Of a stretch of DNA of 64,000 nucleotides, positions 1 through 64,000 are shown one piece after another (the first letter of the stretch is position 1; each line of letters opens with the position of its first letter). The notes under the pieces were generated by a model that was not told the origin of the DNA, did not search any database, and saw nothing but the letters and a program-made list of their open reading frames with translations. The DNA is from Blastococcus sp. TBT05-19 (GTDB lineage Bacteria; Actinomycetota; Actinomycetes; Mycobacteriales; Geodermatophilaceae): positions 186,001 through 250,000 of the forward strand of contig NZ_QOHI01000003.1 of the NCBI RefSeq assembly GCF_003319095.1. The letters run 5' to 3'. The position numbers and the translations under genes were made by a program.

Positions 1-200
1 AGAAGACCATCGTCGTCGAGGTCGAGGACCGCGTGAAGCACGGCCTGTACGGCAAGGTCATCCGCCGTACGAGCAAGCTCAAGGCACATGACGAGCAGGG
101 CGTCGCCGGTATCGGCGACCGCGTGCAGATCATGGAGACCCGCCCGACGTCGGCCACCAAGCGGTGGCGGCTCGTGCAGGTCATCGAGAAGGCCAAGTAA
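1..200 (+). CDS. rpsQ: 30S ribosomal protein S17, C-terminal part
   Basis: The reading frame enters at base 3 and gives 65 residues up to a TAA at 198-200. The start lies before the window. The protein contains [20 protein letters not shown] and [13 protein letters not shown], typical of bacterial S17, a primary 16S rRNA binding protein of the small subunit. It is normally the last gene of the S10 operon. A strong hairpin follows four bases after the stop, which fits an operon end here. Only the product's N-terminus is unknown. Confidence 0.95.
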
Positions 201-203
201 GTC

Positions 204-235
204 CTGTACCGCGGCCCCCAGGGGCCGCGGTACAG
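204..235 (+). terminator. Perfect hairpin at the end of the S10 operon
   Basis: A 15-base arm at 204-218 is exactly complementary to 221-235, with a two-base spacer. It starts four bases after the rpsQ stop. No T-run follows, as is common for actinobacterial terminators. It lies at the classical S10/spc operon boundary. Confidence 0.6.
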
Positions 236-411
236 CCGTTCAGCAGCAACGAGTACGCTGGACGACTGGCGCGCCCCAGGGCGTGCCGCATCCCGGTACC
301 CGTGCCTCGAACGCACCGGCGGCCCCGCCGCCGGTGCGTCCGCACGCAGGGTCCCGGACAGCCGGTTCACCGATCCGGCCCGGCTGTCACCACAAGTTTG
401 GGGAGTAGGAC
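236..411 (+). promoter_or_regulatory. Folded spacer before rplN (spc operon leader)
   Basis: The spacer has no convincing gene. It holds two further hairpins: 12-base arms at 311-322 and 328-339, and 9-base arms at 357-365 and 380-388. A ribosome binding site GGGGAG at 400-405 precedes the rplN GTG. I could not identify clear -35/-10 boxes. The hairpins may be leader structures of the spc operon or processing sites. Confidence 0.4.
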
Positions 412-780
412 GTGATCCAGCAGGAGTCGCGACTGCGCGTCGCCGACAACACCGGTGCGAAGGAGATCCTCTGCATCCGGGTGCTCGGCGGCTCGGGGCG
501 ACGCTACGCGGGCATCGGTGACGTCATCGTCGGCACCGTGAAGGACGCGCTGCCCGGCGCCGGCGTGAAGAAGGGCGACGTGGTCAAGGCCGTCGTCGTC
601 CGCACGGTGAAGGAGCGCCGTCGTCCCGACGGTTCCTACATCCGCTTCGACGAGAACGCCGCGGTCATCATCCGCGACAGCGGCGACCCGCGCGGTACGC
701 GCATCTTCGGCCCCGTGGGCCGTGAGCTCCGCGACAAGCGCTTCATGCGGATCATCTCGCTCGCCCCGGAGGTGCTGTGA
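412..780 (+). CDS. rplN: 50S ribosomal protein L14
   Basis: The 122-residue product has the usual L14 length and opens [17 protein letters not shown], the family's rRNA-binding N-terminus. L14 sits at the subunit interface near the factor-binding centre. The GTG start at 412 follows GGGGAG at a spacing of six. It is the first gene of the spc operon, and the rplX start lies three bases beyond its stop. Identification rests on near full-length motif recognition. Confidence 0.97.
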
Positions 781-782
781 TC

Positions 783-1130
783 ATGGCTCAGGCAGCCAGC
801 GGGAAGACCCCGTCGATGAAGGTCAAGAAGGGCGACACCGTCCTCGTGCTGTCCGGCAAGGACAAGGGTGCGAAGGGCCGCGTCATCGCCGCCTACCCCA
901 AGGACCAGAAGGTGCTCGTCGAGGGCGTCGGCCGGGTCAAGAAGCACACCCGGATCAGCTCCAACCAGCGCGGTGCCCAGCAGGGCGGGATCGTCACGCA
1001 GGAGGCGCGCATCCACGTGAGCAACGTGATGGTCGTCGACTCCGAGGACAAGCCGACCCGGGTCGGCTACCGCAAGGACGAGGAAGGCCGCAGCATCCGG
1101 GTCTCGCGGCGCACCGGTAAGGACCTCTGA
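783..1130 (+). CDS. rplX: 50S ribosomal protein L24
   Basis: The ATG at 783 is preferred over an in-frame GTG at 777 because GGAGG at 768-772 is 10 bases from the ATG but only four from the GTG. The product is 115 residues with the KOW-type stretch [19 protein letters not shown] near the N-terminus. L24 is an early 23S rRNA assembly protein. The gene is spaced five bases from rplE. Confidence 0.96.
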
Positions 1131-1135
1131 TCACC

Positions 1136-1735
1136 ATGACTTCTTCTCAGGGGACCGCCCCCACCCGCGAGCTGCCCCGCATGCTCGCCCACTACCGCGA
1201 GGCCATCGTCCCGGCGCTGCAGTCGGAGTTCAACTTCGACAACGTCATGCAGATCCCGCGGCTGACCAAGATCGTCGTCAACATGGGCGTCGGCGAGGCC
1301 ACCCGCGACGCCAAGCTGATGGACGGCGCCGTCCGCGACCTGACCGCCATCACCGGTCAGAAGCCGGCCGTCGTCCGGGCCCGCAAGTCCATCGCGCAGT
1401 TCAAGCTGCGCGAGGGCATGCCGATCGGCGCCAAGGTCACCCTGCGCGGCGACCGGATGTGGGAGTTCCTGGACCGGCTGCTGTCGCTGGCCCTGCCCCG
1501 CATCCGCGACTTCCGCGGGCTGAACCCGAAGCAGTTCGACGGGCACGGCAACTACACGTTCGGCCTGACCGAGCAGTCGATGTTCCGCGAGATCGACGTC
1601 GACAAGATCGACCGGCAGCGCGGTATGGACATCACGCTGGTCACCACCGCCACGACCGACGAGGAGGGTCGCGAGCTGCTCCGCCAGCTCGGGTTCCCCT
1701 TCGCCGGCCTGACCGTCGTGAACACGACCCGCTGA
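1136..1735 (+). CDS. rplE: 50S ribosomal protein L5
   Basis: The 199-residue product carries L5 signatures such as [16 protein letters not shown] near residue 40 and [21 protein letters not shown]5 binds 5S rRNA and contacts the P-site tRNA in the central protuberance. The N-terminal extension of about 15 residues before the core is common in actinobacteria. The ATG at 1136 lies just after the rplX stop, so translational coupling is likely. Confidence 0.97.
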
Positions 1736-1754
1736 GCCGGGGCAGGAGAGACAG

Positions 1755-1940
1755 ATGGCCAAGAAGGCTCTGATCAACAAGGCGGCCCGCAAGCCGAAGT
1801 TCGCGGTCCGCGGCTACACCCGCTGCCAGCGGTGCGGTCGCCCGCACGCTGTCTTCCGCAAGTTCGGCCTGTGCCGGATCTGCCTGCGGGAGATGGCGCA
1901 CGCCGGGGAGCTCCCCGGCGTCAAGAAGTCCAGCTGGTAG
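1755..1940 (+). CDS. rpsZ: 30S ribosomal protein S14, zinc-binding type Z
   Basis: The short 61-residue form of S14 carries a zinc ribbon with Cys24, Cys27, Cys40 and Cys43. This C+ version differs from the roughly 100-residue zinc-free S14 that many actinobacteria induce under zinc limitation, usually from a separate locus. A good GGAGAG site precedes the ATG. The stop codon overlaps the first bases of a conserved hairpin element, so the spc transcript may partly terminate here. Confidence 0.96.
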
Positions 1941-2006
1941 AAGGACCCGGCTGCACCCCGTGACACGCTCCGCGCGCCACGGGTCCCTGCAGCCGGGCCG
2001 GTTCCA
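1939..2006 (+). terminator. Stop-proximal hairpin element, copy A
   Basis: The element begins AGAAGGACCC inside the rpsZ stop codon and ends GGCCGGTTCCA. Arms 1946-1955 and 1988-1997 are perfectly complementary, and an inner pair is 1957-1962 with 1978-1983. It matches the layout of elements at 7711, 13105 and 22367. It probably acts as a terminator or attenuator between rpsZ and rpsH. Confidence 0.55.
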
Positions 2007-2095
2007 TCCACGCACCACTGATCGCCGATAGGCCCAGCGCCAAGTCTCCGAGACCCAGCGCATGAGGAACCGCGGCGAGAGAGGCACCACCCGAC

Positions 2096-2506
2096 ATGAC
2101 GATGACCGACCCCATCGCGGACATGCTCACGCGTCTGCGCAACGCCAACCAGGCGTATCACGACGCCGCGGTCATGCCGTCCTCGAAGCTGAAGACGCAC
2201 ATCGCGGAGATCCTCCAGCAGGAGGGCTACATCGCCGGCTGGACGGTGAAGGACGTCGAGAAGGACGGCTCCACCTTCAAGCAGCTGCACATCGACCTGA
2301 AGTACGGCCCGAACCGTGAGCGGAGCATCGCCGGCGTCCGGCGCGTCTCCAAGCCCGGTCTGCGGGTCTACGCGAAGTCCACCTCGCTGCCGAAGGTGCT
2401 GGGCGGGCTCGGCGTGGCGATCATCTCCACGTCCACCGGGCTGCTGACCGACAAGCAGGCGAACAAGAAGGGCGTGGGTGGGGAAGTCCTCGCCTACGTC
2501 TGGTAA
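2096..2506 (+). CDS. rpsH: 30S ribosomal protein S8
   Basis: The 136-residue product opens [18 protein letters not shown], a hallmark of S8, and ends [12 protein letters not shown], the conserved C-terminal rRNA-binding segment. S8 binds the central domain of 16S rRNA and in E. coli represses the spc operon by binding its own mRNA. The 90 bases between the preceding hairpin and this ATG contain a GAGAGAGG-type binding site. The ATG codon at 2096 is preferred over the one six bases later. Confidence 0.97.
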
Positions 2507-2520
2507 GGGAGCGAACGAGA

Positions 2521-3060
2521 ATGTCACGGATCGGACGACTCCCGATCGCCGTGCCCAGCGGCGTCGACGTCGCGATCGAGGGCCAGACGGTGAACGTGAA
2601 GGGTCCCAAGGGGAACCTGACCCACACCGTCGCGGCCCCGATCACCGTCGAGCGCGGTGAGGACGGCACGCTGCAGGTGCAGCGCCCCAACGACGAGCGG
2701 CAGAACCGCGCCCTGCACGGGCTCTCGCGGACTCTGATCGCCAACATGATCACCGGCGTCACCGAGGGCTACACCAAGACCCTCGAGATCGTCGGCGTCG
2801 GCTACCGCGTCCAGGCGCGCGGCTCGGACCTCGAGTTCGCCCTGGGCTTCAGCCACCCGGTTCCCGTGAAGGCGCCCGAGGGCATCACCTTCGCCGTCGA
2901 GTCCCCGACCCGCCTGCGGGTCACCGGGATCGACAAGCAGCTGGTCGGCGAGGTCGCAGCCAAGATCCGCAAGATCCGCAAGCCCGACCCGTACAAGGGC
3001 AAGGGCGTGCGGTATCAGGGCGAGGTCATCAAGCGCAAGGTCGGGAAGACGGGTAAGTGA
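2521..3060 (+). CDS. rplF: 50S ribosomal protein L6
   Basis: The 179-residue product has the standard L6 length with two repeated domains. It starts [16 protein letters not shown] and ends with [15 protein letters not shown], the conserved 23S rRNA-binding motif. L6 sits near the sarcin-ricin loop and the GTPase centre. The stop at 3058-3060 overlaps the first base of the rplR ATG, which implies translational coupling. Confidence 0.97.
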
Positions 3061-3461
3061 TGGCTCAGGCAGAGAAGGCCGTTCGGGTCCACAAGCCCGT
3101 GGGCACCGACATCAGCACGGCGCGGCGCACCTCGCGTCTCCGTCGTCACAACCGGCTGCGCAAGCGGGTCTCCGGCACGCCGGAGCGTCCCCGCCTCGTG
3201 GTCAAGCGCAGCTCGCGGCACATCCACGTGCAGCTGGTCGACGACACCGTCGGCCGCACCGTGGCCAGCGCCTCGACCATGGGTCTGCGCGGGGCCGAGG
3301 GCGACAAGTCCGCCCTGGCCCGCCAGGTGGGCGCCCAGATCGCCGAGCGCGCCAAGGCGGCCGGCATCTCGGCGGTCGTCTTCGACCGCGGTGGCAACCG
3401 TTACGCCGGGCGCATCGCCGCTCTGGCCGACGGTGCCCGCGAGGGTGGGCTGGACTTCTGA
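3060..3461 (+). CDS. rplR: 50S ribosomal protein L18
   Basis: The 133-residue product binds 5S rRNA together with L5. The core [15 protein letters not shown], then [20 protein letters not shown], is typical L18. The ATG at 3060 overlaps the rplF stop by one base. A GTG three bases earlier is possible but would lengthen the overlap. Its own stop overlaps the ATG of a 16-codon reading frame that leads into rpsE. Confidence 0.96.
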
Positions 3462-3511
3462 TGACCACCCACACCAGCAGCACGAGCGAGCAGATCGAGA
3501 GGGACGTCTGA
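3461..3511 (+). CDS. Candidate 16-residue coupling peptide between rplR and rpsE
   Basis: An ATG at 3461 shares one base with the rplR stop, and the TGA at 3509-3511 shares one base with the rpsE ATG. The 16-codon frame reads [16 protein letters not shown]. Both ends are TGATG overlaps, the arrangement used for termination-reinitiation. It may serve only to carry ribosomes across the gap. The rpsE frame is also open upstream, so a longer rpsE start cannot be fully excluded. Confidence 0.4.
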
Positions 3512-4125
3512 TGCCAGGACCACAGCGACGCGGCGGCGGCGCCGGCGGCGGCAACGACCGCCGTGACCGTCGTGACGGCGGGCGGGGCCCCGGAGGCGCT
3601 CCCGTCGAGAAGAGCAACTACATCGAGCGCGTGGTCGCCATCAACCGCGTGTCCAAGGTCGTCAAGGGTGGTCGTCGCTTCAGCTTCACCGCCCTGGTGA
3701 TCGTGGGCGACGGCGACGGCACCGTGGGCGTCGGGTACGGCAAGGCCAAGGAGGTGCCCGCGGCGATCGCCAAGGGTGTCGAGGAGGCCAAGAAGCACTT
3801 CTACAAGGTGCCCCGCATCGCCAGCACCATCCCGCACCCCGTGCAGGGTGAGGCCGCTGCGGGTGTCGTGCTCCTCAAGCCGGCCAGCCCGGGTACCGGT
3901 GTCATCGCCGGTGGTCCGGTGCGCGCCGTGCTCGAGTGCGCGGGCATCCACGACGTGCTGTCGAAGAGCCTCGGCTCGTCGAACCCGATCAACATCGTCC
4001 ACGCCACGATGCAGGCGCTGAAGGACCTCGTCCGCCCCGAGGAGATCGCGGCCCGCCGTGGTCTGCCGCTCGAGGACGTCGCCCCGGCCGCCATGCTGCG
4101 TGCCCGTGCGGGTCAGGGGGTCTGA
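3511..4125 (+). CDS. rpsE: 30S ribosomal protein S5
   Basis: The 204-residue product starts [14 protein letters not shown], an arginine/glycine-rich N-terminus usual for actinobacterial S5, followed by the S5 core [21 protein letters not shown]5 acts in decoding fidelity and mRNA unwinding on the small subunit. The ATG at 3511 is chosen because homologues begin this way. The frame remains open upstream to about 3391 but that part has no family similarity. The rpmD ATG follows one base after the stop. Confidence 0.95.
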
Positions 4126-4126
4126 C

Positions 4127-4306
4127 ATGGCTCAGCTCAAGGTCACCCAGATCAAGTCCGCGATCGGCACCAAGCCCAACCAGCGCCAGACGCTGCGTTC
4201 CCTGGGCCTGAAGCGGATCAACGACTCGGTCGTCCAGGAGGACCGTCCCGAGATCCGCGGGATGGTCGCTACGGTGCCGCACCTGGTCACCGTCGAAGAG
4301 GTCTGA
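4127..4306 (+). CDS. rpmD: 50S ribosomal protein L30
   Basis: The 59-residue product [20 protein letters not shown] is the standard bacterial L30 fold sequence. L30 is a small late-assembly protein of the large subunit. The ATG at 4127 is one base after the rpsE stop. The binding site lies inside the rpsE end (GGTCAGGGGG). An in-frame GTG further upstream would only extend into rpsE and is not supported by length. Confidence 0.95.
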
Positions 4307-4318
4307 GGAAGACTCGCT

Positions 4319-4762
4319 ATGACTCTGAAGGTCCACCACCTGCGCCCGGCCCCGGGCGCCCACACCGCCAAGACCCGCGTGGGTCGCGGTGAGGGCTCCA
4401 AGGGCAAGACGGCCGGTCGCGGTACCAAGGGCACCGGCGCGCGTGGCAACACCCACGCGCGGTTCGAGGGTGGGCAGACCCCGCTGCACATGCGGCTGCC
4501 CAAGCTCTCGGGCTTCAAGAGCCCCAACAAGGTCGTGTTCCAGGTCGTCAACCTCGACCGGATCGCGGCGCTCTTCCCGAAGGGCGGTCAGGTCAACCCT
4601 GACACCCTCGCGGACGCCGGCGCCGTCCGTCGCGGTCACCCGGTCAAGGTGCTCGGCACCGGCGACCTCGGTGGCGTGAAGGTCGACGTCCAGGCGCACG
4701 CCTTCTCCGCGTCCGCCGCCGACAAGATCGGCGCGGCCGGGGGCAGCACCACCCGCATCTGA
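4319..4762 (+). CDS. rplO: 50S ribosomal protein L15
   Basis: The 147-residue product opens [19 protein letters not shown] and has the glycine/lysine/arginine-rich stretch [17 protein letters not shown] that threads into 23S rRNA. It is the last ribosomal gene of the spc operon here. Its stop is followed within eight bases by a long perfect hairpin, so secY is probably expressed mainly from its own promoter. Confidence 0.97.
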
Positions 4763-4770
4763 ACCAGGAG

Positions 4771-4822
4771 AAGGACCCCCCTGCCCCCGCCCGTCAGTCG
4801 GGCGGGGAGCACGGGGGTCCTT
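4771..4822 (+). terminator. Terminator between rplO and secY (hairpin copy E)
   Basis: Outer arms 4771-4780 and 4813-4822 are perfectly complementary, and inner arms 4785-4793 and 4799-4807 are too, around a TCAGT loop. It begins GAAGGACCCC directly after the rplO stop, like other hairpins in this window, but lacks their conserved right flank. No T-run follows. Confidence 0.7.
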
Positions 4823-4860
4823 CGCCGTGTACCGCCCCGCGCCATCGCGGAGCGGACCGA

Positions 4861-4870
4861 TTGCTAACCT
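4861..4870 (+). promoter_or_regulatory. Candidate -10 region for secY-adk-map
   Basis: TTGCTAACCT lies just after the terminator and about 26 bases before the secY GTG. TAACCT fits the YANNNT form seen before other genes here. No good -35 was found, so support is weak. Confidence 0.3.
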
Positions 4871-4895
4871 CACTCGACCGATCAGGGGAGGGCTC

Positions 4896-6206
4896 GTGCT
4901 GCAGGCGTTCGCTGCGGCGTTCCGGACGCCAGATCTCCGGCGCAAGCTGCTGTTCTCCCTGGCGATCATCGCCGTGTACCGGCTGGGCGCCGCGGTGCCC
5001 GGACCCGGCGTCTCCGTGGAGGCCATCAACAGCTGCCTCGAGCAGGCGCAGGCCTCCGACCAGCGGGACATCTACTCCCTGGTCAACCTGTTCTCCGGTG
5101 GCGCGCTCCTGAGGCTCTCCGTCTTCGCGCTCGGCATCATGCCGTACATCACGGCCAGCATCATCGTGCAGCTGCTGGTGGTCGTGATCCCGCGGTTCGA
5201 GCAGCTGAAGAAGGAAGGGCAGTCGGGTCAGGCCAAGCTGACCCAGTACACGCGCTACCTGACGATCGCCCTCGCCGTCCTGCAGAGCACCGGGATCATC
5301 GCGCTGGCCCGCAGCGGGCAGCTGTTCCCGAACTGCAGCGAGTCGATCATCCCGTCGGACTCCGTCTGGTCGACCGTCATCCTGGTCATCGCGCTGACGG
5401 CGGGCACCGCCCTCGTGATGTGGCTCGGCGAGCTGCTCACCGAGAAGGGGATCGGCAACGGCATGTCCGTGCTGATCTTCACCTCCATCGCGGCTCGCAT
5501 CCCGGCCGAGGGCGGCGCGATCCTGCAGTCCCGCGGCGGCCTCGTCTTCGCCGTCGTCTGCGTCATCGCGGTCCTGATCATCGGCACCGTCGTCTACGTG
5601 GAGCAGGCGCAGCGGCGCATCCCGGTGCAGTACGCCAAGCGCATGGTCGGTCGCCGCATGTACGGCGGTACCTCGACCTACCTGCCGCTCAAGGTGAACC
5701 AGGCCGGCGTCATCCCGGTCATCTTCGCCTCGTCGCTGCTCTACCTGCCCCAGCTGGTGACCCAGCTGCAGGGCAACGAGAGCGGTGCCGTGCGGCGGTT
5801 CTTCGAGAACTACATCATCGACCAGAGCAGCCCCGTCCACGTGGCGGTCTACTTCGGCCTGATCGTGTTCTTCACGTACTTCTACGTGTCGATCACGTTC
5901 AACCCGGAGGAGCGCGCCGATGACATGAAGCGGTACGGCGGTTTCATCCCCGGCATCCGCCCGGGTCGGCCGACGGCCGAGTACCTGCAGTACGTCCTGT
6001 CCCGGATCACGCTGCCGGGGTCGCTGTACCTGGGCACGGTGGCTGTCCTGCCGAACCTGTTCCTCTCGCTCACGCAGCCGGGGCAGAACCAGAACTTCCC
6101 GTTCGGTGGCACCGCGGTGCTGATCATGGTCGGAGTGGGGTTGGAGACGGTGAAGCAGATCGAGACGCAACTGAACCAGCGCAACTACGAAGGGTTCCTG
6201 AAGTAG
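4896..6206 (+). CDS. secY: Preprotein translocase subunit SecY
   Basis: The 436-residue product forms the ten-helix protein-conducting channel in the plasma membrane and acts with SecE, SecG and SecA. It begins [19 protein letters not shown], matching actinobacterial SecY, so GTG 4896 after GGGGAGGG is chosen over an upstream in-frame GTG at 4827 that overlaps the terminator. Helices are evident throughout, for example [20 protein letters not shown]. The stop shares one base with the adk start, so secY, adk and map form one unit. Confidence 0.95.
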
Positions 6207-6814
6207 TGCGCATCGTCCTCCTGGGCCCTCCCGGAGCGGGCAAGGGCACCCAGGCGCAGATCATCGCCGGCAAGCTCGGCGTCCCCGCGATCTCGACCGG
6301 TGACATCTTCCGGGCGAACGTCAGCGGGCAGACCGAGCTGGGCAAGCAGGTGAAGACCTACCTGGACGCCGGGAACCTCGTCCCCGACGAGATCACCGTC
6401 GCCATGGTCAAGGACCGCCTGGCCGAGCCGGACGCGGAATCGGGCTTCCTGCTCGACGGCTTCCCGCGGAGCATCCCCCAGGCCGAGCAGCTGCGGGACT
6501 CCCTCACCGACCTGGGTCAGAAGCTCGACCGCGTCGTGGAGCTCGTCGTCGACGAGGACGAGCTGGTCCGGCGTCTCTCCGGCCGTCGCATGATCGTGGA
6601 CGGCAAGGAGGTGCAGCGGGACGACGACAAGCCCGAGACGGTGCGGCACCGCCTGGGGGTCTACCGGGAACAGACCGCTCCGGTCGCGGGCTTCTACGAG
6701 GGCGAGGGTCTGCTGTCGCGCATCGACGCGATCGGTGAGATCGACGAGGTCACCGGCCGGGCGCTGCGCGCGCTGGGCGTCGAGGGCGAGGCCGGGCAGC
6801 CGGCGGGCGTCTGA
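6206..6814 (+). CDS. adk: Adenylate kinase
   Basis: The 202-residue enzyme interconverts ATP plus AMP and two ADP. The P-loop GPPGAGKGT is at residues 7-15, the NMP-binding part follows (STGDIFR), and LLDGFPRS precedes a short lid. The lid lacks the four-Cys zinc site, as in other high-GC Gram-positives. The GTG start overlaps the secY stop by one base. The secY-adk-map order is widely conserved. Confidence 0.96.
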
Positions 6815-6905
6815 GCCGGCGTCCCGGCCCGACGAAGGAGCAGCACGGCAGATGACGGCAGGCATCCTCGGCCGCATCCCGTTGCTGGCGAAGTGGAGTG
6901 GACGC

Positions 6906-7709
6906 ATGATCCAGATCAAGACGGCGCACGAGATCGAGCTCATGCGGGCGTCCGGGCTGATCACCGCCGGAGCGCTCAAGGCGGTCAAGGCCGCCGTGGC
7001 CCCGGGGGTCAGCACCGGTGAGCTCGACGCGGTGGCCGAGGACTACATCCGCTCCCACGGGGGCGTGCCGAACTTCCTCGGGTACCACGGGTTCACCGGC
7101 ACGATCTGCGCGTCCATCAACGACGAGATCGTGCACGGCATCCCGAACCCCGACCGGCGGCTGGCCGCCGGCGACAACATCTCGATCGACTGCGGCGCCA
7201 TCCTGGACGGCTGGCACAGCGACTCCGCGATCACCGTGACGGTGGGGGAGCCCTCGCCCGAGGACGCGGCCCTGCTCGAGGTGACGGAACGGTCGATGTG
7301 GGCGGGGCTGGCCCGCGCGGTGGCCGGCGGCCGGCTGACCGACATCAGCCACGCGGTCGAGGAGTCGATCCGCTCCCACGAGCACGAGTACGGGATCGTC
7401 GACCACTACGGCGGTCACGGCATCGGCACCGAGATGCACCAGGACCCGCACGTGCTGAACTACGGCCGCGCGGGGCGGGGGCCCAAGCTGGTCCCCGGTC
7501 TCGCCCTGGCCATCGAGCCGATGGTCACCGTCGGGGACCCCGCGACCGCCGAGCTCGACGACGGCTGGACGGTCGTGACCAAGGACGGCTCGCGGGCGGC
7601 CCACTTCGAGCACAGCGTCGCCATCACGCCCGAGGGCCCGTGGGTCCTGACTGCGGAGGACGGCGGCGTCGCGGGGCTCGCCCCGTTCGGGGTCACCCCC
7701 CGCACCTGA
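6906..7709 (+). CDS. map: Type I methionine aminopeptidase
   Basis: The 267-residue metalloprotease removes initiator methionine from new proteins. Metal ligands are visible in order: Asp in ISIDCGA, Asp in WHSDSA, His in GGHGIG, Glu in AIEPM and Glu in FEHS. ATG 6906 gives the usual MIQIKTAHEIELMR start. An in-frame ATG at 6852 after GAAGGAG would add 18 residues and remains possible. The gene lies 91 bases after adk and is followed at once by a conserved hairpin. Confidence 0.93.
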   Translation: MIQIKTAHEIELMRASGLITAGALKAVKAAVAPGVSTGELDAVAEDYIRSHGGVPNFLGYHGFTGTICASINDEIVHGIPNPDRRLAAGDNISIDCGAILDGWHSDSAITVTVGEPSPEDAALLEVTERSMWAGLARAVAGGRLTDISHAVEESIRSHEHEYGIVDHYGGHGIGTEMHQDPHVLNYGRAGRGPKLVPGLALAIEPMVTVGDPATAELDDGWTVVTKDGSRAAHFEHSVAITPEGPWVLTAEDGGVAGLAPFGVTPRT

Positions 7710-7710
7710 C

Positions 7711-7783
7711 GAAGGACCCCGTCGCCCCCCAGCGCTCGCTCCGCTCGCGCAGGGGCCCTGCGACGGGGCCGTTCCAGCACGTC
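7711..7783 (+). terminator. Stop-proximal hairpin element, copy B
   Basis: The element starts GAAGGACCCC one base after the map stop region and ends GCCGTTCCAGCACGTC. The core stem pairs CCCCGTCG (7717-7724) with CGACGGGG (7761-7768). The copy at 22367 keeps pairing with different bases, and its last 16 bases are identical. The loop contains GCTCGCTCCGCTCGCG. Probable terminator. Confidence 0.65.
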
Positions 7784-7806
7784 GCCATCGTCACTACGGG
7801 GGCGGG

Positions 7807-7836
7807 TTGGTGACGGGTGGGACGCCGGGGTACTCT
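7807..7836 (+). promoter_or_regulatory. Candidate infA promoter
   Basis: TTGGTG at 7807-7812 and TACTCT at 7831-7836 are separated by 18 bases. They lie downstream of the map terminator and leave a leader of about 165 bases before infA. The leader contains a 12-base palindrome GGCGCTAGCGCC near 7844. Confidence 0.5.
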
Positions 7837-8007
7837 CTTCGATGGCGCTAGCGCCGTCTCGCCGTCGTGCTGTGGCCGCATGACCCGAGACGCCCTCTGC
7901 GAGAGCGCCTGCACCACCTGTTCTGCAATCTCCGAGTTCGTCCTGCCGGGTACCGGCGCGGGCGCACGAGGATCCAGTACCACCGAGTCAGGGAGCGCGC
8001 ACAAGGC

Positions 8008-8229
8008 ATGGCGAAGAAGGACGGGGCCATCGAGGTCGAGGGTCGCGTCGTCGAGCCGCTGCCCAATGCGATGTTCCGGGTCGAGCTGCAGAACGGGCAC
8101 CGGGTGCTCGCCCACATCAGCGGCAAGATGCGTCAGCACTACATCCGCATCCTGCCCGAGGACCGCGTGGTCGTGGAGCTCTCGCCCTACGACCTGACGC
8201 GCGGTCGCATCGTCTACCGCTACAAGTAA
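8008..8229 (+). CDS. infA: Translation initiation factor IF-1
   Basis: The 73-residue S1/OB-fold protein [20 protein letters not shown] occupies the A site during initiation. Length and sequence match bacterial IF-1 almost exactly. The ATG at 8008 is chosen because the upstream in-frame part has no similarity. It opens the second ribosomal block, infA-rpmJ-rpsM-rpsK-rpsD-rpoA-rplQ. Confidence 0.97.
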
Positions 8230-8302
8230 TCGCTCGGACCGTGCAGCTGCCGTCAGGCAGAGCGCGGCGGGCCACGATCCGAGGAAATGAGGGCCGGCAC
8301 CG

Positions 8303-8416
8303 GTGAAGGTCCAGCCGTCGGTGAAGAAGATCTGCGACAAGTGCAAGGTGATCCGCCGGCACGGCCGGGTCATGGTCATCTGCGACAACGCCCGGCACAA
8401 GCAGCGCCAGGGCTGA
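8303..8416 (+). CDS. rpmJ: 50S ribosomal protein L36
   Basis: The 37-residue protein [20 protein letters not shown] carries the zinc-ribbon ligands Cys11, Cys14, Cys27 and His32, so it is the zinc-binding form. L36 is the smallest large-subunit protein. The GTG start at 8303 lies 73 bases after infA, and rpsM follows 14 bases later. Its position between infA and rpsM is the standard one. Confidence 0.95.
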
Positions 8417-8430
8417 GGGAGTACCTGAAC

Positions 8431-8805
8431 ATGGCACGACTGGCTGGCGTCGACCTGCCCCGCGAGAAGCGGATGGAGATCGCGCTCACCTACATCTATG
8501 GCATCGGCAAGCACCACGCCAAGGAGACCCTGGCCGCGACGGGCGTCAGCCCGGACCTGCGCGCCAAGGACCTCTCGGACGAGGACCTGCTGAAGCTCCG
8601 TGACTACATCGACGAGCACTTCCGCGTCGAGGGCGACCTCCGTCGCGAGGTGGCCGCGGACATCCGTCGCAAGGTGGAGATCGGTTGCTACCAGGGTCTG
8701 CGGCACCGTCGCGGCCTCCCGGTGCACGGTCAGCGCACCAAGACGAACGCGCGCTCGAGCAAGGGCCCGCGCAAGACCATCGCGGGCAAGAAGAAGGCCC
8801 GCTGA
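8431..8805 (+). CDS. rpsM: 30S ribosomal protein S13
   Basis: The 124-residue product [20 protein letters not shown] contains the helix-hairpin region [12 protein letters not shown] and the basic C-terminal tail [15 protein letters not shown] that reaches the P-site tRNA. S13 also forms the intersubunit bridge with L5. The ATG at 8431 follows GGGAG. An upstream in-frame extension overlapping rpmJ is not supported. Confidence 0.96.
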
Positions 8806-8811
8806 CCCACA

Positions 8812-8886
8812 GCACGTCGACGTGCGGTCACGGCGACCCGTGAGGGCGGGAGTGATGGCGCGACACGTGTGCTGCCTCGCGGCAGC
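8812..8886 (+). other. Hairpins in the rpsM-rpsK spacer
   Basis: The 119-base spacer holds a 14-base perfect palindrome at 8812-8825 and a hairpin with arms 8871-8876 and 8881-8886. No gene is evident. These may be leader structures for the downstream ribosomal genes. Confidence 0.35.
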
Positions 8887-8924
8887 AACCCCAGGCCACA
8901 GCAACTGAAGGAAACCGGAGAGAC

Positions 8925-9332
8925 ATGCCTCCCAGGGCTCGCACCGCGGCTGGTGCCAAGAAGGTCCGCCGCAAGGAGAAGAAGAACGTCGCCCACGGCG
9001 CCGCGCACATCAAGAGCACGTTCAACAACACGATCGTGTCGATCACCGACCCGAACGGCAACGTGATCAGCTGGGCCTCCGCCGGCCACGTCGGCTTCAA
9101 GGGCTCGCGCAAGTCCACGCCGTTCGCGGCGCAGATGGCTGCCGAGAACGCCGCGCGCAAGGCGCAGGAGCACGGCATGCGCAAGGTCGACGTCTTCGTG
9201 AAGGGCCCTGGCTCCGGTCGCGAGACGGCCATCCGCTCCCTGCAGGCCACGGGCCTCGAGGTCGGGCAGATCCAGGACGTGACGCCGCAGCCGCACAACG
9301 GCTGCCGCCCCAAGAAGCGCCGCCGGGTCTGA
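8925..9332 (+). CDS. rpsK: 30S ribosomal protein S11
   Basis: The 135-residue product contains [19 protein letters not shown] and [12 protein letters not shown], the conserved platform-binding motifs of S11. It ends with the usual basic tail [12 protein letters not shown]11 contacts the Shine-Dalgarno duplex region. The ATG follows CCGGAGAG. It lies between rpsM and rpsD as in most bacteria. Confidence 0.97.
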
Positions 9333-9367
9333 CCGGTCACTGACGAGACGATCTAGGAGTATTTGAC

Positions 9368-9994
9368 GTGGCCCGTTACACCGGAGCCGACTGCCGCCTG
9401 TGCCGGCGCGAGAAGATGAAGCTGTTCCTCAAGGGCAGCAAGTGCGAGTCCGCGAAGTGCCCGATCGAGATCCGGCCCTACCCGCCGGGCGAGCACGGCC
9501 GCGGCCGCACCAAGGACAGCGAGTACCTGCTCCAGCTGCGTGAGAAGCAGAAGGCCCGCCGCATCTACGGCGTGCTGGAGAAGCAGTTCCGCGGGTACTA
9601 CGAAGAGGCCAACCGCAAGACCGGCAAGACCGGTGAGGTTCTCCTGCAGATCCTCGAGTCGCGGCTGGACAACGTGGTCTACCGGGCCGGCTTCGCCGAG
9701 TCCCGTGACATGGCCCGCCAGCTGGTGCGCCACGGCCACATCCGGGTGAACGGCCGCAAGGTCGACATCCCGTCGTACCGCGTGAGCGAGAACGACATCA
9801 TCGAGGTGGCCGAGAAGTCGCGCACGATGCTGCCGTTCGAAGTCGCCCAGGCCCGCGCCGGCGAGCGTCCGGTCCCCGCGTGGCTCGAGGTCATCAGCAG
9901 CCAGCTGCGCGTGCTGGTGCACAGCATCCCGGCCCGTCAGGTGATCGACACCCCGGTCCAGGAGCAGCTGATCGTGGAGCTCTACTCCAAGTAA
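9368..9994 (+). CDS. rpsD: 30S ribosomal protein S4, zinc-binding form
   Basis: The 208-residue product starts [15 protein letters not shown] with four cysteines at 9, 12, 26 and 31, marking the C+ zinc-binding form. The S4 RNA-binding domain [20 protein letters not shown] follows near residue 100. S4 nucleates 16S rRNA assembly and in many bacteria controls the alpha operon by feedback. The GTG start follows CTAGGAG. A 13-base hairpin separates it from rpoA. Confidence 0.96.
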
Positions 9995-10002
9995 GCAGTA
10001 CC

Positions 10003-10036
10003 GGCTCCGGCGGGCGGACAGATGCCCGCCGGAGCC
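10003..10036 (+). terminator. Hairpin between rpsD and rpoA
   Basis: Arms 10003-10015 and 10024-10036 are perfectly complementary over 13 bases around an eight-base loop. There is no T-run. It may act as a partial terminator or an mRNA processing site ahead of rpoA. Confidence 0.45.
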
Positions 10037-10094
10037 AGCACCACCCCCTCACGGCGTCATATGGCGGGTGCCGGAGGACCTGAAGGAGAAACAC

Positions 10095-11171
10095 ATGCTC
10101 ATCGCACAGCGCCCCACGCTGACCGAGGAGATCATCTCGGAGCAGCGCTCGCGGTTCGTCATCGAGCCGCTCGAGCCGGGTTTCGGCTACACCCTCGGCA
10201 ACTCCCTGCGGCGCACGCTGCTGTCCTCGATCCCCGGCGCTGCTGTCACCAGCATCCGCATCGAGGGCACCCTGCACGAGTTCACCACCGTGCCGGGCGT
10301 CAAGGAGGACGTCACCGAGATCATCCTGAACCTCAAGGGTCTGGTCGTCAGCTCCGACTCCGACGAGCCGGTGACGATGTACCTGCGCAAGCAGGGCCCC
10401 GGTGAGGTCACCGCCGCGGACATCGCTCCGCCGGCCGGCGTCGAGGTGCACAACCCCGACCTGCACATCGCGACCCTCAACGGCAAGGGCCGCCTGGAGA
10501 TCGAGCTCGTCGTCGAGCGCGGCCGCGGCTACGTCCCGGCCCCGCAGAACAAGCAGCCCGGCCAGGAGATCGGTCGCATCCCCGTCGACTCGATCTACTC
10601 GCCGGTCCTCAAGGTCACCTACGCCGTCGAGGCCACCCGTGTCGAGCAGCGCACCGACTTCGACCGCCTCGTGGTCGACGTCGAGACCAAGCCCTCGATC
10701 GCCCCGCGCGACGCCATCGCCTCCGCCGGCTCCACGCTGGTCGAGCTGTTCGGCCTCCTGCGCGAGCTGAACGTCGACGCCGAGGGCATCGAGGTCGGGC
10801 CCAGCCCGGCCGAGGCCGCCGACATCGCGAACTTCTCGATGCCGATCGAGGACATGGACCTCACCGTCCGGTCCTACAACTGCCTCAAGCGCGAGGGCGT
10901 GCACACCGTCGGTGAGCTCGTCACCCGTTCCGAGGCCGACCTGCTCGACATCCGGAACTTCGGGGCCAAGTCCATCGACGAGGTCAAGATGAAGCTGGCC
11001 GCCATGGGCCTCGCGCTCAAGGACAGCCCGCCCGGGTTCATCCCCACCTCGGTCGAGAGCTACGACGAGGGCTACGAGACCGACGCCTACCAGGGCACCG
11101 GCGAGTACGCCGCGGGCTACGACCAGGCCCAGTACGACGAGACCTCCTACCAGGAGACCGAGCAGCTCTGA
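10095..11171 (+). CDS. rpoA: RNA polymerase alpha subunit
   Basis: The 358-residue product has the N-terminal dimerisation domain ([20 protein letters not shown] near residue 35) and the C-terminal DNA-binding domain with [21 protein letters not shown] tail of about 35 residues follows, rich in Tyr, Asp, Glu and Gln and ending ETEQL, as in other actinobacterial alpha subunits. The ATG at 10095 follows GAAGGAG. An upstream in-frame GTG at 10068 would include the binding site and is rejected. Confidence 0.97.
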
Positions 11172-11177
11172 GGCCGT

Positions 11178-11212
11178 GTGCCGGACGGCGGGGTGCACCC
11201 GCCGTCCGGCAC
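11178..11212 (+). terminator. Hairpin between rpoA and rplQ
   Basis: Arms 11178-11189 and 11201-11212 pair perfectly, extended by GGG/CCC at 11190-11192 and 11198-11200. The result is a 15-base stem starting six bases after the rpoA stop. A partial terminator is likely. Confidence 0.5.
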
Positions 11213-11320
11213 CGCCCCGCGGGCAGCCACACTGAACGCGAGCACCACCGCAGCACGGACGACAGCAGCACCACGGATGCAGCCGGCAACGAGCGCCCGG
11301 CGGCCTGAGGAAGGACCGAC

Positions 11321-11929
11321 ATGCCCACCCCCACCAAGGGTCCCCGTCTCGGCGGCGGCCCCGCGCACGAGCGGCTGATGCTGGCCAACCTGGCCACGTC
11401 GCTGTTCGAGCACGGCCGCATCACCACGACCGAGGCGAAGGCGAAGCGGCTGCGTCCGCTGGCCGAGAAGCTGGTCACCTTCGCCAAGCGCGGTGACCTG
11501 CACGCCCGCCGCCAGGTCATGACGACCATCCGTGACAAGGACGTCGTCCACACCCTCTTCGCCGAGATCGGTCCTCGCTTCGAGAACCGTCCCGGTGGCT
11601 ACACCCGCATCACCAAGGTGGGCCCCCGCAAGGGCGACAACGCCCCCATGGCGGTCATCGAGCTCGTCGAGGCGCTGACCGTCGGCCAGCAGGCCGTCGG
11701 CGAGGCCGAGCGCGCCCGCGGCACGAAGTTCGCCTCCGGCGCCGGTTCGTCCGCCGCCTCGGGTGAGGTCACCGCGGACGCCGTCGAGACCGACGCCGCC
11801 GACACCGCCGAGGCGCCCGCCGCCGAGGCGACCGAGGCTCCGGCCGACGACGCCGAGGCTGCGGCCGACGACGCCGAGGCGCCCGCCGCCGACGACGCCG
11901 AGGCCGAGGGCACGGACGGCACCAAGTGA
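11321..11929 (+). CDS. rplQ: 50S ribosomal protein L17 with acidic C-terminal extension
   Basis: Residues 1 to about 122 are a normal L17 core ([20 protein letters not shown]). Residues from about 134 to 202 form a low-complexity tail dominated by Ala, Asp, Glu, Pro and Thr, with repeats such as [21 protein letters not shown]17 lines the exit-tunnel side of the large subunit. Acidic L17 tails occur in actinobacteria, but this one is long. The stop overlaps the next start in a GTGA. Confidence 0.94.
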
Positions 11930-12234
11930 CCGACCCCCAGGGCACCACGACCGGTCCGGGTGGCGACACCTCGCCGGCGGTGACCGACGGTTCGGTCACC
12001 GACGAGGCGCAGGAGATCGTCACCGACGTCTTCACCCCCGACGGTGAGCGCCAGGACGACGGCTCCGTCACCCCGGAGCCGACCGCGCACAACACCGCGG
12101 TCGTCGACGACCCGAACCTCTCGCCGGAGGTGGCCGAGGCCGCCGCGGCCGAGGTCAACGCCGCCGAGATGGGCGACGCCGCCACGGCCAGCCTGAACGC
12201 TCCCGGCGGCGAGTCGGCTCCCGACCCGAAGTGA
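11926..12234 (+). CDS. Small acidic, probably disordered protein of unknown function
   Basis: The 102-residue frame starts with a GTG that overlaps the rplQ stop (GTGA). Codon use is strongly GC at third positions, so it looks genuinely coding. The protein is rich in Asp, Glu, Ala, Thr and Pro and has no Cys, Trp or Tyr, so I expect no stable fold and no membrane segment. I do not recognise the family. Its coupling to rplQ and its acidic character, like the L17 tail, suggest a shared history or a role at the ribosome (inference). Confidence 0.6.
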
Positions 12235-12241
12235 CGTCTCG

Positions 12242-13102
12242 CTGACCAGTCAGCATCCGGACGAGCCCGCCCCCGACCACGGGGGCGGGCTCGTCCGTCT
12301 TCGTCTGCACGTCCAGTACGACGGCAGCGCGTTCCACGGGTGGGCGCGCCAGCCCTCGTTGCGCACCGTCCAGGCCGAGCTGGAGCAGGGGCTCGGCACG
12401 GTCCTGCGCCGTCCGGTCGAGCTGACCGTCGCCGGCCGCACCGACGCCGGGGTGCACGCCACCGGTCAGGTGGTGCACTGCGACGTCCCGGCCACGCTCT
12501 GGCAGGAGCAGGGTCCCAAGCTGGTGCGCCGGCTGCGCGGCGTGCTGCCGGCCGACGTCGTCGTCCGGTCGGTCGTCGAGGCGCACCCCGACTTCGACGC
12601 CCGCTTCGGCGCGCTGGCCCGGCACTACGTGTACCGGCTGACCGACGATCCGGCCGGGCCCCCGCCGCTGCGGCGGTCGGACACGGTCGCCTGGCCGCGC
12701 TCGCTCGACGCCGGCGCCATGGACCTCGCGGCCGGGCTGCTGCTCGGGCAGAACGACTTCGCCGCCTACTGCAAGCGGCGGGAGGGCGCGACGACGGTCC
12801 GCACCCTCCTGAGGCTCACCGTGGCCCGGCAGCGGGAGGACGACGGCAGCGAGGTCGTGCGCATCGACGTCTCGGCCGACGCCTTCTGCCACTCGATGGT
12901 GCGCAGCCTCGTCGGCGGGCTGATCGCCGTCGGCGAGGGACGCCGACCGCTGGACTGGCCCGCCGGGCTGCTCAGCCGGCGCGAGCGGGCCAGCGAGGTG
13001 CCGGTGGCCCCGGCCCACGGCCTCGCCCTGGTCGCGGTCGACTACCCGCCCGACGCCGAGCTCGGCGCCCGCGCGCAGGTCACGCGCGCCCGCCGCACGT
13101 AG
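12242..13102 (+). CDS. truA: tRNA pseudouridine(38-40) synthase, unusual start
   Basis: The catalytic motif GRTDAGVHA (Asp nucleophile) and [16 protein letters not shown]-type core identify TruA, which modifies positions 38-40 of tRNA anticodon arms. The conserved first strand [19 protein letters not shown] is in frame, but there is no ATG, GTG or TTG ahead of it back to the upstream stop. The first canonical codon is TTG 12359, which would delete that motif. CTG at 12242 gives a natural LTSQHPDEP start and 286 residues. A terminator-like palindrome sits inside codons 7-18. Confidence 0.75.
12261..12294 (+). terminator. Terminator-like palindrome at the truA 5' end
   Basis: Arms 12261-12274 and 12281-12294 are perfectly complementary over 14 bases with a six-base loop, followed by CCGTCTTCG. 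By form it is a terminator for the rpoA-rplQ unit, yet it lies between the likely CTG start of truA and its first conserved codons. Confidence 0.55.
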
Positions 13103-13104
13103 GA

Positions 13105-13169
13105 GAAGGACCCCGCCGCCCCCCACCACTCGCATGCTCGTGGAGGGACCCTGCGGCAGGGCCGTTCCA
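13105..13169 (+). terminator. Stop-proximal hairpin element, copy C
   Basis: The element starts GAAGGACCCC two bases after the truA stop and ends GCCGTTCCA. The core stem pairs CCCCGCCG with CGGCAGGG (one mismatch). The opposing gene on the minus strand ends at 13170, so it may serve as a two-way terminator for a convergent pair. Confidence 0.6.
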
Positions 13170-13835
13170 TCAGCCCAGGGCGGCGACGGCCTCGGCGATC
13201 GGGGTGTCCCCGGCGACCAGCTCGACCACCGCGCCGTCCCGGCCGGCGTCCAGCAGCTCGAGCAGCACGGCGGCGACGTCGTCCCGGGGGATGCTGCCCC
13301 GGTCGGCGTGCCGGGCGAGGGTCACGCGACCGGTCCCGGCGTCGTCGGTCAGGCTCCCCGGCCGGACGACGGTGACCGCGAGCCGCTCCCGCGCCAGCAG
13401 GTCCTGCTCCGCGCCGAGCTTGGCCCGCAGGTACGCGGTGAACACCTCGTCCACGCCCTCGGGCTGCGCGCCGTCGGCCACGAGGTCCACGCCCATCGAG
13501 GACACCAGCACGTACCGGCGCACGCCGGCCCGCTCGGCGGCGTCGGCCAGCAGCACGGCGGCGCCCCGGTCGACGGTGTCCTTGCGCGCGATGCCGCTGC
13601 CCGGTCCGGCGCCGGCGGCGAACACGACCGCGTCGGCACCCGCGAGGACCTCGGCCACCTCCTCGACCCCGGCCGTCTCGAGGTCGAGCACCGCGGGTGC
13701 GACGCCGTCGTCCGACAGGTCGCTCCGGTGGTCGGGGTTGCGGACGAGGCCGGTGACGGCGTCGCCGCGGGCGGACAGGAGGCGGCCGAGGCGACGGGCG
13801 ATCTGCCCGTGGGCTCCGGCGATGACGATGCGCAT
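13170..13835 (-). CDS. NAD(P)-binding SDR/NmrA-like protein
   Basis: The 221-residue protein opens MRIVIAGAHGQIARRL, a Rossmann nucleotide-binding motif (GxxGxxxR) of the atypical short-chain dehydrogenase group that includes NmrA-like and YwnB-type proteins. A second signature is RRYVLVSSMGV, followed by a YLRAKLGAEQDL stretch that resembles the active-site YxxxK. Substrate is unknown. It converges on truA with the hairpin element between them. No signal peptide or membrane segment is seen. Confidence 0.8.
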   Translation of the reverse strand: MRIVIAGAHGQIARRLGRLLSARGDAVTGLVRNPDHRSDLSDDGVAPAVLDLETAGVEEVAEVLAGADAVVFAAGAGPGSGIARKDTVDRGAAVLLADAAERAGVRRYVLVSSMGVDLVADGAQPEGVDEVFTAYLRAKLGAEQDLLARERLAVTVVRPGSLTDDAGTGRVTLARHADRGSIPRDDVAAVLLELLDAGRDGAVVELVAGDTPIAEAVAALG

Positions 13836-13845
13836 GGTCCCCGCC

Positions 13846-14430
13846 CTACCCGGCGCGCCCGGCGGCTACCTCCCGGGCGCGGGCCAGCTCCTCGGGTGTG
13901 TCGCAGTCCACCCACGGAGCGGGCGACCCGGAGGGCACGGACGGGCGGTGCCGGTCCACGTCCAGCCCGCGCAGCGCGCGGTGCAGGGCGGGCGGGCCGT
14001 CGTCGACGGCGGCCCTCAGCGGCTCGGTCCGCCACACCCCGAGCAGCAGCTGGTCGCGGTCCTCGTCGTCCACGACCAGGACGCCGTCGGCACGGAGCGC
14101 CCGCCGCAGGTCGGTGAGCAGCTCGGCGGTCAGGAAGGGCAGGTCGCCGGCGAGGACGGCCACCACCTCGGTGCGCACCTCGCGCAGCCCGGCGCGCAGC
14201 GCGGCGACGGGGCCCCCGCCGGGAGGCTCCTCGCGCACCACGACGACGTCGGCCGGCGAGGGCTGCGGCGGGCCCACCACGATCCGCGGACGGGCGTCGG
14301 GCACCGCGTCGAGGACGGCGTCGAGCATCGAGCGGCCGCCGACCTCGAGCTGCGGCTTCGCCAGCCCGCCGAGCCGCGCGGCCCGGCCCCCGGCGAGCAC
14401 CACGGCGGCGTACGCGGGCAGCTGGTCCAT
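13846..14430 (-). CDS. mobA: Molybdenum cofactor guanylyltransferase
   Basis: The 194-residue protein shows LAGGRAARLGGLAKP near residue 11, the GTP-binding motif of MobA, and later LAGDLPFLT. MobA attaches GMP to molybdopterin to form the guanine dinucleotide cofactor used by formate dehydrogenases and related enzymes. The ATG at 14430 (MDQLPAYAAVVLAGG) is chosen over a longer upstream frame that overlaps fdhD. It is divergent from fdhD with only 42 bases between starts, which supports a shared role. Confidence 0.85.
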   Translation of the reverse strand: MDQLPAYAAVVLAGGRAARLGGLAKPQLEVGGRSMLDAVLDAVPDARPRIVVGPPQPSPADVVVVREEPPGGGPVAALRAGLREVRTEVVAVLAGDLPFLTAELLTDLRRALRADGVLVVDDEDRDQLLLGVWRTEPLRAAVDDGPPALHRALRGLDVDRHRPSVPSGSPAPWVDCDTPEELARAREVAAGRAG

Positions 14431-14459
14431 GCGCAGCACCGTAGGCCGCCGGGCGTGGG

Positions 14460-14465
14460 TACCGT
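14460..14465 (+). promoter_or_regulatory. -10 hexamer for leaderless fdhD
   Basis: TACCGT lies seven bases before the fdhD GTG, so transcription would start at or next to the start codon. Confidence 0.45.
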
Positions 14466-14472
14466 CGCCCCC

Positions 14473-15303
14473 GTGGGACGAGTCACCAGCCGCACCCCCG
14501 TGCTGCGCATCCGCGGGCCGCAGCGCACCACCCGGCCCGACACCGTGGCGGCCGAGGAGCCGCTGGAGATCCGGCTCGGCGGCACGGCGCTGGCGGTGAC
14601 GATGCGGACGCCGGGGGACGACTTCGACCTGGTGCACGGCTTCCTGGCCACCGAGGGCGTCATCGCCGGCGCCGACGACGTGGCCGGGCTGCGCTACTGC
14701 GACTCCGTGGACGCCGACGGCCGCAACACCTACAACGTCGTGGACGTCGACCTCGCGCCCGGCGTGCCGATCCCGGACACCGGGCTGGAGCGGAACTTCT
14801 ACACGTCGAGCTCCTGCGGGGTGTGCGGCAAGGCGAGCATCGACGCCATCCGCACGAAGACCTCCTACGACGTCGGGGCCGACGGGGCGCGGCTACCGCT
14901 GGAGGTGCTGCTGGCGCTGCCGGACCGGTTGCGGGCCGAGCAGCAGGTGTTCGAGAAGACCGGCGGTCTGCACGCCGCCGGGCTGTTCACCGCCGACGGC
15001 GAGCTGCTCGCGCTGCGGGAGGACGTCGGGCGGCACAACGCGGTGGACAAGGTCATCGGTGACGGCGTCCGGGGCGGGCGCCTGCCGCTGGCCGGGCACG
15101 TGCTGATGGTCAGCGGGCGGGCGAGCTTCGAGCTGACCCAGAAGGCGGCGATGGCGGGCATCCCGGTGCTGGCCGCCGTCTCCGCGCCGTCGTCCCTGGC
15201 GGTCGAGCTGGCCCGCGAGGTCGGCATCACGCTGGTCGGCTTCCTGCGCGGCGACGGGTGCAACGTCTACACGCACCAGGAGCGGATCGTCCTCCCGGAC
15301 TGA
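14473..15303 (+). CDS. fdhD: Formate dehydrogenase accessory sulfurtransferase FdhD
   Basis: The 276-residue protein passes sulfur from a cysteine desulfurase to the molybdenum cofactor of formate dehydrogenase. The reactive CxxC pair is Cys115 and Cys118 in SSSCGVCGK. DVGRHNAVDK and SGRASFELTQKA are further FdhD signatures. GTG 14473 is used because the frame is open far upstream, but only this start matches the family and follows a -10 hexamer. No formate dehydrogenase gene is in the window. Confidence 0.92.
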   Translation: MGRVTSRTPVLRIRGPQRTTRPDTVAAEEPLEIRLGGTALAVTMRTPGDDFDLVHGFLATEGVIAGADDVAGLRYCDSVDADGRNTYNVVDVDLAPGVPIPDTGLERNFYTSSSCGVCGKASIDAIRTKTSYDVGADGARLPLEVLLALPDRLRAEQQVFEKTGGLHAAGLFTADGELLALREDVGRHNAVDKVIGDGVRGGRLPLAGHVLMVSGRASFELTQKAAMAGIPVLAAVSAPSSLAVELAREVGITLVGFLRGDGCNVYTHQERIVLPD

Positions 15304-15310
15304 GCCGAGC

Positions 15311-15805
15311 TCAGTGGTCGCCGCCGCGGAGCTGGCTGACCACGTGGGGGAGCAGGGGCCCGAGGACCGCGAGCCCGTCCCTCACGCCACCGGTGGAGCC
15401 CGGAAGGTTGACGACCAGCGTCCGGCCCGCGGTGCCGGCCAGCCCACGGGAGAGCACCGCGGTCGGGACGCCGTTCTCCGCGCCGTACCGGCGCACGGCG
15501 TCGGCGATCCCCGGCGCCTCGCGCTCGAGCACCGCGCGCGTGGCCTCCGGCGTGACGTCGGTGGGGGAGAGGCCCGTGCCCCCCGTGGTGACGACGAGGT
15601 CGGCGCCGCCCGCCACCGCGTCCCGCAGGACGGCGGCCAGCTCGTCCACGTCGTCCGGGCGCACGTGCGGCCCCTCGACCGCGAAGCCGAGCTCGCGCAA
15701 CCCGGCCGCGAGCGCCTGCCCGCTGCGGTCGGAGTAGACGCCGGCCGACGCGCGGTTGGAGGCGGTGACGACGACGGCGCGGGCGCCCGCCGGCACCCCG
15801 CTCAC
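15311..15805 (-). CDS. mog: Molybdopterin adenylyltransferase (MogA/MoaB family)
   Basis: The 164-residue protein contains the MPT-binding signature TTGGTGLSPTDVTPEAT and SDRSGQALAAGLRELGF. It adenylylates molybdopterin before metal insertion by MoeA. The GTG start at 15805 overlaps the moaC stop by four bases (GTGA), giving the start MSGVPAGARAVVVT. It is the last gene of a moeA-moaC-mog operon on the minus strand. Confidence 0.9.
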   Translation of the reverse strand: MSGVPAGARAVVVTASNRASAGVYSDRSGQALAAGLRELGFAVEGPHVRPDDVDELAAVLRDAVAGGADLVVTTGGTGLSPTDVTPEATRAVLEREAPGIADAVRRYGAENGVPTAVLSRGLAGTAGRTLVVNLPGSTGGVRDGLAVLGPLLPHVVSQLRGGDH

Positions 15806-16275
15806 CGGGTCCACACGCCGCTCTTGCCGCCGGACTTCCGCAGCAGCCGGACGTCGGTGATCGCCGCCCTCGGGTCGACCGCCTTGACCATGTCGATCAT
15901 CGTCAGGCCGGCCACGGTGACCGCGGTCAGCGCCTCCATCTCCACGCCGGTGCGGTCGGCGGTGCGGGCGGTGGCGGTGATCTCCACGGCGTCGTCGGCG
16001 ACCTCGACCTCGACGGTGACGCCGTGCAGCGCGATCGGGTGGCACAGCGGCACGAGGTCCGGCGTCCGCTTGGCGCCGGCGATACCGGCGATGCGGGCCA
16101 CGGCGACGGCGTCGCCCTTCGGCACGCCCTTCCCGCGCAGCAGGTCCACGACCTCGGCGCTGACCAGCACCCGGCCGGCCGCGGTGGCCTCGCGGGCCGT
16201 GACCGCCTTGGCGCTGACGTCGACCATGCGCGCGGCGCCGGACTCGTCGACGTGGGTGAGCCGGGGCTCGGTCAT
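15802..16275 (-). CDS. moaC: Cyclic pyranopterin monophosphate synthase
   Basis: The 157-residue enzyme acts with MoaA to convert GTP to cyclic pyranopterin monophosphate. Signatures include DLVPLCHPIAL, GVEMEALTAVTVAGLT and the C-terminal KSGGKSG with catalytic Lys. The ATG at 16275 overlaps the moeA stop (ATGA). A much longer open frame on this strand runs on upstream but only this part matches MoaC. No moaA is present in the window. Confidence 0.94.
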   Translation of the reverse strand: MTEPRLTHVDESGAARMVDVSAKAVTAREATAAGRVLVSAEVVDLLRGKGVPKGDAVAVARIAGIAGAKRTPDLVPLCHPIALHGVTVEVEVADDAVEITATARTADRTGVEMEALTAVTVAGLTMIDMVKAVDPRAAITDVRLLRKSGGKSGVWTR

Positions 16276-17474
16276 TGCAGGGCTCCCTCGATCAGCACGA
16301 CGTCCACTGCGGCGCCGGCGGGCAGTTCGGTGACGTCCTCGGGGACGACGACCAGGCAGTTGGCGCGGGCCAGGTGGGCCACCAGGTGCGAGCCGGGGCC
16401 GCCGACCTGGGAGACCTCGCCGCCGTCGTAGCGGCCACGGAGGAACTGCCGCTTCCCGGCCGGCGAGCGCAGCGCACCGGTCAGCCGGGCGGGGGCGCGC
16501 AGCCGGTCGGGGAAGGCGTGCCCGAGCGCGCGGCGCAGGGCCGGCCGGACGAACACCTCGAAGGACACGAAGGCGCTCACCGGGTTGCCCGGCAGCGTGA
16601 TCACCGGGACGCCGTCGACGGTGCCGGCACCCTGCGGGCCGCCGGGCTGCATGCCCACCTTGCCGAACTCGACGGTGCCCAGGCTGCGGAACGCGTCCTT
16701 GACCACCTCGTAGGCGCCGGCGCTCACCCCGCCGCTGGTGATCAGCAGGTCGGCCGTCGCCAGCTCGGCGCGGACCGTGGTGAGGAACTGGTCGACGTCG
16801 TCGGGGACGAAGTGCAGCCGGCGCGGGATGCCGCCGGCCTCCTCCACGGCGGCCGCCAGCAGCACCGAGTTCGACTCGTAGATCTGCCCGCGCGCGAGCG
16901 GCTCCCCGGGCGCGACGAGCTCGCTGCCGGTGGACAGGACGAGCACCCGCGGGCGGCGCCGGACGGTCAGCTCGGTGACCCCGACCGCGGCGGCCAGACC
17001 GAGCTGGGCGGCGCCGAGCGGGGACCCGGCCGACAGCGCGACCGTGCCCGCGGCGATGTCCTCCCCGGCTCCGCGCAGGTGGCTGCCGACCGGCGGGCGG
17101 TCGCGGACCTCCACGACGTCGGTGCCGCCGTCGGTCAGCTCCACCGGGACGACGACGTCGGCACCCGGGGGGAGCGGGGCGCCGGTCATGATGCGGTGCA
17201 CGGTGCCGGGCGCCAGCGGGACGACGTCGCCGCGCCCGGCGGGGACGTCCTCGGCCACCGGCAGCCGCACGGGGCCGCCGTCGGCGCCGGCCAGCTCGGC
17301 CCACCGCCCGGCGTAGCCGTCCATCGCGGAGTTGTCGAAGCCCGGCAACGGCACCTGCGCGACCACGTCGCGGGCGAGCAACCGGCCGTGCGCCTCGGCC
17401 AGCGCGACGACCTCCTCGGGCATCGCCGGCAGCAGGGCGTTCACCACTGCCTGGTGTTCCTCGACGGTGCGCAT
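16272..17474 (-). CDS. moeA: Molybdopterin molybdenumtransferase
   Basis: The 400-residue protein inserts molybdate into adenylylated molybdopterin. It shows GFDNSAMDGYA (domain III), HRIMTGAPLPPGADVVVP and the MPT-binding SGGVSAGAYEVVKDA, then TLPGNPVSAFVSFEVFV. The start at 17474 is placed six bases after CAGGAT. A GTG 21 bases upstream is an alternative. The three genes moeA, moaC and mog are joined by four-base overlaps. Confidence 0.93.
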   Translation of the reverse strand: MRTVEEHQAVVNALLPAMPEEVVALAEAHGRLLARDVVAQVPLPGFDNSAMDGYAGRWAELAGADGGPVRLPVAEDVPAGRGDVVPLAPGTVHRIMTGAPLPPGADVVVPVELTDGGTDVVEVRDRPPVGSHLRGAGEDIAAGTVALSAGSPLGAAQLGLAAAVGVTELTVRRRPRVLVLSTGSELVAPGEPLARGQIYESNSVLLAAAVEEAGGIPRRLHFVPDDVDQFLTTVRAELATADLLITSGGVSAGAYEVVKDAFRSLGTVEFGKVGMQPGGPQGAGTVDGVPVITLPGNPVSAFVSFEVFVRPALRRALGHAFPDRLRAPARLTGALRSPAGKRQFLRGRYDGGEVSQVGGPGSHLVAHLARANCLVVVPEDVTELPAGAAVDVVLIEGALQ

Positions 17475-17480
17475 CCGCCC

Positions 17481-17486
17481 ATCCTG
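17481..17486 (-). promoter_or_regulatory. -10 hexamer for leaderless moeA
   Basis: CAGGAT on the minus strand lies six bases before the moeA ATG. The divergent carbonic anhydrase promoter starts 38 bases away. Confidence 0.4.
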
Positions 17487-17523
17487 GCCGATCACCCCGG
17501 CTGCCGGCCCGGCGCCTGCCGGT

Positions 17524-17529
17524 TACTGT
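17524..17529 (+). promoter_or_regulatory. Candidate -10 for the carbonic anhydrase gene
   Basis: TACTGT at 17524-17529 would start a transcript with a leader of about 27 bases. That leader includes GGGAGG at 17551-17556, before the GTG at 17563. Confidence 0.4.
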
Positions 17530-17562
17530 CCCGGGCACCGAGGAACGAGAGGGAGGACCGAC

Positions 17563-18066
17563 GTGGCGGAGATCGACCGGATGCTCGAGGCGAACGCGGC
17601 CTGGGCGGAGCGCTTCCCCGGCAGCAAGCCGGTGCGCCCGGCCCGCAAGGTGGCCGTCGTCGCGTGCATGGACGCGCGCATCCCGCTGTTCGGCGTGCTG
17701 GGCCTGGAGGTCGGTGATGCGCACGTCATCCGCAACGCCGGCGGTGTGGTCACCGAGGACGTCGTCCGGTCGCTCACCATCAGCCAGCACGCGCTGGGCA
17801 CCCGGGAGATCGTGCTCATCCACCACACCAACTGCGGGCTGCAGGCGACCGACGACGTCAGCTTCTCCGACACGGTCTTCGAGGCGACCGGCCGGCGTCC
17901 CCCGTGGGCGGCGCGCGCCTTCTCGGACGTGGACGCCGACGTGCGCGAGTCGATCGCGCTGATCAAGGAGAGCCCGTACCTCCTCTCCCACGAGGTGCGG
18001 GGCTTCGTCTACGACGTCGACACGGGGCTGCTCCGGGAGATCCAGGGCCCCGGCCCGGGGGCGTAG
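17563..18066 (+). CDS. canA: Beta-class carbonic anhydrase
   Basis: The 167-residue enzyme interconverts CO2 and bicarbonate. The zinc site is Cys35, His88 and Cys91, with the Asp37-Arg39 dyad in VACMDAR, and HVIRNAGGVVTEDVVRSL follows. Length and motifs match the small actinobacterial type seen in M. tuberculosis Rv1284. GTG 17563 follows GGGAGG. It is divergent from moeA and stands alone ahead of rplM. Confidence 0.88.
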   Translation: MAEIDRMLEANAAWAERFPGSKPVRPARKVAVVACMDARIPLFGVLGLEVGDAHVIRNAGGVVTEDVVRSLTISQHALGTREIVLIHHTNCGLQATDDVSFSDTVFEATGRRPPWAARAFSDVDADVRESIALIKESPYLLSHEVRGFVYDVDTGLLREIQGPGPGA

Positions 18067-18076
18067 CCGCCGCTGG

Positions 18077-18082
18077 TACTGT
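18077..18082 (+). promoter_or_regulatory. Candidate -10 for rplM-rpsI
   Basis: TACTGT lies about 108 bases before the rplM start. The leader between them contains no clear gene or strong hairpin, only GACGAGGAG as binding site. Confidence 0.35.
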
Positions 18083-18190
18083 TCTCGGTTGGCGCGCGCG
18101 AGCCGGCTGGTGCTGCGCGCGTCGATCCACGTCTCCCGTGCTCGGTGAGGCGAACCACCAGCCACCCCGACGACGAGGAGTCGAGCGCCC

Positions 18191-18634
18191 GTGCGCACGT
18201 ACACCCCCAAGCCCGGCGAGATCGCCCGGGCCTGGCACGTCATCGACGCCACCGATGTGGTGCTCGGTCGACTGGCCAGCCAGACCGCGCAGCTCCTGCG
18301 CGGCAAGCACAAGCCCCAGTACGCCCCGCACGTCGACGTCGGCGACTTCGTCGTCATCATCAACGCCGGCAAGGTCGCCCTGACCGGGTCGAAGCGGGAC
18401 GACAAGCGCGCCTACCGGCACTCCGGTCACCCGGGTGGTCTCAAGACCATCAACGTGGGCGACCAGCTCCGCACCCACCCCGACCGCGTCGTCGAGCGCG
18501 CGATCAAGGGCATGCTGCCGCACAACACCCTCGGGCGTCAGATGCTCTCCAAGCTCAAGGTCTACGCCGGCCCGGAGCACCCGCACGCCGCGCAGCAGCC
18601 CCAGACCTACGAGATCAAGCAGGTGGCCCAGTGA
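18191..18634 (+). CDS. rplM: 50S ribosomal protein L13
   Basis: The 147-residue product [20 protein letters not shown] with VVLGRLAS and the HSGHPGGLK motif is typical L13, an early 23S rRNA assembly protein. The GTG start follows GACGAGGAG. The stop overlaps the rpsI GTG (GTGA), giving the universal rplM-rpsI pair. Confidence 0.97.
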
Positions 18635-19050
18635 CCAGCGCACTGACCGTGACCGACGCCGACGGGCGTCCGATCCAGACCGTCGGCCGCCGCAAGGAGG
18701 CCGTCGTCCGCGTGCGGCTGCTCCCCGGCACCGGCCAGTTCACGCTGAACGGTCGCACCCTCGAGCAGTACTTCCCGAACAAGGTGCACCAGCAGCTCAT
18801 CCGTGAGCCGTTCGTGACCCTCGAGAAGGCCGAGCAGTACGACGTCGTCGCCCTGCTCAAGGGTGGTGGCGTCACCGGCCAGGCCGGCGCGCTGCGCCTG
18901 GGCATCGCCCGCGCCCTGATCGAGGTCGAGGCCGAGGACCGTCCGGCCCTCAAGAAGGCCGGCTTCCTCACCCGTGACCCCCGGGTCAAGGAGCGCAAGA
19001 AGTACGGGCTCAAGAAGGCCCGCAAGGCTCCTCAGTACTCCAAGCGCTGA
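18631..19050 (+). CDS. rpsI: 30S ribosomal protein S9
   Basis: The 139-residue product contains [14 protein letters not shown] and ends [17 protein letters not shown], the basic tail that touches P-site tRNA. GTG 18631 overlaps the rplM stop by four bases and gives the expected length. A longer in-frame extension into rplM is not supported. glmM starts eight bases after its stop. Confidence 0.96.
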
Positions 19051-19058
19051 CCCGTCCC

Positions 19059-20402
19059 TTGGGTCGCCTGTTCGGTACGGACGGCGTCCGCGGAAGGGCC
19101 AACTCCGAGCTCACCCCGGAGTTGGCCCTCTCCGTGGCGCGCGCCGCCGCCGGAGTGCTCGCCGACCGCGACGGGACCTCGCGTCCCGTCGCGGTCGTCG
19201 GGCGTGACCCCCGCGCCAGCGGGGAGATGCTCGAGGCCGCGGTCGTCGCGGGCCTCACGAGCGCCGGAGCCGAGGTGCTCCTGGCCGGTGTCGTCCCGAC
19301 GCCGGCACTGGCCTACCTGACCGGCCGCGCCGACGCCGACCTCGGCGTCATGATCTCGGCCAGCCACAACCCGATGCCCGACAACGGCATCAAGCTCTTC
19401 AGCCGGGGCGGGCACAAGCTGCCCGATGCCCTCGAGGCCGCCATCGAGCAGACCGTCGCCTCCGGCTCGTCCGAGGACCACCGGCCCACCGGCGCCGGCA
19501 TCGGCCGCGTCAGCGCGCTCTCCGACGGCATCGACGCCTACCTCGAGCACCTGCTCTCCACCGTCGACCGGCCCCTGTCCGGGCTCTCCGTCGTCGTCGA
19601 CGGCGCCCACGGTGCGGCGGCCTCCGCCGCCCCGGAGGCCTATCGCCGCGCCGGTGCCACCGTGCACGCGATCGGCTGCGAGCCCGACGGCTGGAACATC
19701 AACGACGGCATCGGGTCCACCCACCTCGGCCCGCTGATCGACGCGGTCCGCGAGAAGGGTGCCGACATCGGCATCGCCCACGACGGCGACGCCGACCGCT
19801 GCCTGGCCGTCTCGGCCTCCGGCGAGGTCGTCGACGGCGACGCCATCCTCGCGATCTGCGCGCTGGCGCTGCACGAGCGGGGCGCGCTCAAGTCCGACAC
19901 CGTGGTCGCGACCGTGATGAGCAACCTCGGCTTCCACCACACGATGCGCGACGCCGGCATCGGGGTGCACACCACTGCCGTCGGTGACCGGTACGTGCTC
20001 GAGGCGCTGCGGGCCCGTGACCTCAGCCTCGGCGGCGAGCAGAGCGGCCACCTCGTCTTCCTCGAGCACGCGACGACCGGCGACGGCGTGCTCACCGGCC
20101 TGGCCCTGCTCTCGCGCATGGCCGCCACCGGCGCCTCGTTGGCCGAGCTCGGCTCCGTGGTGCACCGGCTCCCGCAGGTGCTCATCAACGTGCCCGTGCA
20201 GGACCGGCTCGCCGTCGCCGAGAGCGACGAGGTCGCGGCGGCCGTCAACGCGGTGGAGGAGGAGCTCGGCGACTCCGGGCGCGTCCTCCTGCGGCCGTCG
20301 GGCACCGAGCAGCTGGTCCGCGTCATGGTCGAGGCCCCGACCCAGGAAGTGGCCGACGAGGTGGCGCAACGCCTCGCCGGCGTGGTCGCCCGGGTCTCCT
20401 GA
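19059..20402 (+). CDS. glmM: Phosphoglucosamine mutase
   Basis: The 447-residue enzyme converts glucosamine-6-phosphate to glucosamine-1-phosphate for UDP-GlcNAc and cell-wall synthesis. [12 protein letters not shown] opens the protein. The phosphoserine is Ser102 in MISASHNP. The metal-binding loop is DGDADR, and RPSGTE is the phosphate-binding end motif. It starts with TTG eight bases after rpsI, so it is likely co-transcribed with rplM-rpsI. Its product pathway continues from the next gene, glmS. Confidence 0.95.
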
Positions 20403-20473
20403 TCCCGGCGGAGGCCCTCACCCCAGGGGGGTCCACCGGCCCGTGGCCGGGCTCGTCCACCGTTCCCGGCCGG

Positions 20474-20479
20474 TACCCT
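20474..20479 (+). promoter_or_regulatory. -10 hexamer for leaderless glmS
   Basis: TACCCT lies seven bases before the glmS ATG, which has no ribosome binding site. Confidence 0.5.
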
Positions 20480-20486
20480 CGGTCCA

Positions 20487-22364
20487 ATGTGCGGCATCGT
20501 GGGGTACGTCGGTCCGCAGGGCGCGCTGGACGTCGTCCTGGAGGGCCTCCGTCGGCTGGAGTACCGCGGGTACGACTCGGCCGGCGTCGCTCTCCTCTCC
20601 GACGGTGAGCTGAGCACGGCCAAGAAGGCCGGCAAGCTCGCCAACCTGGAGAAGGAGCTGGCCGAGCAGCCGCTGCCGGCGGCCACGATCGGCATCGGGC
20701 ACACGCGCTGGGCCACGCACGGTGGGCCGACCGACCGCAACGCCCACCCGCACGTCTCCGCCGACCGCTCGGTCGCGGTGATCCACAACGGCATCATCGA
20801 GAACTTCGCCGCCCTGCGCGCCGAGTGCGAGACCGCCGGCGTCGAGTTCACCTCCGAGACCGACACCGAGGTCGTCGCGCACCTGCTCGCCGCCGTGTAC
20901 CGGGACACCCCGGAGGGCGAGGGCCGGTTCGCCGAGGCCATGCGCACCGTGTGCCAGCGGCTGGAGGGTGCCTTCACCCTCGTCGCCACGCACGTGGCCG
21001 AGCCGGACACGCTGGTCGCAGCCCGCCGCAGCAGCCCGCTGGTCGTGGGCGTCGGCGAGACCGCCGACGGGACCCCCGAGTACTTCCTCGGCTCCGACGT
21101 CGCCGCCTTCATCGGGCACACCCGGGAGGCGCGCGAGCTCGGCCAGGACCAGGTCGTGGAGATCGACCGCACCCGCGGCCTGACCGTCACCGGCTTCGAC
21201 GGGACGCCCGCCGAACCGGCCGCCTACACCGTCGACTGGGACGCCGCCGCCGCGGAGAAGGGCGGCTACGACTGGTTCATGCTCAAGGAGATCGCCGAGC
21301 AGCCCCAGGCGATCGCCGACACGCTCCTGGGCCGGCTGGGCGAGGACGGGAATCTGCTGCTGGACGAGGTCCGCCTCTCCGACCAGGAGCTGCGCGACAT
21401 CGACAAGATCTTCGTCGTCTCCTGCGGCACCTCGTTCCACGCCGGCCTGATCGCGAAGTACGCCATCGAGCACTGGACCCGCATCCCGGTCGAGGTGGAG
21501 GTCGCGAGCGAGTTCCGCTACCGCGACCCGGTGCTGGACCGCTCGACGCTCGTCGTCGTGATCAGCCAGTCCGGCGAGACCATGGACACCCTGATGGCGA
21601 TGCGGCACGCCAAGGAGCAGAAGGCCCGCGTGCTGGCCATCTGCAACGCCAACGGGTCGACCATCCCGCGGGAGTCCGACGCCGTGCTCTACACGCACGC
21701 CGGCCCCGAGGTCGCCGTCGCCTCGACCAAGGCCTTCCTCAGCCAGATCGTCGCCTGCTACCTGGTCGGGTTGTTCCTCGCCCAGGTGCGCGGCGTGAAG
21801 TACGAGGACGAGATCGCGGCCATCGTCGACGACCTCCGCGAGCTGCCGGCCAAGGTGGCCCGCGTCCTCGAGGACATGGAGGAGGTGCGCGCGCTGGGCC
21901 GGTCGCTGGCCGACGCGGGCACGATCCTGTTCCTCGGCCGGCACGTCGGCTACCCGGTGGCGCTGGAGGGTGCGCTCAAGCTCAAGGAGCTCGCCTACAT
22001 CCACGCCGAGGGCTTCGCCGCCGGCGAGCTGAAGCACGGGCCGATCGCGGTCATCGACCAGGGCACACCGGTCGTCGTCGTGGTCCCGTCGCCGCGCAGC
22101 CGCAACTCGGTGCACGGGAAGGTGGTCTCCAACATCCAGGAGGTCCGCGCCCGCGGCGCCCGCACCATCGTGATCGCCGAGGAGGGCGACGACGACGTCG
22201 TGCCCTACGCCGACCACCTGATCCGGGTGCCCCGCACCCCGACGCTGATGGCACCGGTGGTCACCACCGTGCCGCTGCAGGTGCTGGCCTGCGAGATCGC
22301 CGACACCCGCGGGTTCGACGTCGACCAGCCGCGCAACCTGGCCAAGTCCGTCACCGTCGAGTAG
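20487..22364 (+). CDS. glmS: Glutamine-fructose-6-phosphate aminotransferase (isomerising)
   Basis: The 625-residue enzyme makes glucosamine-6-phosphate. Cys2, the glutaminase nucleophile, follows the initiator Met in MCGIVGYVG. RWATHGGPT and NGIIENF complete the N-terminal glutaminase domain (to about residue 240). Two SIS sugar-isomerase domains follow, with SCGTSFHAGL and VISQSGETMDTL. The end DQPRNLAKSVTVE is the conserved C-tail. The start is probably leaderless. A stop-proximal hairpin element follows directly. Confidence 0.96.
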   Translation: MCGIVGYVGPQGALDVVLEGLRRLEYRGYDSAGVALLSDGELSTAKKAGKLANLEKELAEQPLPAATIGIGHTRWATHGGPTDRNAHPHVSADRSVAVIHNGIIENFAALRAECETAGVEFTSETDTEVVAHLLAAVYRDTPEGEGRFAEAMRTVCQRLEGAFTLVATHVAEPDTLVAARRSSPLVVGVGETADGTPEYFLGSDVAAFIGHTREARELGQDQVVEIDRTRGLTVTGFDGTPAEPAAYTVDWDAAAAEKGGYDWFMLKEIAEQPQAIADTLLGRLGEDGNLLLDEVRLSDQELRDIDKIFVVSCGTSFHAGLIAKYAIEHWTRIPVEVEVASEFRYRDPVLDRSTLVVVISQSGETMDTLMAMRHAKEQKARVLAICNANGSTIPRESDAVLYTHAGPEVAVASTKAFLSQIVACYLVGLFLAQVRGVKYEDEIAAIVDDLRELPAKVARVLEDMEEVRALGRSLADAGTILFLGRHVGYPVALEGALKLKELAYIHAEGFAAGELKHGPIAVIDQGTPVVVVVPSPRSRNSVHGKVVSNIQEVRARGARTIVIAEEGDDDVVPYADHLIRVPRTPTLMAPVVTTVPLQVLACEIADTRGFDVDQPRNLAKSVTVE

Positions 22365-22366
22365 CA

Positions 22367-22440
22367 GAAGGACCCCTTCGCCCCCCACCGCTCGCTCCGC
22401 TCGCGGCGGGCCCCTGCGAAGGGGCCGTTCCAGCACGTCA
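22367..22440 (+). terminator. Stop-proximal hairpin element, copy D
   Basis: The element starts GAAGGACCCC two bases after the glmS stop and ends GCCGTTCCAGCACGTC, identical over 16 bases to copy B. The stem pairs CCCCTTCG (22373-22380) with CGAAGGGG (22417-22424). Where copy B has GTCG/CGAC, this copy has TTCG/CGAA, a compensatory change. Confidence 0.65.
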
Positions 22441-22576
22441 CCTGCTGGCGGCCGGGCGGTACCGGGGTCGCGGCTCGACCGCCGCGCTGTGGTCGTCGGC
22501 GCCTCGCTGCAGCGCGGCACCGGTGACCGCACGGCGGCGGTGACGGCGTGCCGAGGCGCGCGGCCCGCGGGGGCGG

Positions 22577-22582
22577 CAGACT
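22577..22582 (+). promoter_or_regulatory. -10 hexamer for leaderless acpS
   Basis: CAGACT lies six bases before the acpS GTG. The same hexamer and spacing occur before 52748 and before the chorismate mutase leader peptide. Confidence 0.45.
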
Positions 22583-22588
22583 GACCCG

Positions 22589-22975
22589 GTGATCATCGGG
22601 GTGGGCATCGACGTGGTGCCGGTCGAGCGGTTCGCGGAGTCGCTCACCCGCACGCCAGGTCTGCGCGACCGTCTCTTCACCGCGGCCGAGCAGGTCACGC
22701 CCTCGGGCAACCCGCGCACCGGTGAGTCGCTGGCCGCGCGGTTCGCGGCCAAGGAGGCGCTGGCCAAAGCGCTCGGCGCCCCCGGCGACCTGCACTGGCA
22801 CGACGCCGAGGTGACCGTCGGCGAGCACGGCCGGCCGCACCTCGCGGTGCGCGGCTCGGTCGCCGGCCGTGCCGCCCAGCTGGGCGTCTCGTCCTGGCAC
22901 GTCTCGCTCAGCCACGACGGCGGCATCGCCTCGGCGGTCGTGATCGCCGAGGGCCTCGGCCGGGACGTCCCGTGA
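22589..22975 (+). CDS. acpS: Holo-[acyl-carrier-protein] synthase
   Basis: The 128-residue enzyme transfers phosphopantetheine from CoA to acyl carrier protein. GVGIDVV with the metal-binding Asp, [12 protein letters not shown] and SLSHDGGIA are the family motifs. It opens an operon with nnr and alr; the nnr GTG overlaps its stop (GTGA). About 145 bases of the upstream 224-base region after copy D hold no gene I can support. Confidence 0.93.
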
Positions 22976-24438
22976 TCGGGCTGCACCCCGCCGCCGAGGT
23001 CCGCGCCGCCGAGGCGCCCCTCCTGGCCGCGCTGCCGGCCGGCGCGCTCATGCAGCGGGCCGCGACGGGCCTGGGCGTCGTCTGCCTGCGGTTGCTCGGA
23101 CGCACCTACGGCAGGAGCGCCGTCCTGCTGGTGGGGGCGGGCGACAACGGCGGGGACGCGCTGCACGCCGGTGCGCTGCTCGCGGGGAGGGGTGTGCGGG
23201 TCACCGCCGTCCTGCTGGCTCCCGAGCGCGCGCACCCCGGCGGGCTGGCCGCCCTCCGGCGGGCCGGCGGCCGGACGGTCGCCCCCGACGACGCGGGACC
23301 GGTCCTCGACCGCGCCGACCTCGTGCTCGACGGGATCGTGGGCATCGGCGGGGTCGGCAGCCTGCGCCCGCCGGCCGCCGCACTGGTCGAGCGGGCCGCG
23401 TCGGGACCGGCGCTCATGGTGGCCGTCGACGTGCCGAGCGGGGTCGACGCCGACACCGGCGCCGTCGAGGGTGCTGCCTTCCCGGCCACGCACACCGTCA
23501 CGTTCGGCGCGGTGAAGCCCGGCCTCGTCGTCGGCGAGGGGCGCGCCTGCGCCGGTGAGGTGCACCTGGTCGACATCGGCCTGACCGAGCACCTGCCGCC
23601 CGCGAGGGCCTGGCAGCTCACCGACGACGACGTCGCGGCCCGGCTGCCCGTGCCGGAGGCCGGCGACGACAAGTACTCGCAGGGCGTGGTGGGGATCGTC
23701 GCGGGCTCGACGACCTACCCCGGGGCCGGGGTGCTGTGCACCGGCGCCGCCCTGCGCACCCGGCCCGGGCTCGTCCGCTACGCCGGGACGGCGGCCGACG
23801 GCGTGCGGGCGGCGTGGCCGGAGGTGATCGTGACCGACGGCCGGCCCGCGGACGCCGGGCGGGTGCAGGCGTGGGTCGTGGGCCCGGGGATGGGCACCGA
23901 CGACGACGCGCGCAGCGTGCTGGCCGAGGTGCTGGCCACCGACCTCCCGGTGCTCGTGGACGCCGACGCGCTGACCCTGCTGGCCGCGGAGCCGGACCTG
24001 GTGCGCGGCCGTTCCGCGCCGACGGTGCTCACCCCGCACGACCGCGAGTTCGCCCGGTTCGGGTTCGAGGTGGGCGCCGACCGCATCGCGTCGGCCCGGC
24101 GGCTGGCCGCCGACCTGGGTGCCGTCGTCCTGCTCAAGGGCGAGGCCACGGTGGTCGCGGACCCCGGCGGCACCGCCTGGGTCAACGCCACGGGCACCCC
24201 ATGGCTGGCGACGGCGGGTACCGGCGACGTGCTCTCGGGCATCGCCGGGGCGCTCCTGGCCACCGGGCTCCCGGCGGCCGAGGCGGCGGCGGTGGCGACC
24301 CACGTGCACGGCCGGGCCGGGCAGGCCGCCTCCGCCGGTGGGCCGCTGATCGCCGGTGACCTGGTGCGGCACCTGCCCGAGGCGATCGGCCGGGTGCGCG
24401 GTGCCCGAACGGAGCGCCTGCCAGACTCGGCTCCGTGA
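22972..24438 (+). CDS. nnr: Bifunctional NAD(P)H-hydrate epimerase / ADP-dependent dehydratase
   Basis: The 488-residue protein repairs hydrated NADH and NADPH. The N-terminal YjeF epimerase domain (about 1-210) has [17 protein letters not shown] and [14 protein letters not shown]. The C-terminal kinase-like dehydratase domain has [21 protein letters not shown] and [17 protein letters not shown], the nucleotide and catalytic loop. The GTG start overlaps acpS and the stop overlaps alr, each by four bases. Confidence 0.93.
24422..24427 (+). promoter_or_regulatory. -10 hexamer for alr inside the end of nnr
   Basis: CAGACT lies seven bases before the alr GTG, within the last codons of nnr, so alr may have an internal leaderless start as well as read-through expression. 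Confidence 0.35.
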
Positions 24439-25571
24439 CGAACGGGACCGGGGCCGAAGTCGTGGTCGACCTCGACGCGATCGCGGCCAACACCTCGGTG
24501 CTGCGCGAGCGCGTGGGGCGGCCGCTGATGGCTGTCGTGAAGGCCGACGGCTACGGCCACGGCCTGCTGCCGGCGGCCCGGGCCGCCCTGGCCGGGGGTG
24601 CCGACCAGCTCGGCGTGGCCGTCCTCGCGGAGGGGCTGGCGCTGCGGGCCGCCGGCATCACCGCGCCGGTGCTGGCCTGGCTCCACGGCCCCGGTGCCGA
24701 CTTCGCCGCGGCGCTGACCGCCGACCTGGAGGTGTCGGTCAACGCGGGGTGGGGGCTGGCCGAGGTGGTCGCCGCCGCGCGGGCCACCGGCCGGCCGGCC
24801 CGGCTGCACCTGTGCGTGGACACGGGGCTGTCCCGCGAGGGCGCGACCACGGCCGAGTGGCCCGAGCTGGTCGCCGCGGCGGCCCGCGCGCAGGCCGACG
24901 GCGACGTCACCGTGGTCGGGCTGTGGAGCCACATGGCCTACGCCGACGCCCCGACCCACCCCACCATCGGCTCCCAGGTGCGGGTGTTCGAGGAGGCGGT
25001 GGCGGTCGCCCGTGCCGCCGGCCTCACCGACGCCCGCCGGCACCTGGCCAACTCCGCGGCCACCGTCGCCCTGCCCGACACCTGGTTCGACATGGTCCGC
25101 CCGGGGATCGCCGTCTACGGGCTGGACCCGCTCGGCGGGAACGCCGCCGACCACGGGCTGCGGCCGGCGATGAGCGTGCGGGCCCGCGTGGCGCTGACCA
25201 AGCGCGTGCCGGCCGGCGCCGGGGTGTCCTACGGCCACACGTACACGACGCCCGCGGAGACGACGCTCGCCCTGGTGCCGGTCGGCTACGCCGACGGCGT
25301 GCCCCGCGCCGGCGGGAACTCCGCGCCCGTCCTCGCGGCCGGTGCGCAGCGCACGATCGCCGGCCGGGTGTGCATGGACCAGTTCGTCGTCGACGTCGGC
25401 GACGCCGCCGTCGCGCCGGGGGACGAGGTGGTCCTCTGGGGTCCCGGTGACGCCGGTGAGCCGACCGCCCAGCAGTGGGCCGACGCCGTCGGCACGATCC
25501 ACTACGAGCTGGTCACCCGGATCGGGGGCCGGTTCGCCCGCCGCTACGTCGGCTCCGCGGGAGCGGTCTGA
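24435..25571 (+). CDS. alr: Alanine racemase
   Basis: The 378-residue PLP enzyme makes D-alanine for peptidoglycan. The PLP lysine is Lys36 in AVVKADGYGHG. The second catalytic residue is Tyr in GVSYGHTYTT. Also seen are GLWSHMAYAD, VRPGIAVYGL, VPVGYADGVPR and GRVCMDQFVVDV. It starts with GTG overlapping the nnr stop and ends with a one-base overlap into a hydrolase gene. This nnr-alr-hydrolase-tsaE order is standard for actinobacteria. Confidence 0.95.
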   Translation: MTNGTGAEVVVDLDAIAANTSVLRERVGRPLMAVVKADGYGHGLLPAARAALAGGADQLGVAVLAEGLALRAAGITAPVLAWLHGPGADFAAALTADLEVSVNAGWGLAEVVAAARATGRPARLHLCVDTGLSREGATTAEWPELVAAAARAQADGDVTVVGLWSHMAYADAPTHPTIGSQVRVFEEAVAVARAAGLTDARRHLANSAATVALPDTWFDMVRPGIAVYGLDPLGGNAADHGLRPAMSVRARVALTKRVPAGAGVSYGHTYTTPAETTLALVPVGYADGVPRAGGNSAPVLAAGAQRTIAGRVCMDQFVVDVGDAAVAPGDEVVLWGPGDAGEPTAQQWADAVGTIHYELVTRIGGRFARRYVGSAGAV

Positions 25572-26746
25572 TGGCCCGCGCGAAGCCCCCGGCCCCGAAG
25601 CACCCGCGCGGCCACACCGCCGGCGTGGTCGGCGCCGTCCTGGGCCTGGCCGCCGCCGGGACCGCCGCCGGCGTCGCGGTCAGCAAGATCGCTGCCCGGC
25701 GGGTGCGCGCCGCCGAGCTGGGGCCGGCGGCGGAGCTGCCGGAGAACCTGACCCCGGGCCAGCTGCGCCAGGTCGACCCGCTCGGCCTCGAGTCGCGGCC
25801 GGCGGACCGCACCGCGCTGGTGCAGACCGACGACGGCGTGCTGCTGGCGGTGGAGGAGATCGGCCCGCGGGACGCTCCGCTGACCGTCGTCTTCGTGCAC
25901 GGGTACACGCTGTCGATGGCGTCCTGGGCGTTCCAGCGGCAGTCCCTCGGCGCGGAGCTGGCGACGGAGAACGGGCACCGGCCCCAGGCGCGGCTGGTGT
26001 TCTACGACCAGCGCGGCCACGGCGCCTCCGGACGCGGGAGGTCGGAGAACTCGACGATCGAGCAGGCGGCCCGCGACCTGCTGGCGGTGCTCGACGCCCG
26101 GGTACCCCGCGGGCCGGTCGTGCTCGTGGGCCACTCCATGGGCGGCATGACGATCATGGGCCTGGCGGCGCTGCGACCTAAGCTGTTCGGCAGCCGCGTC
26201 GTCGGTGCCGCGCTGGTGGCGACCTCCAGCGGCCAGCTGGCCGACCTGAACTTCGGCCTGCCCGACGTGCTCACCCGCGTGCGCGCGACCGTCCTGCCGG
26301 TCGCGGCGTGGACGATGCGCCACCGGCCGGCGTTCGCCGAGCGCACCCGGCGGGTGGCCGCCGAGCTGGTGTCGGTCGCCACGCGCTCGCTGTCCTTCGG
26401 CTCCTCCGACGTCGACCCGGCGCTGGGGCGCTACGTGGACGCGATGATCGCCGGTACGCCGGTCGAGGTGATCGCGGAGTTCTACCCGGCGATCGCGGGC
26501 CTGGACCACACGGGATCGCTGGCGCCGCTGCGCGCGGTGCCCACGCTGGTGCTCACCGGCGACCGGGACAAGCTGATCCCCCAGGAGCACAGCGACCGCA
26601 TCGTGGAGCAGCTGCCGGACTCGGAGTACGTGGTGGTGGCCGGTGCCGGCCACATGGTGCAGCTGGAGCGGCCGGCCGAGGTCGACCAGGCACTGACCGC
26701 GCTGCTGCGCCGCGCCGGCGCCGGGCGGCCCCGGAGGTCCCGGTGA
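25571..26746 (+). CDS. Alpha/beta hydrolase with N-terminal membrane segment
   Basis: The 391-residue protein has a hydrophobic Ala/Gly-rich helix at about residues 17-38, probably a membrane anchor, then an alpha/beta hydrolase fold. The oxyanion region is VVFVHGYTLS, the nucleophile is Ser189 in GHSMGG, the acid is Asp in TGDRDKL and the base is His in AGAGHMVQLE. Substrate is unknown. The ATG overlaps the alr stop (TGATG), and the stop overlaps udg, so it belongs to the alr-tsaE operon. Confidence 0.85.
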   Translation: MARAKPPAPKHPRGHTAGVVGAVLGLAAAGTAAGVAVSKIAARRVRAAELGPAAELPENLTPGQLRQVDPLGLESRPADRTALVQTDDGVLLAVEEIGPRDAPLTVVFVHGYTLSMASWAFQRQSLGAELATENGHRPQARLVFYDQRGHGASGRGRSENSTIEQAARDLLAVLDARVPRGPVVLVGHSMGGMTIMGLAALRPKLFGSRVVGAALVATSSGQLADLNFGLPDVLTRVRATVLPVAAWTMRHRPAFAERTRRVAAELVSVATRSLSFGSSDVDPALGRYVDAMIAGTPVEVIAEFYPAIAGLDHTGSLAPLRAVPTLVLTGDRDKLIPQEHSDRIVEQLPDSEYVVVAGAGHMVQLERPAEVDQALTALLRRAGAGRPRRSR

Positions 26747-27372
26747 GCCCGGTGGGCACCGACCACGACGCCCGCACGGTGGCGGCCGCCGCCGCGGCCG
26801 CCCCGGACTGGACGTCGCTGGCCGCCGCGGCACGCACCTGCGTGGCCTGCCCGGAGCTGGCCGCGACCCGGCAGCACGTCGTCGTGGGTGACGTGCCGCC
26901 CACCGGTCGTCCCCGGCTCGTGCTGGTCGGCGAGGCGCCCGGGGCCACCGAGGACGAGACGGGGCGGCCCTTCGTCGGGAAGTCCGGCGCGCTGCTGGAC
27001 CTGCTGCTCGGTGAAGCCGGGCTGGACCGCGCCGAGGCCGCCGTGCTCAACGTCGTGAAGTGCCGCCCGCCGGGCAACCGCACCCCGAAGGCGCCCGAGG
27101 TGGCACGGTGCAGCGGGTGGCTCCGCCGGCAGCTGGACCTGCTGGACGCGCCGGTGGTCGTCGCGCTCGGGCTGTCGTCGGCCAAGTGGTTCCTCGGGCC
27201 CCGCACCGTCCTCGCCGCCGTCCGCGGCCGTCCGCACGAGGTCGACGGCCGCTCGGTGTGGGCGACCTACCACCCCTCGGCGGCCATCCGGTTCGGCCCG
27301 AACGGCGCCCCGCGGGCGGGTCTGCTGGCCGACCTCACCGCCGTCGCCGCCACCCTGGGAGGAGCCCCGTGA
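26743..27372 (+). CDS. Family 4 uracil-DNA glycosylase
   Basis: The 209-residue iron-sulfur enzyme removes uracil from DNA. GEAPGATEDETGRPFVG (residues 63-79) is the family 4 active-site signature, and YHPSA is the second motif. Cys33, Cys36, Cys107 and Cys123 fit the 4Fe-4S ligands. GTG 26743 overlaps the hydrolase stop and its own stop overlaps tsaE, both GTGA. The N-terminus has an alanine-rich stretch of no known role. Confidence 0.88.
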   Translation: MSPVGTDHDARTVAAAAAAAPDWTSLAAAARTCVACPELAATRQHVVVGDVPPTGRPRLVLVGEAPGATEDETGRPFVGKSGALLDLLLGEAGLDRAEAAVLNVVKCRPPGNRTPKAPEVARCSGWLRRQLDLLDAPVVVALGLSSAKWFLGPRTVLAAVRGRPHEVDGRSVWATYHPSAAIRFGPNGAPRAGLLADLTAVAATLGGAP

Positions 27373-27815
27373 ACCGCGAGCACGTGCTGGCGACGCTCGC
27401 CGACACCCACGCGCTGGGCCGGCGGCTGGCCGACCTGGCGCGGCCGGGGGATCTGCTGGTGCTGGTCGGCCCGCTCGGCGCCGGCAAGACCGCGCTCACC
27501 CAGGGCATCGGCGCGGGCCTGGGCGTGCGGGAGCCGGTCACCTCGCCCACGTTCGTCATCGCCCGGGTGCACCGCGAGGGCCGGATCCCGCTGGTGCACG
27601 TCGACGCCTACCGGCTGGGCGGGCACGCCGACGTCGACGACCTGGACCTCGACGCCTCCACCGAGGAGTCGGTGACCGTCGTCGAGTGGGGGCAGGGGCT
27701 GGTGGAGCAGCTGGCCGACGAGCACCTCGAGGTGCGGTTGGACCGGCGCGACGACGAGGTCCGCACCGCCGTCCTGGTGCCGCACGGACCGGGCTGGGAG
27801 CAGCGGCTCGATTGA
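27369..27815 (+). CDS. tsaE: tRNA t6A synthesis ATPase TsaE
   Basis: The 148-residue ATPase supports TsaB-TsaD in making N6-threonylcarbamoyl adenosine at position 37 of ANN-decoding tRNAs. The Walker A motif GPLGAGKT is at residues 34-41. TSPTFVIAR and LVHVDAYRL follow, with VVEWGQ as the second nucleotide-site motif. The GTG start overlaps udg. Partners tsaB and tsaD lie about 1 kb downstream. Confidence 0.93.
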   Translation: MNREHVLATLADTHALGRRLADLARPGDLLVLVGPLGAGKTALTQGIGAGLGVREPVTSPTFVIARVHREGRIPLVHVDAYRLGGHADVDDLDLDASTEESVTVVEWGQGLVEQLADEHLEVRLDRRDDEVRTAVLVPHGPGWEQRLD

Positions 27816-27820
27816 GGCGG

Positions 27821-28225
27821 TCAGCTCCGGAAGACGACCAGCCGGAGCACCACGAAGTTGACCGCCGTCCCCAGCCCCTGGGACAGCGCCCAGGCCAGCG
27901 GCACCCGCCACGAGGAGCCGGGGAGGGCCGTCAGGGCGAGGGCGTTGGTGGCCAGGATGACGACGAAGGTCGTGCCGTAGAGCAGCGCGAACGACGCCGC
28001 GCGCCGGCGGCTCCCGGGCACCGCGAACGCCCACCGCCGGTTCAGCGCGTACGCCGTCGTCGTGCCGGCGCCGAAGCTGAGCGCACGGGCCGCGTACGTC
28101 GCCAGCCCCAGGTGCAGGCCGAGCAGGTAGACGCCGAGGTCGACCAGCGCGCTCCCCGCGCCCACGATGCCGAACCGGACGAGCTGGCCGAACCACCCCG
28201 GACGGTCGGCACCGGTGCTGGCCAC
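27821..28225 (-). CDS. GtrA-family membrane protein
   Basis: The 134-residue protein shows four predicted membrane helices (around 14-34, 38-58, 80-100, 107-127) and the family pattern FGIVGAGSALVDLGVYLL and YALNRRWAF. GtrA proteins are thought to flip lipid-linked sugars or to assist wall polymer glycosylation. GTG 28225 is chosen; a TTG at 28243 is in frame but coincides with the start codon of the divergent acetyltransferase. It converges on tsaE with only five bases between. Confidence 0.8.
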   Translation of the reverse strand: MASTGADRPGWFGQLVRFGIVGAGSALVDLGVYLLGLHLGLATYAARALSFGAGTTTAYALNRRWAFAVPGSRRRAASFALLYGTTFVVILATNALALTALPGSSWRVPLAWALSQGLGTAVNFVVLRLVVFRS

Positions 28226-28230
28226 CTGGC

Positions 28231-28236
28231 TAGCCT
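28231..28236 (+). promoter_or_regulatory. -10 hexamer for the leaderless GNAT gene
   Basis: TAGCCT lies six bases before the ATG at 28243. It sits in the near-palindrome CTGGCTAGCCTG (28226-28237) that abuts the divergent GtrA start. Confidence 0.4.
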
Positions 28237-28242
28237 GCCGCA

Positions 28243-28764
28243 ATGACCACGGAGCGCTCTCCCCGGGTGGAGCTCGTGCAGCTGGACCGGGAGACCTTGC
28301 GTGCGCTCGCCGACGGCGACCTCGCCGCCGCCGAGGCGGGGGCGCCGGTGCCGCTGAGCCCCTACCTGGCCGGCCCGGAGTGCCGGCCGGTGTGGGATAT
28401 CCGTGCGGTGCAGGTGGTCGTGGACCCGCCGAGCGCCGACTGGGTCACGCGTGTCGTCTGGGACCCCGAGCGCCGGCTGGCCGTGGGCCGGGCCGGCTTC
28501 CACGGCCCGCCGGACGGCGACGGCATGGTCGAGGTCGGGTACTCCATCGACCCGGACCACCGGCGGCAGGGGTACGCCCGGGCCGCGCTGCGTGCGCTGA
28601 TCGCGTGGGCCGCGGACGCGCCGGGCGTCTCGGTCGTGCGTGCCTCGGTCAGCCCGGAGAACACCCCCTCGCTGAACCTGGTGCGCGCGCACGGGTTCGT
28701 CGCGGTCGGCGAGCAGGTCGACGAGGAGGACGGGCTGGAGATCATCCACGAGCGCCGCCCGTGA
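28243..28764 (+). CDS. GNAT-family N-acetyltransferase
   Basis: The 173-residue protein carries the acetyl-CoA-binding motif A as DPDHRRQGYARAALRAL near residue 107 and the motif B end SLNLVRAHGFVAVGEQ. The N-terminal part is less conserved and the acceptor is unknown. The start is ATG 28243, probably leaderless. It lies ahead of tsaB and could be a ribosomal or small-molecule acetyltransferase (inference). Confidence 0.82.
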   Translation: MTTERSPRVELVQLDRETLRALADGDLAAAEAGAPVPLSPYLAGPECRPVWDIRAVQVVVDPPSADWVTRVVWDPERRLAVGRAGFHGPPDGDGMVEVGYSIDPDHRRQGYARAALRALIAWAADAPGVSVVRASVSPENTPSLNLVRAHGFVAVGEQVDEEDGLEIIHERRP

Positions 28765-28829
28765 CCGCGCACCCCTCATGGGGCGCCCTGGTGGAGCGGC
28801 TCGGCGGCACCGCCGGGGCCGCGGACTAA
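28761..28829 (+). CDS. Possible 22-residue peptide between GNAT and tsaB
   Basis: GTG 28761 overlaps the GNAT stop (GTGA) and the frame runs 22 codons to TAA at 28827. Codons are GC-rich at third positions. The stop codon is part of the tsaB -10 hexamer TAACCT. There is no similarity I recognise, and chance is a fair explanation. Confidence 0.2.
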   Translation: MTAHPSWGALVERLGGTAGAAD

Positions 28830-28832
28830 CCT
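28827..28832 (+). promoter_or_regulatory. -10 hexamer for leaderless tsaB
   Basis: TAACCT lies eight bases before the tsaB GTG. Confidence 0.45.
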
Positions 28833-28840
28833 GGCCTGCC

Positions 28841-29476
28841 GTGCTCGTCCTCGCGCTCGACACCGCCACCCCGACCCTCGTCGCAGGCGTCGCTCGGTGG
28901 ACCCCCGACGGCGGCGCGGAGGTGCTCGCCGAGCACGCCGTCCCCTCGGGCACGAAGCACGCCGAGCTGCTGACCCCGGCCATCCGCGGGGCGCTGTCCG
29001 ACGCCGGGGTCGCGCTGGCCGACGTCGAGGCCGTGGTCACGGGGCTGGGCCCGGGACCGTTCACCGGCCTGCGGGTCGGCGTGGTCACCGCCGCGGCGAT
29101 CGCCGACGCCCGGGGGCTGCCCGTCGTCGGCGTGTGCTCCCTGGACGCGGTGGGCTCGGGTGCGCGCACGGTCGTGACCGACGCCCGGCGCAAGGAGGTC
29201 TACTGGGCCACCTACGCCGCCGACGGCAGCCGCACCGACGGGCCCGCCGTCGTCCGGCCGGAGGAGCTCGGCCTGCCCGGACCCTTCACCGGGGACGCGG
29301 CGTTCGCCGCCCGGCTGGGCGCCGACGTCGCACCGGCCGACGTCACGACCGCGGGGCTGCTGCGCGCAGCGGCGGCGCAGCTCGCCGACCCCGCGTCCGC
29401 CGGCCCCCTGGTGCCGCTGTACCTCCGCCGGCCCGACGCGGTGCCGCCGACGTCGATCAAGGCGGTCACGCAGTGA
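28841..29476 (+). CDS. tsaB: tRNA t6A synthesis subunit TsaB
   Basis: The 211-residue ASKHA-fold protein is the inactive paralogue that dimerises with TsaD. It opens [18 protein letters not shown] and contains [12 protein letters not shown] and [20 protein letters not shown] 28841 gives the standard start. The stop overlaps the rimI GTG (GTGA), giving the tight tsaB-rimI-tsaD set. Confidence 0.94.
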
Positions 29477-29919
29477 CCCGGCTCCGGCCGATGCGACTGG
29501 CGGACATCCCCGCGGTGATGGTGCTCGAGGAGGAGCTCTTCGCGCCCGACACCTGGACGGCGCAGATGTACCGCGAGGAGCTGGCCGAGACCGGTACACG
29601 CCACTACCTGGTCGCCGAGGACGGAGACGCCGTCGTCGGGTACGCCGGCCTCATCGCCTACGCCGACGAGGCGCACGTGGCGACCATCGGCGTCACCGGG
29701 ACCCGGCAGGGCGAGGGCATCGGGGCGCAGCTGCTCGACGCGCTGCTGGCCGAGGCCGACCGGCGGCGCAGCCCCGTGGTGCTGCTCGAGGTGCGCGCGG
29801 ACAACGAGCTGGCCCAGGGGCTGTACCGGCGGCGCGGGTTCGCCGAGATCGGCCGCCGGCCGAGGTACTACCAGCCCAGTGGCACCGACGCCGTGGTGAT
29901 GCAGAGGGAGCGGTCGTGA
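29473..29919 (+). CDS. rimI: Ribosomal protein S18-alanine N-acetyltransferase
   Basis: The 148-residue GNAT protein shows [19 protein letters not shown] (acetyl-CoA motif) and [19 protein letters not shown], typical of RimI. It acetylates the N-terminal alanine of S18 in E. coli. In actinobacteria it may also act on other proteins. GTG 29473 overlaps tsaB; an ATG six codons later is possible. The stop overlaps tsaD. Confidence 0.9.
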
Positions 29920-30953
29920 AGCAGGAACCGATCGTCCTGGGGTTCGAGACCTCGTGCGACGAGACCGGCGTGGGCATCGTCCGCGGGCACACGCTGCTCG
30001 CCGACGCCCTGGCGACGTCGATGGCCGAGCACGAGCGGTTCGGCGGGGTGGTCCCGGAGATCGCCTCCCGGGCGCACCTGGAGGCGATGGTCCCCACGGT
30101 GCACCGCGCCCTGGCCGAGGCCGGCATCAGCGCGTCCGACGTCGACGCCGTGGCGGTCACCTCCGGTCCGGGGCTGACGGGCGCGCTGCTGGTCGGGGTG
30201 GCCGCCGCGAAGGCCTACGCCCTGGCCCTGGGCAAGCCGCTGTACGGCGTCAACCACCTGGCCGCGCACGTCGCCGTCGACGAGCTGCAGCACGGGCCGC
30301 TGGCCGAGCCGTCGATCGCGATGCTGGTCTCGGGCGGGCACAGCTCGCTGCTGCTGGTGCCGGACCTCGCGCAGGAGGTGCAGTCCCTGGGCCGCACCAT
30401 CGACGACGCGGCGGGGGAGGCCTTCGACAAGGTGGCCCGCGTGCTCGGCCTGCCCTTCCCGGGCGGCCCGCCGATCGACCGCGCCGCCCGCGAGGGCGAC
30501 CCGGGCGCGATCGCGTTCCCGCGGGGTCTCACCGGTCCGCGCGACGCGGCCTACGACTTCTCGTTCTCCGGGCTGAAGACCGCCGTCGCGCGGTGGATCG
30601 AGGCGCGCGAGCGGGCGGGTGAGCCGGTGCCGGTGGCCGACGTCGCCGCGTCCTTCCAGGAGGCCGTCGCCGACGTGCTGACCGCCAAGGCGGTGCGCGC
30701 GTGCAAGGACCACGGCGTGGACCACCTGGTGCTCGGCGGGGGAGTGGCGGCCAACTCGAGGCTGCGGGCGCTGGCCGAGGAGCGCTGCGCCGCGGCCGGG
30801 ATCGTGCTGCGGGTGCCCAGCCCCAAGCTCTGCACCGACAACGGGGCGATGGTGGCCGCGCTCGGCTCGCGGCTGGTGGCCGCCGGCGTCGCGCCGTCGG
30901 CTCCCGACCTGGGAGCGGACAGCTCGTTGCCGATCGAGACGGTGAGCCGCTGA
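29916..30953 (+). CDS. tsaD: tRNA N6-adenosine threonylcarbamoyltransferase TsaD
   Basis: The 345-residue catalytic subunit transfers threonylcarbamoyl to A37 of t[18 protein letters not shown] starts the ASKHA fold. [12 protein letters not shown] holds the iron-binding histidines, and [29 protein letters not shown] and [15 protein letters not shown] are typical. The GTG start overlaps rimI (GTGA). With tsaE and tsaB here, only tsaC of the four-gene pathway lies elsewhere. Confidence 0.96.
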
Positions 30954-30961
30954 CCCCGTGG

Positions 30962-31339
30962 TCACCGCAGGGCCAGCACCACGCAGACCACGGCCAGGGC
31001 CAGCGCCACGGGTGTCATGACTGCGCGTTCGGGCCGGCTGCGGGAGGCGGCGTTCATCGCGACGCCGAGGGCGAAGTAGCCCGCGAGCACCCAGATGCCG
31101 ACCTCGGCCGCGCTGTCCGGGAGGACGTCGACGGCGCCGGCCGCCTGCAGGATGACCAGGGCGAACAGCGCGTAGAGCGCGATCGACACCGCGCTGGCGA
31201 TCCGCAGCGGCACCGGCAGGACGTCGTGCCGGCCGCCCCAGGCGTACCGGCCGAGCGGCGCCCCGGCGGCCAGCACCACCTGCAGGACCGCCAGGCAGTT
31301 CAGGAGGACGACTCCGACCATCGCGACGATCATGATCAC
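30962..31339 (-). CDS. Small four-helix membrane protein of unknown function
   Basis: The 125-residue protein is almost entirely hydrophobic with about four membrane helices and short loops, ending VVCVVLALR. I recognise no enzyme motif. It converges on tsaD with an eight-base gap. The GTG at 31339 lies six bases after TAGCGT; internal ATGs at codons 3 and 7 are alternatives. Function unknown. Confidence 0.7.
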   Translation of the reverse strand: MIMIVAMVGVVLLNCLAVLQVVLAAGAPLGRYAWGGRHDVLPVPLRIASAVSIALYALFALVILQAAGAVDVLPDSAAEVGIWVLAGYFALGVAMNAASRSRPERAVMTPVALALAVVCVVLALR

Positions 31340-31345
31340 GCCGGC

Positions 31346-31351
31346 ACGCTA
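31346..31351 (-). promoter_or_regulatory. -10 hexamer for the leaderless membrane protein gene
   Basis: TAGCGT on the minus strand lies six bases before the GTG at 31339, within the 19-base gap after the methyltransferase stop. Confidence 0.4.
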
Positions 31352-31358
31352 GCGGCCC

Positions 31359-32591
31359 TCAGGTCCGGACGTCGCAGACCAGCGTTGTGGGTGCGCCGGC
31401 GACCCGGGTGACGACGACGGTCGCCGTCCCGCGGGCGTCGGTGCGCAGCTGGCGGGCGAGGGTCTCCGGCTCGATCGCCGACCCCCGCTTCTTCACCACG
31501 ACCCGGCCGACCCCGCGCTCGCGCAGCAGGGCGCGGAGCTTCTTGAGGTTGAACGGCAGCACCTCGTCGATCCGGTAGGAGCTCACCCACGGGCTCTCGG
31601 CGGCGGCGTCGGAGGTCAGGTAGGCGATCGTCGGGTCGACCAGGGTCGCGCCGAGGTCGGCGGCGACCAGCGACACCAGCCCCGAGCGGATCACCGCCGG
31701 GTCGGGCTCGTGCAACCAGCCGCGCACCGGCCCGGCCGACGCCGGGCCGGGGTCGGAGTCCGCGGTCAGCTCGTGCACGACGCCGTCGCGAACGACCGTC
31801 GCGCGCCGCCAGGTCTCCGCCACCGCGGATCCCCACAGCAGCGCCTCGACGATCGAGCCGCCGACCGACACCCACTCCGCCTCGACCCCGGCCGGCACGC
31901 GGTCGTGGTCCAGCCCGGGGGCGACCTTGACCACCGAGGTCGGGACCTTCTCCAGCAGCTCGACCACCGTCGACCACGGGGGCGACCACGTGTCGGGGTC
32001 CAGCTGCCGCCTGCCGCCGGCACGGCGGGCGGGGTCGAGGACCGCTGCGCCGCAGCCGGCGACCTCCCGGCCCCGGGCCGCCGCCACCATCTCCACGGCG
32101 TCCCCGGCGACCACCCAGACGTCGTCGATCCCCAGGGCCTCCACGTTCAGGGCGGTGAGCTCGCGGGCGACCGGATCGACGTCGACGGCGAGCACCCTGG
32201 CCCCGGCGCGGGCGAGCGCGATCGTGTCGGTGCCCGCCGCGCACCCGAGGTCGGCGACGGAGTCGGCACCCCCGGCCAGCAGGCGGGCTGCGCGCCGCGC
32301 GGCGAGCTCGGGGCGCCCGGCCTGCTCCAGGGCGTCGGAGGTGAACAGCATCCGGTCGGCGTCGGCCCCGAAGGTCGCCCGTGCCTTGTGCCGCTGGCGC
32401 GCGATGCCCCAGGCAGGGCCGGCCAGGTCGGTGCCCACCTCGGCGCGCAGCCGGCTCAGCGCGGCGACCGCGTCGACGCGGTCGTCCAGCAGCGCCGCCG
32501 CCCGGGCCAGCGCCACCGCGCCCTCGGGCGTCGCCAGGGCGCGCAGCTGGCGCACCGTCTCGGCGGTCTGCTCCTCGGGTACCGGGTCCAC
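31359..32591 (-). CDS. SAM-dependent methyltransferase with THUMP-like C-terminal domain
   Basis: The 410-residue protein has SVADLGCAAGTDTIALARAG, the SAM-binding motif I, AVDVDPVARELTALN (motif II) and a later VLDPARRAGGRR. The C-terminal part with LPFNLKKLRALLRERGVGRVVVKKRG matches the THUMP-like domain of actinobacterial class I methyltransferases. The RNA target is unknown. GTG 32591 (DPVPEEQTAETV) is the chosen start; GTG 32636 is an alternative. It is divergent from groES. Confidence 0.82.
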   Translation of the reverse strand: MDPVPEEQTAETVRQLRALATPEGAVALARAAALLDDRVDAVAALSRLRAEVGTDLAGPAWGIARQRHKARATFGADADRMLFTSDALEQAGRPELAARRAARLLAGGADSVADLGCAAGTDTIALARAGARVLAVDVDPVARELTALNVEALGIDDVWVVAGDAVEMVAAARGREVAGCGAAVLDPARRAGGRRQLDPDTWSPPWSTVVELLEKVPTSVVKVAPGLDHDRVPAGVEAEWVSVGGSIVEALLWGSAVAETWRRATVVRDGVVHELTADSDPGPASAGPVRGWLHEPDPAVIRSGLVSLVAADLGATLVDPTIAYLTSDAAAESPWVSSYRIDEVLPFNLKKLRALLRERGVGRVVVKKRGSAIEPETLARQLRTDARGTATVVVTRVAGAPTTLVCDVRT

Positions 32592-32649
32592 CGGGACAGC
32601 GTGGCGTACGGACCGGTCCGCGCTCCGGTCACCCACCCCGGGGACCAGG

Positions 32650-32679
32650 TTGAGCGGCTGGCACTCTCGTAGGTAGAGT
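32650..32679 (+). promoter_or_regulatory. groES-groEL promoter
   Basis: TTGAGC at 32650-32655 and TAGAGT at 32674-32679 are spaced by 18 bases. The -10 lies inside the CIRCE right half, so bound repressor would block polymerase. Confidence 0.6.
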
Positions 32680-32684
32680 GCCAA
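32658..32684 (+). promoter_or_regulatory. CIRCE operator (HrcA binding site)
   Basis: CTGGCACTC, nine bases, then GAGTGCCAA closely matches the CIRCE consensus TTAGCACTC-N9-GAGTGCTAA. It implies HrcA repression of groES-groEL, relieved by heat shock. The hrcA gene is not in the window. Confidence 0.9.
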
Positions 32685-32810
32685 AGCGACACGGGCTGGC
32701 GCCCGACCCCCGCGACGGCGGGTGCCCGGATCCCGTGCCACAGCATCAGCACCACCGCAGTACCGCACCACCATCCACAGCCGTCCGACACCGAAGGGGG
32801 CGTCACCGAC

Positions 32811-33119
32811 GTGACGACCGCTACCAAGGTCAGCATCAAGCCGCTGGAGGACCGGGTCGTGGTCCAGGCCAACGAGGCCGAGACCACCACCGCCTCCGGT
32901 CTGGTCATCCCGGACACCGCCAAGGAGAAGCCCCAGGAGGGCACCGTCGTCGCCGTCGGCCCCGGCCGCATCGACGACAACGGCAACCGCGTCCCGCTCG
33001 ACGTGAACGTCGGCGACGTGGTCATCTACTCCAAGTACGGCGGCACCGAGGTCAAGTACAGCGGCCAGGACTACCTCGTCCTCTCCGCCCGCGACCTGCT
33101 CGCCGTCGTGGAGAAGTGA
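32811..33119 (+). CDS. groES: Co-chaperonin GroES
   Basis: The 102-residue protein forms the heptameric lid of the chaperonin. [17 protein letters not shown] and [23 protein letters not shown] (mobile loop) are typical, as is the end [15 protein letters not shown]. The GTG start follows GAAGGGGGCG. About 130 bases of leader separate it from the CIRCE-regulated promoter. Confidence 0.96.
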
Positions 33120-33152
33120 CCTCGCGTCACCCGCAGCACCAGTAAGTCCTTC

Positions 33153-33192
33153 GACCGCCCCGGGCGACCCGAACTCGGGTCCCGGGGCGGTC
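33153..33192 (+). terminator. Attenuator-like hairpin between groES and groEL
   Basis: Outer arms 33153-33163 and 33182-33192 pair over 11 bases, and inner arms 33166-33170 and 33177-33181 add five. GTCTTTCG follows. It looks like a real terminator yet lies inside the operon, so partial termination would raise groES over groEL1. Confidence 0.6.
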
Positions 33193-33214
33193 GTCTTTCG
33201 CCTGCACTCATTGA

Positions 33215-34873
<1,659 letters not shown>

Positions 34874-34878
34874 CGGAG

Positions 34879-34906
34879 GGAGCCCCCTGCTGCGGCAGGG
34901 GGCTCC
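34879..34906 (+). terminator. Terminator after groEL1
   Basis: Arms 34879-34890 and 34895-34906 are perfectly complementary over 12 bases with a TGCG loop, six bases after the groEL stop. Confidence 0.75.
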
Positions 34907-34925
34907 GTCCCGGCACCGCACGAAC

Positions 34926-34963
34926 GAGAGGGCCGGTCCAGCGAATGCTGGACCGGCCCTCTC
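34926..34963. terminator. Two-way terminator between groEL1 and whiB
   Basis: Arms 34926-34942 and 34947-34963 pair perfectly over 17 bases with a GAAT loop. It lies between convergent genes, 18 bases from the whiB stop, so it can serve both. Confidence 0.75.
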
Positions 34964-34980
34964 GGTGTTCGTGGGGGGTG

Positions 34981-35280
34981 TCAGACCCCGGCGGCGACTG
35001 CGGCGGGCTCGGCGGCGATCAGCCGGGTCCGCTCCTCCTCGCTCATGCCGCCCCAGACGCCGTACGGCTCGCGGACGGCGAGGGCGTGCTTGAGGCAGGC
35101 CTCCACCACCGGGCAGCGCGCGCAGACGGCCTTGGCCGCGGTCTGCCGCCGCGCCCGGGCCGGACCGCGCTCGCCGTCGGGGTGGAAGAAGAGGGACGTG
35201 TTCTCGCCACGGCACGCGCCGTGGAGCTGCCAGTCCCAGACCTCGGCGACGGGCGTCGGGAGCCTGCGGATGTCGGCCAT
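34981..35280 (-). CDS. whiB: WhiB-family iron-sulfur regulator (WhiB3/WhiD-like)
   Basis: The 99-residue protein has the four Fe-S cysteines at 23, 53, 56 and 62 (CARCPVVEAC) and the turn EPYGVWGGMSEEER. The sequences WDWQLHGACRG and FFHPDGERG resemble WhiD of Streptomyces and WhiB3 of mycobacteria. Such proteins bind sigma factor region 4 and sense oxygen or NO. ATG 35280 follows GGAGGAG; a longer upstream frame is not needed. The position next to groEL1 and a BldM-like gene matches the Streptomyces order. Confidence 0.88.
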   Translation of the reverse strand: MADIRRLPTPVAEVWDWQLHGACRGENTSLFFHPDGERGPARARRQTAAKAVCARCPVVEACLKHALAVREPYGVWGGMSEEERTRLIAAEPAAVAAGV

Positions 35281-35418
35281 GTCTCCTCCTGGACTCGAAA
35301 CGAGCCGGAAGGAAGCTGTCCGGCTGCAAGGGGCCGGGTGCCCTCGCCGTCCCACCGTCAAACACGGCCGATTCGCAACTTTTTGACGACGTGTGCTGCA
35401 TCACCCCTGTTCGGGGCG
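35281..35418. promoter_or_regulatory. Divergent whiB / bldM-like control region
   Basis: No gene is seen. The stretch around 35350-35400 is the least GC-rich of the neighbourhood and has TTGACG at 35383-35388 on the plus strand and TTTGACGG on the minus strand near 35354-35361. These could be -35 boxes of opposing promoters. I could not assign -10 boxes with confidence. Confidence 0.3.
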
Positions 35419-35624
35419 CTCACCCCCGGGGGTGAGGGCGTCTGTCGGAGGCCCCCCGAGTCGATCAAGGTGGCTCCAGGGCGCGCCGACGACCGGGTGG
35501 GGGAGTTACCCGGATCCGGTGCGCGGCCCGCGCAGAGGTGGAGGGCTCCCGGGTGGAGCCCTCCACCCGAGCGACAGCCGGCCGGGCTTCCCGGCCGGTC
35601 GGGGGACCCCGGCGCGAGCCGGGG
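35419..35624 (+). ncRNA. Multi-hairpin leader ahead of the BldM-like gene
   Basis: Four perfect inverted repeats lie in about 200 bases: an 18-base palindrome at 35419-35436; arms 35537-35549 with 35555-35567; 35578-35586 with 35590-35598; and 35607-35613 with 35618-35624. The last ends 16 bases before the GTG. This density suggests a cis-acting RNA. I cannot place it in a known riboswitch class by eye. Confidence 0.4.
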
Positions 35625-35640
35625 AGAGCGAGGAGCAGTC

Positions 35641-36354
35641 GTGATCGAGGACAGGATGCGCGCGCCGGTGCACGGCGCGACGGTGTGGGTGTACGACGAG
35701 CGGCGACGGGTCCGTGACGACGTCGCCTCGCGGCTGGTCGCCCTGCCCTTCGTCGGCCGGGTCGAGGTGGTCGGCGACGGTCAGTCGCTGATGTCCCGCC
35801 TGGCCACCCGCAGCCCCGACGTCCTCGTCGTCGGCACGCAGCGTGCCGTCGACACCGGCCTGTCGGCCGCCACCCAGGCGCTGCGCGCCCACCCGGGCCT
35901 CCCGGTGCTGGTGCTCGGCGCCCCGGACGACGCCGAGAGCGTGCGCGCCGCCGTCGCCTTCGGCGCCCGCGGGTACCTGCGCTGGGACGCCACCCCGATC
36001 GAGATGGGCCTGGGCCTGTCCCGGGTCGGCCTCCGTGCCGACGGGCGCATCCCGGTGCAGCAGGCGCCCCAGCCGGCCATGGCCTGGAGCGGCGCGGCCC
36101 CGCTGGCGGGCTCCGCACCCACCACGGTCCGGTCGACCGTCCGCGAGACCACGCCGTCGCCGGCGCTGTCCATGCGGGAGATGCAGGTGCTCACCGGGAT
36201 GAGCCAGGGCAAGAGCAACGCCCAGATCGGCCGGGAGCTCTACCTGTCCGAGGACACCATCAAGACCCACGCCCGGCGGCTGTTCCGCAAGCTGGGCGCG
36301 AAGGACCGCGCCGAGGCGGTCGCGCTCGGCTTCCGCCGCGGCATCATGGCCTGA
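35641..36354 (+). CDS. bldM: BldM-like response regulator with degenerate receiver
   Basis: The 237-residue protein ends in a LuxR-type helix-turn-helix with GMSQGKSNAQIGRELYLSED and TIKTHARRLFRKLGAKDRAE, very close to Streptomyces BldM as I know it. The N-terminal domain is receiver-like but lacks the usual acidic pocket and has VVGTQ where the phospho-acceptor Asp is expected (about residue 65). BldM is a developmental regulator. GTG 35641 follows GAGGAG; the frame is open far upstream without similarity. The whiB neighbour supports the assignment. Confidence 0.75.
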   Translation: MIEDRMRAPVHGATVWVYDERRRVRDDVASRLVALPFVGRVEVVGDGQSLMSRLATRSPDVLVVGTQRAVDTGLSAATQALRAHPGLPVLVLGAPDDAESVRAAVAFGARGYLRWDATPIEMGLGLSRVGLRADGRIPVQQAPQPAMAWSGAAPLAGSAPTTVRSTVRETTPSPALSMREMQVLTGMSQGKSNAQIGRELYLSEDTIKTHARRLFRKLGAKDRAEAVALGFRRGIMA

Positions 36355-36385
36355 CTCCGGGAGCGCTGACCACTCCGCGGCGCAC

Positions 36386-36419
36386 GAGGGCGGGAATCCA
36401 CGACCGGATTCCCGCCCTC
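36386..36419 (+). terminator. Terminator after the BldM-like gene
   Basis: Arms 36386-36399 and 36406-36419 are perfectly complementary over 14 bases with a six-base loop, 31 bases after the stop. Confidence 0.7.
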
Positions 36420-36533
36420 TGGCGTTCACGGGTTGATTGTGCCCGTCTAAGTGTTGGGCAATTAGGCGTTTCACGATCTTTCGGCGAGGGGACTGCGGTT
36501 TACGTCCGAAACTTCGTCAGAGAGGCCTCCGCC

Positions 36534-36998
36534 ATGACCCAGCCCACCAGCACCTCGTCGTCCGTCAGCACGACCGGGCCCGTCTCCCAGGCGGCTCCCT
36601 CCGAGCTGCAGACCAGCCAGGGCAACACGACCATCGCCGACGGCGTCGTGCAGAAGATCGCCGGCCTCGCCGCGCGCGAGGTCGCCGGCGTCTACGCCCT
36701 CGGTGGCGGTGCCGCCCGCGCGTTCGGCGCGATCCGCGAGCGGATCCCCGGCGCCTCGCAGACGGCCGGTCAGGGCGTCTCGGTCGAGGTGGGCGAGCGC
36801 CAGGCCGCCGTCGATCTGGACATCGTCACCGAGTACGGCGCCCCCATCTCCGAGGTGTCGCGCTCGGTGCGCCGCAACGTGATCAACGCCGTCGAGGGGA
36901 TGACCGGTCTCCAGGTGACGGAGGTCAACATCGCGGTCAACGACATCCACCTGCCCAGCGACGACGAGGGCCAGCCGGAGCCCACTCGGGTCCAGTGA
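36534..36998 (+). CDS. Asp23/Gls24 family envelope stress protein, first copy
   Basis: The 154-residue protein has a Ser/Thr-rich N-terminus of about 30 residues and then the Asp23 fold: TTIADGVVQKIAGLAAREV, GVSVEVGERQAAVDLDIVTEYG, NVINAVEGMTGLQVTEVNIAV. Asp23 proteins form a membrane-associated layer held by AmaP. The ATG follows CAGAGAGG. The 114 bases after the preceding terminator are AT-richer and probably hold the promoter, but I could not define boxes. It opens a seven-gene cluster. Confidence 0.88.
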   Translation: MTQPTSTSSSVSTTGPVSQAAPSELQTSQGNTTIADGVVQKIAGLAAREVAGVYALGGGAARAFGAIRERIPGASQTAGQGVSVEVGERQAAVDLDIVTEYGAPISEVSRSVRRNVINAVEGMTGLQVTEVNIAVNDIHLPSDDEGQPEPTRVQ

Positions 36999-37333
36999 CG
37001 TCGCCGGGGACCGCTGCCGGGGACGCCGACGCCATCGCCGCGGCCACGCTCACCGCCCCGGCCGTCGCCGGCCTGCACACCGGAGGCGTCACCCAGATCG
37101 CCACCTACCTGCCCGGTCGCCGGGTAGAGGGTGTGCGCATCGGCGACGACCGGGTGCAGGTCTCCGTCGTCGCCGTGCACGGCGTCCCCCTCATCGCCGT
37201 CGCCGAGCAGGTCCGCGAGCGCGTGGTCCCGCTGGCCGGCGGCCTGCCCGTCGACGTCCACGTCGGTGACGTCCAGCTGCCCCTGGAGGAGCAGCTGGCG
37301 CTCCCGCCCGCCGACGCCGACCAGCTCGGCTGA
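36995..37333 (+). CDS. Small Asp23-like protein
   Basis: The 112-residue protein starts with a GTG overlapping the previous stop (GTGA). The segment VEGVRIGDDRVQVSVVAVHG, then VAEQVRERVVPLAGGLPVDVHVGDVQ, follows the strand-strand-helix-strand plan of Asp23 proteins but is shorter and diverged. It may be a partner of the full-length copies (inference). Confidence 0.7.
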   Translation: MTSPGTAAGDADAIAAATLTAPAVAGLHTGGVTQIATYLPGRRVEGVRIGDDRVQVSVVAVHGVPLIAVAEQVRERVVPLAGGLPVDVHVGDVQLPLEEQLALPPADADQLG

Positions 37334-37341
37334 GGCGATCC

Positions 37342-37599
37342 GTGTCCCTCGATCGGGAGCAGCGGCGCCTCCGCCGGGCGGCCATCCGCAGGCACCACCC
37401 CGATGCCGGCGGCTCCGCCACCGACCTGCTCGCCGCCCTGGCCACCTTCGCCGGTGGCCGGGGCGGACCGGCGACGTCGTCGTCCCAGGGCGCTGGCCCC
37501 GAGGTCCGGTTCGTACGCCGGCCGACGGGTCTGCAGAGGCTGCTGCTCCTGGTCCGGACCCGCAGCACCCGCTCCTCCCGCCCACGCCGCGTGGTGTGA
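37342..37599 (+). CDS. Basic 85-residue protein with an HPD motif
   Basis: The protein starts with GTG eight bases after the preceding stop. The N-terminal RRLRRAAIRRHHPDAGGSAT, then DLLAALATF, resembles helix II, the HPD loop and helix III of a J domain, with HPD at residues 19-21, but far too short for a full J domain. The C-terminal half is Arg/Ser-rich. Role in the cluster is unknown. Coding is supported by its close fit between neighbours. Confidence 0.55.
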   Translation: MSLDREQRRLRRAAIRRHHPDAGGSATDLLAALATFAGGRGGPATSSSQGAGPEVRFVRRPTGLQRLLLLVRTRSTRSSRPRRVV

Positions 37600-37645
37600 G
37601 CGTCCTCCCGTCCAGCTCCGCTCCTCACTCCTCTCGGAGGTTGCC

Positions 37646-37831
37646 ATGCCCCCCACCGTGGTGGGTCTGTTCACCGGGCTGCTGCTCGGTATCGCCTGGG
37701 TCGTCGGCGGGTTCGACGCCTTCGTCGGGACCGCCGTCCTCGGCGTGATCGGGTTCCTCGTCGGCAAGGTGGTGTCCGGCCAGCTCGACCTCATCCCCTA
37801 CCTCGGTGGCGGCGGCCGGAGCTCCCGATGA
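37646..37831 (+). CDS. Small integral membrane protein (DUF2273-like)
   Basis: The 61-residue protein has two hydrophobic segments (about 4-23 and 27-44) with glycine-rich turns and a short polar tail. Such proteins are regular members of Asp23/AmaP operons. The ATG follows CGGAGG at a spacing of five and the stop overlaps the next ATG (ATGA). Confidence 0.7.
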   Translation: MPPTVVGLFTGLLLGIAWVVGGFDAFVGTAVLGVIGFLVGKVVSGQLDLIPYLGGGGRSSR

Positions 37832-38232
37832 GCACCGCCGTGTCCGCAGCCGAGCCGGACGCCGCGACCGACGACCCGGGAGAGCGCGGCACGCTGACGC
37901 TCGCCGACCGGGTGGTCGAGCGCGTCGCCGGTTACGCCGCGACCCAGGTGCCGGGGGCGGCCGCCGCACCCCGCCGTGTCCTGGGGATCAGCGTCGGCGA
38001 TGCGCGGCCCGACTCCGAGGCATCCGTGCGCGCCCGGGTCGATGGCGGGACCGCGACCGTGGAGGCGACCATCGCCGTCTCCTGGCCCGCGTCTGTCCGC
38101 GCGGTCACCGAGCAGCTTCGCGAACGCGTCCGTGCCGACGTCCTGCGGGTGACCGGCGTGCGCGTTGCCCACATCGACGTCGACGTCGTCAGCTTCGCCG
38201 TGCCGGAGTCCCGGCCGCGGCGCGTGCAGTGA
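37828..38232 (+). CDS. Asp23/Gls24 family protein, second copy
   Basis: The 134-residue protein repeats the Asp23 plan: LTLADRVVERVAGYAATQV, SVRARVDGGTATVEATIAV, VRADVLRVTGVRVAHIDVDV. The N-terminus is acidic. It is coupled to the upstream membrane protein by an ATGA overlap. The two full copies in one operon suggest hetero-oligomers. Confidence 0.85.
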   Translation: MSTAVSAAEPDAATDDPGERGTLTLADRVVERVAGYAATQVPGAAAAPRRVLGISVGDARPDSEASVRARVDGGTATVEATIAVSWPASVRAVTEQLRERVRADVLRVTGVRVAHIDVDVVSFAVPESRPRRVQ

Positions 38233-38242
38233 GGAGCGACCC

Positions 38243-38773
38243 GTGCGACTCGTGAACCGCATCCTGGCCACGCTCCTGGCGCTCGCCCTCCTCGGCGGCG
38301 CTGTCATCGCCCTGGTGGAGATCGTCCTCGCCGCGTTCGGACGAGGACCCTGGTTGGTGCCCTACCCCGCCTGGGCCACGTGGTTGTCGGAGCAGACCTT
38401 CGACGCCGGCGTCGTGCGCGCCGTCCTCATCGGGCTGGTCGTGCTCGGCCTGGTCCTGCTGGTCCTGGCCCTGCGCCGTGGCCGGCCGGGCTCGCTGCCG
38501 CTGCCGACGACGACCGAGGGCGTGCGCGTCACCGCTTCCCGCCGGGGGCTGGAGCGCACGCTGACCACCGCCGCGACCCGTCCCGAGGGCATCAGCGCCG
38601 GACGGGTGAAGGCGAGCCGCCGGTCGGCGCGGGTGAAGGTCACCACGAACCTGCGCGAGCCCGGTGACCTGCAGGGTGCCGTGACCAGCTCGGTCTCCGA
38701 CCGGCTCGCCGAGCTGGGGCTCGACGGCACCGTCCGCCCCCGCGTCACCCTCTCCCGGAAGGCCGCCCGATGA
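38243..38773 (+). CDS. Membrane protein of the Asp23 cluster (DUF6286-like)
   Basis: The 176-residue protein has two membrane helices (about 6-28 and 59-79) around a short external loop with PWLVPYPAW. A cytoplasmic domain follows, ending VTSSVSDRLAELGLDGTVRP. Its form resembles AmaP-type anchors and DUF6286 proteins. GTG 38243 follows GAGGAG at a spacing of seven. It overlaps amaP by four bases. Confidence 0.72.
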   Translation: MRLVNRILATLLALALLGGAVIALVEIVLAAFGRGPWLVPYPAWATWLSEQTFDAGVVRAVLIGLVVLGLVLLVLALRRGRPGSLPLPTTTEGVRVTASRRGLERTLTTAATRPEGISAGRVKASRRSARVKVTTNLREPGDLQGAVTSSVSDRLAELGLDGTVRPRVTLSRKAAR

Positions 38774-39339
38774 GCGCCCGCACCGACTCGGTCAACCGCA
38801 GCGTGCTCACGCTGCTGGCCCTGCTCCTGCTCGCCGCGGGCGGGGTGGGTCTGGCGACGAGCTTCGGGGCCTTCGGGAGCGCGCCCGACGTGCTGCCGCA
38901 GGGGCTGCGGGACTTCGCCGCCGACCAGTGGTGGTTCTGGCTCGTCGCGGGTGCCGTCTGCCTGCTGATCGCGCTGCTCGCCCTCAGGTGGCTGCTGGCC
39001 CAGCTCAGCACCGACCGGGTCGGGCAGGTGGACCTGACCAGCGACGAGCGCGACGGCCGGACCGTGGTGCACTCCGGAGCGATCGCCGACGCCGTGGAGA
39101 ACGAGGCGGAGGCGCTGCGCGGGGTGTCGAGTGCCTCGGCGCACCTGCGAGACGAGCGCGGCCGCCGGCTGAGCGTCACGGTGGACCTGACCGACTACGC
39201 CGACATCGCCGAGGTGCGGCGCATCCTGGAGGAGCGGGTCGTCGGCCACGCCCGCCAGGCGCTGGACGACCCGTCGCTGCCCGTCGACATCGAGCTGCGC
39301 CCCGGCCGGTCCCGCTCCGGCGGCCGCGGCCTGCTGTAG
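38770..39339 (+). CDS. amaP: Alkaline shock response membrane anchor protein AmaP
   Basis: The 189-residue protein has two hydrophobic helices (about 11-31 and 55-77), then a cytoplasmic domain AIADAVENEAEALRGVSSAS and LSVTVDLTDYADIAEVRRILEE, the AmaP pattern. In Firmicutes AmaP anchors Asp23 at the membrane. It is the last gene of the cluster and is followed by a strong terminator. Confidence 0.8.
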   Translation: MSARTDSVNRSVLTLLALLLLAAGGVGLATSFGAFGSAPDVLPQGLRDFAADQWWFWLVAGAVCLLIALLALRWLLAQLSTDRVGQVDLTSDERDGRTVVHSGAIADAVENEAEALRGVSSASAHLRDERGRRLSVTVDLTDYADIAEVRRILEERVVGHARQALDDPSLPVDIELRPGRSRSGGRGLL

Positions 39340-39351
39340 CGACCGAGCGCA

Positions 39352-39393
39352 CGCTGAGGGCCCCTTCCCGACCACGGGAAGGGGCCCTCAGCG
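39352..39393 (+). terminator. Terminator after the Asp23/AmaP cluster
   Basis: Arms 39352-39369 and 39376-39393 are perfectly complementary over 18 bases, and TCTTGATC follows. The remaining 155 bases to the DUF5319 stop show nothing else. Confidence 0.8.
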
Positions 39394-39548
39394 CGTCTTG
39401 ATCAAGCCGGGGCTCGTGAAGCCGGGGACGCGGTCCGTCCTATCGCGCCGAGCGGGCCCCGGAGGGGTCCGCGCAGGCGCGATGCACACGCTCGGCGCAG
39501 CAGGGGAACGGCACCTGGCCGCGGTGCGATCCGGAGGATCGCAGTGTT

Positions 39549-39947
39549 CTAGTCGTCGCGGGCGTGCCGGCCGGTGCGCCGGCCGCTGGGCTCGTCGCGC
39601 TCGGCCAGGGTCGCGATGCCGTCGGCGTAGCCGCTGGCGTAGTCCCAGCTGACGTAGTCGTCGGGGTTGGGCTCGAACGGCGGCTCGTGCCGGCCGGTCT
39701 GGCCCTCCTCGAGCAGCTGGCGCAGGTTGGCCTGCATCAGCGCCCAGTCGACGTGGTGCTCTTCCTCGCAGTCGGGGCAGTCCACGACGATGCCCTTGAT
39801 GCCCGTCGGCTCCAGGAGCGTGCGGAAGACCTCGAGCTCCGCGAGGTCGTCGAGCACCCCCGCGCGCTCCTCCATCGTGAGCGGTGGGGGAGCGGGACGG
39901 TCGGTGGAACCGAAGTCCGGCCCGAAGGCGTCGTCGAACGGGGACAC
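39549..39947 (-). CDS. DUF5319 protein
   Basis: The 132-residue acidic protein has EPTGIKGIVVDCPDCEEEHHVDW with a CxxC that could bind metal, and NPDDYVSWDYASGYADG near the C-terminus. It matches the actinobacterial DUF5319 family found beside guaB. Function is unknown. The GTG at 39947 lies six bases after TACCGT; another GTG two codons earlier would leave no gap to that hexamer. Confidence 0.8.
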   Translation of the reverse strand: MSPFDDAFGPDFGSTDRPAPPPLTMEERAGVLDDLAELEVFRTLLEPTGIKGIVVDCPDCEEEHHVDWALMQANLRQLLEEGQTGRHEPPFEPNPDDYVSWDYASGYADGIATLAERDEPSGRRTGRHARDD

Positions 39948-39953
39948 GGTCAC

Positions 39954-39959
39954 ACGGTA
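39954..39959 (-). promoter_or_regulatory. -10 hexamer for the leaderless DUF5319 gene
   Basis: TACCGT on the minus strand lies six bases before the GTG at 39947. Confidence 0.45.
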
Positions 39960-39960
39960 G

Positions 39961-41674
<1,714 letters not shown>

Positions 41675-41685
<11 letters not shown>

Positions 41686-42802
41686 TGACACCGTCGAGAT
41701 CGGGCTGAACCGCTTCGCCCGCCGCGGCTACGACCTGGACGAGGTCTCCATCGTCCCGTCCCGCCGCACCCGGGACGTCGACGACGTCTCGACCGCCTGG
41801 CAGATCGACGCCTTCCGGTTCGACATCCCGCTGATCACCAGCCCGAGCGACGCCGTCGTCAGCCCGGCCACCGCGATCGCCGTCGGCCAGGCAGGCGGGC
41901 TCGGTGTGCTCAACGGCGAGGGTCTGTGGACCCGCTACGAGGACCCGGCGCCGGTCTACCGCGAGATCGCCGCGGCCGCCGCCGCCGGCGCCCCGCCGGT
42001 CGCCCTGCTGCAGAAGGTCTACGCCGAGCCGGTGAAGGCCGACCTGATCACCGCGCGGATCAAGGAGATGAGCGAGGCCGGGGTGACCACGGCCATCCGG
42101 GTCTCCCCGCAGCACACCCAGCAGCTGGCGCCCGCGGCACTGTCCGCGGGCGTGGACCTGCTCGTCATCCAGGGCACGATCGTCTCGGCCGAGCACGTGA
42201 CGTCGAACGGTGACGCGCTGAACCTCAAGGAGTTCATCGCCGACCTCGACGTCCCGGTCATCGTCGGCGGGGCCGCGAACTACACCACCGCGCTGCACCT
42301 GATGCGCACCGGAGCGGCCGGCGTCATCGTCGGCGTCGGTGCCGACACCTACTCGACGACCGACGCCGTCATGGGCATCCGGGTGCCGCTGGCCAGCGCG
42401 ATCGCCGACGCCGCCGCGGCCCGCCGCGACTACCTCGACGAGACCGGCGGCCGGTACGTGCACGTCATCGCCAACGGGGCGATCGAGACCAGCGGCGCCA
42501 TCGCCCGCGCGCTGGCCTGCGGCGCCGACGCCGTCCAGCTGGGGGAGCCGCTGCGGATCGCCGCGGAGGCTCCCGCCGGTGGCGTGTGGTGGGACTCGGT
42601 GGCCGCGCACCCGCGGCTGCCGCGCGGTGCCACCTCCGCGCCGGTCGAGCCCGCCGGCTCGCTCGCGGACGTGCTGGGCGGCGCCGCGGAGTCCGCCGAC
42701 GGCCGCACCAACCTGTTCGGCGCCCTGGCCCGCACGATGGCGAAGACCGGCTACCGGGACCTCAAGGAGTTCCAGCGCGTCGACCTCGTGATCGGCGGCT
42801 GA
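41675..42802 (+). CDS. guaB3: GuaB3 family IMP dehydrogenase-related protein
   Basis: The 375-residue protein follows the IMPDH barrel without CBS domains. It opens [20 protein letters not shown] and includes [22 protein letters not shown] and [21 protein letters not shown]. The catalytic Cys loop of true IMPDH is replaced by ADTYSTT, as in the actinobacterial GuaB3 family. Family members have been linked to purine salvage chemistry, but I cannot confirm activity from sequence. It sits between guaB and guaA. Confidence 0.9.
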
Positions 42803-42810
42803 CCCGCGTC

Positions 42811-44379
42811 ATGGTCATGGACTTCCCGACCGTCCTCGTCGTCGACTTCGGCGCCCAGTACGCCCAGCTCATCGCCCGGCGGATCCGGGAGGCCGGCGTC
42901 TACTCCGAGCTCGTCTCCTCGGAGGTGCCGGTCGCCGACATCCTCGCCCGCAAGCCGGCCGCGATCGTGCTCTCCGGTGGGCCGTCGAGCGTCTATGCGC
43001 CGGGCGCCCCGAAGGTGGACCCGACGCTGTTCGAGGCGGGCGTCCCGGCCTTCGGCATCTGCTACGGCTTCCAGGCGATGGCCGACTCGCTCGGTGGCAC
43101 GGTGGCCCGCACCGGCGACCGCGAGTACGGCGGCACCCCGCTGACCGTCACGACCGAGGGGCGGCTGTTCGGTTCGCTCCCCGTCGAGCAGAACGTCTGG
43201 ATGAGCCACGGCGACGCCGTCAGCGAGGCGCCCCCCGGGTTCACGGTCACCGCCACCTCCACCGGCGCCCCGGTCGCGGCCTTCGAGGACGTCGACCGCA
43301 AGCTCGCCGGCGTGCAGTTCCACCCCGAGGTGAAGCACACCGCGCACGGGCAGACGGTGCTCGAGCACTTCCTGTTCGAGATCGCGGGCCTGGAGCGCTC
43401 CTGGACGATGAGCAACGTCGTCGACGAGCAGGTCGCGCTGATCCGCGAGCAGATCGGCGACCGCCGGGCGATCTGCGGCCTCTCCGGCGGCGTGGACTCC
43501 GCCGTGGCGGCCGCGCTGGTGCAGCGGGCCATCGGCGACAAGCTCACCTGCGTCTACGTCGACCACGGGCTGATGCGCGAGGGCGAGACCGAGCAGATCG
43601 AGCGGGACTTCGTCGCCGTCACCGGCGCGGACCTGCGGGTCGTCGACGCCAGCGAGCAGTTCCTCTCCGCGCTCGCCGGGGTCAGCGACCCGGAGCAGAA
43701 GCGGAAGATCATCGGCCGCGAGTTCATCCGGGTGTTCGAGCAGGCGGCCCTCGACGTCGTCGCCGACGCCCAGGCGCACGGCGAGACCGTCGACTTCCTC
43801 GTGCAGGGGACGCTGTACCCCGACGTCGTCGAGTCCGGCGGCGGCACCGGGACGGCGAACATCAAGAGTCATCACAACGTCGGTGGGCTTCCCGAGGACC
43901 TGCAGTTCACCCTCGTCGAGCCGCTGCGCACGCTGTTCAAGGACGAGGTGCGCGAGGTCGGCCGGCAGCTCGGCCTGCCCGACACCCTCGTGCAGCGCCA
44001 GCCGTTCCCCGGCCCCGGGCTGGGCATCCGCATCGTCGGCGAGGTCACCCGCGAGCGGCTCGACGTGCTCCGCAAGGCCGACGCGATCGCCCGCCAGGAG
44101 CTCACCGCGGCGAAGCTGGACACCGAGATCTGGCAGTGCCCCGTGGTGCTGCTGGCCGACGTCCGCTCGGTCGGCGTCCAGGGCGACGGGCGCACCTACG
44201 GGCACCCGGTCGTGCTGCGGCCGGTGTCCAGCGAGGACGCCATGACCGCGGACTGGACCCGGCTGCCTTACGACGTGCTGGCGAAGATCTCCACCCGCAT
44301 CACCAACGAGGTGGAAGAGGTCAACCGCGTCGTCCTCGACGTCACGAGCAAGCCGCCGGGCACCATCGAGTGGGAGTAG
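42811..44379 (+). CDS. guaA: GMP synthase (glutamine-hydrolysing)
   Basis: The 522-residue enzyme aminates XMP to GMP. The class I glutaminase domain has nucleophile Cys84 in GICYGFQ and the His-Glu pair in VQFHPEVKH. The ATP pyrophosphatase P-loop is LSGGVDSAV, and the C-terminal dimer domain ends [18 protein letters not shown]. Two ATGs, 42811 and 42817, are possible. It completes guaB-guaB3-guaA. Confidence 0.95.
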
Positions 44380-44964
44380 GGACCTCCCTAACTCTCAACC
44401 ATCGCCGCGCTGGAACGAGCTCGGTCCAGCAGAATGCACAGCGCTGGCCGACCTCCGGTGCCGCGCCGGCACCCTGCGTGGATCTGTCCCAACGGTGGAG
44501 CGTCTCGCCGCCGCGCGCGGGTACCAGCCGGTGCCTCGAGGGCGGGCTTCCTTCTGCGTCCGCGTGTGCACCTGATCGGTTGATCCCAGCACGAGCGCGA
44601 AGCGGTCATGCAACGGTGGAGACGTGGACACAGTCATCGTCGTCGTCGTGGCAATCGGAGCTGTCGCTGCCGGATTGGCCCAGCTCTACTACTTCTACTC
44701 GAGGAAGTGAGGAGCTGGTTCCTCGACGCCTTGGAGCCGACCAGGTCCGATGGCCATAGAGCGCTGAATTGAGACCGAGAATCTTTGTGTCTCAGCGGCG
44801 GCGCCGACATGTCTGTTCGCCGTCTCGCATTGGCGCGCCGCCGGCGTCGGCGAGTTGCGTCTATCTGCTGATGCCTGCGGATTCACGTTCTCTCACTGGC
44901 CATTTCGGGCGGCCGCAGCCACGCTGACGAGCGGTCCTCCCGGCCATCGCTCGGCATGGGCCGG
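44380..44964. other. 585-base gap of lower GC content
   Basis: No family-recognisable gene is seen on either strand. The stretch is visibly less GC-rich than its surroundings and has mixed third-base composition in all frames. It holds a small hairpin near 44456-44473 (GGTGCCG / CGGCACC), and a 28-codon frame at 44624-44710. It resembles an insertion relic or decayed gene. I checked for a tRNA-like fold and saw none. Confidence 0.5.
44624..44710 (+). CDS. Candidate 28-residue single-pass membrane peptide
   Basis: GTG 44624 opens MDTVIVVVVAIGAVAAGLAQ followed by LYYFYSRK and a stop. The peptide has one strong hydrophobic helix, aromatic interface residues and a positive C-terminus, the layout of small membrane proteins. 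GGTGGA three bases upstream is a weakly placed binding site. Codon use is not typical of the genome, so expression is uncertain. Confidence 0.35.
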   Translation: MDTVIVVVVAIGAVAAGLAQLYYFYSRK

Positions 44965-45735
44965 CTACTTCGTGAACTCCAGCCCGAGGCCGTCGGGGGC
45001 GGTGAGGGTCAGCCGGTCGCGGACGATGCGCACGGTGCCGCCCTGGCGGAGCACGTCGAGCACGTGACCGTCCTGCTCGGCGCCCTCGGGCGGGCACTCC
45101 CCGTCGGCGACGACGTCGGCGGTCGCGAGCCGTTCGTCGGTCACCTGCCAGGTACCGCGCACCGGGCGGCAGCCGGTCGTCCCCTCGAGCGTGCCGTCGG
45201 CCCGGAACTCCAGCTCCGCCGGCCGCAGCGGTGACGACGCCAGCTGCGTGGTGGTCAGCGCCGCGAGCTGCCAGCGGCCGGCCAGGTCGGCGTCCTCGAC
45301 CGGTGGGCGCGGGACCAGGCGCACGTCGACGCCACCGCCGCTGACGAGGAGCTCGCCGCCCTCGCGGCGGAGCCGGACGTCGGACGCGGTCAGCGCGTCC
45401 AGGTAGAGCCGTTCGAGCTCGGCGATGTCGGGGGAGCAACCGATCAGCGACTGGGCCAGCTCCTCGACCACCAGCCGGTCGCCCTCGATCCGGTAGGACT
45501 GCGCGCCGAAGCCGTTGCAGAAGGCCCGTCCGCTCAGCCGCTCGTCGAGGGTCAGCGTGCCGTCGGTGCCCGGCGGGATCGGCACGACTTCGCCGTCCCG
45601 GCGGAGCTCGGTGACCACCCACTCGCCGCGCACGTCGCCCAGCTCCCCGGCCGGTGGGGACCCACCGGTCGCGCCCCCACCGCCGCAGGCGGTCACGGCC
45701 AGGACCACCACCAGCAGCAGCGCGGTCCGCGTCAT
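44965..45735 (-). CDS. Lipoprotein with META-type domains
   Basis: The 256-residue protein has a lipoprotein signal: TRTALLLVVVLAVTAC with the lipobox VTAC at about residues 14-17 and a glycine-rich linker. Two repeats follow that resemble META/HslJ domains: GEWVVTELRRDGEVVPIP with GRAFCNGFGAQSYRIEGDRL, then GRWQLAALTTTQLA with TTGCRPVRGTWQV. META domains occur in outer-surface heat-shock or resistance proteins. ATG 45735 is chosen so the signal sequence is intact. Confidence 0.8.
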   Translation of the reverse strand: MTRTALLLVVVLAVTACGGGGATGGSPPAGELGDVRGEWVVTELRRDGEVVPIPPGTDGTLTLDERLSGRAFCNGFGAQSYRIEGDRLVVEELAQSLIGCSPDIAELERLYLDALTASDVRLRREGGELLVSGGGVDVRLVPRPPVEDADLAGRWQLAALTTTQLASSPLRPAELEFRADGTLEGTTGCRPVRGTWQVTDERLATADVVADGECPPEGAEQDGHVLDVLRQGGTVRIVRDRLTLTAPDGLGLEFTK

Positions 45736-45832
45736 GCCAGCCCAGACGCTCGGCAGCACCGCAGAGTTCCGGACGACGACGGGGCCCGGGGAGCGACTGC
45801 TCCGCGGGCCCCGCCCGCTCCGCCTCCCCGGT

Positions 45833-46129
45833 TCACCGCGTGCGGCGCGACCTCCGCAGTTCCTTCCCCAGCAGCAGGACCCCGGCGGCCACCACGGCGA
45901 TCCAGATGAACCCGCCGTCGGCCAGGAACTCCAGGCGCAGGTCCACGCCGGCCATCGCGGCGACGGCCAGGAGCACGAACAGCAGACCCGGCACCAGGGC
46001 GACCAGGTCGACCGCCCGCCGCGCCGGAGCCGGCTCCGGCCGGTCCTCGGTCGCGAGCGCCTTGACCTCTTCCCACTGCTGCTCCTGCCACGCGGTCGGC
46101 GTGGTCGGGAACTCGCTGTAGTCAGCCAC
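45833..46129 (-). CDS. Small membrane protein downstream of the PspC protein
   Basis: The 98-residue protein has an acidic N-terminus (ADYSEFPTTPTAWQEQQWEE), two membrane helices (about 41-59 and 70-87) and a basic tail KELRRSRRTR. I recognise no enzyme motif. GTG 46129 follows GGAGGTG and overlaps the end of the PspC/LiaF-like gene by eight bases, so they are co-expressed. Confidence 0.75.
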   Translation of the reverse strand: MADYSEFPTTPTAWQEQQWEEVKALATEDRPEPAPARRAVDLVALVPGLLFVLLAVAAMAGVDLRLEFLADGGFIWIAVVAAGVLLLGKELRRSRRTR

Positions 46130-47048
46130 GGGACACCTCCACCTCTCCGACACCGGCCTCGATGTCGATCACGAACTCGAGCTCGTCGTCGTCGGTCCAG
46201 GGCGCGGACCCGGTGCCCGGGAAGGTGCGCGGCCCGTCGACGCTCTCGCCGAAGACGTCGACCTCGCCGAGGCCGTGCTCCACGCTGACGCGCACGTCCG
46301 CGGAGCGGGGCACCACCACCTCGACGTTGCCGATGCCGTGCTCGACATCGATGCGGAGCGGCCCGTCCAGGTCCGCCAGCGGCACGTCGGAGAGGTCGAC
46401 GGTGAGGTCACCGACCCCGCCGCGGTAGGTCTCCTCGACACCCGCGACGGTGCGCGGGGCGAAGGTGCGGTCGCCGACCTGGGCGTCGGTCGGGAACGGC
46501 TCCGTGGCCGCGACGACGACGGCGACCGACAGGACCAGGCCCAGGGCGATCAGCCCGCCGCGGGCCCGGCGACCACCGGTGAACGCGGCCGCCACGAGCC
46601 CGAGCCCGACCAGCAGCAGCGCCGTCCCGAGGAAGCCCACGGCGTCGAGGTCCCAGCCGGTGAACCGGTCGGTCAGCGCCAGGCCGCCCAGCACGATGAG
46701 CAGCACCGCGAGGGTGATGCCGGGCACCGGGGAGCGGGGCGCGGCGGGCTCCTTGGCGCGGACCGCGGGCCGGTCGACGGCGGGGCCGTCCGGGCCGGCG
46801 GGCAGCAGCACCCACAGGAGCAGGTAGACGAGGACGCCCGAGCCCGCCGCGAGGGTCAGGGCCACGAAGCCGACCCGCCAGAGCAGGGCGTCGATGCCGG
46901 TGTACTCGGCGAGCCCGCCGTTCACGCCACCGAGCACCTTGTCGGTGCGGCTGCGGCGCAGCTGGGGGCGGTCGGGCGGACCGGAGCGCGACGGGGGCTG
47001 CCAGGCCGGCGGCTCCACCGTCGTCGGGGGAGGGGGTGCGGAGGTCAT
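46122..47048 (-). CDS. PspC-domain protein with LiaF-like C-terminal domain
   Basis: The 308-residue protein has a proline-rich start, then a PspC domain RRSRTDKVLGGVNGGLAEYTG with helices through about residue 82, further membrane helices to about 180, and an extracytoplasmic beta-rich domain GVGDLTVDLSDV, EHGIGNVEVVVPRSADVRVS, EHGLGEVDVFG. That C-terminal repeat is typical of LiaF/DUF2154 proteins that restrain envelope-stress kinases. It is divergent from a PspC-fused kinase, its likely partner. Confidence 0.83.
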   Translation of the reverse strand: MTSAPPPPTTVEPPAWQPPSRSGPPDRPQLRRSRTDKVLGGVNGGLAEYTGIDALLWRVGFVALTLAAGSGVLVYLLLWVLLPAGPDGPAVDRPAVRAKEPAAPRSPVPGITLAVLLIVLGGLALTDRFTGWDLDAVGFLGTALLLVGLGLVAAAFTGGRRARGGLIALGLVLSVAVVVAATEPFPTDAQVGDRTFAPRTVAGVEETYRGGVGDLTVDLSDVPLADLDGPLRIDVEHGIGNVEVVVPRSADVRVSVEHGLGEVDVFGESVDGPRTFPGTGSAPWTDDDELEFVIDIEAGVGEVEVSRG

Positions 47049-47172
47049 GGCAGCAAGCGTGGCGGTGCCGGCGCCTGGAGACCATCAGGGAAACCCCCGA
47101 ACCGACCCTGGTTCCTCTTCCGGGGTGATCACCGGTGTCGGGCGGCCGCCCGCCGGTGCGACCATCGACACC

Positions 47173-48435
47173 GTGACCACGTCCCTCGCCGCGCCGCCGC
47201 GCCCGCCGCTGGCGCGCCCGCGCTCCGGCCGGGTGATCTCCGGTGTGGCCGCGGGGACGGCGGTGCACCTGCGGCAGGACCCGGTCGTGGTGCGCGTGGC
47301 CTTCGCGCTGCTCGCGGTCACCGGCCTCGGCGTGATCGCCTACGCCCTGCTCTGGATGACCATGCCGGTGGCCGCCCCGGGTGAGGACCCGGCGCCGGCC
47401 TCGGCCGCCTGGCGGCCCGCCGGCAAGCGGCAGTGGGCGGCCCTGGTCGTGCTCGGGCTGGTGGCGGCCTCGCTGCTCGGCGAGCTGACGAGGTGGACCA
47501 GCAGCGACGTCGTCCTGCCGCTGCTGCTGGTCGGCGCCGGTCTCGCCGTCATCTGGCGGCAGCTGGACACCGACCGGACGCTGGCCGTCAGCGGGGTGCG
47601 GTGGGCCCTGGCCGGCGGCGTCGCGCTCGCCGGCGGCGGCCTGGTGATCCTGCTGGCCACCACCGGCCAGTTGGCCAACGCGCGCAACGGCTTCGCCGCG
47701 ACCCTCGTCATCCTCACCGGGCTGGTCCTGGCGACGGCGCCGCTGTGGCGCCGGCTGCTGGACTCGCGGGCCGAGGAGCGCGCCGCGCGCATCCGGTCCG
47801 AAGAGCGCGCCGCGGTCGCCGCGCACCTGCACGACTCGGTGCTGCAGACCCTGGCCCTCATCCAGCGCAACGCCGAGGAGCCGCAGGCGGTGAGCCGGCT
47901 GGCCCGCAGCCAGGAGCGCGAGCTGCGGGCCTGGCTGTACGACCCCGCGGCCGTGCGCGAGGGCGGCACCTGGGCCGGCGTCGTCGCGGGCATGGTGGCC
48001 GAGGTGGAGGCCGACCACGCCTTCACCGTCGACCCCGTCGTCGTCGGCGACGCCCCGGTCGACGAGGCGCTCGCCGCCCTGGGTGCGGCCACCCGGGAGG
48101 CGCTGGTGAACGCCGCCAAGCACTCGGGCGTCGACTCGGCCGACCTCTACACCGAGGTCACCGCCCAGCAGGTGTCGGTCTTCGTCCGCGACCGCGGCAA
48201 GGGCTTCGACCCTGCCACCGTGCCCGACGACCGCCGCGGGCTGCGCGACTCCGTGCACGGCCGCCTGGCCCGCCTCGGGGGCACGACGCTGGTGCGCTCC
48301 GCCGTCGGTGAGGGCACCGAGGTCGAGCTGACCCTGCCGAGAGGTGCCGTGAGCGGACAGGGGCGTGAGCATCGCAGCGAGGAACGAGCGAGGAGCGGAG
48401 CGCCCCGCGGGAGCGAACCGAGGAGCAGAGCGTGA
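47173..48435 (+). CDS. PspC-fused sensor histidine kinase
   Basis: The 420-residue protein begins with a PspC domain (about 15-65), continues with more membrane helices to about 192, then a HisKA_3 domain with phospho-acceptor His220 in AAHLHDSVLQTLALIQRN, and a HATPase with EALVNAAKHSG and DRGKGFDP. It pairs with the next gene. The last 27 or so residues come from a repetitive GAGCGAGGAGCGGAGCG-type stretch and look like a non-conserved run-on. An ATG/GTG further upstream is possible. Confidence 0.85.
   Translation: MTTSLAAPPRPPLARPRSGRVISGVAAGTAVHLRQDPVVVRVAFALLAVTGLGVIAYALLWMTMPVAAPGEDPAPASAAWRPAGKRQWAALVVLGLVAASLLGELTRWTSSDVVLPLLLVGAGLAVIWRQLDTDRTLAVSGVRWALAGGVALAGGGLVILLATTGQLANARNGFAATLVILTGLVLATAPLWRRLLDSRAEERAARIRSEERAAVAAHLHDSVLQTLALIQRNAEEPQAVSRLARSQERELRAWLYDPAAVREGGTWAGVVAGMVAEVEADHAFTVDPVVVGDAPVDEALAALGAATREALVNAAKHSGVDSADLYTEVTAQQVSVFVRDRGKGFDPATVPDDRRGLRDSVHGRLARLGGTTLVRSAVGEGTEVELTLPRGAVSGQGREHRSEERARSGAPRGSEPRSRA
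48360..48431 (+). repeat. GAGCGAGGAGCGGAGCG-type repeat at the kinase 3' end
   Basis: Related units GCGAGGAACGAGCGAGGAGC and GAGCGAACCGAGGAGCAGAG follow each other. The reverse complement of the motif resembles the loop GCTCGCTCCGCTCGCG of hairpin copies B and D, suggesting one dispersed family. Confidence 0.4.
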
Positions 48436-49085
48436 CGCATCGGGTGTTCCTGGTCGACGACCACGCGATGGTGCGGGCGGGGGTGCGTGCCGAGCTCGGC
48501 GACGCCGTCGACGTCGTCGGTGAGGCGGCCGACGTCCCGACCGCGATCGAGGGCATCCGCGCCACGCGACCCGACGTCGTCCTGCTCGACGTGCACCTGC
48601 CCGGCGGCGACGGCCGGGCGGTGCTCGAGGCGCTGCGCGGCGAGCTGCCGGACGTGCGCTGGCTGGCGCTGTCGGTGTCCGACGCCGCGGAGGACGTCAT
48701 CGCGGTCATCCGGGCCGGTGCGCGCGGCTACGTCACGAAGACCATCTCCGGGCCGGACCTGCTGGACGCGCTGCGCCGGGTGGCCGACGGTGACGTCGTG
48801 TTCAGCCCGCGGCTGGCCGGCTTCGTGCTCGACGCGTTCTCCGCCGGCCCCGCCGCGCCCGCGCCCGCCGAGGAGGTCACCGACCCCGGGCTGGACCTCC
48901 TGAGCGCGCGCGAGCGCGAGGTGATGCAGCTGCTGGCCCGCGGCTACACCTACCGCGAGATCGGCTCCCGGCTGTTCATCTCGGTGAAGACGGTGGAGTC
49001 GCACGCCTCGAACGTGCTCCGCAAGCTTCAGCTGTCCAACCGCAACGAGCTCACCCGGTGGGCGGCGACCAACCGCCTGCTCTGA
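48432..49085 (+). CDS. LuxR/NarL-family response regulator
   Basis: The 217-residue protein has the receiver acidic pair at FLVDDHAMVRAG, phospho-Asp53 in VVLLDVHLPGGDG, Ser in LALSVSDA and Lys in GYVTKTIS. A C-terminal LuxR helix-turn-helix follows (LSAREREVMQLLARGYTYREI, VKTVESHASNVLRKL). The GTG overlaps the kinase stop (GTGA). With the kinase and the LiaF-like protein it forms an envelope-stress type system (inference from domains). Confidence 0.9.
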   Translation: MTHRVFLVDDHAMVRAGVRAELGDAVDVVGEAADVPTAIEGIRATRPDVVLLDVHLPGGDGRAVLEALRGELPDVRWLALSVSDAAEDVIAVIRAGARGYVTKTISGPDLLDALRRVADGDVVFSPRLAGFVLDAFSAGPAAPAPAEEVTDPGLDLLSAREREVMQLLARGYTYREIGSRLFISVKTVESHASNVLRKLQLSNRNELTRWAATNRLL

Positions 49086-49088
49086 GCG

Positions 49089-49394
49089 TCAGGCCGACTG
49101 CGCCGCGACGTGCGCGCGGGCGTCCTCGACCAGCGGCGCGGGGTCGCCCGCGCCGGTGAGCACCACCCACCCGTTCATTCGGCGGCCCTCCATCGGCTCG
49201 AACGGGGTGCCGCCGCCGTCCTCGACCAGCGCGGTGGGCCGGGCCGGCGGGAGCTTGAGCACCAGCTGCCCGTCCCACCGGATGGCGAAGAACTTCCGGC
49301 CGGTCCGCAGCCCCTGGCAGCCGAACATCGTGCCGCGCGTGACCTCGCCGTCGGTGAACCGGTCGACGAGGCCCTCCCAGCCGTCCTCCGTCAT
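49089..49394 (-). CDS. TfoX N-terminal domain protein
   Basis: The 101-residue protein has GTMFGCQGLRTGRKFFAIRWDGQLVLKL and MNGWVVL, the TfoX_N pattern. Free-standing TfoX_N proteins in actinobacteria have no established role. ATG 49394 lies six bases after CAGGAT. It converges on the response regulator with a three-base gap. Confidence 0.8.
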   Translation of the reverse strand: MTEDGWEGLVDRFTDGEVTRGTMFGCQGLRTGRKFFAIRWDGQLVLKLPPARPTALVEDGGGTPFEPMEGRRMNGWVVLTGAGDPAPLVEDARAHVAAQSA

Positions 49395-49400
49395 GCGGGC

Positions 49401-49406
49401 ATCCTG
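49401..49406 (-). promoter_or_regulatory. -10 hexamer for the leaderless TfoX gene
   Basis: CAGGAT on the minus strand lies six bases before the ATG at 49394. Confidence 0.4.
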
Positions 49407-49434
49407 CCGGGACCGGGCGCGCGGGTCCACGGTC

Positions 49435-50595
49435 TCAGACGCCGAAGGCCGCCCGGCGGAAGGCGTCGAACAGCGGGGGAGGCTGCGGCGAGGACCACAT
49501 CTGGTTGGTGAGCAGCACGGCCGAGACGTCGGTGACCGGGTCGGTCCACCAGGTGCTGCCCAGCCCGCCGTCCCAGCCGTAGGACCCGGCGTGCCGTCCG
49601 CCCGGCTCGTCGGTGCGCCGCACGCCGATGCCCAGGCCCCAGCCGCCGCCCTCGTCGTCCACCGGTCCGACCTGCTCGGTGGTCATGGCGGAGACCGCGG
49701 CCTCGGTCAGCACCCGGGAACCGTCCGGAGCGCGACCGCCGTCGGCCAGCATGCGGGCCAGGGCGCCGAGGTCGTCGACGGTGGACACCAGGCCGTCGCC
49801 GCCGTCGGGGAACGCCGGGGGGAGGGCCCACTGGCCGTCCGCGGCGTCGTAGCGGTCCCGGGTGCCGTCGGGACCGGGCGGTGTCCAGTGCGGGCCCAGC
49901 CGGTCCCGGGCCGCGGCCGGCACGCCGAACCCGGTGTCGCGCATCGCCAGCGGCTCGAGGACCCGCCCGGCGAGCACCTCGGGGAGCGGTCGGCCCGCGG
50001 CCCGCGCCACCAGCACGCCGAGCACGCTCGCTCCGACGTGGTAGAGCCAGCGCGTCCCCGGCTGGTGCGCCAGGGGCACGCTGCCCAGCAGGCGCATCCA
50101 CTCGTCGGCCGGGGGCGCGGCCTGCGGCTGCGGTGGGCCGGCGGGCAGCCCGGCGGCGGCCAGCGCCGCCACCGTCGGGGAGGGCCACGGCACCGTGAAG
50201 TCCAGGCCCAGCCCGAGCCGGAAGGTCAACAGGTCGCGCACGGTGATCGGGCGGACCGCGGGCGCGGTCCCCGCTCCCGGGTCGGCCGGATCGGCGAGGA
50301 CCTGGCGGTCGGCCAGCTCCGGGAGGACGTCGTCCACCGGGTCGTCGAGGCGGAGCACGCCGTCGTCGACCAGCGTCATCGCGGCCACGGCCACCACCGG
50401 CTTGGTGACCGAGGAGATCCGGAAGACGCTGTCCGGCTCGACGGGGTCGTCGCTGCCGGGCACGTGCGTGCCGGCCGCCCCGCGGGAGAGGACCTTCCCG
50501 CCCCGGACGACGAGCCAGGCAGCGCCGGGCACCTGCCCCGCCGACACCGCCTCGGCCACCGTCGTGCCGATCCGTCCCGCCCGCTGTCCGTCCAC
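49435..50595 (-). CDS. Serine hydrolase of the beta-lactamase (class C/EstB) family
   Basis: The 386-residue protein has the nucleophile motif SxxK as SSVTK near residue 61, a YxN-like Tyr in LYHVGASVLGV and a third motif around HAGSYGWDGGLGST. There is no signal peptide, so it is likely a cytoplasmic esterase or D-amino peptidase rather than a resistance enzyme. The GTG start is at 50595. It is not overlapped with the PIG-L gene upstream (37-base gap). Confidence 0.82.
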   Translation of the reverse strand: MDGQRAGRIGTTVAEAVSAGQVPGAAWLVVRGGKVLSRGAAGTHVPGSDDPVEPDSVFRISSVTKPVVAVAAMTLVDDGVLRLDDPVDDVLPELADRQVLADPADPGAGTAPAVRPITVRDLLTFRLGLGLDFTVPWPSPTVAALAAAGLPAGPPQPQAAPPADEWMRLLGSVPLAHQPGTRWLYHVGASVLGVLVARAAGRPLPEVLAGRVLEPLAMRDTGFGVPAAARDRLGPHWTPPGPDGTRDRYDAADGQWALPPAFPDGGDGLVSTVDDLGALARMLADGGRAPDGSRVLTEAAVSAMTTEQVGPVDDEGGGWGLGIGVRRTDEPGGRHAGSYGWDGGLGSTWWTDPVTDVSAVLLTNQMWSSPQPPPLFDAFRRAAFGV

Positions 50596-50632
50596 GGAGG
50601 GGAGACCGTCGTCCCGCGGGGAACTGATCGGC

Positions 50633-51367
50633 TCAGGCGGTGTGGACGACGTGGAACACCTCGGCCAGGCGGCCGTCGGGGAGCCCGTGGGTGCGGGCGT
50701 TCTGCCGCATCCAGGCGGTGAGGAAGCCGTCCAGGTCGTCCATGTGGCTGACCTGGGTGACGTGGCGGCGCAGCGCCGCCAGCTTGCGGTCGACGAACTC
50801 CGTGACGTCGACGGCGTGGTCGGCGCGGGGGCTCGCGCCCAGCCACACCTCGGCCACGGTCCAGGCGTCGAGCCCTTCGTCGGCCAGCAGCTCGGGGAAG
50901 GCGAACGGGTTGCGGGCGTCGGGGTAGACCGCCCGCAGGGTGGACTCGCCGACGGTCATGTGGTCGGGGTGGCTCGCGCCGATGCGCTCCCAGAAGCGCT
51001 CCGGCGAGCTGGTCAGCACCCGCTGCGGCCGCACCTGGCGGATGACCCGGCTGATGTCGCGCCGCAGGTCGAGGGTCAGCTCCAGCCGGCCGTCCGGGTA
51101 GCCGAGGAAGCGGACGTCGGTGACGCCGACCTCCGCGGCCGCCGCGCGCTGCTCGGCCTGCCGCAGCGGCCCCATCTGCTCGCGCGGCGTCTCGTCGAAC
51201 CCGCCGGCGTCGCCGTCGGTGACGATCAGGTAGGTGACCTCGGTGCCCGCCGCCGTCCAGGAGGCGACGGTGCCGGCGCTGCCGAAGTCGACGTCGTCGG
51301 GGTGGGCGAGCACGCACAGCGCGCGCTCGACGTGCTCGGCGGGGTGCTGCGGGAGGGGTCCGGTCAC
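50633..51367 (-). CDS. PIG-L/LmbE family deacetylase
   Basis: The 244-residue protein has the zinc motif AHPDDVDFGSAGT near the N-terminus and SHPDHMTVGE further on, both typical of LmbE/PIG-L deacetylases such as MshB and mycothiol conjugate amidase. Its exact substrate is unknown. GTG 51367 overlaps the sigma factor stop (GTGA), so it is the third gene of an operon with the broken decarboxylase gene and the ECF41 sigma factor. Confidence 0.85.
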   Translation of the reverse strand: MTGPLPQHPAEHVERALCVLAHPDDVDFGSAGTVASWTAAGTEVTYLIVTDGDAGGFDETPREQMGPLRQAEQRAAAAEVGVTDVRFLGYPDGRLELTLDLRRDISRVIRQVRPQRVLTSSPERFWERIGASHPDHMTVGESTLRAVYPDARNPFAFPELLADEGLDAWTVAEVWLGASPRADHAVDVTEFVDRKLAALRRHVTQVSHMDDLDGFLTAWMRQNARTHGLPDGRLAEVFHVVHTA

Positions 51368-52266
51368 CCGCGGGAGCCTATGCCCGCGAGCTTCTCGGGG
51401 TTCCGGACGAGGAGGACCTGCTCGATGCGGCCGTCGACGACGACCAGCGACATCGCCAGCAGCGGGTCGCCGTCGGTCCAGGCCACGATGCCGGGCCCGC
51501 CGTTGACCTCCGCGACCTCGATCCGCAGACCGGCGAGCTCCATGCCCTGGGCGGCCACCCCGACCGCGAAGCGGGCGACCTTGTCGGCGCCGGTGATCGG
51601 CCGCAGCGCCGCCGTCACCTTGCCGCCGCCGTCGCTCACCAGGACGACGTCGGGGGAGAGGACCGCCAGCAGCGCGTCGACGTCCCCGCCGGCACAGGCG
51701 GCGAAGAAGCGCTCGGTGACCTCCTGCTGCGCCCGGCGATCGGTGTCGAATCGAGGCCGGCGGGCCTGCACGTGCTCGCGGGCCCGGTGCCCCATCTGCC
51801 GCACGGCGGCCTCGCTGCGGCCCAGCGCCTGCGCCACCTCGGCGACGGGCATGCCGAACACCTCGCGCAGGACGAACACGGCCCGCTCCGCGGGGGAGAG
51901 GGTCTCCAGGACCACGAGTACCGCCAGCGAGACCTGCTCGCCGAGCTCCGCGGTCTCGTCCGGGCCCGCGGGCGGGGGTGCGGCGGCCACCGGGTCGCTG
52001 CCGGTCAGCAGCGGCTCCGGGAGCCACGGGCCCACGTAGCTCTCCCGGCGGGCGCGGGCGGAGCCGAGCCGGTCCAGGGCCAGGTTGGTGGCGATCCGCA
52101 CCAGGTAGGAGCGCGCGTCGGCCACCTCGTCCCGGTCGGCCGCCGACCAGCGCAGCCAGGTGTCCTGGACGACGTCCTCGGCGTCGGCCACGCTGCCCAG
52201 CATCTGGTAGGCCACGGAGAACAGCAGCCCTCGGTGGCGGTCGAACGGGGCGAGGGGCGGGGTCAT
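51364..52266 (-). CDS. ECF41-type sigma factor with SnoaL-like C-terminal extension
   Basis: The 300-residue protein has sigma region 2 (YQMLGSVADAEDVVQDTWLRW) and region 4 (ERAVFVLREVFGMPVAEVAQ, then SEAAVRQMGHRARE). A C-terminal extension has a SnoaL-like fold. The ECF41 signatures are present: WLPEP at 81-85, DGGGK at 212-216 and NPEKL at 289-293. In this group the extension controls activity in place of an anti-sigma factor. The ATG overlaps the preceding gene's stop (ATGA). Confidence 0.92.
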   Translation of the reverse strand: MTPPLAPFDRHRGLLFSVAYQMLGSVADAEDVVQDTWLRWSAADRDEVADARSYLVRIATNLALDRLGSARARRESYVGPWLPEPLLTGSDPVAAAPPPAGPDETAELGEQVSLAVLVVLETLSPAERAVFVLREVFGMPVAEVAQALGRSEAAVRQMGHRAREHVQARRPRFDTDRRAQQEVTERFFAACAGGDVDALLAVLSPDVVLVSDGGGKVTAALRPITGADKVARFAVGVAAQGMELAGLRIEVAEVNGGPGIVAWTDGDPLLAMSLVVVDGRIEQVLLVRNPEKLAGIGSRG

Positions 52267-52639
52267 GCCGGGATCCCGCAGCGGTCCCGGAACCCCTGGC
52301 TGGTCAGCCCGAGGGCGCTGGTGAGGCGGGACCGCGAGTTCTCCACGGAGCTGATCATCGTCAGCTCGACGAGCCGCGCGTCGTCCGGGTGCCTCCGCAG
52401 CTCGGCCACCATCTCGTCGGTGACCTCCAGCGGCGTCGAGGTCATCGCCTGGGCGTAGGCCATCACCTGCCGCTCCAGGTCGGAGTGGACGGCGCTGTCC
52501 CGCCACCGGGGCACGTCGCGCAGCTCGGCCGGGTCCACCCCGCGCCGGGATCCAGGACGGCGCCGTACGCCCGACGCGAGTACCACCCGGTCAGCCGGGT
52601 CATCAGCGTGCGGGGCGGGTCGAGAGGGATGCGGGCCAT
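52263..52639 (-). pseudogene. Carboxymuconolactone decarboxylase family gene, internally deleted
   Basis: From ATG 52639, after GAGAGAGGAACC, the frame gives MARIPLDPPRTLMTRLTGWY and SRRAYGAVLDPG, the usual start of ECF41-linked decarboxylase-like proteins. Near 52545 the homology jumps to another frame, which gives RRGVDPAELRDVPRWRDS, then LERQVMAYAQAMT and SALGLTSQGFRDRC to the stop. The central 60 or so residues, including the CxxC active region, are missing. A deletion with frameshift is the simplest reading. Confidence 0.75.
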
Positions 52640-52735
52640 CGTCGGTTCCTCTCTCCGGTCGGGTGCACCGGTGGAGACGAGGCAGCCGCCGCGGGTGTGA
52701 CACGGGGCGGTGGCGACGGCGCGACCGGGGTCGCG

Positions 52736-52741
52736 CAGACT
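52736..52741 (+). promoter_or_regulatory. -10 hexamer for the leaderless gene at 52748
   Basis: CAGACT lies six bases before the GTG. Confidence 0.4.
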
Positions 52742-52747
52742 CGCCGC

Positions 52748-53041
52748 GTGCCCTCGTTCACCCTCTCCGTCGCGCTGCGCTCCTCGACGCCGCTGGACGA
52801 CGACGCGATCGACCGCATCCGTGCCGCGCTGCGCCCCGACGACCCGGAGCTCAGGGTCTGGCGGGAGCCGGACCGGGCGGTGCTGCGGGTGGCCACCGAG
52901 TGCGAGGCCGCGGACCTCGACGCCGCCCTGACCCTGGGGAAGGACCTGGCCGACGAGGCCGGCGCCGCGTGCCCGGGCCGCGTGTTCGAGGTGGCCGCGA
53001 TGGACGACGAGGACTCGCAGGTCTGGCGCAGCGGGCCCTGA
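52748..53041 (+). CDS. Small protein of unknown function
   Basis: The 97-residue acidic protein PSFTLSVALRSSTPLDDDAI with VLRVATECEAADLDAALTLG looks like a compact alpha/beta fold without membrane segments or catalytic motif. I do not recognise a family. GTG 52748 is six bases after CAGACT; an ATG-like start 51 bases upstream in frame is possible. It converges on chorismate mutase with a three-base gap. Confidence 0.65.
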   Translation: MPSFTLSVALRSSTPLDDDAIDRIRAALRPDDPELRVWREPDRAVLRVATECEAADLDAALTLGKDLADEAGAACPGRVFEVAAMDDEDSQVWRSGP

Positions 53042-53044
53042 GGG

Positions 53045-53320
53045 TCAGAGCTTCCCGCGGCCCTGGCGCAGCAGCAGCATCCCGAGCGCGGCGCCGTCGG
53101 TGCCGAGCGCCTCGCGGAAGCGGGCGAGGACCTGCTGCTCGCGGGAGAGGTTGAGCCGGGTGCCGCCGCTGGCCTTGCGCAGTTCGCCGATCTCCTGGGA
53201 GACGGCCAGGCGGCGCTGGACCAGGTCGATGATCGCGGCGTCGCACGCGTCGATCTCGGTGCGCAGTGCGCCGATGCGCTCCACGTCGGTGCCGGTGACG
53301 GCGGCGGGGGGCGTGCTCAT
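53045..53320 (-). CDS. aroQ: Chorismate mutase, AroQ fold
   Basis: The 91-residue all-helical enzyme converts chorismate to prephenate, the branch to Phe and Tyr. LRTEIDACDAAIIDLVQRRL and SQEIGELRKASGGTR hold the conserved Arg and Lys residues, and the end LGMLLLRQGRGKL matches actinobacterial enzymes such as Rv0948c. ATG 53320 follows GAAGGAGA. Upstream on the same strand lie a terminator hairpin and a short leader frame with Phe-Tyr-Tyr, which suggests attenuation. Confidence 0.93.
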   Translation of the reverse strand: MSTPPAAVTGTDVERIGALRTEIDACDAAIIDLVQRRLAVSQEIGELRKASGGTRLNLSREQQVLARFREALGTDGAALGMLLLRQGRGKL

Positions 53321-53366
53321 GGGGGTCTCCTTCGGTCGTCCGGCCCGGGACCCCTGAGAACGAGAA

Positions 53367-53395
53367 ACGCCCCGGGCTCCTCGGGCCCGGGGCGT
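53367..53395 (-). terminator. Attenuator hairpin ahead of chorismate mutase
   Basis: On the minus strand the arms 53395-53385 and 53377-53367 pair perfectly over 11 bases, followed by TTTCTCGTTCTC. It lies between the leader peptide stop and the aroQ start, the position of a regulatory terminator. Confidence 0.7.
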
Positions 53396-53411
53396 CTGTT
53401 GCGGCGTGTGC

Positions 53412-53474
53412 TCAGCCAGCGGTGACGGACACCGGATCCCGGTGGCCGTAGTAAAAGCTGACGGTGGCGAGCAC
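53412..53474 (-). CDS. Aromatic leader peptide of chorismate mutase
   Basis: GTG 53474 opens a 20-codon frame MLATVSFYYGHRDPVSVTAG ending in TGA at 53414-53412. Codons 7-9 are Phe-Tyr-Tyr, the end products of the pathway started by chorismate mutase. A hairpin with arms 53430-53435 and 53439-53444 follows the FYY codons, and the terminator begins 16 bases after the stop. The start lies six bases after CAGACT, so it is probably leaderless. Confidence 0.65.
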   Translation of the reverse strand: MLATVSFYYGHRDPVSVTAG

Positions 53475-53480
53475 GGTGCG

Positions 53481-53486
53481 AGTCTG
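53481..53486 (-). promoter_or_regulatory. -10 hexamer for the aroQ leader transcript
   Basis: CAGACT on the minus strand lies six bases before the leader peptide GTG. Confidence 0.45.
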
Positions 53487-53520
53487 CCACAGGCCGGTCG
53501 GAACCGTCACCCGTTCGGCT

Positions 53521-53526
53521 TACAGT
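53521..53526 (+). promoter_or_regulatory. -10 hexamer for pcrA
   Basis: TACAGT lies nine bases before the pcrA ATG, so the transcript would be leaderless or nearly so. Confidence 0.4.
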
Positions 53527-53535
53527 GGCTCCGTC

Positions 53536-55836
53536 ATGAGCAGCAGCATCCAGCAGTCCCTGCCCGGTACCGCCGCCCTGCAGCGGTCCGCCTCCGGTTC
53601 GATCGGGCGGGAGCTCGACCGGATGCTCGCCGGCCTCAACGGGCCGCAGCGCGACGCCGTCGTCCACGAGGGCGGGCCGCTGTTGATCGTGGCCGGAGCC
53701 GGGTCGGGCAAGACCCGTGTGCTCACCCACCGCATCGCCTACCTGCTCGGCGCCCGCGGTGTGCAGCCCGGCGAGATCCTGGCGATCACGTTCACCAACA
53801 AGGCCGCCGGCGAGATGAAGGACCGGGCCGCCGCACTCGTGGGCCCCCGCGCGCGGTCGATGTGGGTGTCGACGTTCCACTCGATGTGCGTGCGGATCCT
53901 GCGCGCCGAGGCGGCGAAGCTGGGCCTGAAGTCGTCGTTCACGATCTACGACCAGGGCGACTCCGTGCGCCTCATGACGATGGTCGCCCGCGACCTCGAC
54001 CTGGACGCGAAGCGCTTCCCGGGTCGCAGCCTCGCCGCACAGGTGTCGAACCTGAAGAACGAGCTGGTCGACGAGGAGGAGTTCAGCCCCCAGACGGCGC
54101 CGGAGAAGGTGCTCAAGGAGGCGTACACGCTCTACCAGCGGCGGCTGCGCGAGGCGCACGCCATGGACTTCGACGACCTGATCATGAACACCGCGCACCT
54201 GCTGCAGGCGTTCCCCGACGTGGCCGAGCACTACCGCCGCCGCTTCCGGCACGTGCTGGTCGACGAGTACCAGGACACCAACCACGCGCAGTACGTGCTG
54301 ATCCGCGAGCTGGTGGGTCCGGAGGGCGGGCCCGTCCCGCCGGCCGAGCTGTGCGTCGTGGGTGACGCCGACCAGTCGATCTACGCCTTCCGCGGCGCCA
54401 CGATCCGCAACATCGACGAGTTCGAGCGCGACTACCCGCAGGCGACGACGATCCTGCTGGAGCAGAACTACCGCTCCACCCAGCGGATCCTCAAGGCCGC
54501 CAACACGGTGATCGCGAAGAACACCAGCCGGCGGCCGAAGAACCTGTGGACCGACTCCGGCGACGGCGAGCTGATCGAGGGCTACGTCGCCGACAACGAG
54601 CACGACGAGGCCGCCTGGGTCGCCGAGCAGATCGACGCCCTGGTCGACGAGGGCAAGGCCCAGCCGAAGGACATCGCGGTCTTCTACCGCACGAACAACG
54701 CCTCCCGGGTGTTCGAAGAGGTCTTCATCCGCGTCGGCATGCCCTACAAGGTCGTCGGCGGCGTGCGCTTCTACGAGCGCAAGGAGGTTCGCGACGCGCT
54801 GGCCTACCTGAAGCTGGTGGCCAACCCCGCCGACGTCGTGAGCCTGCGCCGGATCATCAACGTGCCCAAGCGCGGCATCGGCGACAAGGCCGAGGCGTGC
54901 ATCGAGTCCTTCGCCGACCGGGAGCGCATCGCTTTCGGGTCGGCGCTGCGGCGGTGCAGCGAGATCACCACGCTCGCCACCCGCTCGCTCAAGGCGCTGC
55001 AGGAGTTCGTCGCGCTGCTGGAGGAGTTCGAGCAGCTGGTCGAGACCGGCTCCGGTCCGGCCGCCCTGCTGGAGAGCATCCTCGACCGCACCGGCTACCT
55101 CGCCGAGCTGCAGGCCAGCACCGACCCGCAGGACGAGGGCCGGGTCGACAACCTCAACGAGCTCATCTCGGTCGCCGCGGAGTTCGAGGCCGCCAACCCC
55201 GGGGGCTCGGTCACCGACTTCCTGGAGCAGGTCTCGCTGGTGGCCGACGCCGACCAGATCCCGGTCTCCGGCGACGAGGCGGGCGTCGTCACGATGATGA
55301 CCCTGCACACCGCCAAGGGCCTGGAGTTCCCGGTCGTCTTCCTCTCCGGCATGGAGGACGGCGTCTTCCCGCACCTGCGCGCGCTCGGCGACCCGCGGGA
55401 GCTGGAGGAGGAGCGCCGGCTGGCTTACGTGGGCATCACGCGCGCCCGGCAGCGGCTGTTCATCTCGCGGGCGACAGTGCGCACGAACTGGGGGCAGCCG
55501 GCGTACAACCCGCCGTCGCGGTTCCTCGACGAGATCCCGGCCGAGACGATCCACTGGGAGCGGCTGGACCCGACGCCGGCCCCCTCGACCGGCTACCGCT
55601 CCGCGCAGACGCGGGTGGCCGCCACCGGGCTGTCGACCGGCGGGCTGCGCGGCGGCGCCGGCAACCGCCAGGTCATCTCGGTGGAGGTGGGCGACCGGGT
55701 GAGCCACGACGCTTTCGGTCTCGGCACGGTGGTGGAGGTGACCGGCGTCGGTGACAAGGCGCAGGCGACGGTCGACTTCGGCTCCGGCGGCACCAAGCGC
55801 CTGGTCCTCCGCTACGCCCCGCTGGTGAAGCTCTGA
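53536..55836 (+). CDS. pcrA: ATP-dependent DNA helicase PcrA/UvrD1
   Basis: The 766-residue SF1 helicase has Walker A AGAGSGKT at 53-60, motif Ia TFTNKAAGEMK, motif II VDEYQDTN, motif III GDADQSIYAFRGA, motif IV EQNYRST, motif V TLHTAKGLEFPVVF and motif VI YVGITRAR. The C-terminus has a Tudor-like domain (GDRVSHDAFGLGTVVEV) that binds RNA polymerase in relatives. It acts in nucleotide excision repair and clearing of stalled complexes. It diverges from the aroQ leader. Confidence 0.95.
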   Translation: MSSSIQQSLPGTAALQRSASGSIGRELDRMLAGLNGPQRDAVVHEGGPLLIVAGAGSGKTRVLTHRIAYLLGARGVQPGEILAITFTNKAAGEMKDRAAALVGPRARSMWVSTFHSMCVRILRAEAAKLGLKSSFTIYDQGDSVRLMTMVARDLDLDAKRFPGRSLAAQVSNLKNELVDEEEFSPQTAPEKVLKEAYTLYQRRLREAHAMDFDDLIMNTAHLLQAFPDVAEHYRRRFRHVLVDEYQDTNHAQYVLIRELVGPEGGPVPPAELCVVGDADQSIYAFRGATIRNIDEFERDYPQATTILLEQNYRSTQRILKAANTVIAKNTSRRPKNLWTDSGDGELIEGYVADNEHDEAAWVAEQIDALVDEGKAQPKDIAVFYRTNNASRVFEEVFIRVGMPYKVVGGVRFYERKEVRDALAYLKLVANPADVVSLRRIINVPKRGIGDKAEACIESFADRERIAFGSALRRCSEITTLATRSLKALQEFVALLEEFEQLVETGSGPAALLESILDRTGYLAELQASTDPQDEGRVDNLNELISVAAEFEAANPGGSVTDFLEQVSLVADADQIPVSGDEAGVVTMMTLHTAKGLEFPVVFLSGMEDGVFPHLRALGDPRELEEERRLAYVGITRARQRLFISRATVRTNWGQPAYNPPSRFLDEIPAETIHWERLDPTPAPSTGYRSAQTRVAATGLSTGGLRGGAGNRQVISVEVGDRVSHDAFGLGTVVEVTGVGDKAQATVDFGSGGTKRLVLRYAPLVKL

Positions 55837-56129
55837 CCGACGCCGTCCGGTTCACCGTGGTCGCCGTCATCGACGTGCCGGGGGAGGCCCTGGCCGCGTT
55901 CGGGCGGTACGAGGACGCCGTGCTGCCGCTGCTCGCGCGGCACGGCGGGCGGCTGGACCGCCGGCTGCGGTCGGCCGACGGCACGACGGAGGTCCACGTG
56001 CTGTCCTTCGCCGAGGAGAGCGGCTACCGGGACTACCTCGCGGACCCCGAGCGTGGTGGGCACCGGAGCCTGCTGACCGGCGTGGAGACGAGCCAGCGCG
56101 TGCTCGAGGGCCTGGTCGACGCCCCGTAG
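55833..56129 (+). CDS. Small protein, probably dimeric alpha-beta barrel
   Basis: The segment RFTVVAVIDVPGEALAAFGRYE, then DYLADPERGGHR, has the strand-helix-strand layout of small ABM/DUF1330-like proteins, but no catalytic residue is clear. GTG 55857 is the first canonical start (90 residues). A CTG at 55833 overlaps the pcrA stop (CTGA) and would complete the first strand (98 residues). Function unknown. Confidence 0.6.
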   Translation: MTDAVRFTVVAVIDVPGEALAAFGRYEDAVLPLLARHGGRLDRRLRSADGTTEVHVLSFAEESGYRDYLADPERGGHRSLLTGVETSQRVLEGLVDAP

Positions 56130-56144
56130 GGGGCGCCGGTCGCG

Positions 56145-56978
56145 TCAGACCTGGACGCCGCGCTCGGCGAGGTACTTCGCGGGATCGGTGGGACGGCCGT
56201 CCATCCCGCCGCGGTGGATCTCGTAGTGCAGGTGCGGGCCGGTGGACTGGCCCTCGTTGCCGACCTTCGCGATCTGGTCGCCGGCCGTGACGAGGTCACC
56301 CTCGGCGACGCTGAAGTAGCGCATGTGCCCGTAGATGTGGACGTTGCCGTCCGCGTCCTGGATGTAGACGGCGTTGCCGTAGCCCGAGGCGCGGCCCGCG
56401 CGGACGACGACGCCGTCGGTGGCCGCCAGGATGGGCGTGCCCAGGGGCGCGGCCAGGTCCAGCCCGTAGTGCATCGAGCCCCAGCGCATGCAGAAGCAGG
56501 TGGTCAGCGTGCCGCGCACGGGAAGCGCGGTCTTGGGCTGACGCGCGGCGCGCGAGGCGGCCAGCTCGTTGAGGCGGGCCTGGGCCTCGGCCTCGGAGAT
56601 GCCCCGGCGGGCGTCGGCGCCCTCGAGGCCGCCGGCGAAGCTGACCTCGGTGCTCTCGCCGAGGCCGTAGTCCGACGCGGTGGCGGAGACGGCCGGTGCC
56701 TCGTCCAGCGTGGCCGGCACGTAGGCGACCAGGGCGCCGGCGACGAGCGCGGCGAACCACATCGGTGCGCGGCGGCCCGGCGGGTGGGGCAGCCGGCGGC
56801 CGGCCAGGAGCCGGTCGAGCAGAGAGGCCTTCCCGGTGGCGGGGGCGTCGTCCACGGCCGCGGCGGACTCGGCTCGCGCGGCGCGCCGGGCGGCGAGCGC
56901 CCGCGCGACGGTGGAGGACTGCTTCTCGACGGCGTCGGTCGCCGGTCGCTCCAGCACCTGTGCACTGCTGTGAGACAC
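56145..56978 (-). CDS. M23-family metallopeptidase, membrane anchored
   Basis: The 277-residue protein has an Ala/Arg-rich cytoplasmic part, one membrane helix at about 73-91 and an extracytoplasmic M23 (LytM) domain. The zinc site is His170 and Asp174 in MHYGLDLAAP and His251 in GPHLHYEIH, with catalytic His218 in YGHM and His249. All residues needed for peptidoglycan hydrolysis seem present. The upstream 222-base region holds its promoter but I could not define it. The lipase gene lies upstream on the same strand. Confidence 0.9.
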   Translation of the reverse strand: MSHSSAQVLERPATDAVEKQSSTVARALAARRAARAESAAAVDDAPATGKASLLDRLLAGRRLPHPPGRRAPMWFAALVAGALVAYVPATLDEAPAVSATASDYGLGESTEVSFAGGLEGADARRGISEAEAQARLNELAASRAARQPKTALPVRGTLTTCFCMRWGSMHYGLDLAAPLGTPILAATDGVVVRAGRASGYGNAVYIQDADGNVHIYGHMRYFSVAEGDLVTAGDQIAKVGNEGQSTGPHLHYEIHRGGMDGRPTDPAKYLAERGVQV

Positions 56979-57149
56979 GGCGAACCTTCCCGGACTGCGT
57001 ATCCAGCGAGCGCGCGGTGGCGTTCGTCGGGGGAGCGACGACGGCGAGGACCCCGGACTGGCGTCCGCCGGTTTCCACCGGCGCCGTGATCGAACCGTAA
57101 CGATCCGTCAGGACGCGGCCAAGTACCGGACGCTGCGTGTCGCGATGTG

Positions 57150-57181
57150 CACGAGTCGTGAAGGGAATGAGTCGACTCGTG
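57150..57181 (-). terminator. Hairpin downstream of the lipase gene
   Basis: Arms 57150-57158 and 57173-57181 pair perfectly over nine bases with a 14-base loop, 20 bases beyond the lipase stop on the minus strand. Moderate support as a terminator. Confidence 0.4.
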
Positions 57182-57200
57182 GGGCGGGAGGGTGCCGCTG

Positions 57201-58094
57201 TCAGGCGACGGCGGCGATGTGCCGGCCCGGGCGCGGCGCCGGGCGGAGGCCGGCGAGGGTGGCCGCCACCTCGTCCAGGACGCCCCGGTGGATGGGCAGC
57301 GACATGTGCCCCACCCCGCGGAAGAGCAGGTTGCGGGCGCCGAGGTCGGGGTGGTCGCAGCGGCCCGAGTGGGTCGGCAGCACCATCTGGTCCAGGTCGC
57401 TGTAGACGGCGGTGACCTGCGTGCGGCACCCCGGCGCCGGCTCCTCCAGCTCGCGCAGCACCGGCGATCCGGGGCGCAGCTGCCGCACCAGCGGCGTGGG
57501 CAGCACGTGCGCCAGCACCGAGCCCTGGTGCGGCGTGCCGAGCGTGACCAGCGATTCCACGTGCCGGTCGCCGCCCTGGCGCTGCACGTGGTAGCGGGCG
57601 ATCAGCCCGCCGAGGCTGTGGCCCACGATGTGCAGCCGGTCGTGGCCGGTCTGCTCGCAGATGCGCTCGATCTGCTGCCCGAGGTCCGTGGCGGCCCGGG
57701 CGATGTCGGTGAGGAACGGGCTGTAGTTCCAGGAGCAGACGTGCGCGAAGCCGCGGCGGCGCAGGCTCCGGCGCATCACGGAGAAGACCGAGCGGTTGTC
57801 GACCAGGCCGTGCACCAGGAGGACCGGGACGCGGGCGGCCAGCGGGTCCTCGCAGAAGAGGGCGCGGACGGCGGGCGGCTGCTCCCCGGTGCGCCGGCGC
57901 GGATCCGGTCGGAGGGCCTCCATCCGGGTGCCCAGCGGGTACATCAGCACGTGCGCGCCGACCCAGGCGAGCTCGGTCAGCCCGCCGGTGAGGGTGGTCG
58001 GCGAACAGAGTCCCCGCAGCCCCCGTGGCGCACCCGGGGAGCGCTGCCCCGTGTGCGACTCTGGACCGGAGACCGGATCGACCGATGGCCGCAT
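57201..58094 (-). CDS. Alpha/beta-fold lipase/esterase
   Basis: The 297-residue protein shows VPVLLVHGLVDNRSVF (oxyanion region), the nucleophile in HIVGHSLGGLIARYHVQ and a late VGHMSLPIH with the likely catalytic His. It resembles bacterial triacylglycerol lipases and PGAP1-like esterases. No classical signal peptide is seen; a short hydrophobic stretch ELAWVGAHVLMYPLG occurs near residue 45. ATG 58094 follows GGGGAGGAG. Confidence 0.83.
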   Translation of the reverse strand: MRPSVDPVSGPESHTGQRSPGAPRGLRGLCSPTTLTGGLTELAWVGAHVLMYPLGTRMEALRPDPRRRTGEQPPAVRALFCEDPLAARVPVLLVHGLVDNRSVFSVMRRSLRRRGFAHVCSWNYSPFLTDIARAATDLGQQIERICEQTGHDRLHIVGHSLGGLIARYHVQRQGGDRHVESLVTLGTPHQGSVLAHVLPTPLVRQLRPGSPVLRELEEPAPGCRTQVTAVYSDLDQMVLPTHSGRCDHPDLGARNLLFRGVGHMSLPIHRGVLDEVAATLAGLRPAPRPGRHIAAVA

Positions 58095-58281
58095 CGCCTG
58101 CTCCTCCCCGTCAGCACCGTCGGCGGGAGCGCGGGCTCGAGCCGTCCCGCCCGGTGGCGGTGCACGTGCTGTGCTCAGTTCACGCGACGATAATGCCTGC
58201 GTGTGGCGGGCGTCACACCGGTGGTGCCGGATCCCGGCCGATCGTGGCCTGTTCGTGACCAGCCAAGCCGAGGGGGAGACC
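58095..58281. promoter_or_regulatory. Divergent lipase / membrane protein control region
   Basis: The 187 bases hold GATAAT at 58189-58194, the best plus-strand -10 in the region but with no good -35. An inverted repeat GTGTG-N8-CACAC lies close by near 58200-58217. No gene is seen. Confidence 0.3.
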
Positions 58282-59298
58282 GTGCCCGCCCGCGATGCCC
58301 GCACCGGGACCGACCGCACCCGAGCCACCGCCCGCCGGAACGGGGTGGAGAAGGAGCCCCCGGCCCCGGTGCTCACCGGGGACCGGCTCGTCGTCGGCAC
58401 CGTTCCGCCGCTGGTCCCCGGAACCGGCGTCCTGCTCGTGCTGGCCGGCCTCGTCGGCATCGCCGCGGCGTTCGCCCCCTACCTGACCGTCGACGGGCAG
58501 CAGCTGCGCCAGGTGGACGGCGTCGGCAGTGCGCTGGTCGCCCTGCTGGTCCCGGGCGTGCAGCTCGCGGTGGGGGCGACGCTGATCCGGCGCGCGGTCC
58601 CCAAGTTCGGGCTCGCCTACGCCGCGGTCGCGGCGGCGCTGGCCGTCGGGCAGCTGCTGATCGAGATCTACCGCGGGCGCAGCTCCACGTCCCGCCCGGG
58701 CGTCGAGGTGCTGGCCGGTGAGGTGGTCCTGACCAGCGGCATCGAGGTCGGTGCCGGCTGGGTGCTGGGGCTCGGGGCGCTGGCGCTGACCGTGGTCGCC
58801 GGGCTCGTCGGCACGGTGGCCTGGGGGCGCACCGTCATGGAGGACCGCGGCCCGCTCGACGCCGTCCGGTCGCTGCTGGCCGGCGCGGCGGTGCTGCTCG
58901 GGGTGGCCACGGCCGTCTGCCTCACCGTCCCCACCGCCGACGTCCCGGACCAGCTCCGCACCGACCCGGCCACCGGCTTCGAGAGCGTGGTGACCCAGGA
59001 GGGCCCGCAGGCGCTGCTCGAGCGACCCGGCCTGGCGCTCCTGGGCGGCCTGCTGCTGACCGGGGCGCTCCTGCTGTGCTCCGTCGTGGCGCCCTCGCTG
59101 CGACCGCGGCTGGCCGTGGTGGGTGGCCTGCTCGCCGTCGCCGTCGCCGTCCTGGCTGCCGGGCTGGTCGGGCTGCAGGACGCCGCCTCGTCCGAGGAGC
59201 TGGAGTGGACCGTGCCGGGGATGGGCCTCCTCGCGCTGGGGCTGGCGTTCCTCGCGCTGACGGCCGTGGCCTGGCGCGCCCGCCGATCCGCCGTCTGA
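58282..59298 (+). CDS. Multi-pass membrane protein of unknown function
   Basis: The 338-residue protein has a polar, Arg-rich N-terminus of about 40 residues and some seven to eight membrane helices (for example GVLLVLAGLVGIAAAFAPYL and LLALGLAFLALTAVAW). I recognise no transporter or enzyme motif. GTG 58282 follows GGGGGAG; GTG 58255 is an alternative. It lies divergent to the lipase and 55 bases before a B12-binding protein gene. Confidence 0.7.
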   Translation: MPARDARTGTDRTRATARRNGVEKEPPAPVLTGDRLVVGTVPPLVPGTGVLLVLAGLVGIAAAFAPYLTVDGQQLRQVDGVGSALVALLVPGVQLAVGATLIRRAVPKFGLAYAAVAAALAVGQLLIEIYRGRSSTSRPGVEVLAGEVVLTSGIEVGAGWVLGLGALALTVVAGLVGTVAWGRTVMEDRGPLDAVRSLLAGAAVLLGVATAVCLTVPTADVPDQLRTDPATGFESVVTQEGPQALLERPGLALLGGLLLTGALLLCSVVAPSLRPRLAVVGGLLAVAVAVLAAGLVGLQDAASSEELEWTVPGMGLLALGLAFLALTAVAWRARRSAV

Positions 59299-59341
59299 CC
59301 AGTTCGGGCGCAACCGGTTCCGGGACGGGGCCCCGCGGTCA

Positions 59342-59347
59342 TAAGCT
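59342..59347 (+). promoter_or_regulatory. -10 hexamer for the leaderless B12-binding protein gene
   Basis: TAAGCT lies six bases before the GTG at 59354. Confidence 0.4.
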
Positions 59348-59353
59348 CCGACC

Positions 59354-59761
59354 GTGGACGAACGCATCCGGGTGGTCATCGCCAAGCCGGGCCTCGACGG
59401 GCACGACCGCGGCGCCAAGGTGGTCGCGCGAGCGCTGCGCGACGCCGGCATGGAGGTCGTCTACACCGGCCTCCACCAGACACCCGAGCAGATCGTCGAG
59501 ACCGTGATCCAGGAGGACGCCGACGCCGTGGGCCTGTCGGTGCTCTCCGGCGCCCACATGACGCTCTTCGCGCGGCTGGCCGAGCTGATGCGCGAGCGCG
59601 GGATCGACGACGTCGTCGTCTTCGGGGGCGGCATCATCCCGGAGGAGGACGTGCCGGAGCTCGAGCGGCTCGGCGTCTCCGGGGTCTTCACCCCCGGCGC
59701 CACCACCACCGACATCGTCGACTGGGTGCGCACCCACGTGGGAGCGCCGGCCGGCGCCTGA
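59354..59761 (+). CDS. Free-standing cobalamin-binding domain (methylmalonyl-CoA mutase small-subunit type)
   Basis: The 135-residue protein has the base-off B12 motif GLDGHDRG (DxHxxG with the cobalt-ligating His), SVLSG and VVFGGGIIP, and closes near TDIVDWV. It corresponds to the C-terminal domain of methylmalonyl-CoA or isobutyryl-CoA mutases, encoded alone. The catalytic large subunit is not in the window. Lying 2.1 kb before sucC-sucD, it may link methylmalonyl or related acyl-CoA metabolism to succinyl-CoA (inference). Confidence 0.9.
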
Positions 59762-59776
59762 CGGGCCGCCGTTCCG

Positions 59777-61726
59777 TCACCCCACCACGGGAATCGTGAA
59801 GGTCTGGGGGGCGCCGGTGCCGGTGGTCAGGCTGACCGGCTGCGGCAGGGTGGCTCCCCGGTAGGCGAGGTCGCCGCCGGCGAGCACGACCGCGAGCTGG
59901 TGGCCCTCCTCGAAGCGGTGCACGATGCCGGGCAGCTCGATGGTCACCGGCTTCGTCGCGTCCGTGATCCGCACGGGGGAGATCAGCCGGTTCGGCAGCT
60001 CGACCGTCTCGCCGTCCGGCCCGATGTCGTAGAGCTTCGCGTACGCGACCAGCTGCCCGGCCGGGCCGCCGCGCTGGGTGAGCTCCACCGAGGGCGCGTC
60101 CAGCTTGACGGTGAGCCGGGGTGAGCCGACGACGTCCAGCGGAGCCGAGAGCCTCCCGGTGGAGAACCGGATCGCCGTGCCGTCGGGGTCGGTGACCGGC
60201 TGCTGCTGGTCGAGGGCGGACGTCTCGGTGTAGTTCGGCCCGACCGGCGCGACGCTGCTGTAGCTGCTCGTCCCCGTGCCGACCTCCTCCGCGCTGTCGA
60301 CCAGCGCCCCGCCCTCCGGCCCGGTGCTGGACAGGTGGAACGTGCGCTCGCTGCCGAGCGGGTAGCTCGCCGTGACGGCGTAGGCGTCCGCGATGGATCC
60401 GCCGGCCGGCAGCGCCCAGTCCCGGAAGTACGAGAACGTCGACCCCGGCGCGGGGCCCTGGCCTCGGACGTAGTGGTCCAGCCAGGCCAGCGCCTGCCGG
60501 CCGAGGTAGCTGTTCTCCGGGTCGGAGAGGTTCATCTCGCCCGGTGCCGGCGTCGAGTTGCTGTGCCCGAAGGACTGCCACACCAGCGAGACCGGCGTGC
60601 CCTGGGCCCGGAGCGACGTGTACGTCGCGACGGACTCCTGCAGGTTGAACAGCGTGTCGGCCTGCCCCTGCATGAGCAGCGCCGGCACCTGCATCTCGGC
60701 CATGTAGCTGGCCACCGAGTTCGAGCGGAGGAAGGCGATCGTGTCAGCGCTCGGGTAGCCCAGGAGTGCCACCTCGGCGAGAGCCCGGCACACCTCGGGC
60801 TCGAAGTTCGCGCAGTTCTGCTGGGCGAACTGCTGGGCCTTTTCCGGGTCGGTCAGCGCCGGCAGGTCCTGGACGCCGTTCGCGACGCCGAGTGCGGTGA
60901 ACAGCGCCGCCCACTGGTACTTGAAGACGCCGGTGCCCGTGGAGCTGACCGAGCCCGACGTCGCCGAGCCTCCCGGCAGCGCGCTGTTCTCCGGGGCCAG
61001 GGAGTAGGAGAGGTCGTTCCAGGTGATGGTCGGGACGATCGCGTCCAGCCGGTCGGTCCCTGCGCGGCGCTCGGCCGCCGCGGCGGCGAATTGGATTTGT
61101 CCGCCGTACGAGCCGCCGATCATGCCGACCTGCGGGTCGTACGTCGGCTTCTTCCCCTCGGTCTCGCCCTTGTGGTCGCCCTTGCCCTTGTGCCCGTGCT
61201 TGCCCTTGTCTCCGTGTTCGGCCCTGCCCTTGCCGGAGGTCGCGGCCGGGGCGTCCTCGCGGGCCACCTGCGTGACGACGACCCGCTCACCAGTCGCGTC
61301 GTCCACCGCCTGGATCGAGGGGTCACCGCCGAGGAACCGCAGCAACTGGCTGGCGGCCGCGCCGTCGTGCTCGACGTCGTCCAGGGTGATCGGGCACAGG
61401 TCGCCGTCGACGAACCCGAGGCCGGTGTAGGAGAGCGTCACGTACCCGTGCTCGCCGAAGCCCTGCGCGAGCCCGTCCTGGTCGTCCTTGGTGCCGCCGA
61501 ACCCGTTGGTCACCAGCAGCGCGGGGCCGGGGTTCTCCGCCGTCACCCCGTGCGGGACGTGCAGGTCGGCGTCGATCTTGCAGGTCCGCTTTTCCGGCCC
61601 GAGGTCCGTGACCGTGATCGTCAGGTCGCGGACGGTGGCGGGCGTCGCGGCGGCCGCCGGCGCCAGCGTGACCAGGCCCCCGGCGGCCAGCGCCGAGGAG
61701 AGCAGGACGGTCGCGACTCGGCGCAC
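59777..61726 (-). CDS. Secreted CocE/X-Pro dipeptidyl-peptidase-like hydrolase
   Basis: The 649-residue protein has a Sec signal peptide (about 1-27, RRVATVLLSSALAAGGLV). The alpha/beta domain has nucleophile Ser206 in IGGSYGGQIQ, Asp in QGQADTLFN and His in QSFGHSN. A C-terminal jelly-roll domain starts around residue 500, the CocE/NonD plan. A Lys/His/Gly-rich insertion covers about residues 164-194. GTG 61726 follows GAGGAG. Substrate is probably an ester or peptide. Confidence 0.85.
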   Translation of the reverse strand: MRRVATVLLSSALAAGGLVTLAPAAAATPATVRDLTITVTDLGPEKRTCKIDADLHVPHGVTAENPGPALLVTNGFGGTKDDQDGLAQGFGEHGYVTLSYTGLGFVDGDLCPITLDDVEHDGAAASQLLRFLGGDPSIQAVDDATGERVVVTQVAREDAPAATSGKGRAEHGDKGKHGHKGKGDHKGETEGKKPTYDPQVGMIGGSYGGQIQFAAAAAERRAGTDRLDAIVPTITWNDLSYSLAPENSALPGGSATSGSVSSTGTGVFKYQWAALFTALGVANGVQDLPALTDPEKAQQFAQQNCANFEPEVCRALAEVALLGYPSADTIAFLRSNSVASYMAEMQVPALLMQGQADTLFNLQESVATYTSLRAQGTPVSLVWQSFGHSNSTPAPGEMNLSDPENSYLGRQALAWLDHYVRGQGPAPGSTFSYFRDWALPAGGSIADAYAVTASYPLGSERTFHLSSTGPEGGALVDSAEEVGTGTSSYSSVAPVGPNYTETSALDQQQPVTDPDGTAIRFSTGRLSAPLDVVGSPRLTVKLDAPSVELTQRGGPAGQLVAYAKLYDIGPDGETVELPNRLISPVRITDATKPVTIELPGIVHRFEEGHQLAVVLAGGDLAYRGATLPQPVSLTTGTGAPQTFTIPVVG

Positions 61727-61861
61727 GGAGGGCTCCTCGGGTCGGGGACACGCGGTGGGCCTGCGCCGTTGCTGCTGCCAACGGGTGAGGCATCGTGTGA
61801 TGCACCCCACGCGGGACCCAGTTCTACAACGCCCGGGGCAGCGCTGTGGTTACGGGCGGTC

Positions 61862-61867
61862 TACGGT
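61862..61867 (+). promoter_or_regulatory. -10 hexamer for leaderless sucC
   Basis: TACGGT lies eight bases before the sucC GTG. Confidence 0.45.
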
Positions 61868-61875
61868 GCCTTTTC

Positions 61876-63036
61876 GTGGATCTCTTCGAGTACCAGGCCC
61901 GTGACCTGTTGGCCTCGCACGGCGTCCCCGTGCTCCCCGGCGGCGTCGCCGAGACGCCCGAGCAGGCGGAGGCGATCGCCCGCGAGATCGGGCAGACCGT
62001 CGTCGTCAAGGCGCAGGTGAAGACCGGCGGCCGCGGCAAGGCCGGCGGCGTGAAGCTCGCCGACAACCCCGACGACGCCAAGGCGCGCGCCCAGGACATC
62101 CTCGGGCTGGACATCAAGGGGCACATCACCCACAAGGTGATGGTGGCCCAGGCCAGCGACATCGCCGAGGAGTACTACTTCTCCTACCTGCTGGACCGCT
62201 CCAACCGCACCTTCCTGGCCATGGCCTCGAAGGAGGGCGGCATGGAGATCGAGCAGCTCGCCGTCGAGCGTCCCGAGGCACTCGCCCGCATCGCGATCGA
62301 CGCCAGCAAGGGCGTCGACGCCGCGAAGGCCGCCGAGATCGTCGACGCCGCGAACTTCCCGGCCGAGGTGCGTGACCAGGTCATCGCGATCGCGATCCAG
62401 CTGTGGGACGTCTTCGCCAAGGAGGACGCCACGCTGGTCGAGGTCAACCCGCTGGCCAAGGCGCCGGACGGCACCGTCCTGGCCCTCGACGCCAAGGTGA
62501 CCCTCGACGAGAACGCCGGCTTCCGACAGACCGAGCACGCCGCGCTCGAGGACGCCGCCGCCGCCGACCCGCTCGAGGCGCGCGCCAAGGAGAAGGACCT
62601 CAACTACGTCAAGCTCGAGGGCGAGGTCGGGATCATCGGCAACGGTGCCGGCCTGGTCATGAGCACCCTCGACGTCGTCGCGTACGCCGGGGAGGAGTTC
62701 GGGGGCGTCAAGCCCGCCAACTTCCTCGACATCGGTGGTGGCGCCTCGGCCGAGGTCATGGCCAACGGCCTGGAGATCATCCTGTCCGACCCGGCCGTGA
62801 AGAGCGTGTTCGTCAACGTCTTCGGCGGGATCACCGCCTGCGACGCCGTCGCCAACGGCATCGTCTCCGCGCTGAGCATCCTCGGCGACGAGGCCACCAA
62901 GCCCCTGGTCGTCCGGCTCGACGGCAACAACGTCGAGGAGGGCCGGCGGATCCTCGCCGAGGCCAACCACCCCCTGGTGACCGTGGTCGACACGATGGAC
63001 GGCGCCGCGCGTCGCGCCGCCGAGCTCGCCGCCTAA
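61876..63036 (+). CDS. sucC: Succinate-CoA ligase beta subunit
   Basis: The 386-residue ATP-grasp subunit binds nucleotide and, with SucD, makes succinate and ATP or GTP from succinyl-CoA in the TCA cycle. It starts [19 protein letters not shown], and [20 protein letters not shown] is the nucleotide-binding part. VEVNPLA and FLDIGGGAS hold the metal and C-terminal domain signatures. GTG 61876 is used; an upstream in-frame GTG would add ten atypical residues. sucD follows 27 bases later. Confidence 0.96.
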
Positions 63037-63063
63037 GCGCCCCGAAACGACAGGACTCCAGAG

Positions 63064-63942
63064 ATGTCGATCTTCCTCAACGAGAACAGCAAGGTCATCG
63101 TCCAGGGCATGACCGGCTCCGAGGGCAGCAAGCACACGCAGCGCATGCTCGCCTCCGGCACCGCGATCGTCGGCGGCGTGAACCCCCGCAAGGCCGGTAC
63201 CAGCGTCGACTTCGACGGCACCAGCGTGCCGGTGTTCGGCGGCGTCGCCGACGCCATGAAGGAGACCGGCGCCGACGTCAGCGTCATCTTCGTGCCGCCG
63301 CCGTTCGCCAAGGCCGCCGTCATCGAGGCCGTCGACGCCCAGATCGGGCTCGCCGTCGTCATCACCGAGGGCATCCCGGTGCACGACTCGACCTACTTCT
63401 GGGCGCACGCCCAGGGTGGCTCGACCCGCATCATCGGCCCGAACTGCCCCGGTCTGATCAGCCCCGGGCGCTCGAACGCCGGCATCATCCCGGCCAACAT
63501 CACCAAGCAGGGCAAGATCGGCCTGGTGTCGAAGTCGGGCACGCTGACCTACCAGATGATGTACGAGCTCCGGGACATCGGTTTCTCGACCGCCATCGGC
63601 ATCGGCGGCGACCCGGTCATCGGCACCACGCACATCGACGCGCTCCAGGCGTTCCAGGACGACCCGGAGACCGAGGCCATCGTGATGATCGGTGAGATCG
63701 GTGGCGACGCCGAGGAGCGGGCCGCCGACTTCATCAAGGCCAACGTGACCAAGCCGGTCGTCGGCTACGTCGCGGGCTTCACCGCCCCCGAGGGCAAGAC
63801 GATGGGCCACGCCGGCGCCATCGTCTCCGGCTCCGCCGGAACCGCGCAGGCCAAGCAGGAGGCCCTCGAGGCCGCCGGTGTCCGCGTGGGCAAGACCCCG
63901 TCGGAGACGGCGAAGCTCATGCGCGAGATCGTCGGCGCGTAA
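63064..63942 (+). CDS. sucD: Succinate-CoA ligase alpha subunit
   Basis: The 292-residue subunit binds CoA and carries the phosphohistidine in [32 protein letters not shown] starts the Rossmann CoA-binding domain, and [12 protein letters not shown] and [10 protein letters not shown] follow. The ATG follows GACTCCAGAG. A long hairpin lies directly after the stop and closes the sucCD operon. Confidence 0.96.
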
Positions 63943-63950
63943 GTCCTGAC

Positions 63951-63988
63951 CGCTGCCCGGTACCCCGATCTCGGGGTGCCGGGCAGCG
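63951..63988 (+). terminator. Terminator after sucD
   Basis: Arms 63951-63968 and 63971-63988 pair over 18 bases with a single G-T wobble and a two-base spacer, eight bases after the sucD stop. GTCGTTCC follows. Confidence 0.8.
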
Positions 63989-64000
63989 TCGTTCCCGGAC

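Follow-up and report, generated by a model that had tools for sequence, protein, structure and literature searches.

A conserved leader with Phe and Tyr codons, probably an attenuator, upstream of the chorismate mutase gene aroQ in Blastococcus and other actinobacteria

The window considered here is the whole 64,000-nucleotide stretch of Blastococcus sp. TBT05-19 DNA that was analysed, and on its minus strand it carries aroQ. The product of this gene scores 102.3 bits against NCBIfam NF005894 (cut-off 73), is also matched by TIGR01808, has M. tuberculosis Rv0948c as its closest solved structure (E 4e-18), and is the only CM_2 match in the 3.92-Mb genome. Upstream, a divergent frame for a UvrD/PcrA-type helicase (named from its sequence) starts with the ATG at 53536 on the plus strand, and all of the leader features sit in the intergenic space between the two. 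The frame beyond aroQ is convergent, so that the leader appears to serve aroQ only. The features, in the order in which they would be transcribed, are as follows:

53481 to 53486, minus strand: -10 element CAGACT, with TGTGG before it (from the sequence; similar hexamer spacing in other families)
53412 to 53474, minus strand: predicted leader frame with a GTG start, 20 codons VLATVSFYYGHRDPVSVTAG and the stop TGA (from translation and conservation)
53454 to 53456, minus strand: putative control Phe codon UUU, codon 7, two codons ahead of the invariant Tyr (from codon counts)
53448 to 53453, minus strand: putative control Tyr codons UAC UAC, codons 8 and 9 (from the comparison of relatives)
53425 to 53449, minus strand: hairpin 1:2 (ACGG.CACCGG / CCGGUG.CCGU), overlapping codons 9 to 17 (from the fold at -15.3 kcal/mol, the consensus and co-evolution)
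53424 to 53437, minus strand: segment 2, the putative 5' strand of the antiterminator, AUCCGGUGUCCGUC (from cognate versus non-cognate pairing with segment 3)
53366 to 53396, minus strand: predicted intrinsic terminator 3:4, GACGCCCCGGGC / GCCCGGGGCGUU (from the fold at -26.8 kcal/mol and the consensus)
53356 to 53367, minus strand: U-rich terminator tail UUUCUCGUUCUC (from the sequence)
53327 to 53332, minus strand: Shine-Dalgarno sequence AAGGAG of aroQ (from the sequence)
53045 to 53320, minus strand: aroQ, monofunctional chorismate mutase of 91 aa (from NF005894, TIGR01808 and the relationship to Rv0948c)

A sequence-only reading of the region had already proposed the succession of a -10 element, a 20-codon frame with Phe-Tyr-Tyr, a hairpin, a terminator and aroQ, and each of these elements is indeed found in the sequence where that reading had placed it. 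The Phe-Tyr-Tyr triplet occupies codons 7-9 and the stop codon of the frame lies at 53414-53412. Hairpin 1:2 is built on the pairing of CACCGG (53444-53439) and CCGGTG (53435-53430) and, across a single mismatch, continues as far as 53449/53425. The GC stem of the terminator pairs 53396-53385 with 53377-53366, its 5' arm (53396-53385) being segment 3 of the putative antiterminator, and is followed by a U tract that is broken by C. The helices 1:2, 2:3 and 3:4 are mutually exclusive, and for the antiterminator of the window two registers of similar energy compete. For the 157-nt leader the computed fold has -78.2 kcal/mol, compared with -64.2 +/- 4.0 kcal/mol for its dinucleotide shuffles (z -3.5). 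The AAGGAG ahead of the aroQ start codon at 53320 lies 34-39 nt past the terminator stem, clear of the alternative hairpins.

Six bases separate the CAGACT hexamer (53486-53481) from the GTG at 53474, so that transcription is expected to begin at or beside the start codon, and a (C/T)(A/T)nnnT hexamer ending 6-7 nt ahead of the start codon is found in nearly all of the leaders of the other families compared. A leaderless start of the leader frame is thus expected, the start site itself being a prediction. The sequence-only reading had considered this unusual for a leader peptide, a reservation that falls away because published start-site data report most of the described leader peptides of Streptomyces lividans as leaderless (PMC8079986). 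A consensus promoter and terminator scan flagged no sites at the leader, since it accepts a promoter only with a -35 box and a terminator only with five T per 8-base window.

The aroQ gene was found in 112 of 115 Geodermatophilaceae genomes, and all of the fetched loci with enough upstream sequence share the same arrangement, represented by 56 distinct leaders. The shared plan comprises a frame of 20-26 codons that starts with GTG and contains Phe-variable-Tyr-Gly, then the hairpin, the stop codon and a GC-rich terminator. Codon 9 is an invariant Tyr, while codon 8 is Tyr, Phe, Ser, Pro or Ala in the relatives: Blastococcus leaders read mostly Phe-Tyr-Tyr or Phe-Phe-Tyr, and Phe-Ser-Tyr or Phe-Pro-Tyr occurs in some Geodermatophilus, Modestobacter, Klenkia and Goekera. 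This variability indicates that the middle codon is not essential; where it encodes Ser, Pro or Ala, as in several genera, just one Phe and one Tyr codon are left. The frames differ in length by whole codons only, all before the Phe. In a 26-codon leader of Blastococcus aggregatus (L034/L008), an in-frame stretch is added before the Phe codon and the core reads Phe-Ala-Tyr. Within the family most base pairs are invariant, and the informative changes are a double change from A-U to G-C in hairpin 1:2 (L068) and changes from G-C to A-U in the terminator. One record labelled "UNVERIFIED_ORG: Bacillus sp. AZ43" (L043) has a Blastococcus-type aroQ locus, and its label therefore looks wrong.

Beyond the family, a covariance model built from 56 family leaders was run on 395 genomes of the class, the clades being named by their content. 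The inspected matches with an aromatic leader precede just two genes, aroQ and a DAHP synthase. Leaders of aroQ related to that of the window occur in Streptomyces-like, Mycobacterium-like and other actinobacterial families, and the DAHP-synthase leaders, which contain MQRNFWRFYGYRP... or MRTAWSFWYGDGP..., in one further family. In the Streptomyces-like genomes (6-11 Mb) the peptide ahead of aroQ reads M-x-x-x-x-T-F-V-F-T-Y-G-N-R-P... About half of the weaker class-wide matches were ordinary terminators or other sequence with no aromatic leader and were discarded. The model also caught short frames with Thr codons, such as MKRAHVTTTPETVPAR, followed by a terminator (L163, L164, L167, L168, L171 and L172), which resemble the published thrL leader that precedes thrS in S. 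lividans.

Within the order, leaders were present at 27 of 40 sampled aroQ loci. They occur at 8 of 10 sampled loci in the Mycobacterium-like genus (its chorismate mutase resembles Rv0948c closely), at none of 10 in its sister genera, and at nearly all in the remaining families. The sister genera without a recognisable aroQ leader (L185-L194) include 2.3-Mb genomes, and the absence possibly reflects a loss. Sampled aroQ loci of several f2 genera (g14, g16, g17, g19 and g21) are likewise without a leader. In the Blastococcus genome itself no second copy of the leader was found, the two other matches being this locus read on the other strand, and no leader with adjacent aromatic codons was found before its class II DAHP synthase, its PF00793 gene or its prephenate dehydratase.

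The codon content of the leaders follows the pathway step of the downstream gene. Phe and Tyr are both present in all 86 distinct aroQ leader peptides, and Trp in only five, in four of which it lies outside the aromatic core, whereas Phe, Tyr and Trp occur together in 17 of the 18 distinct DAHP-synthase leader peptides. The difference in Trp between the two sets has a Fisher P of 3e-14, a descriptive value that is inflated by shared ancestry. Chorismate mutase acts in the formation of Phe and Tyr, DAHP synthase in that of all three amino acids, and this content therefore fits end-product control: the short frame, predicted to be translated, carries codons for the end products of the pathway to which the gene downstream belongs.

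Since the pairs are mostly invariant within the family and the sequences differ strongly between families, the helices were examined by swap tests across clades, in which 25 representatives less than 72% identical were paired either with their own segments or with segments permuted across clades (20000 permutations). Segment 2 with segment 3 gave a mean of -19.6 kcal/mol for cognate pairs against -16.0 kcal/mol for permuted ones, and hairpin 1:2 gave -16.2 against -12.3 kcal/mol; in both cases none of the 20000 permutations was as good. Reversed-segment controls showed no effect (P 0.78 and 0.90), nor did the codons that precede the Tyr (P 0.14), and the part of the 2:3 pairing outside the terminator core co-evolves by itself. 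The sequence-only reading had suggested comparing the regions upstream of aroQ in related actinobacteria for conserved aromatic codons and covarying stems, and both are borne out, the codons being conserved and the helices co-evolving across clades.

These comparisons support an antiterminator made of the 3' arm of the early hairpin, together with the bases after it, and the 5' arm of the terminator. A ribosome extends about 15 nt beyond the first base of its P-site codon. With Tyr9 in the A site it would therefore reach about nt 37-38 of the window leader and end right before the core of segment 2, so that hairpin 1:2 has its 5' arm covered and segment 2 is left free; at the leader stop codon it would cover segment 2. 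The antiterminator of the sequence-only reading used ACCGGG, which belongs to the 5' arm of the early hairpin and would be hidden under the stalled ribosome; this arm of the proposal has to be replaced by the 3' arm, the partner that co-evolves. Folds were also simulated for 55 family leaders, and 64% of the 5' arm of the terminator was paired upstream when the ribosome was stalled, but 2% when it stood at the stop codon. As proof of antitermination the simulation was set aside, as shuffled linkers also pair with the GC-rich arm of the terminator in roughly half of the cases; it is thus non-specific, and the swap tests were used in its place.

The leader is very probably a ribosome-mediated transcription attenuator of aroQ, of the trp/pheL type, whose stalling, termination and response to amino acids are predicted from sequence. 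The RNA would begin at the GTG, and a ribosome would load straight onto the leaderless frame. When charged tRNA-Phe and tRNA-Tyr are ample, the ribosome would proceed to the stop codon and cover segment 2, so that the terminator forms and no aroQ transcript is made. When either charged tRNA is scarce, it would stall within UUU-UAC-UAC and cover the 5' arm of hairpin 1:2; segment 2 could then pair with the nascent 5' arm of the terminator, the terminator would not form and aroQ would be transcribed. Without translation, hairpin 1:2 would form and termination is expected. The core of what the sequence-only reading had proposed, a Phe/Tyr leader on which stalling releases aroQ from termination, is supported by the codons, the match to the pathway at two genes and the co-evolving helices.

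It is conceivable, though unlikely, that the leader is translated and stalls the ribosome while control is mainly translational or through access of Rho, the hairpin before aroQ being only a weak terminator. The interruption of the window's U tract by C would agree with this, as would the Mycobacterium-like leaders, some of whose terminators are weak or were missed by the search script, and the mycobacterial candidate Cys leaders, which were described without clear terminators (PMC1262725). Against it, nearly all families retain a GC stem of 11-12 bp and a U-rich tail behind it, segment 2 and the 5' arm of the terminator co-evolve, and aroQ has a clear Shine-Dalgarno sequence of its own outside the alternative hairpins.

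The peptide itself could instead be the signal, either as an arrest peptide that binds a metabolite or as a microprotein with its own role, and GHRxPVxVxAG does appear conserved within Geodermatophilaceae. However, the conserved residues encode hairpin 1:2, the double substitution in L068 keeps the base pair and changes two residues (H to R and V to A), and the C-termini in other families are unrelated. Furthermore, Streptomyces-like leaders tolerate a frame shift past the Tyr. In two of them (L095 and L107), a one-base insertion after the Tyr codon (a +1 shift) rewrites the C-terminus and leaves the RNA hairpins nearly unchanged. Judged by these comparisons, what is conserved past the Tyr is the RNA and not the peptide; no conservation of the peptide independent of the RNA was found in L095, L107 and L068, and a signalling peptide is very improbable. 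Least probable of all is a T-box or riboswitch that senses the amino acid or tRNA directly, with the short frame incidental, to which the conserved leader RNA and its terminator would be suited, but no Rfam family reaches its gathering score (the best hits, at E 0.13-0.74, are to unrelated sRNAs and lie on the other strand), and the frame, start, stop and aromatic codons are kept across families.

An unexpected feature of the attenuator is the codon at the Phe position. All 43 distinct family leaders, and 51 of 53 aroQ leaders elsewhere, have TTT as the Phe codon two positions ahead of the Tyr, and the DAHP-synthase leaders likewise prefer TTT, and also TAT. By comparison, TTT accounts for 0 of 306 Phe codons in 42 ORFs of the window and 10 of 269 in comparable ORFs beside other leaders, a background that is somewhat understated because these ORFs were those passing a codon-position GC filter, which favours high-GC3 frames. 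One reading of this fixation is that slower wobble decoding of UUU makes the stall more sensitive; another is that the U is kept for an RNA-level reason. A more tentative proposal is that the sensor is tuned by a codon that the genome avoids and that the same tRNA-Phe reads by wobble, so that the attenuator might report on the quality of tRNA-Phe as well as on the amino-acid supply. If so, the stall at UUU would be far more sensitive than UUC-coded genes to a fall in charged or fully modified tRNA-Phe.

The pheL-pheA system of E. coli has a Shine-Dalgarno-led leader, a bifunctional chorismate mutase-prephenate dehydratase and a response to Phe only, and no sequence relation between it and the aroQ leader is expected. 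The likeness is one of principle, as the Phe codons of its leader control a chorismate mutase gene via transcription attenuation (PMC11802643). The nearest published case, by description, is C. glutamicum aroR-aroF (Neshat et al. 2014), an actinobacterial leader of the aromatic pathway with Phe-Tyr-Phe in AroR, for which the cited accounts report that stalling under Phe limitation raises transcription (PMC11802643, PMC7356990). Unlike the aroQ leader, aroR controls a DAHP synthase, a comparison made from its description only; leaders related to that of aroQ do precede a DAHP synthase in other genomes of the class. The leader also resembles trpL1, leuL and ilvL of S. lividans TK24, which are leaderless, several with terminators, and precede actinobacterial amino-acid genes (PMC8079986), and the trp attenuators of Corynebacterium and Streptomyces, with their classical alternative hairpins (Seliverstov et al. 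2005, PMC1262725). Phe, Tyr, aroQ and DAHP synthase are all absent from the eight leader peptides reported for S. lividans by Droste et al. (2021), in which Trp is the sole aromatic amino acid represented (PMC8079986). Nothing further on a leader peptide or attenuation at an actinobacterial chorismate mutase was found in open papers, to which the search was confined, and the novelty is therefore provisional. The class of attenuation is known, while aroQ as its target and the breadth of its distribution appear undescribed in actinobacteria.

As judged from sequence comparison, the leader is an authentic and widely conserved Phe/Tyr attenuator with an unexplained fixed rare codon. One element would thus be shared by many actinobacterial families, in contrast to the earlier survey, which found no conserved RNA structure upstream of actinobacterial Phe or Tyr operons (PMC1262725), and it occurs at two steps of the pathway with codons matched to the products. 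It provides a natural example of a sensing position at which a rare codon has become fixed, and it offers a test of how charged tRNA-Phe and tRNA-Tyr may set the flux into the Phe/Tyr branch, which is a target of strain engineering.
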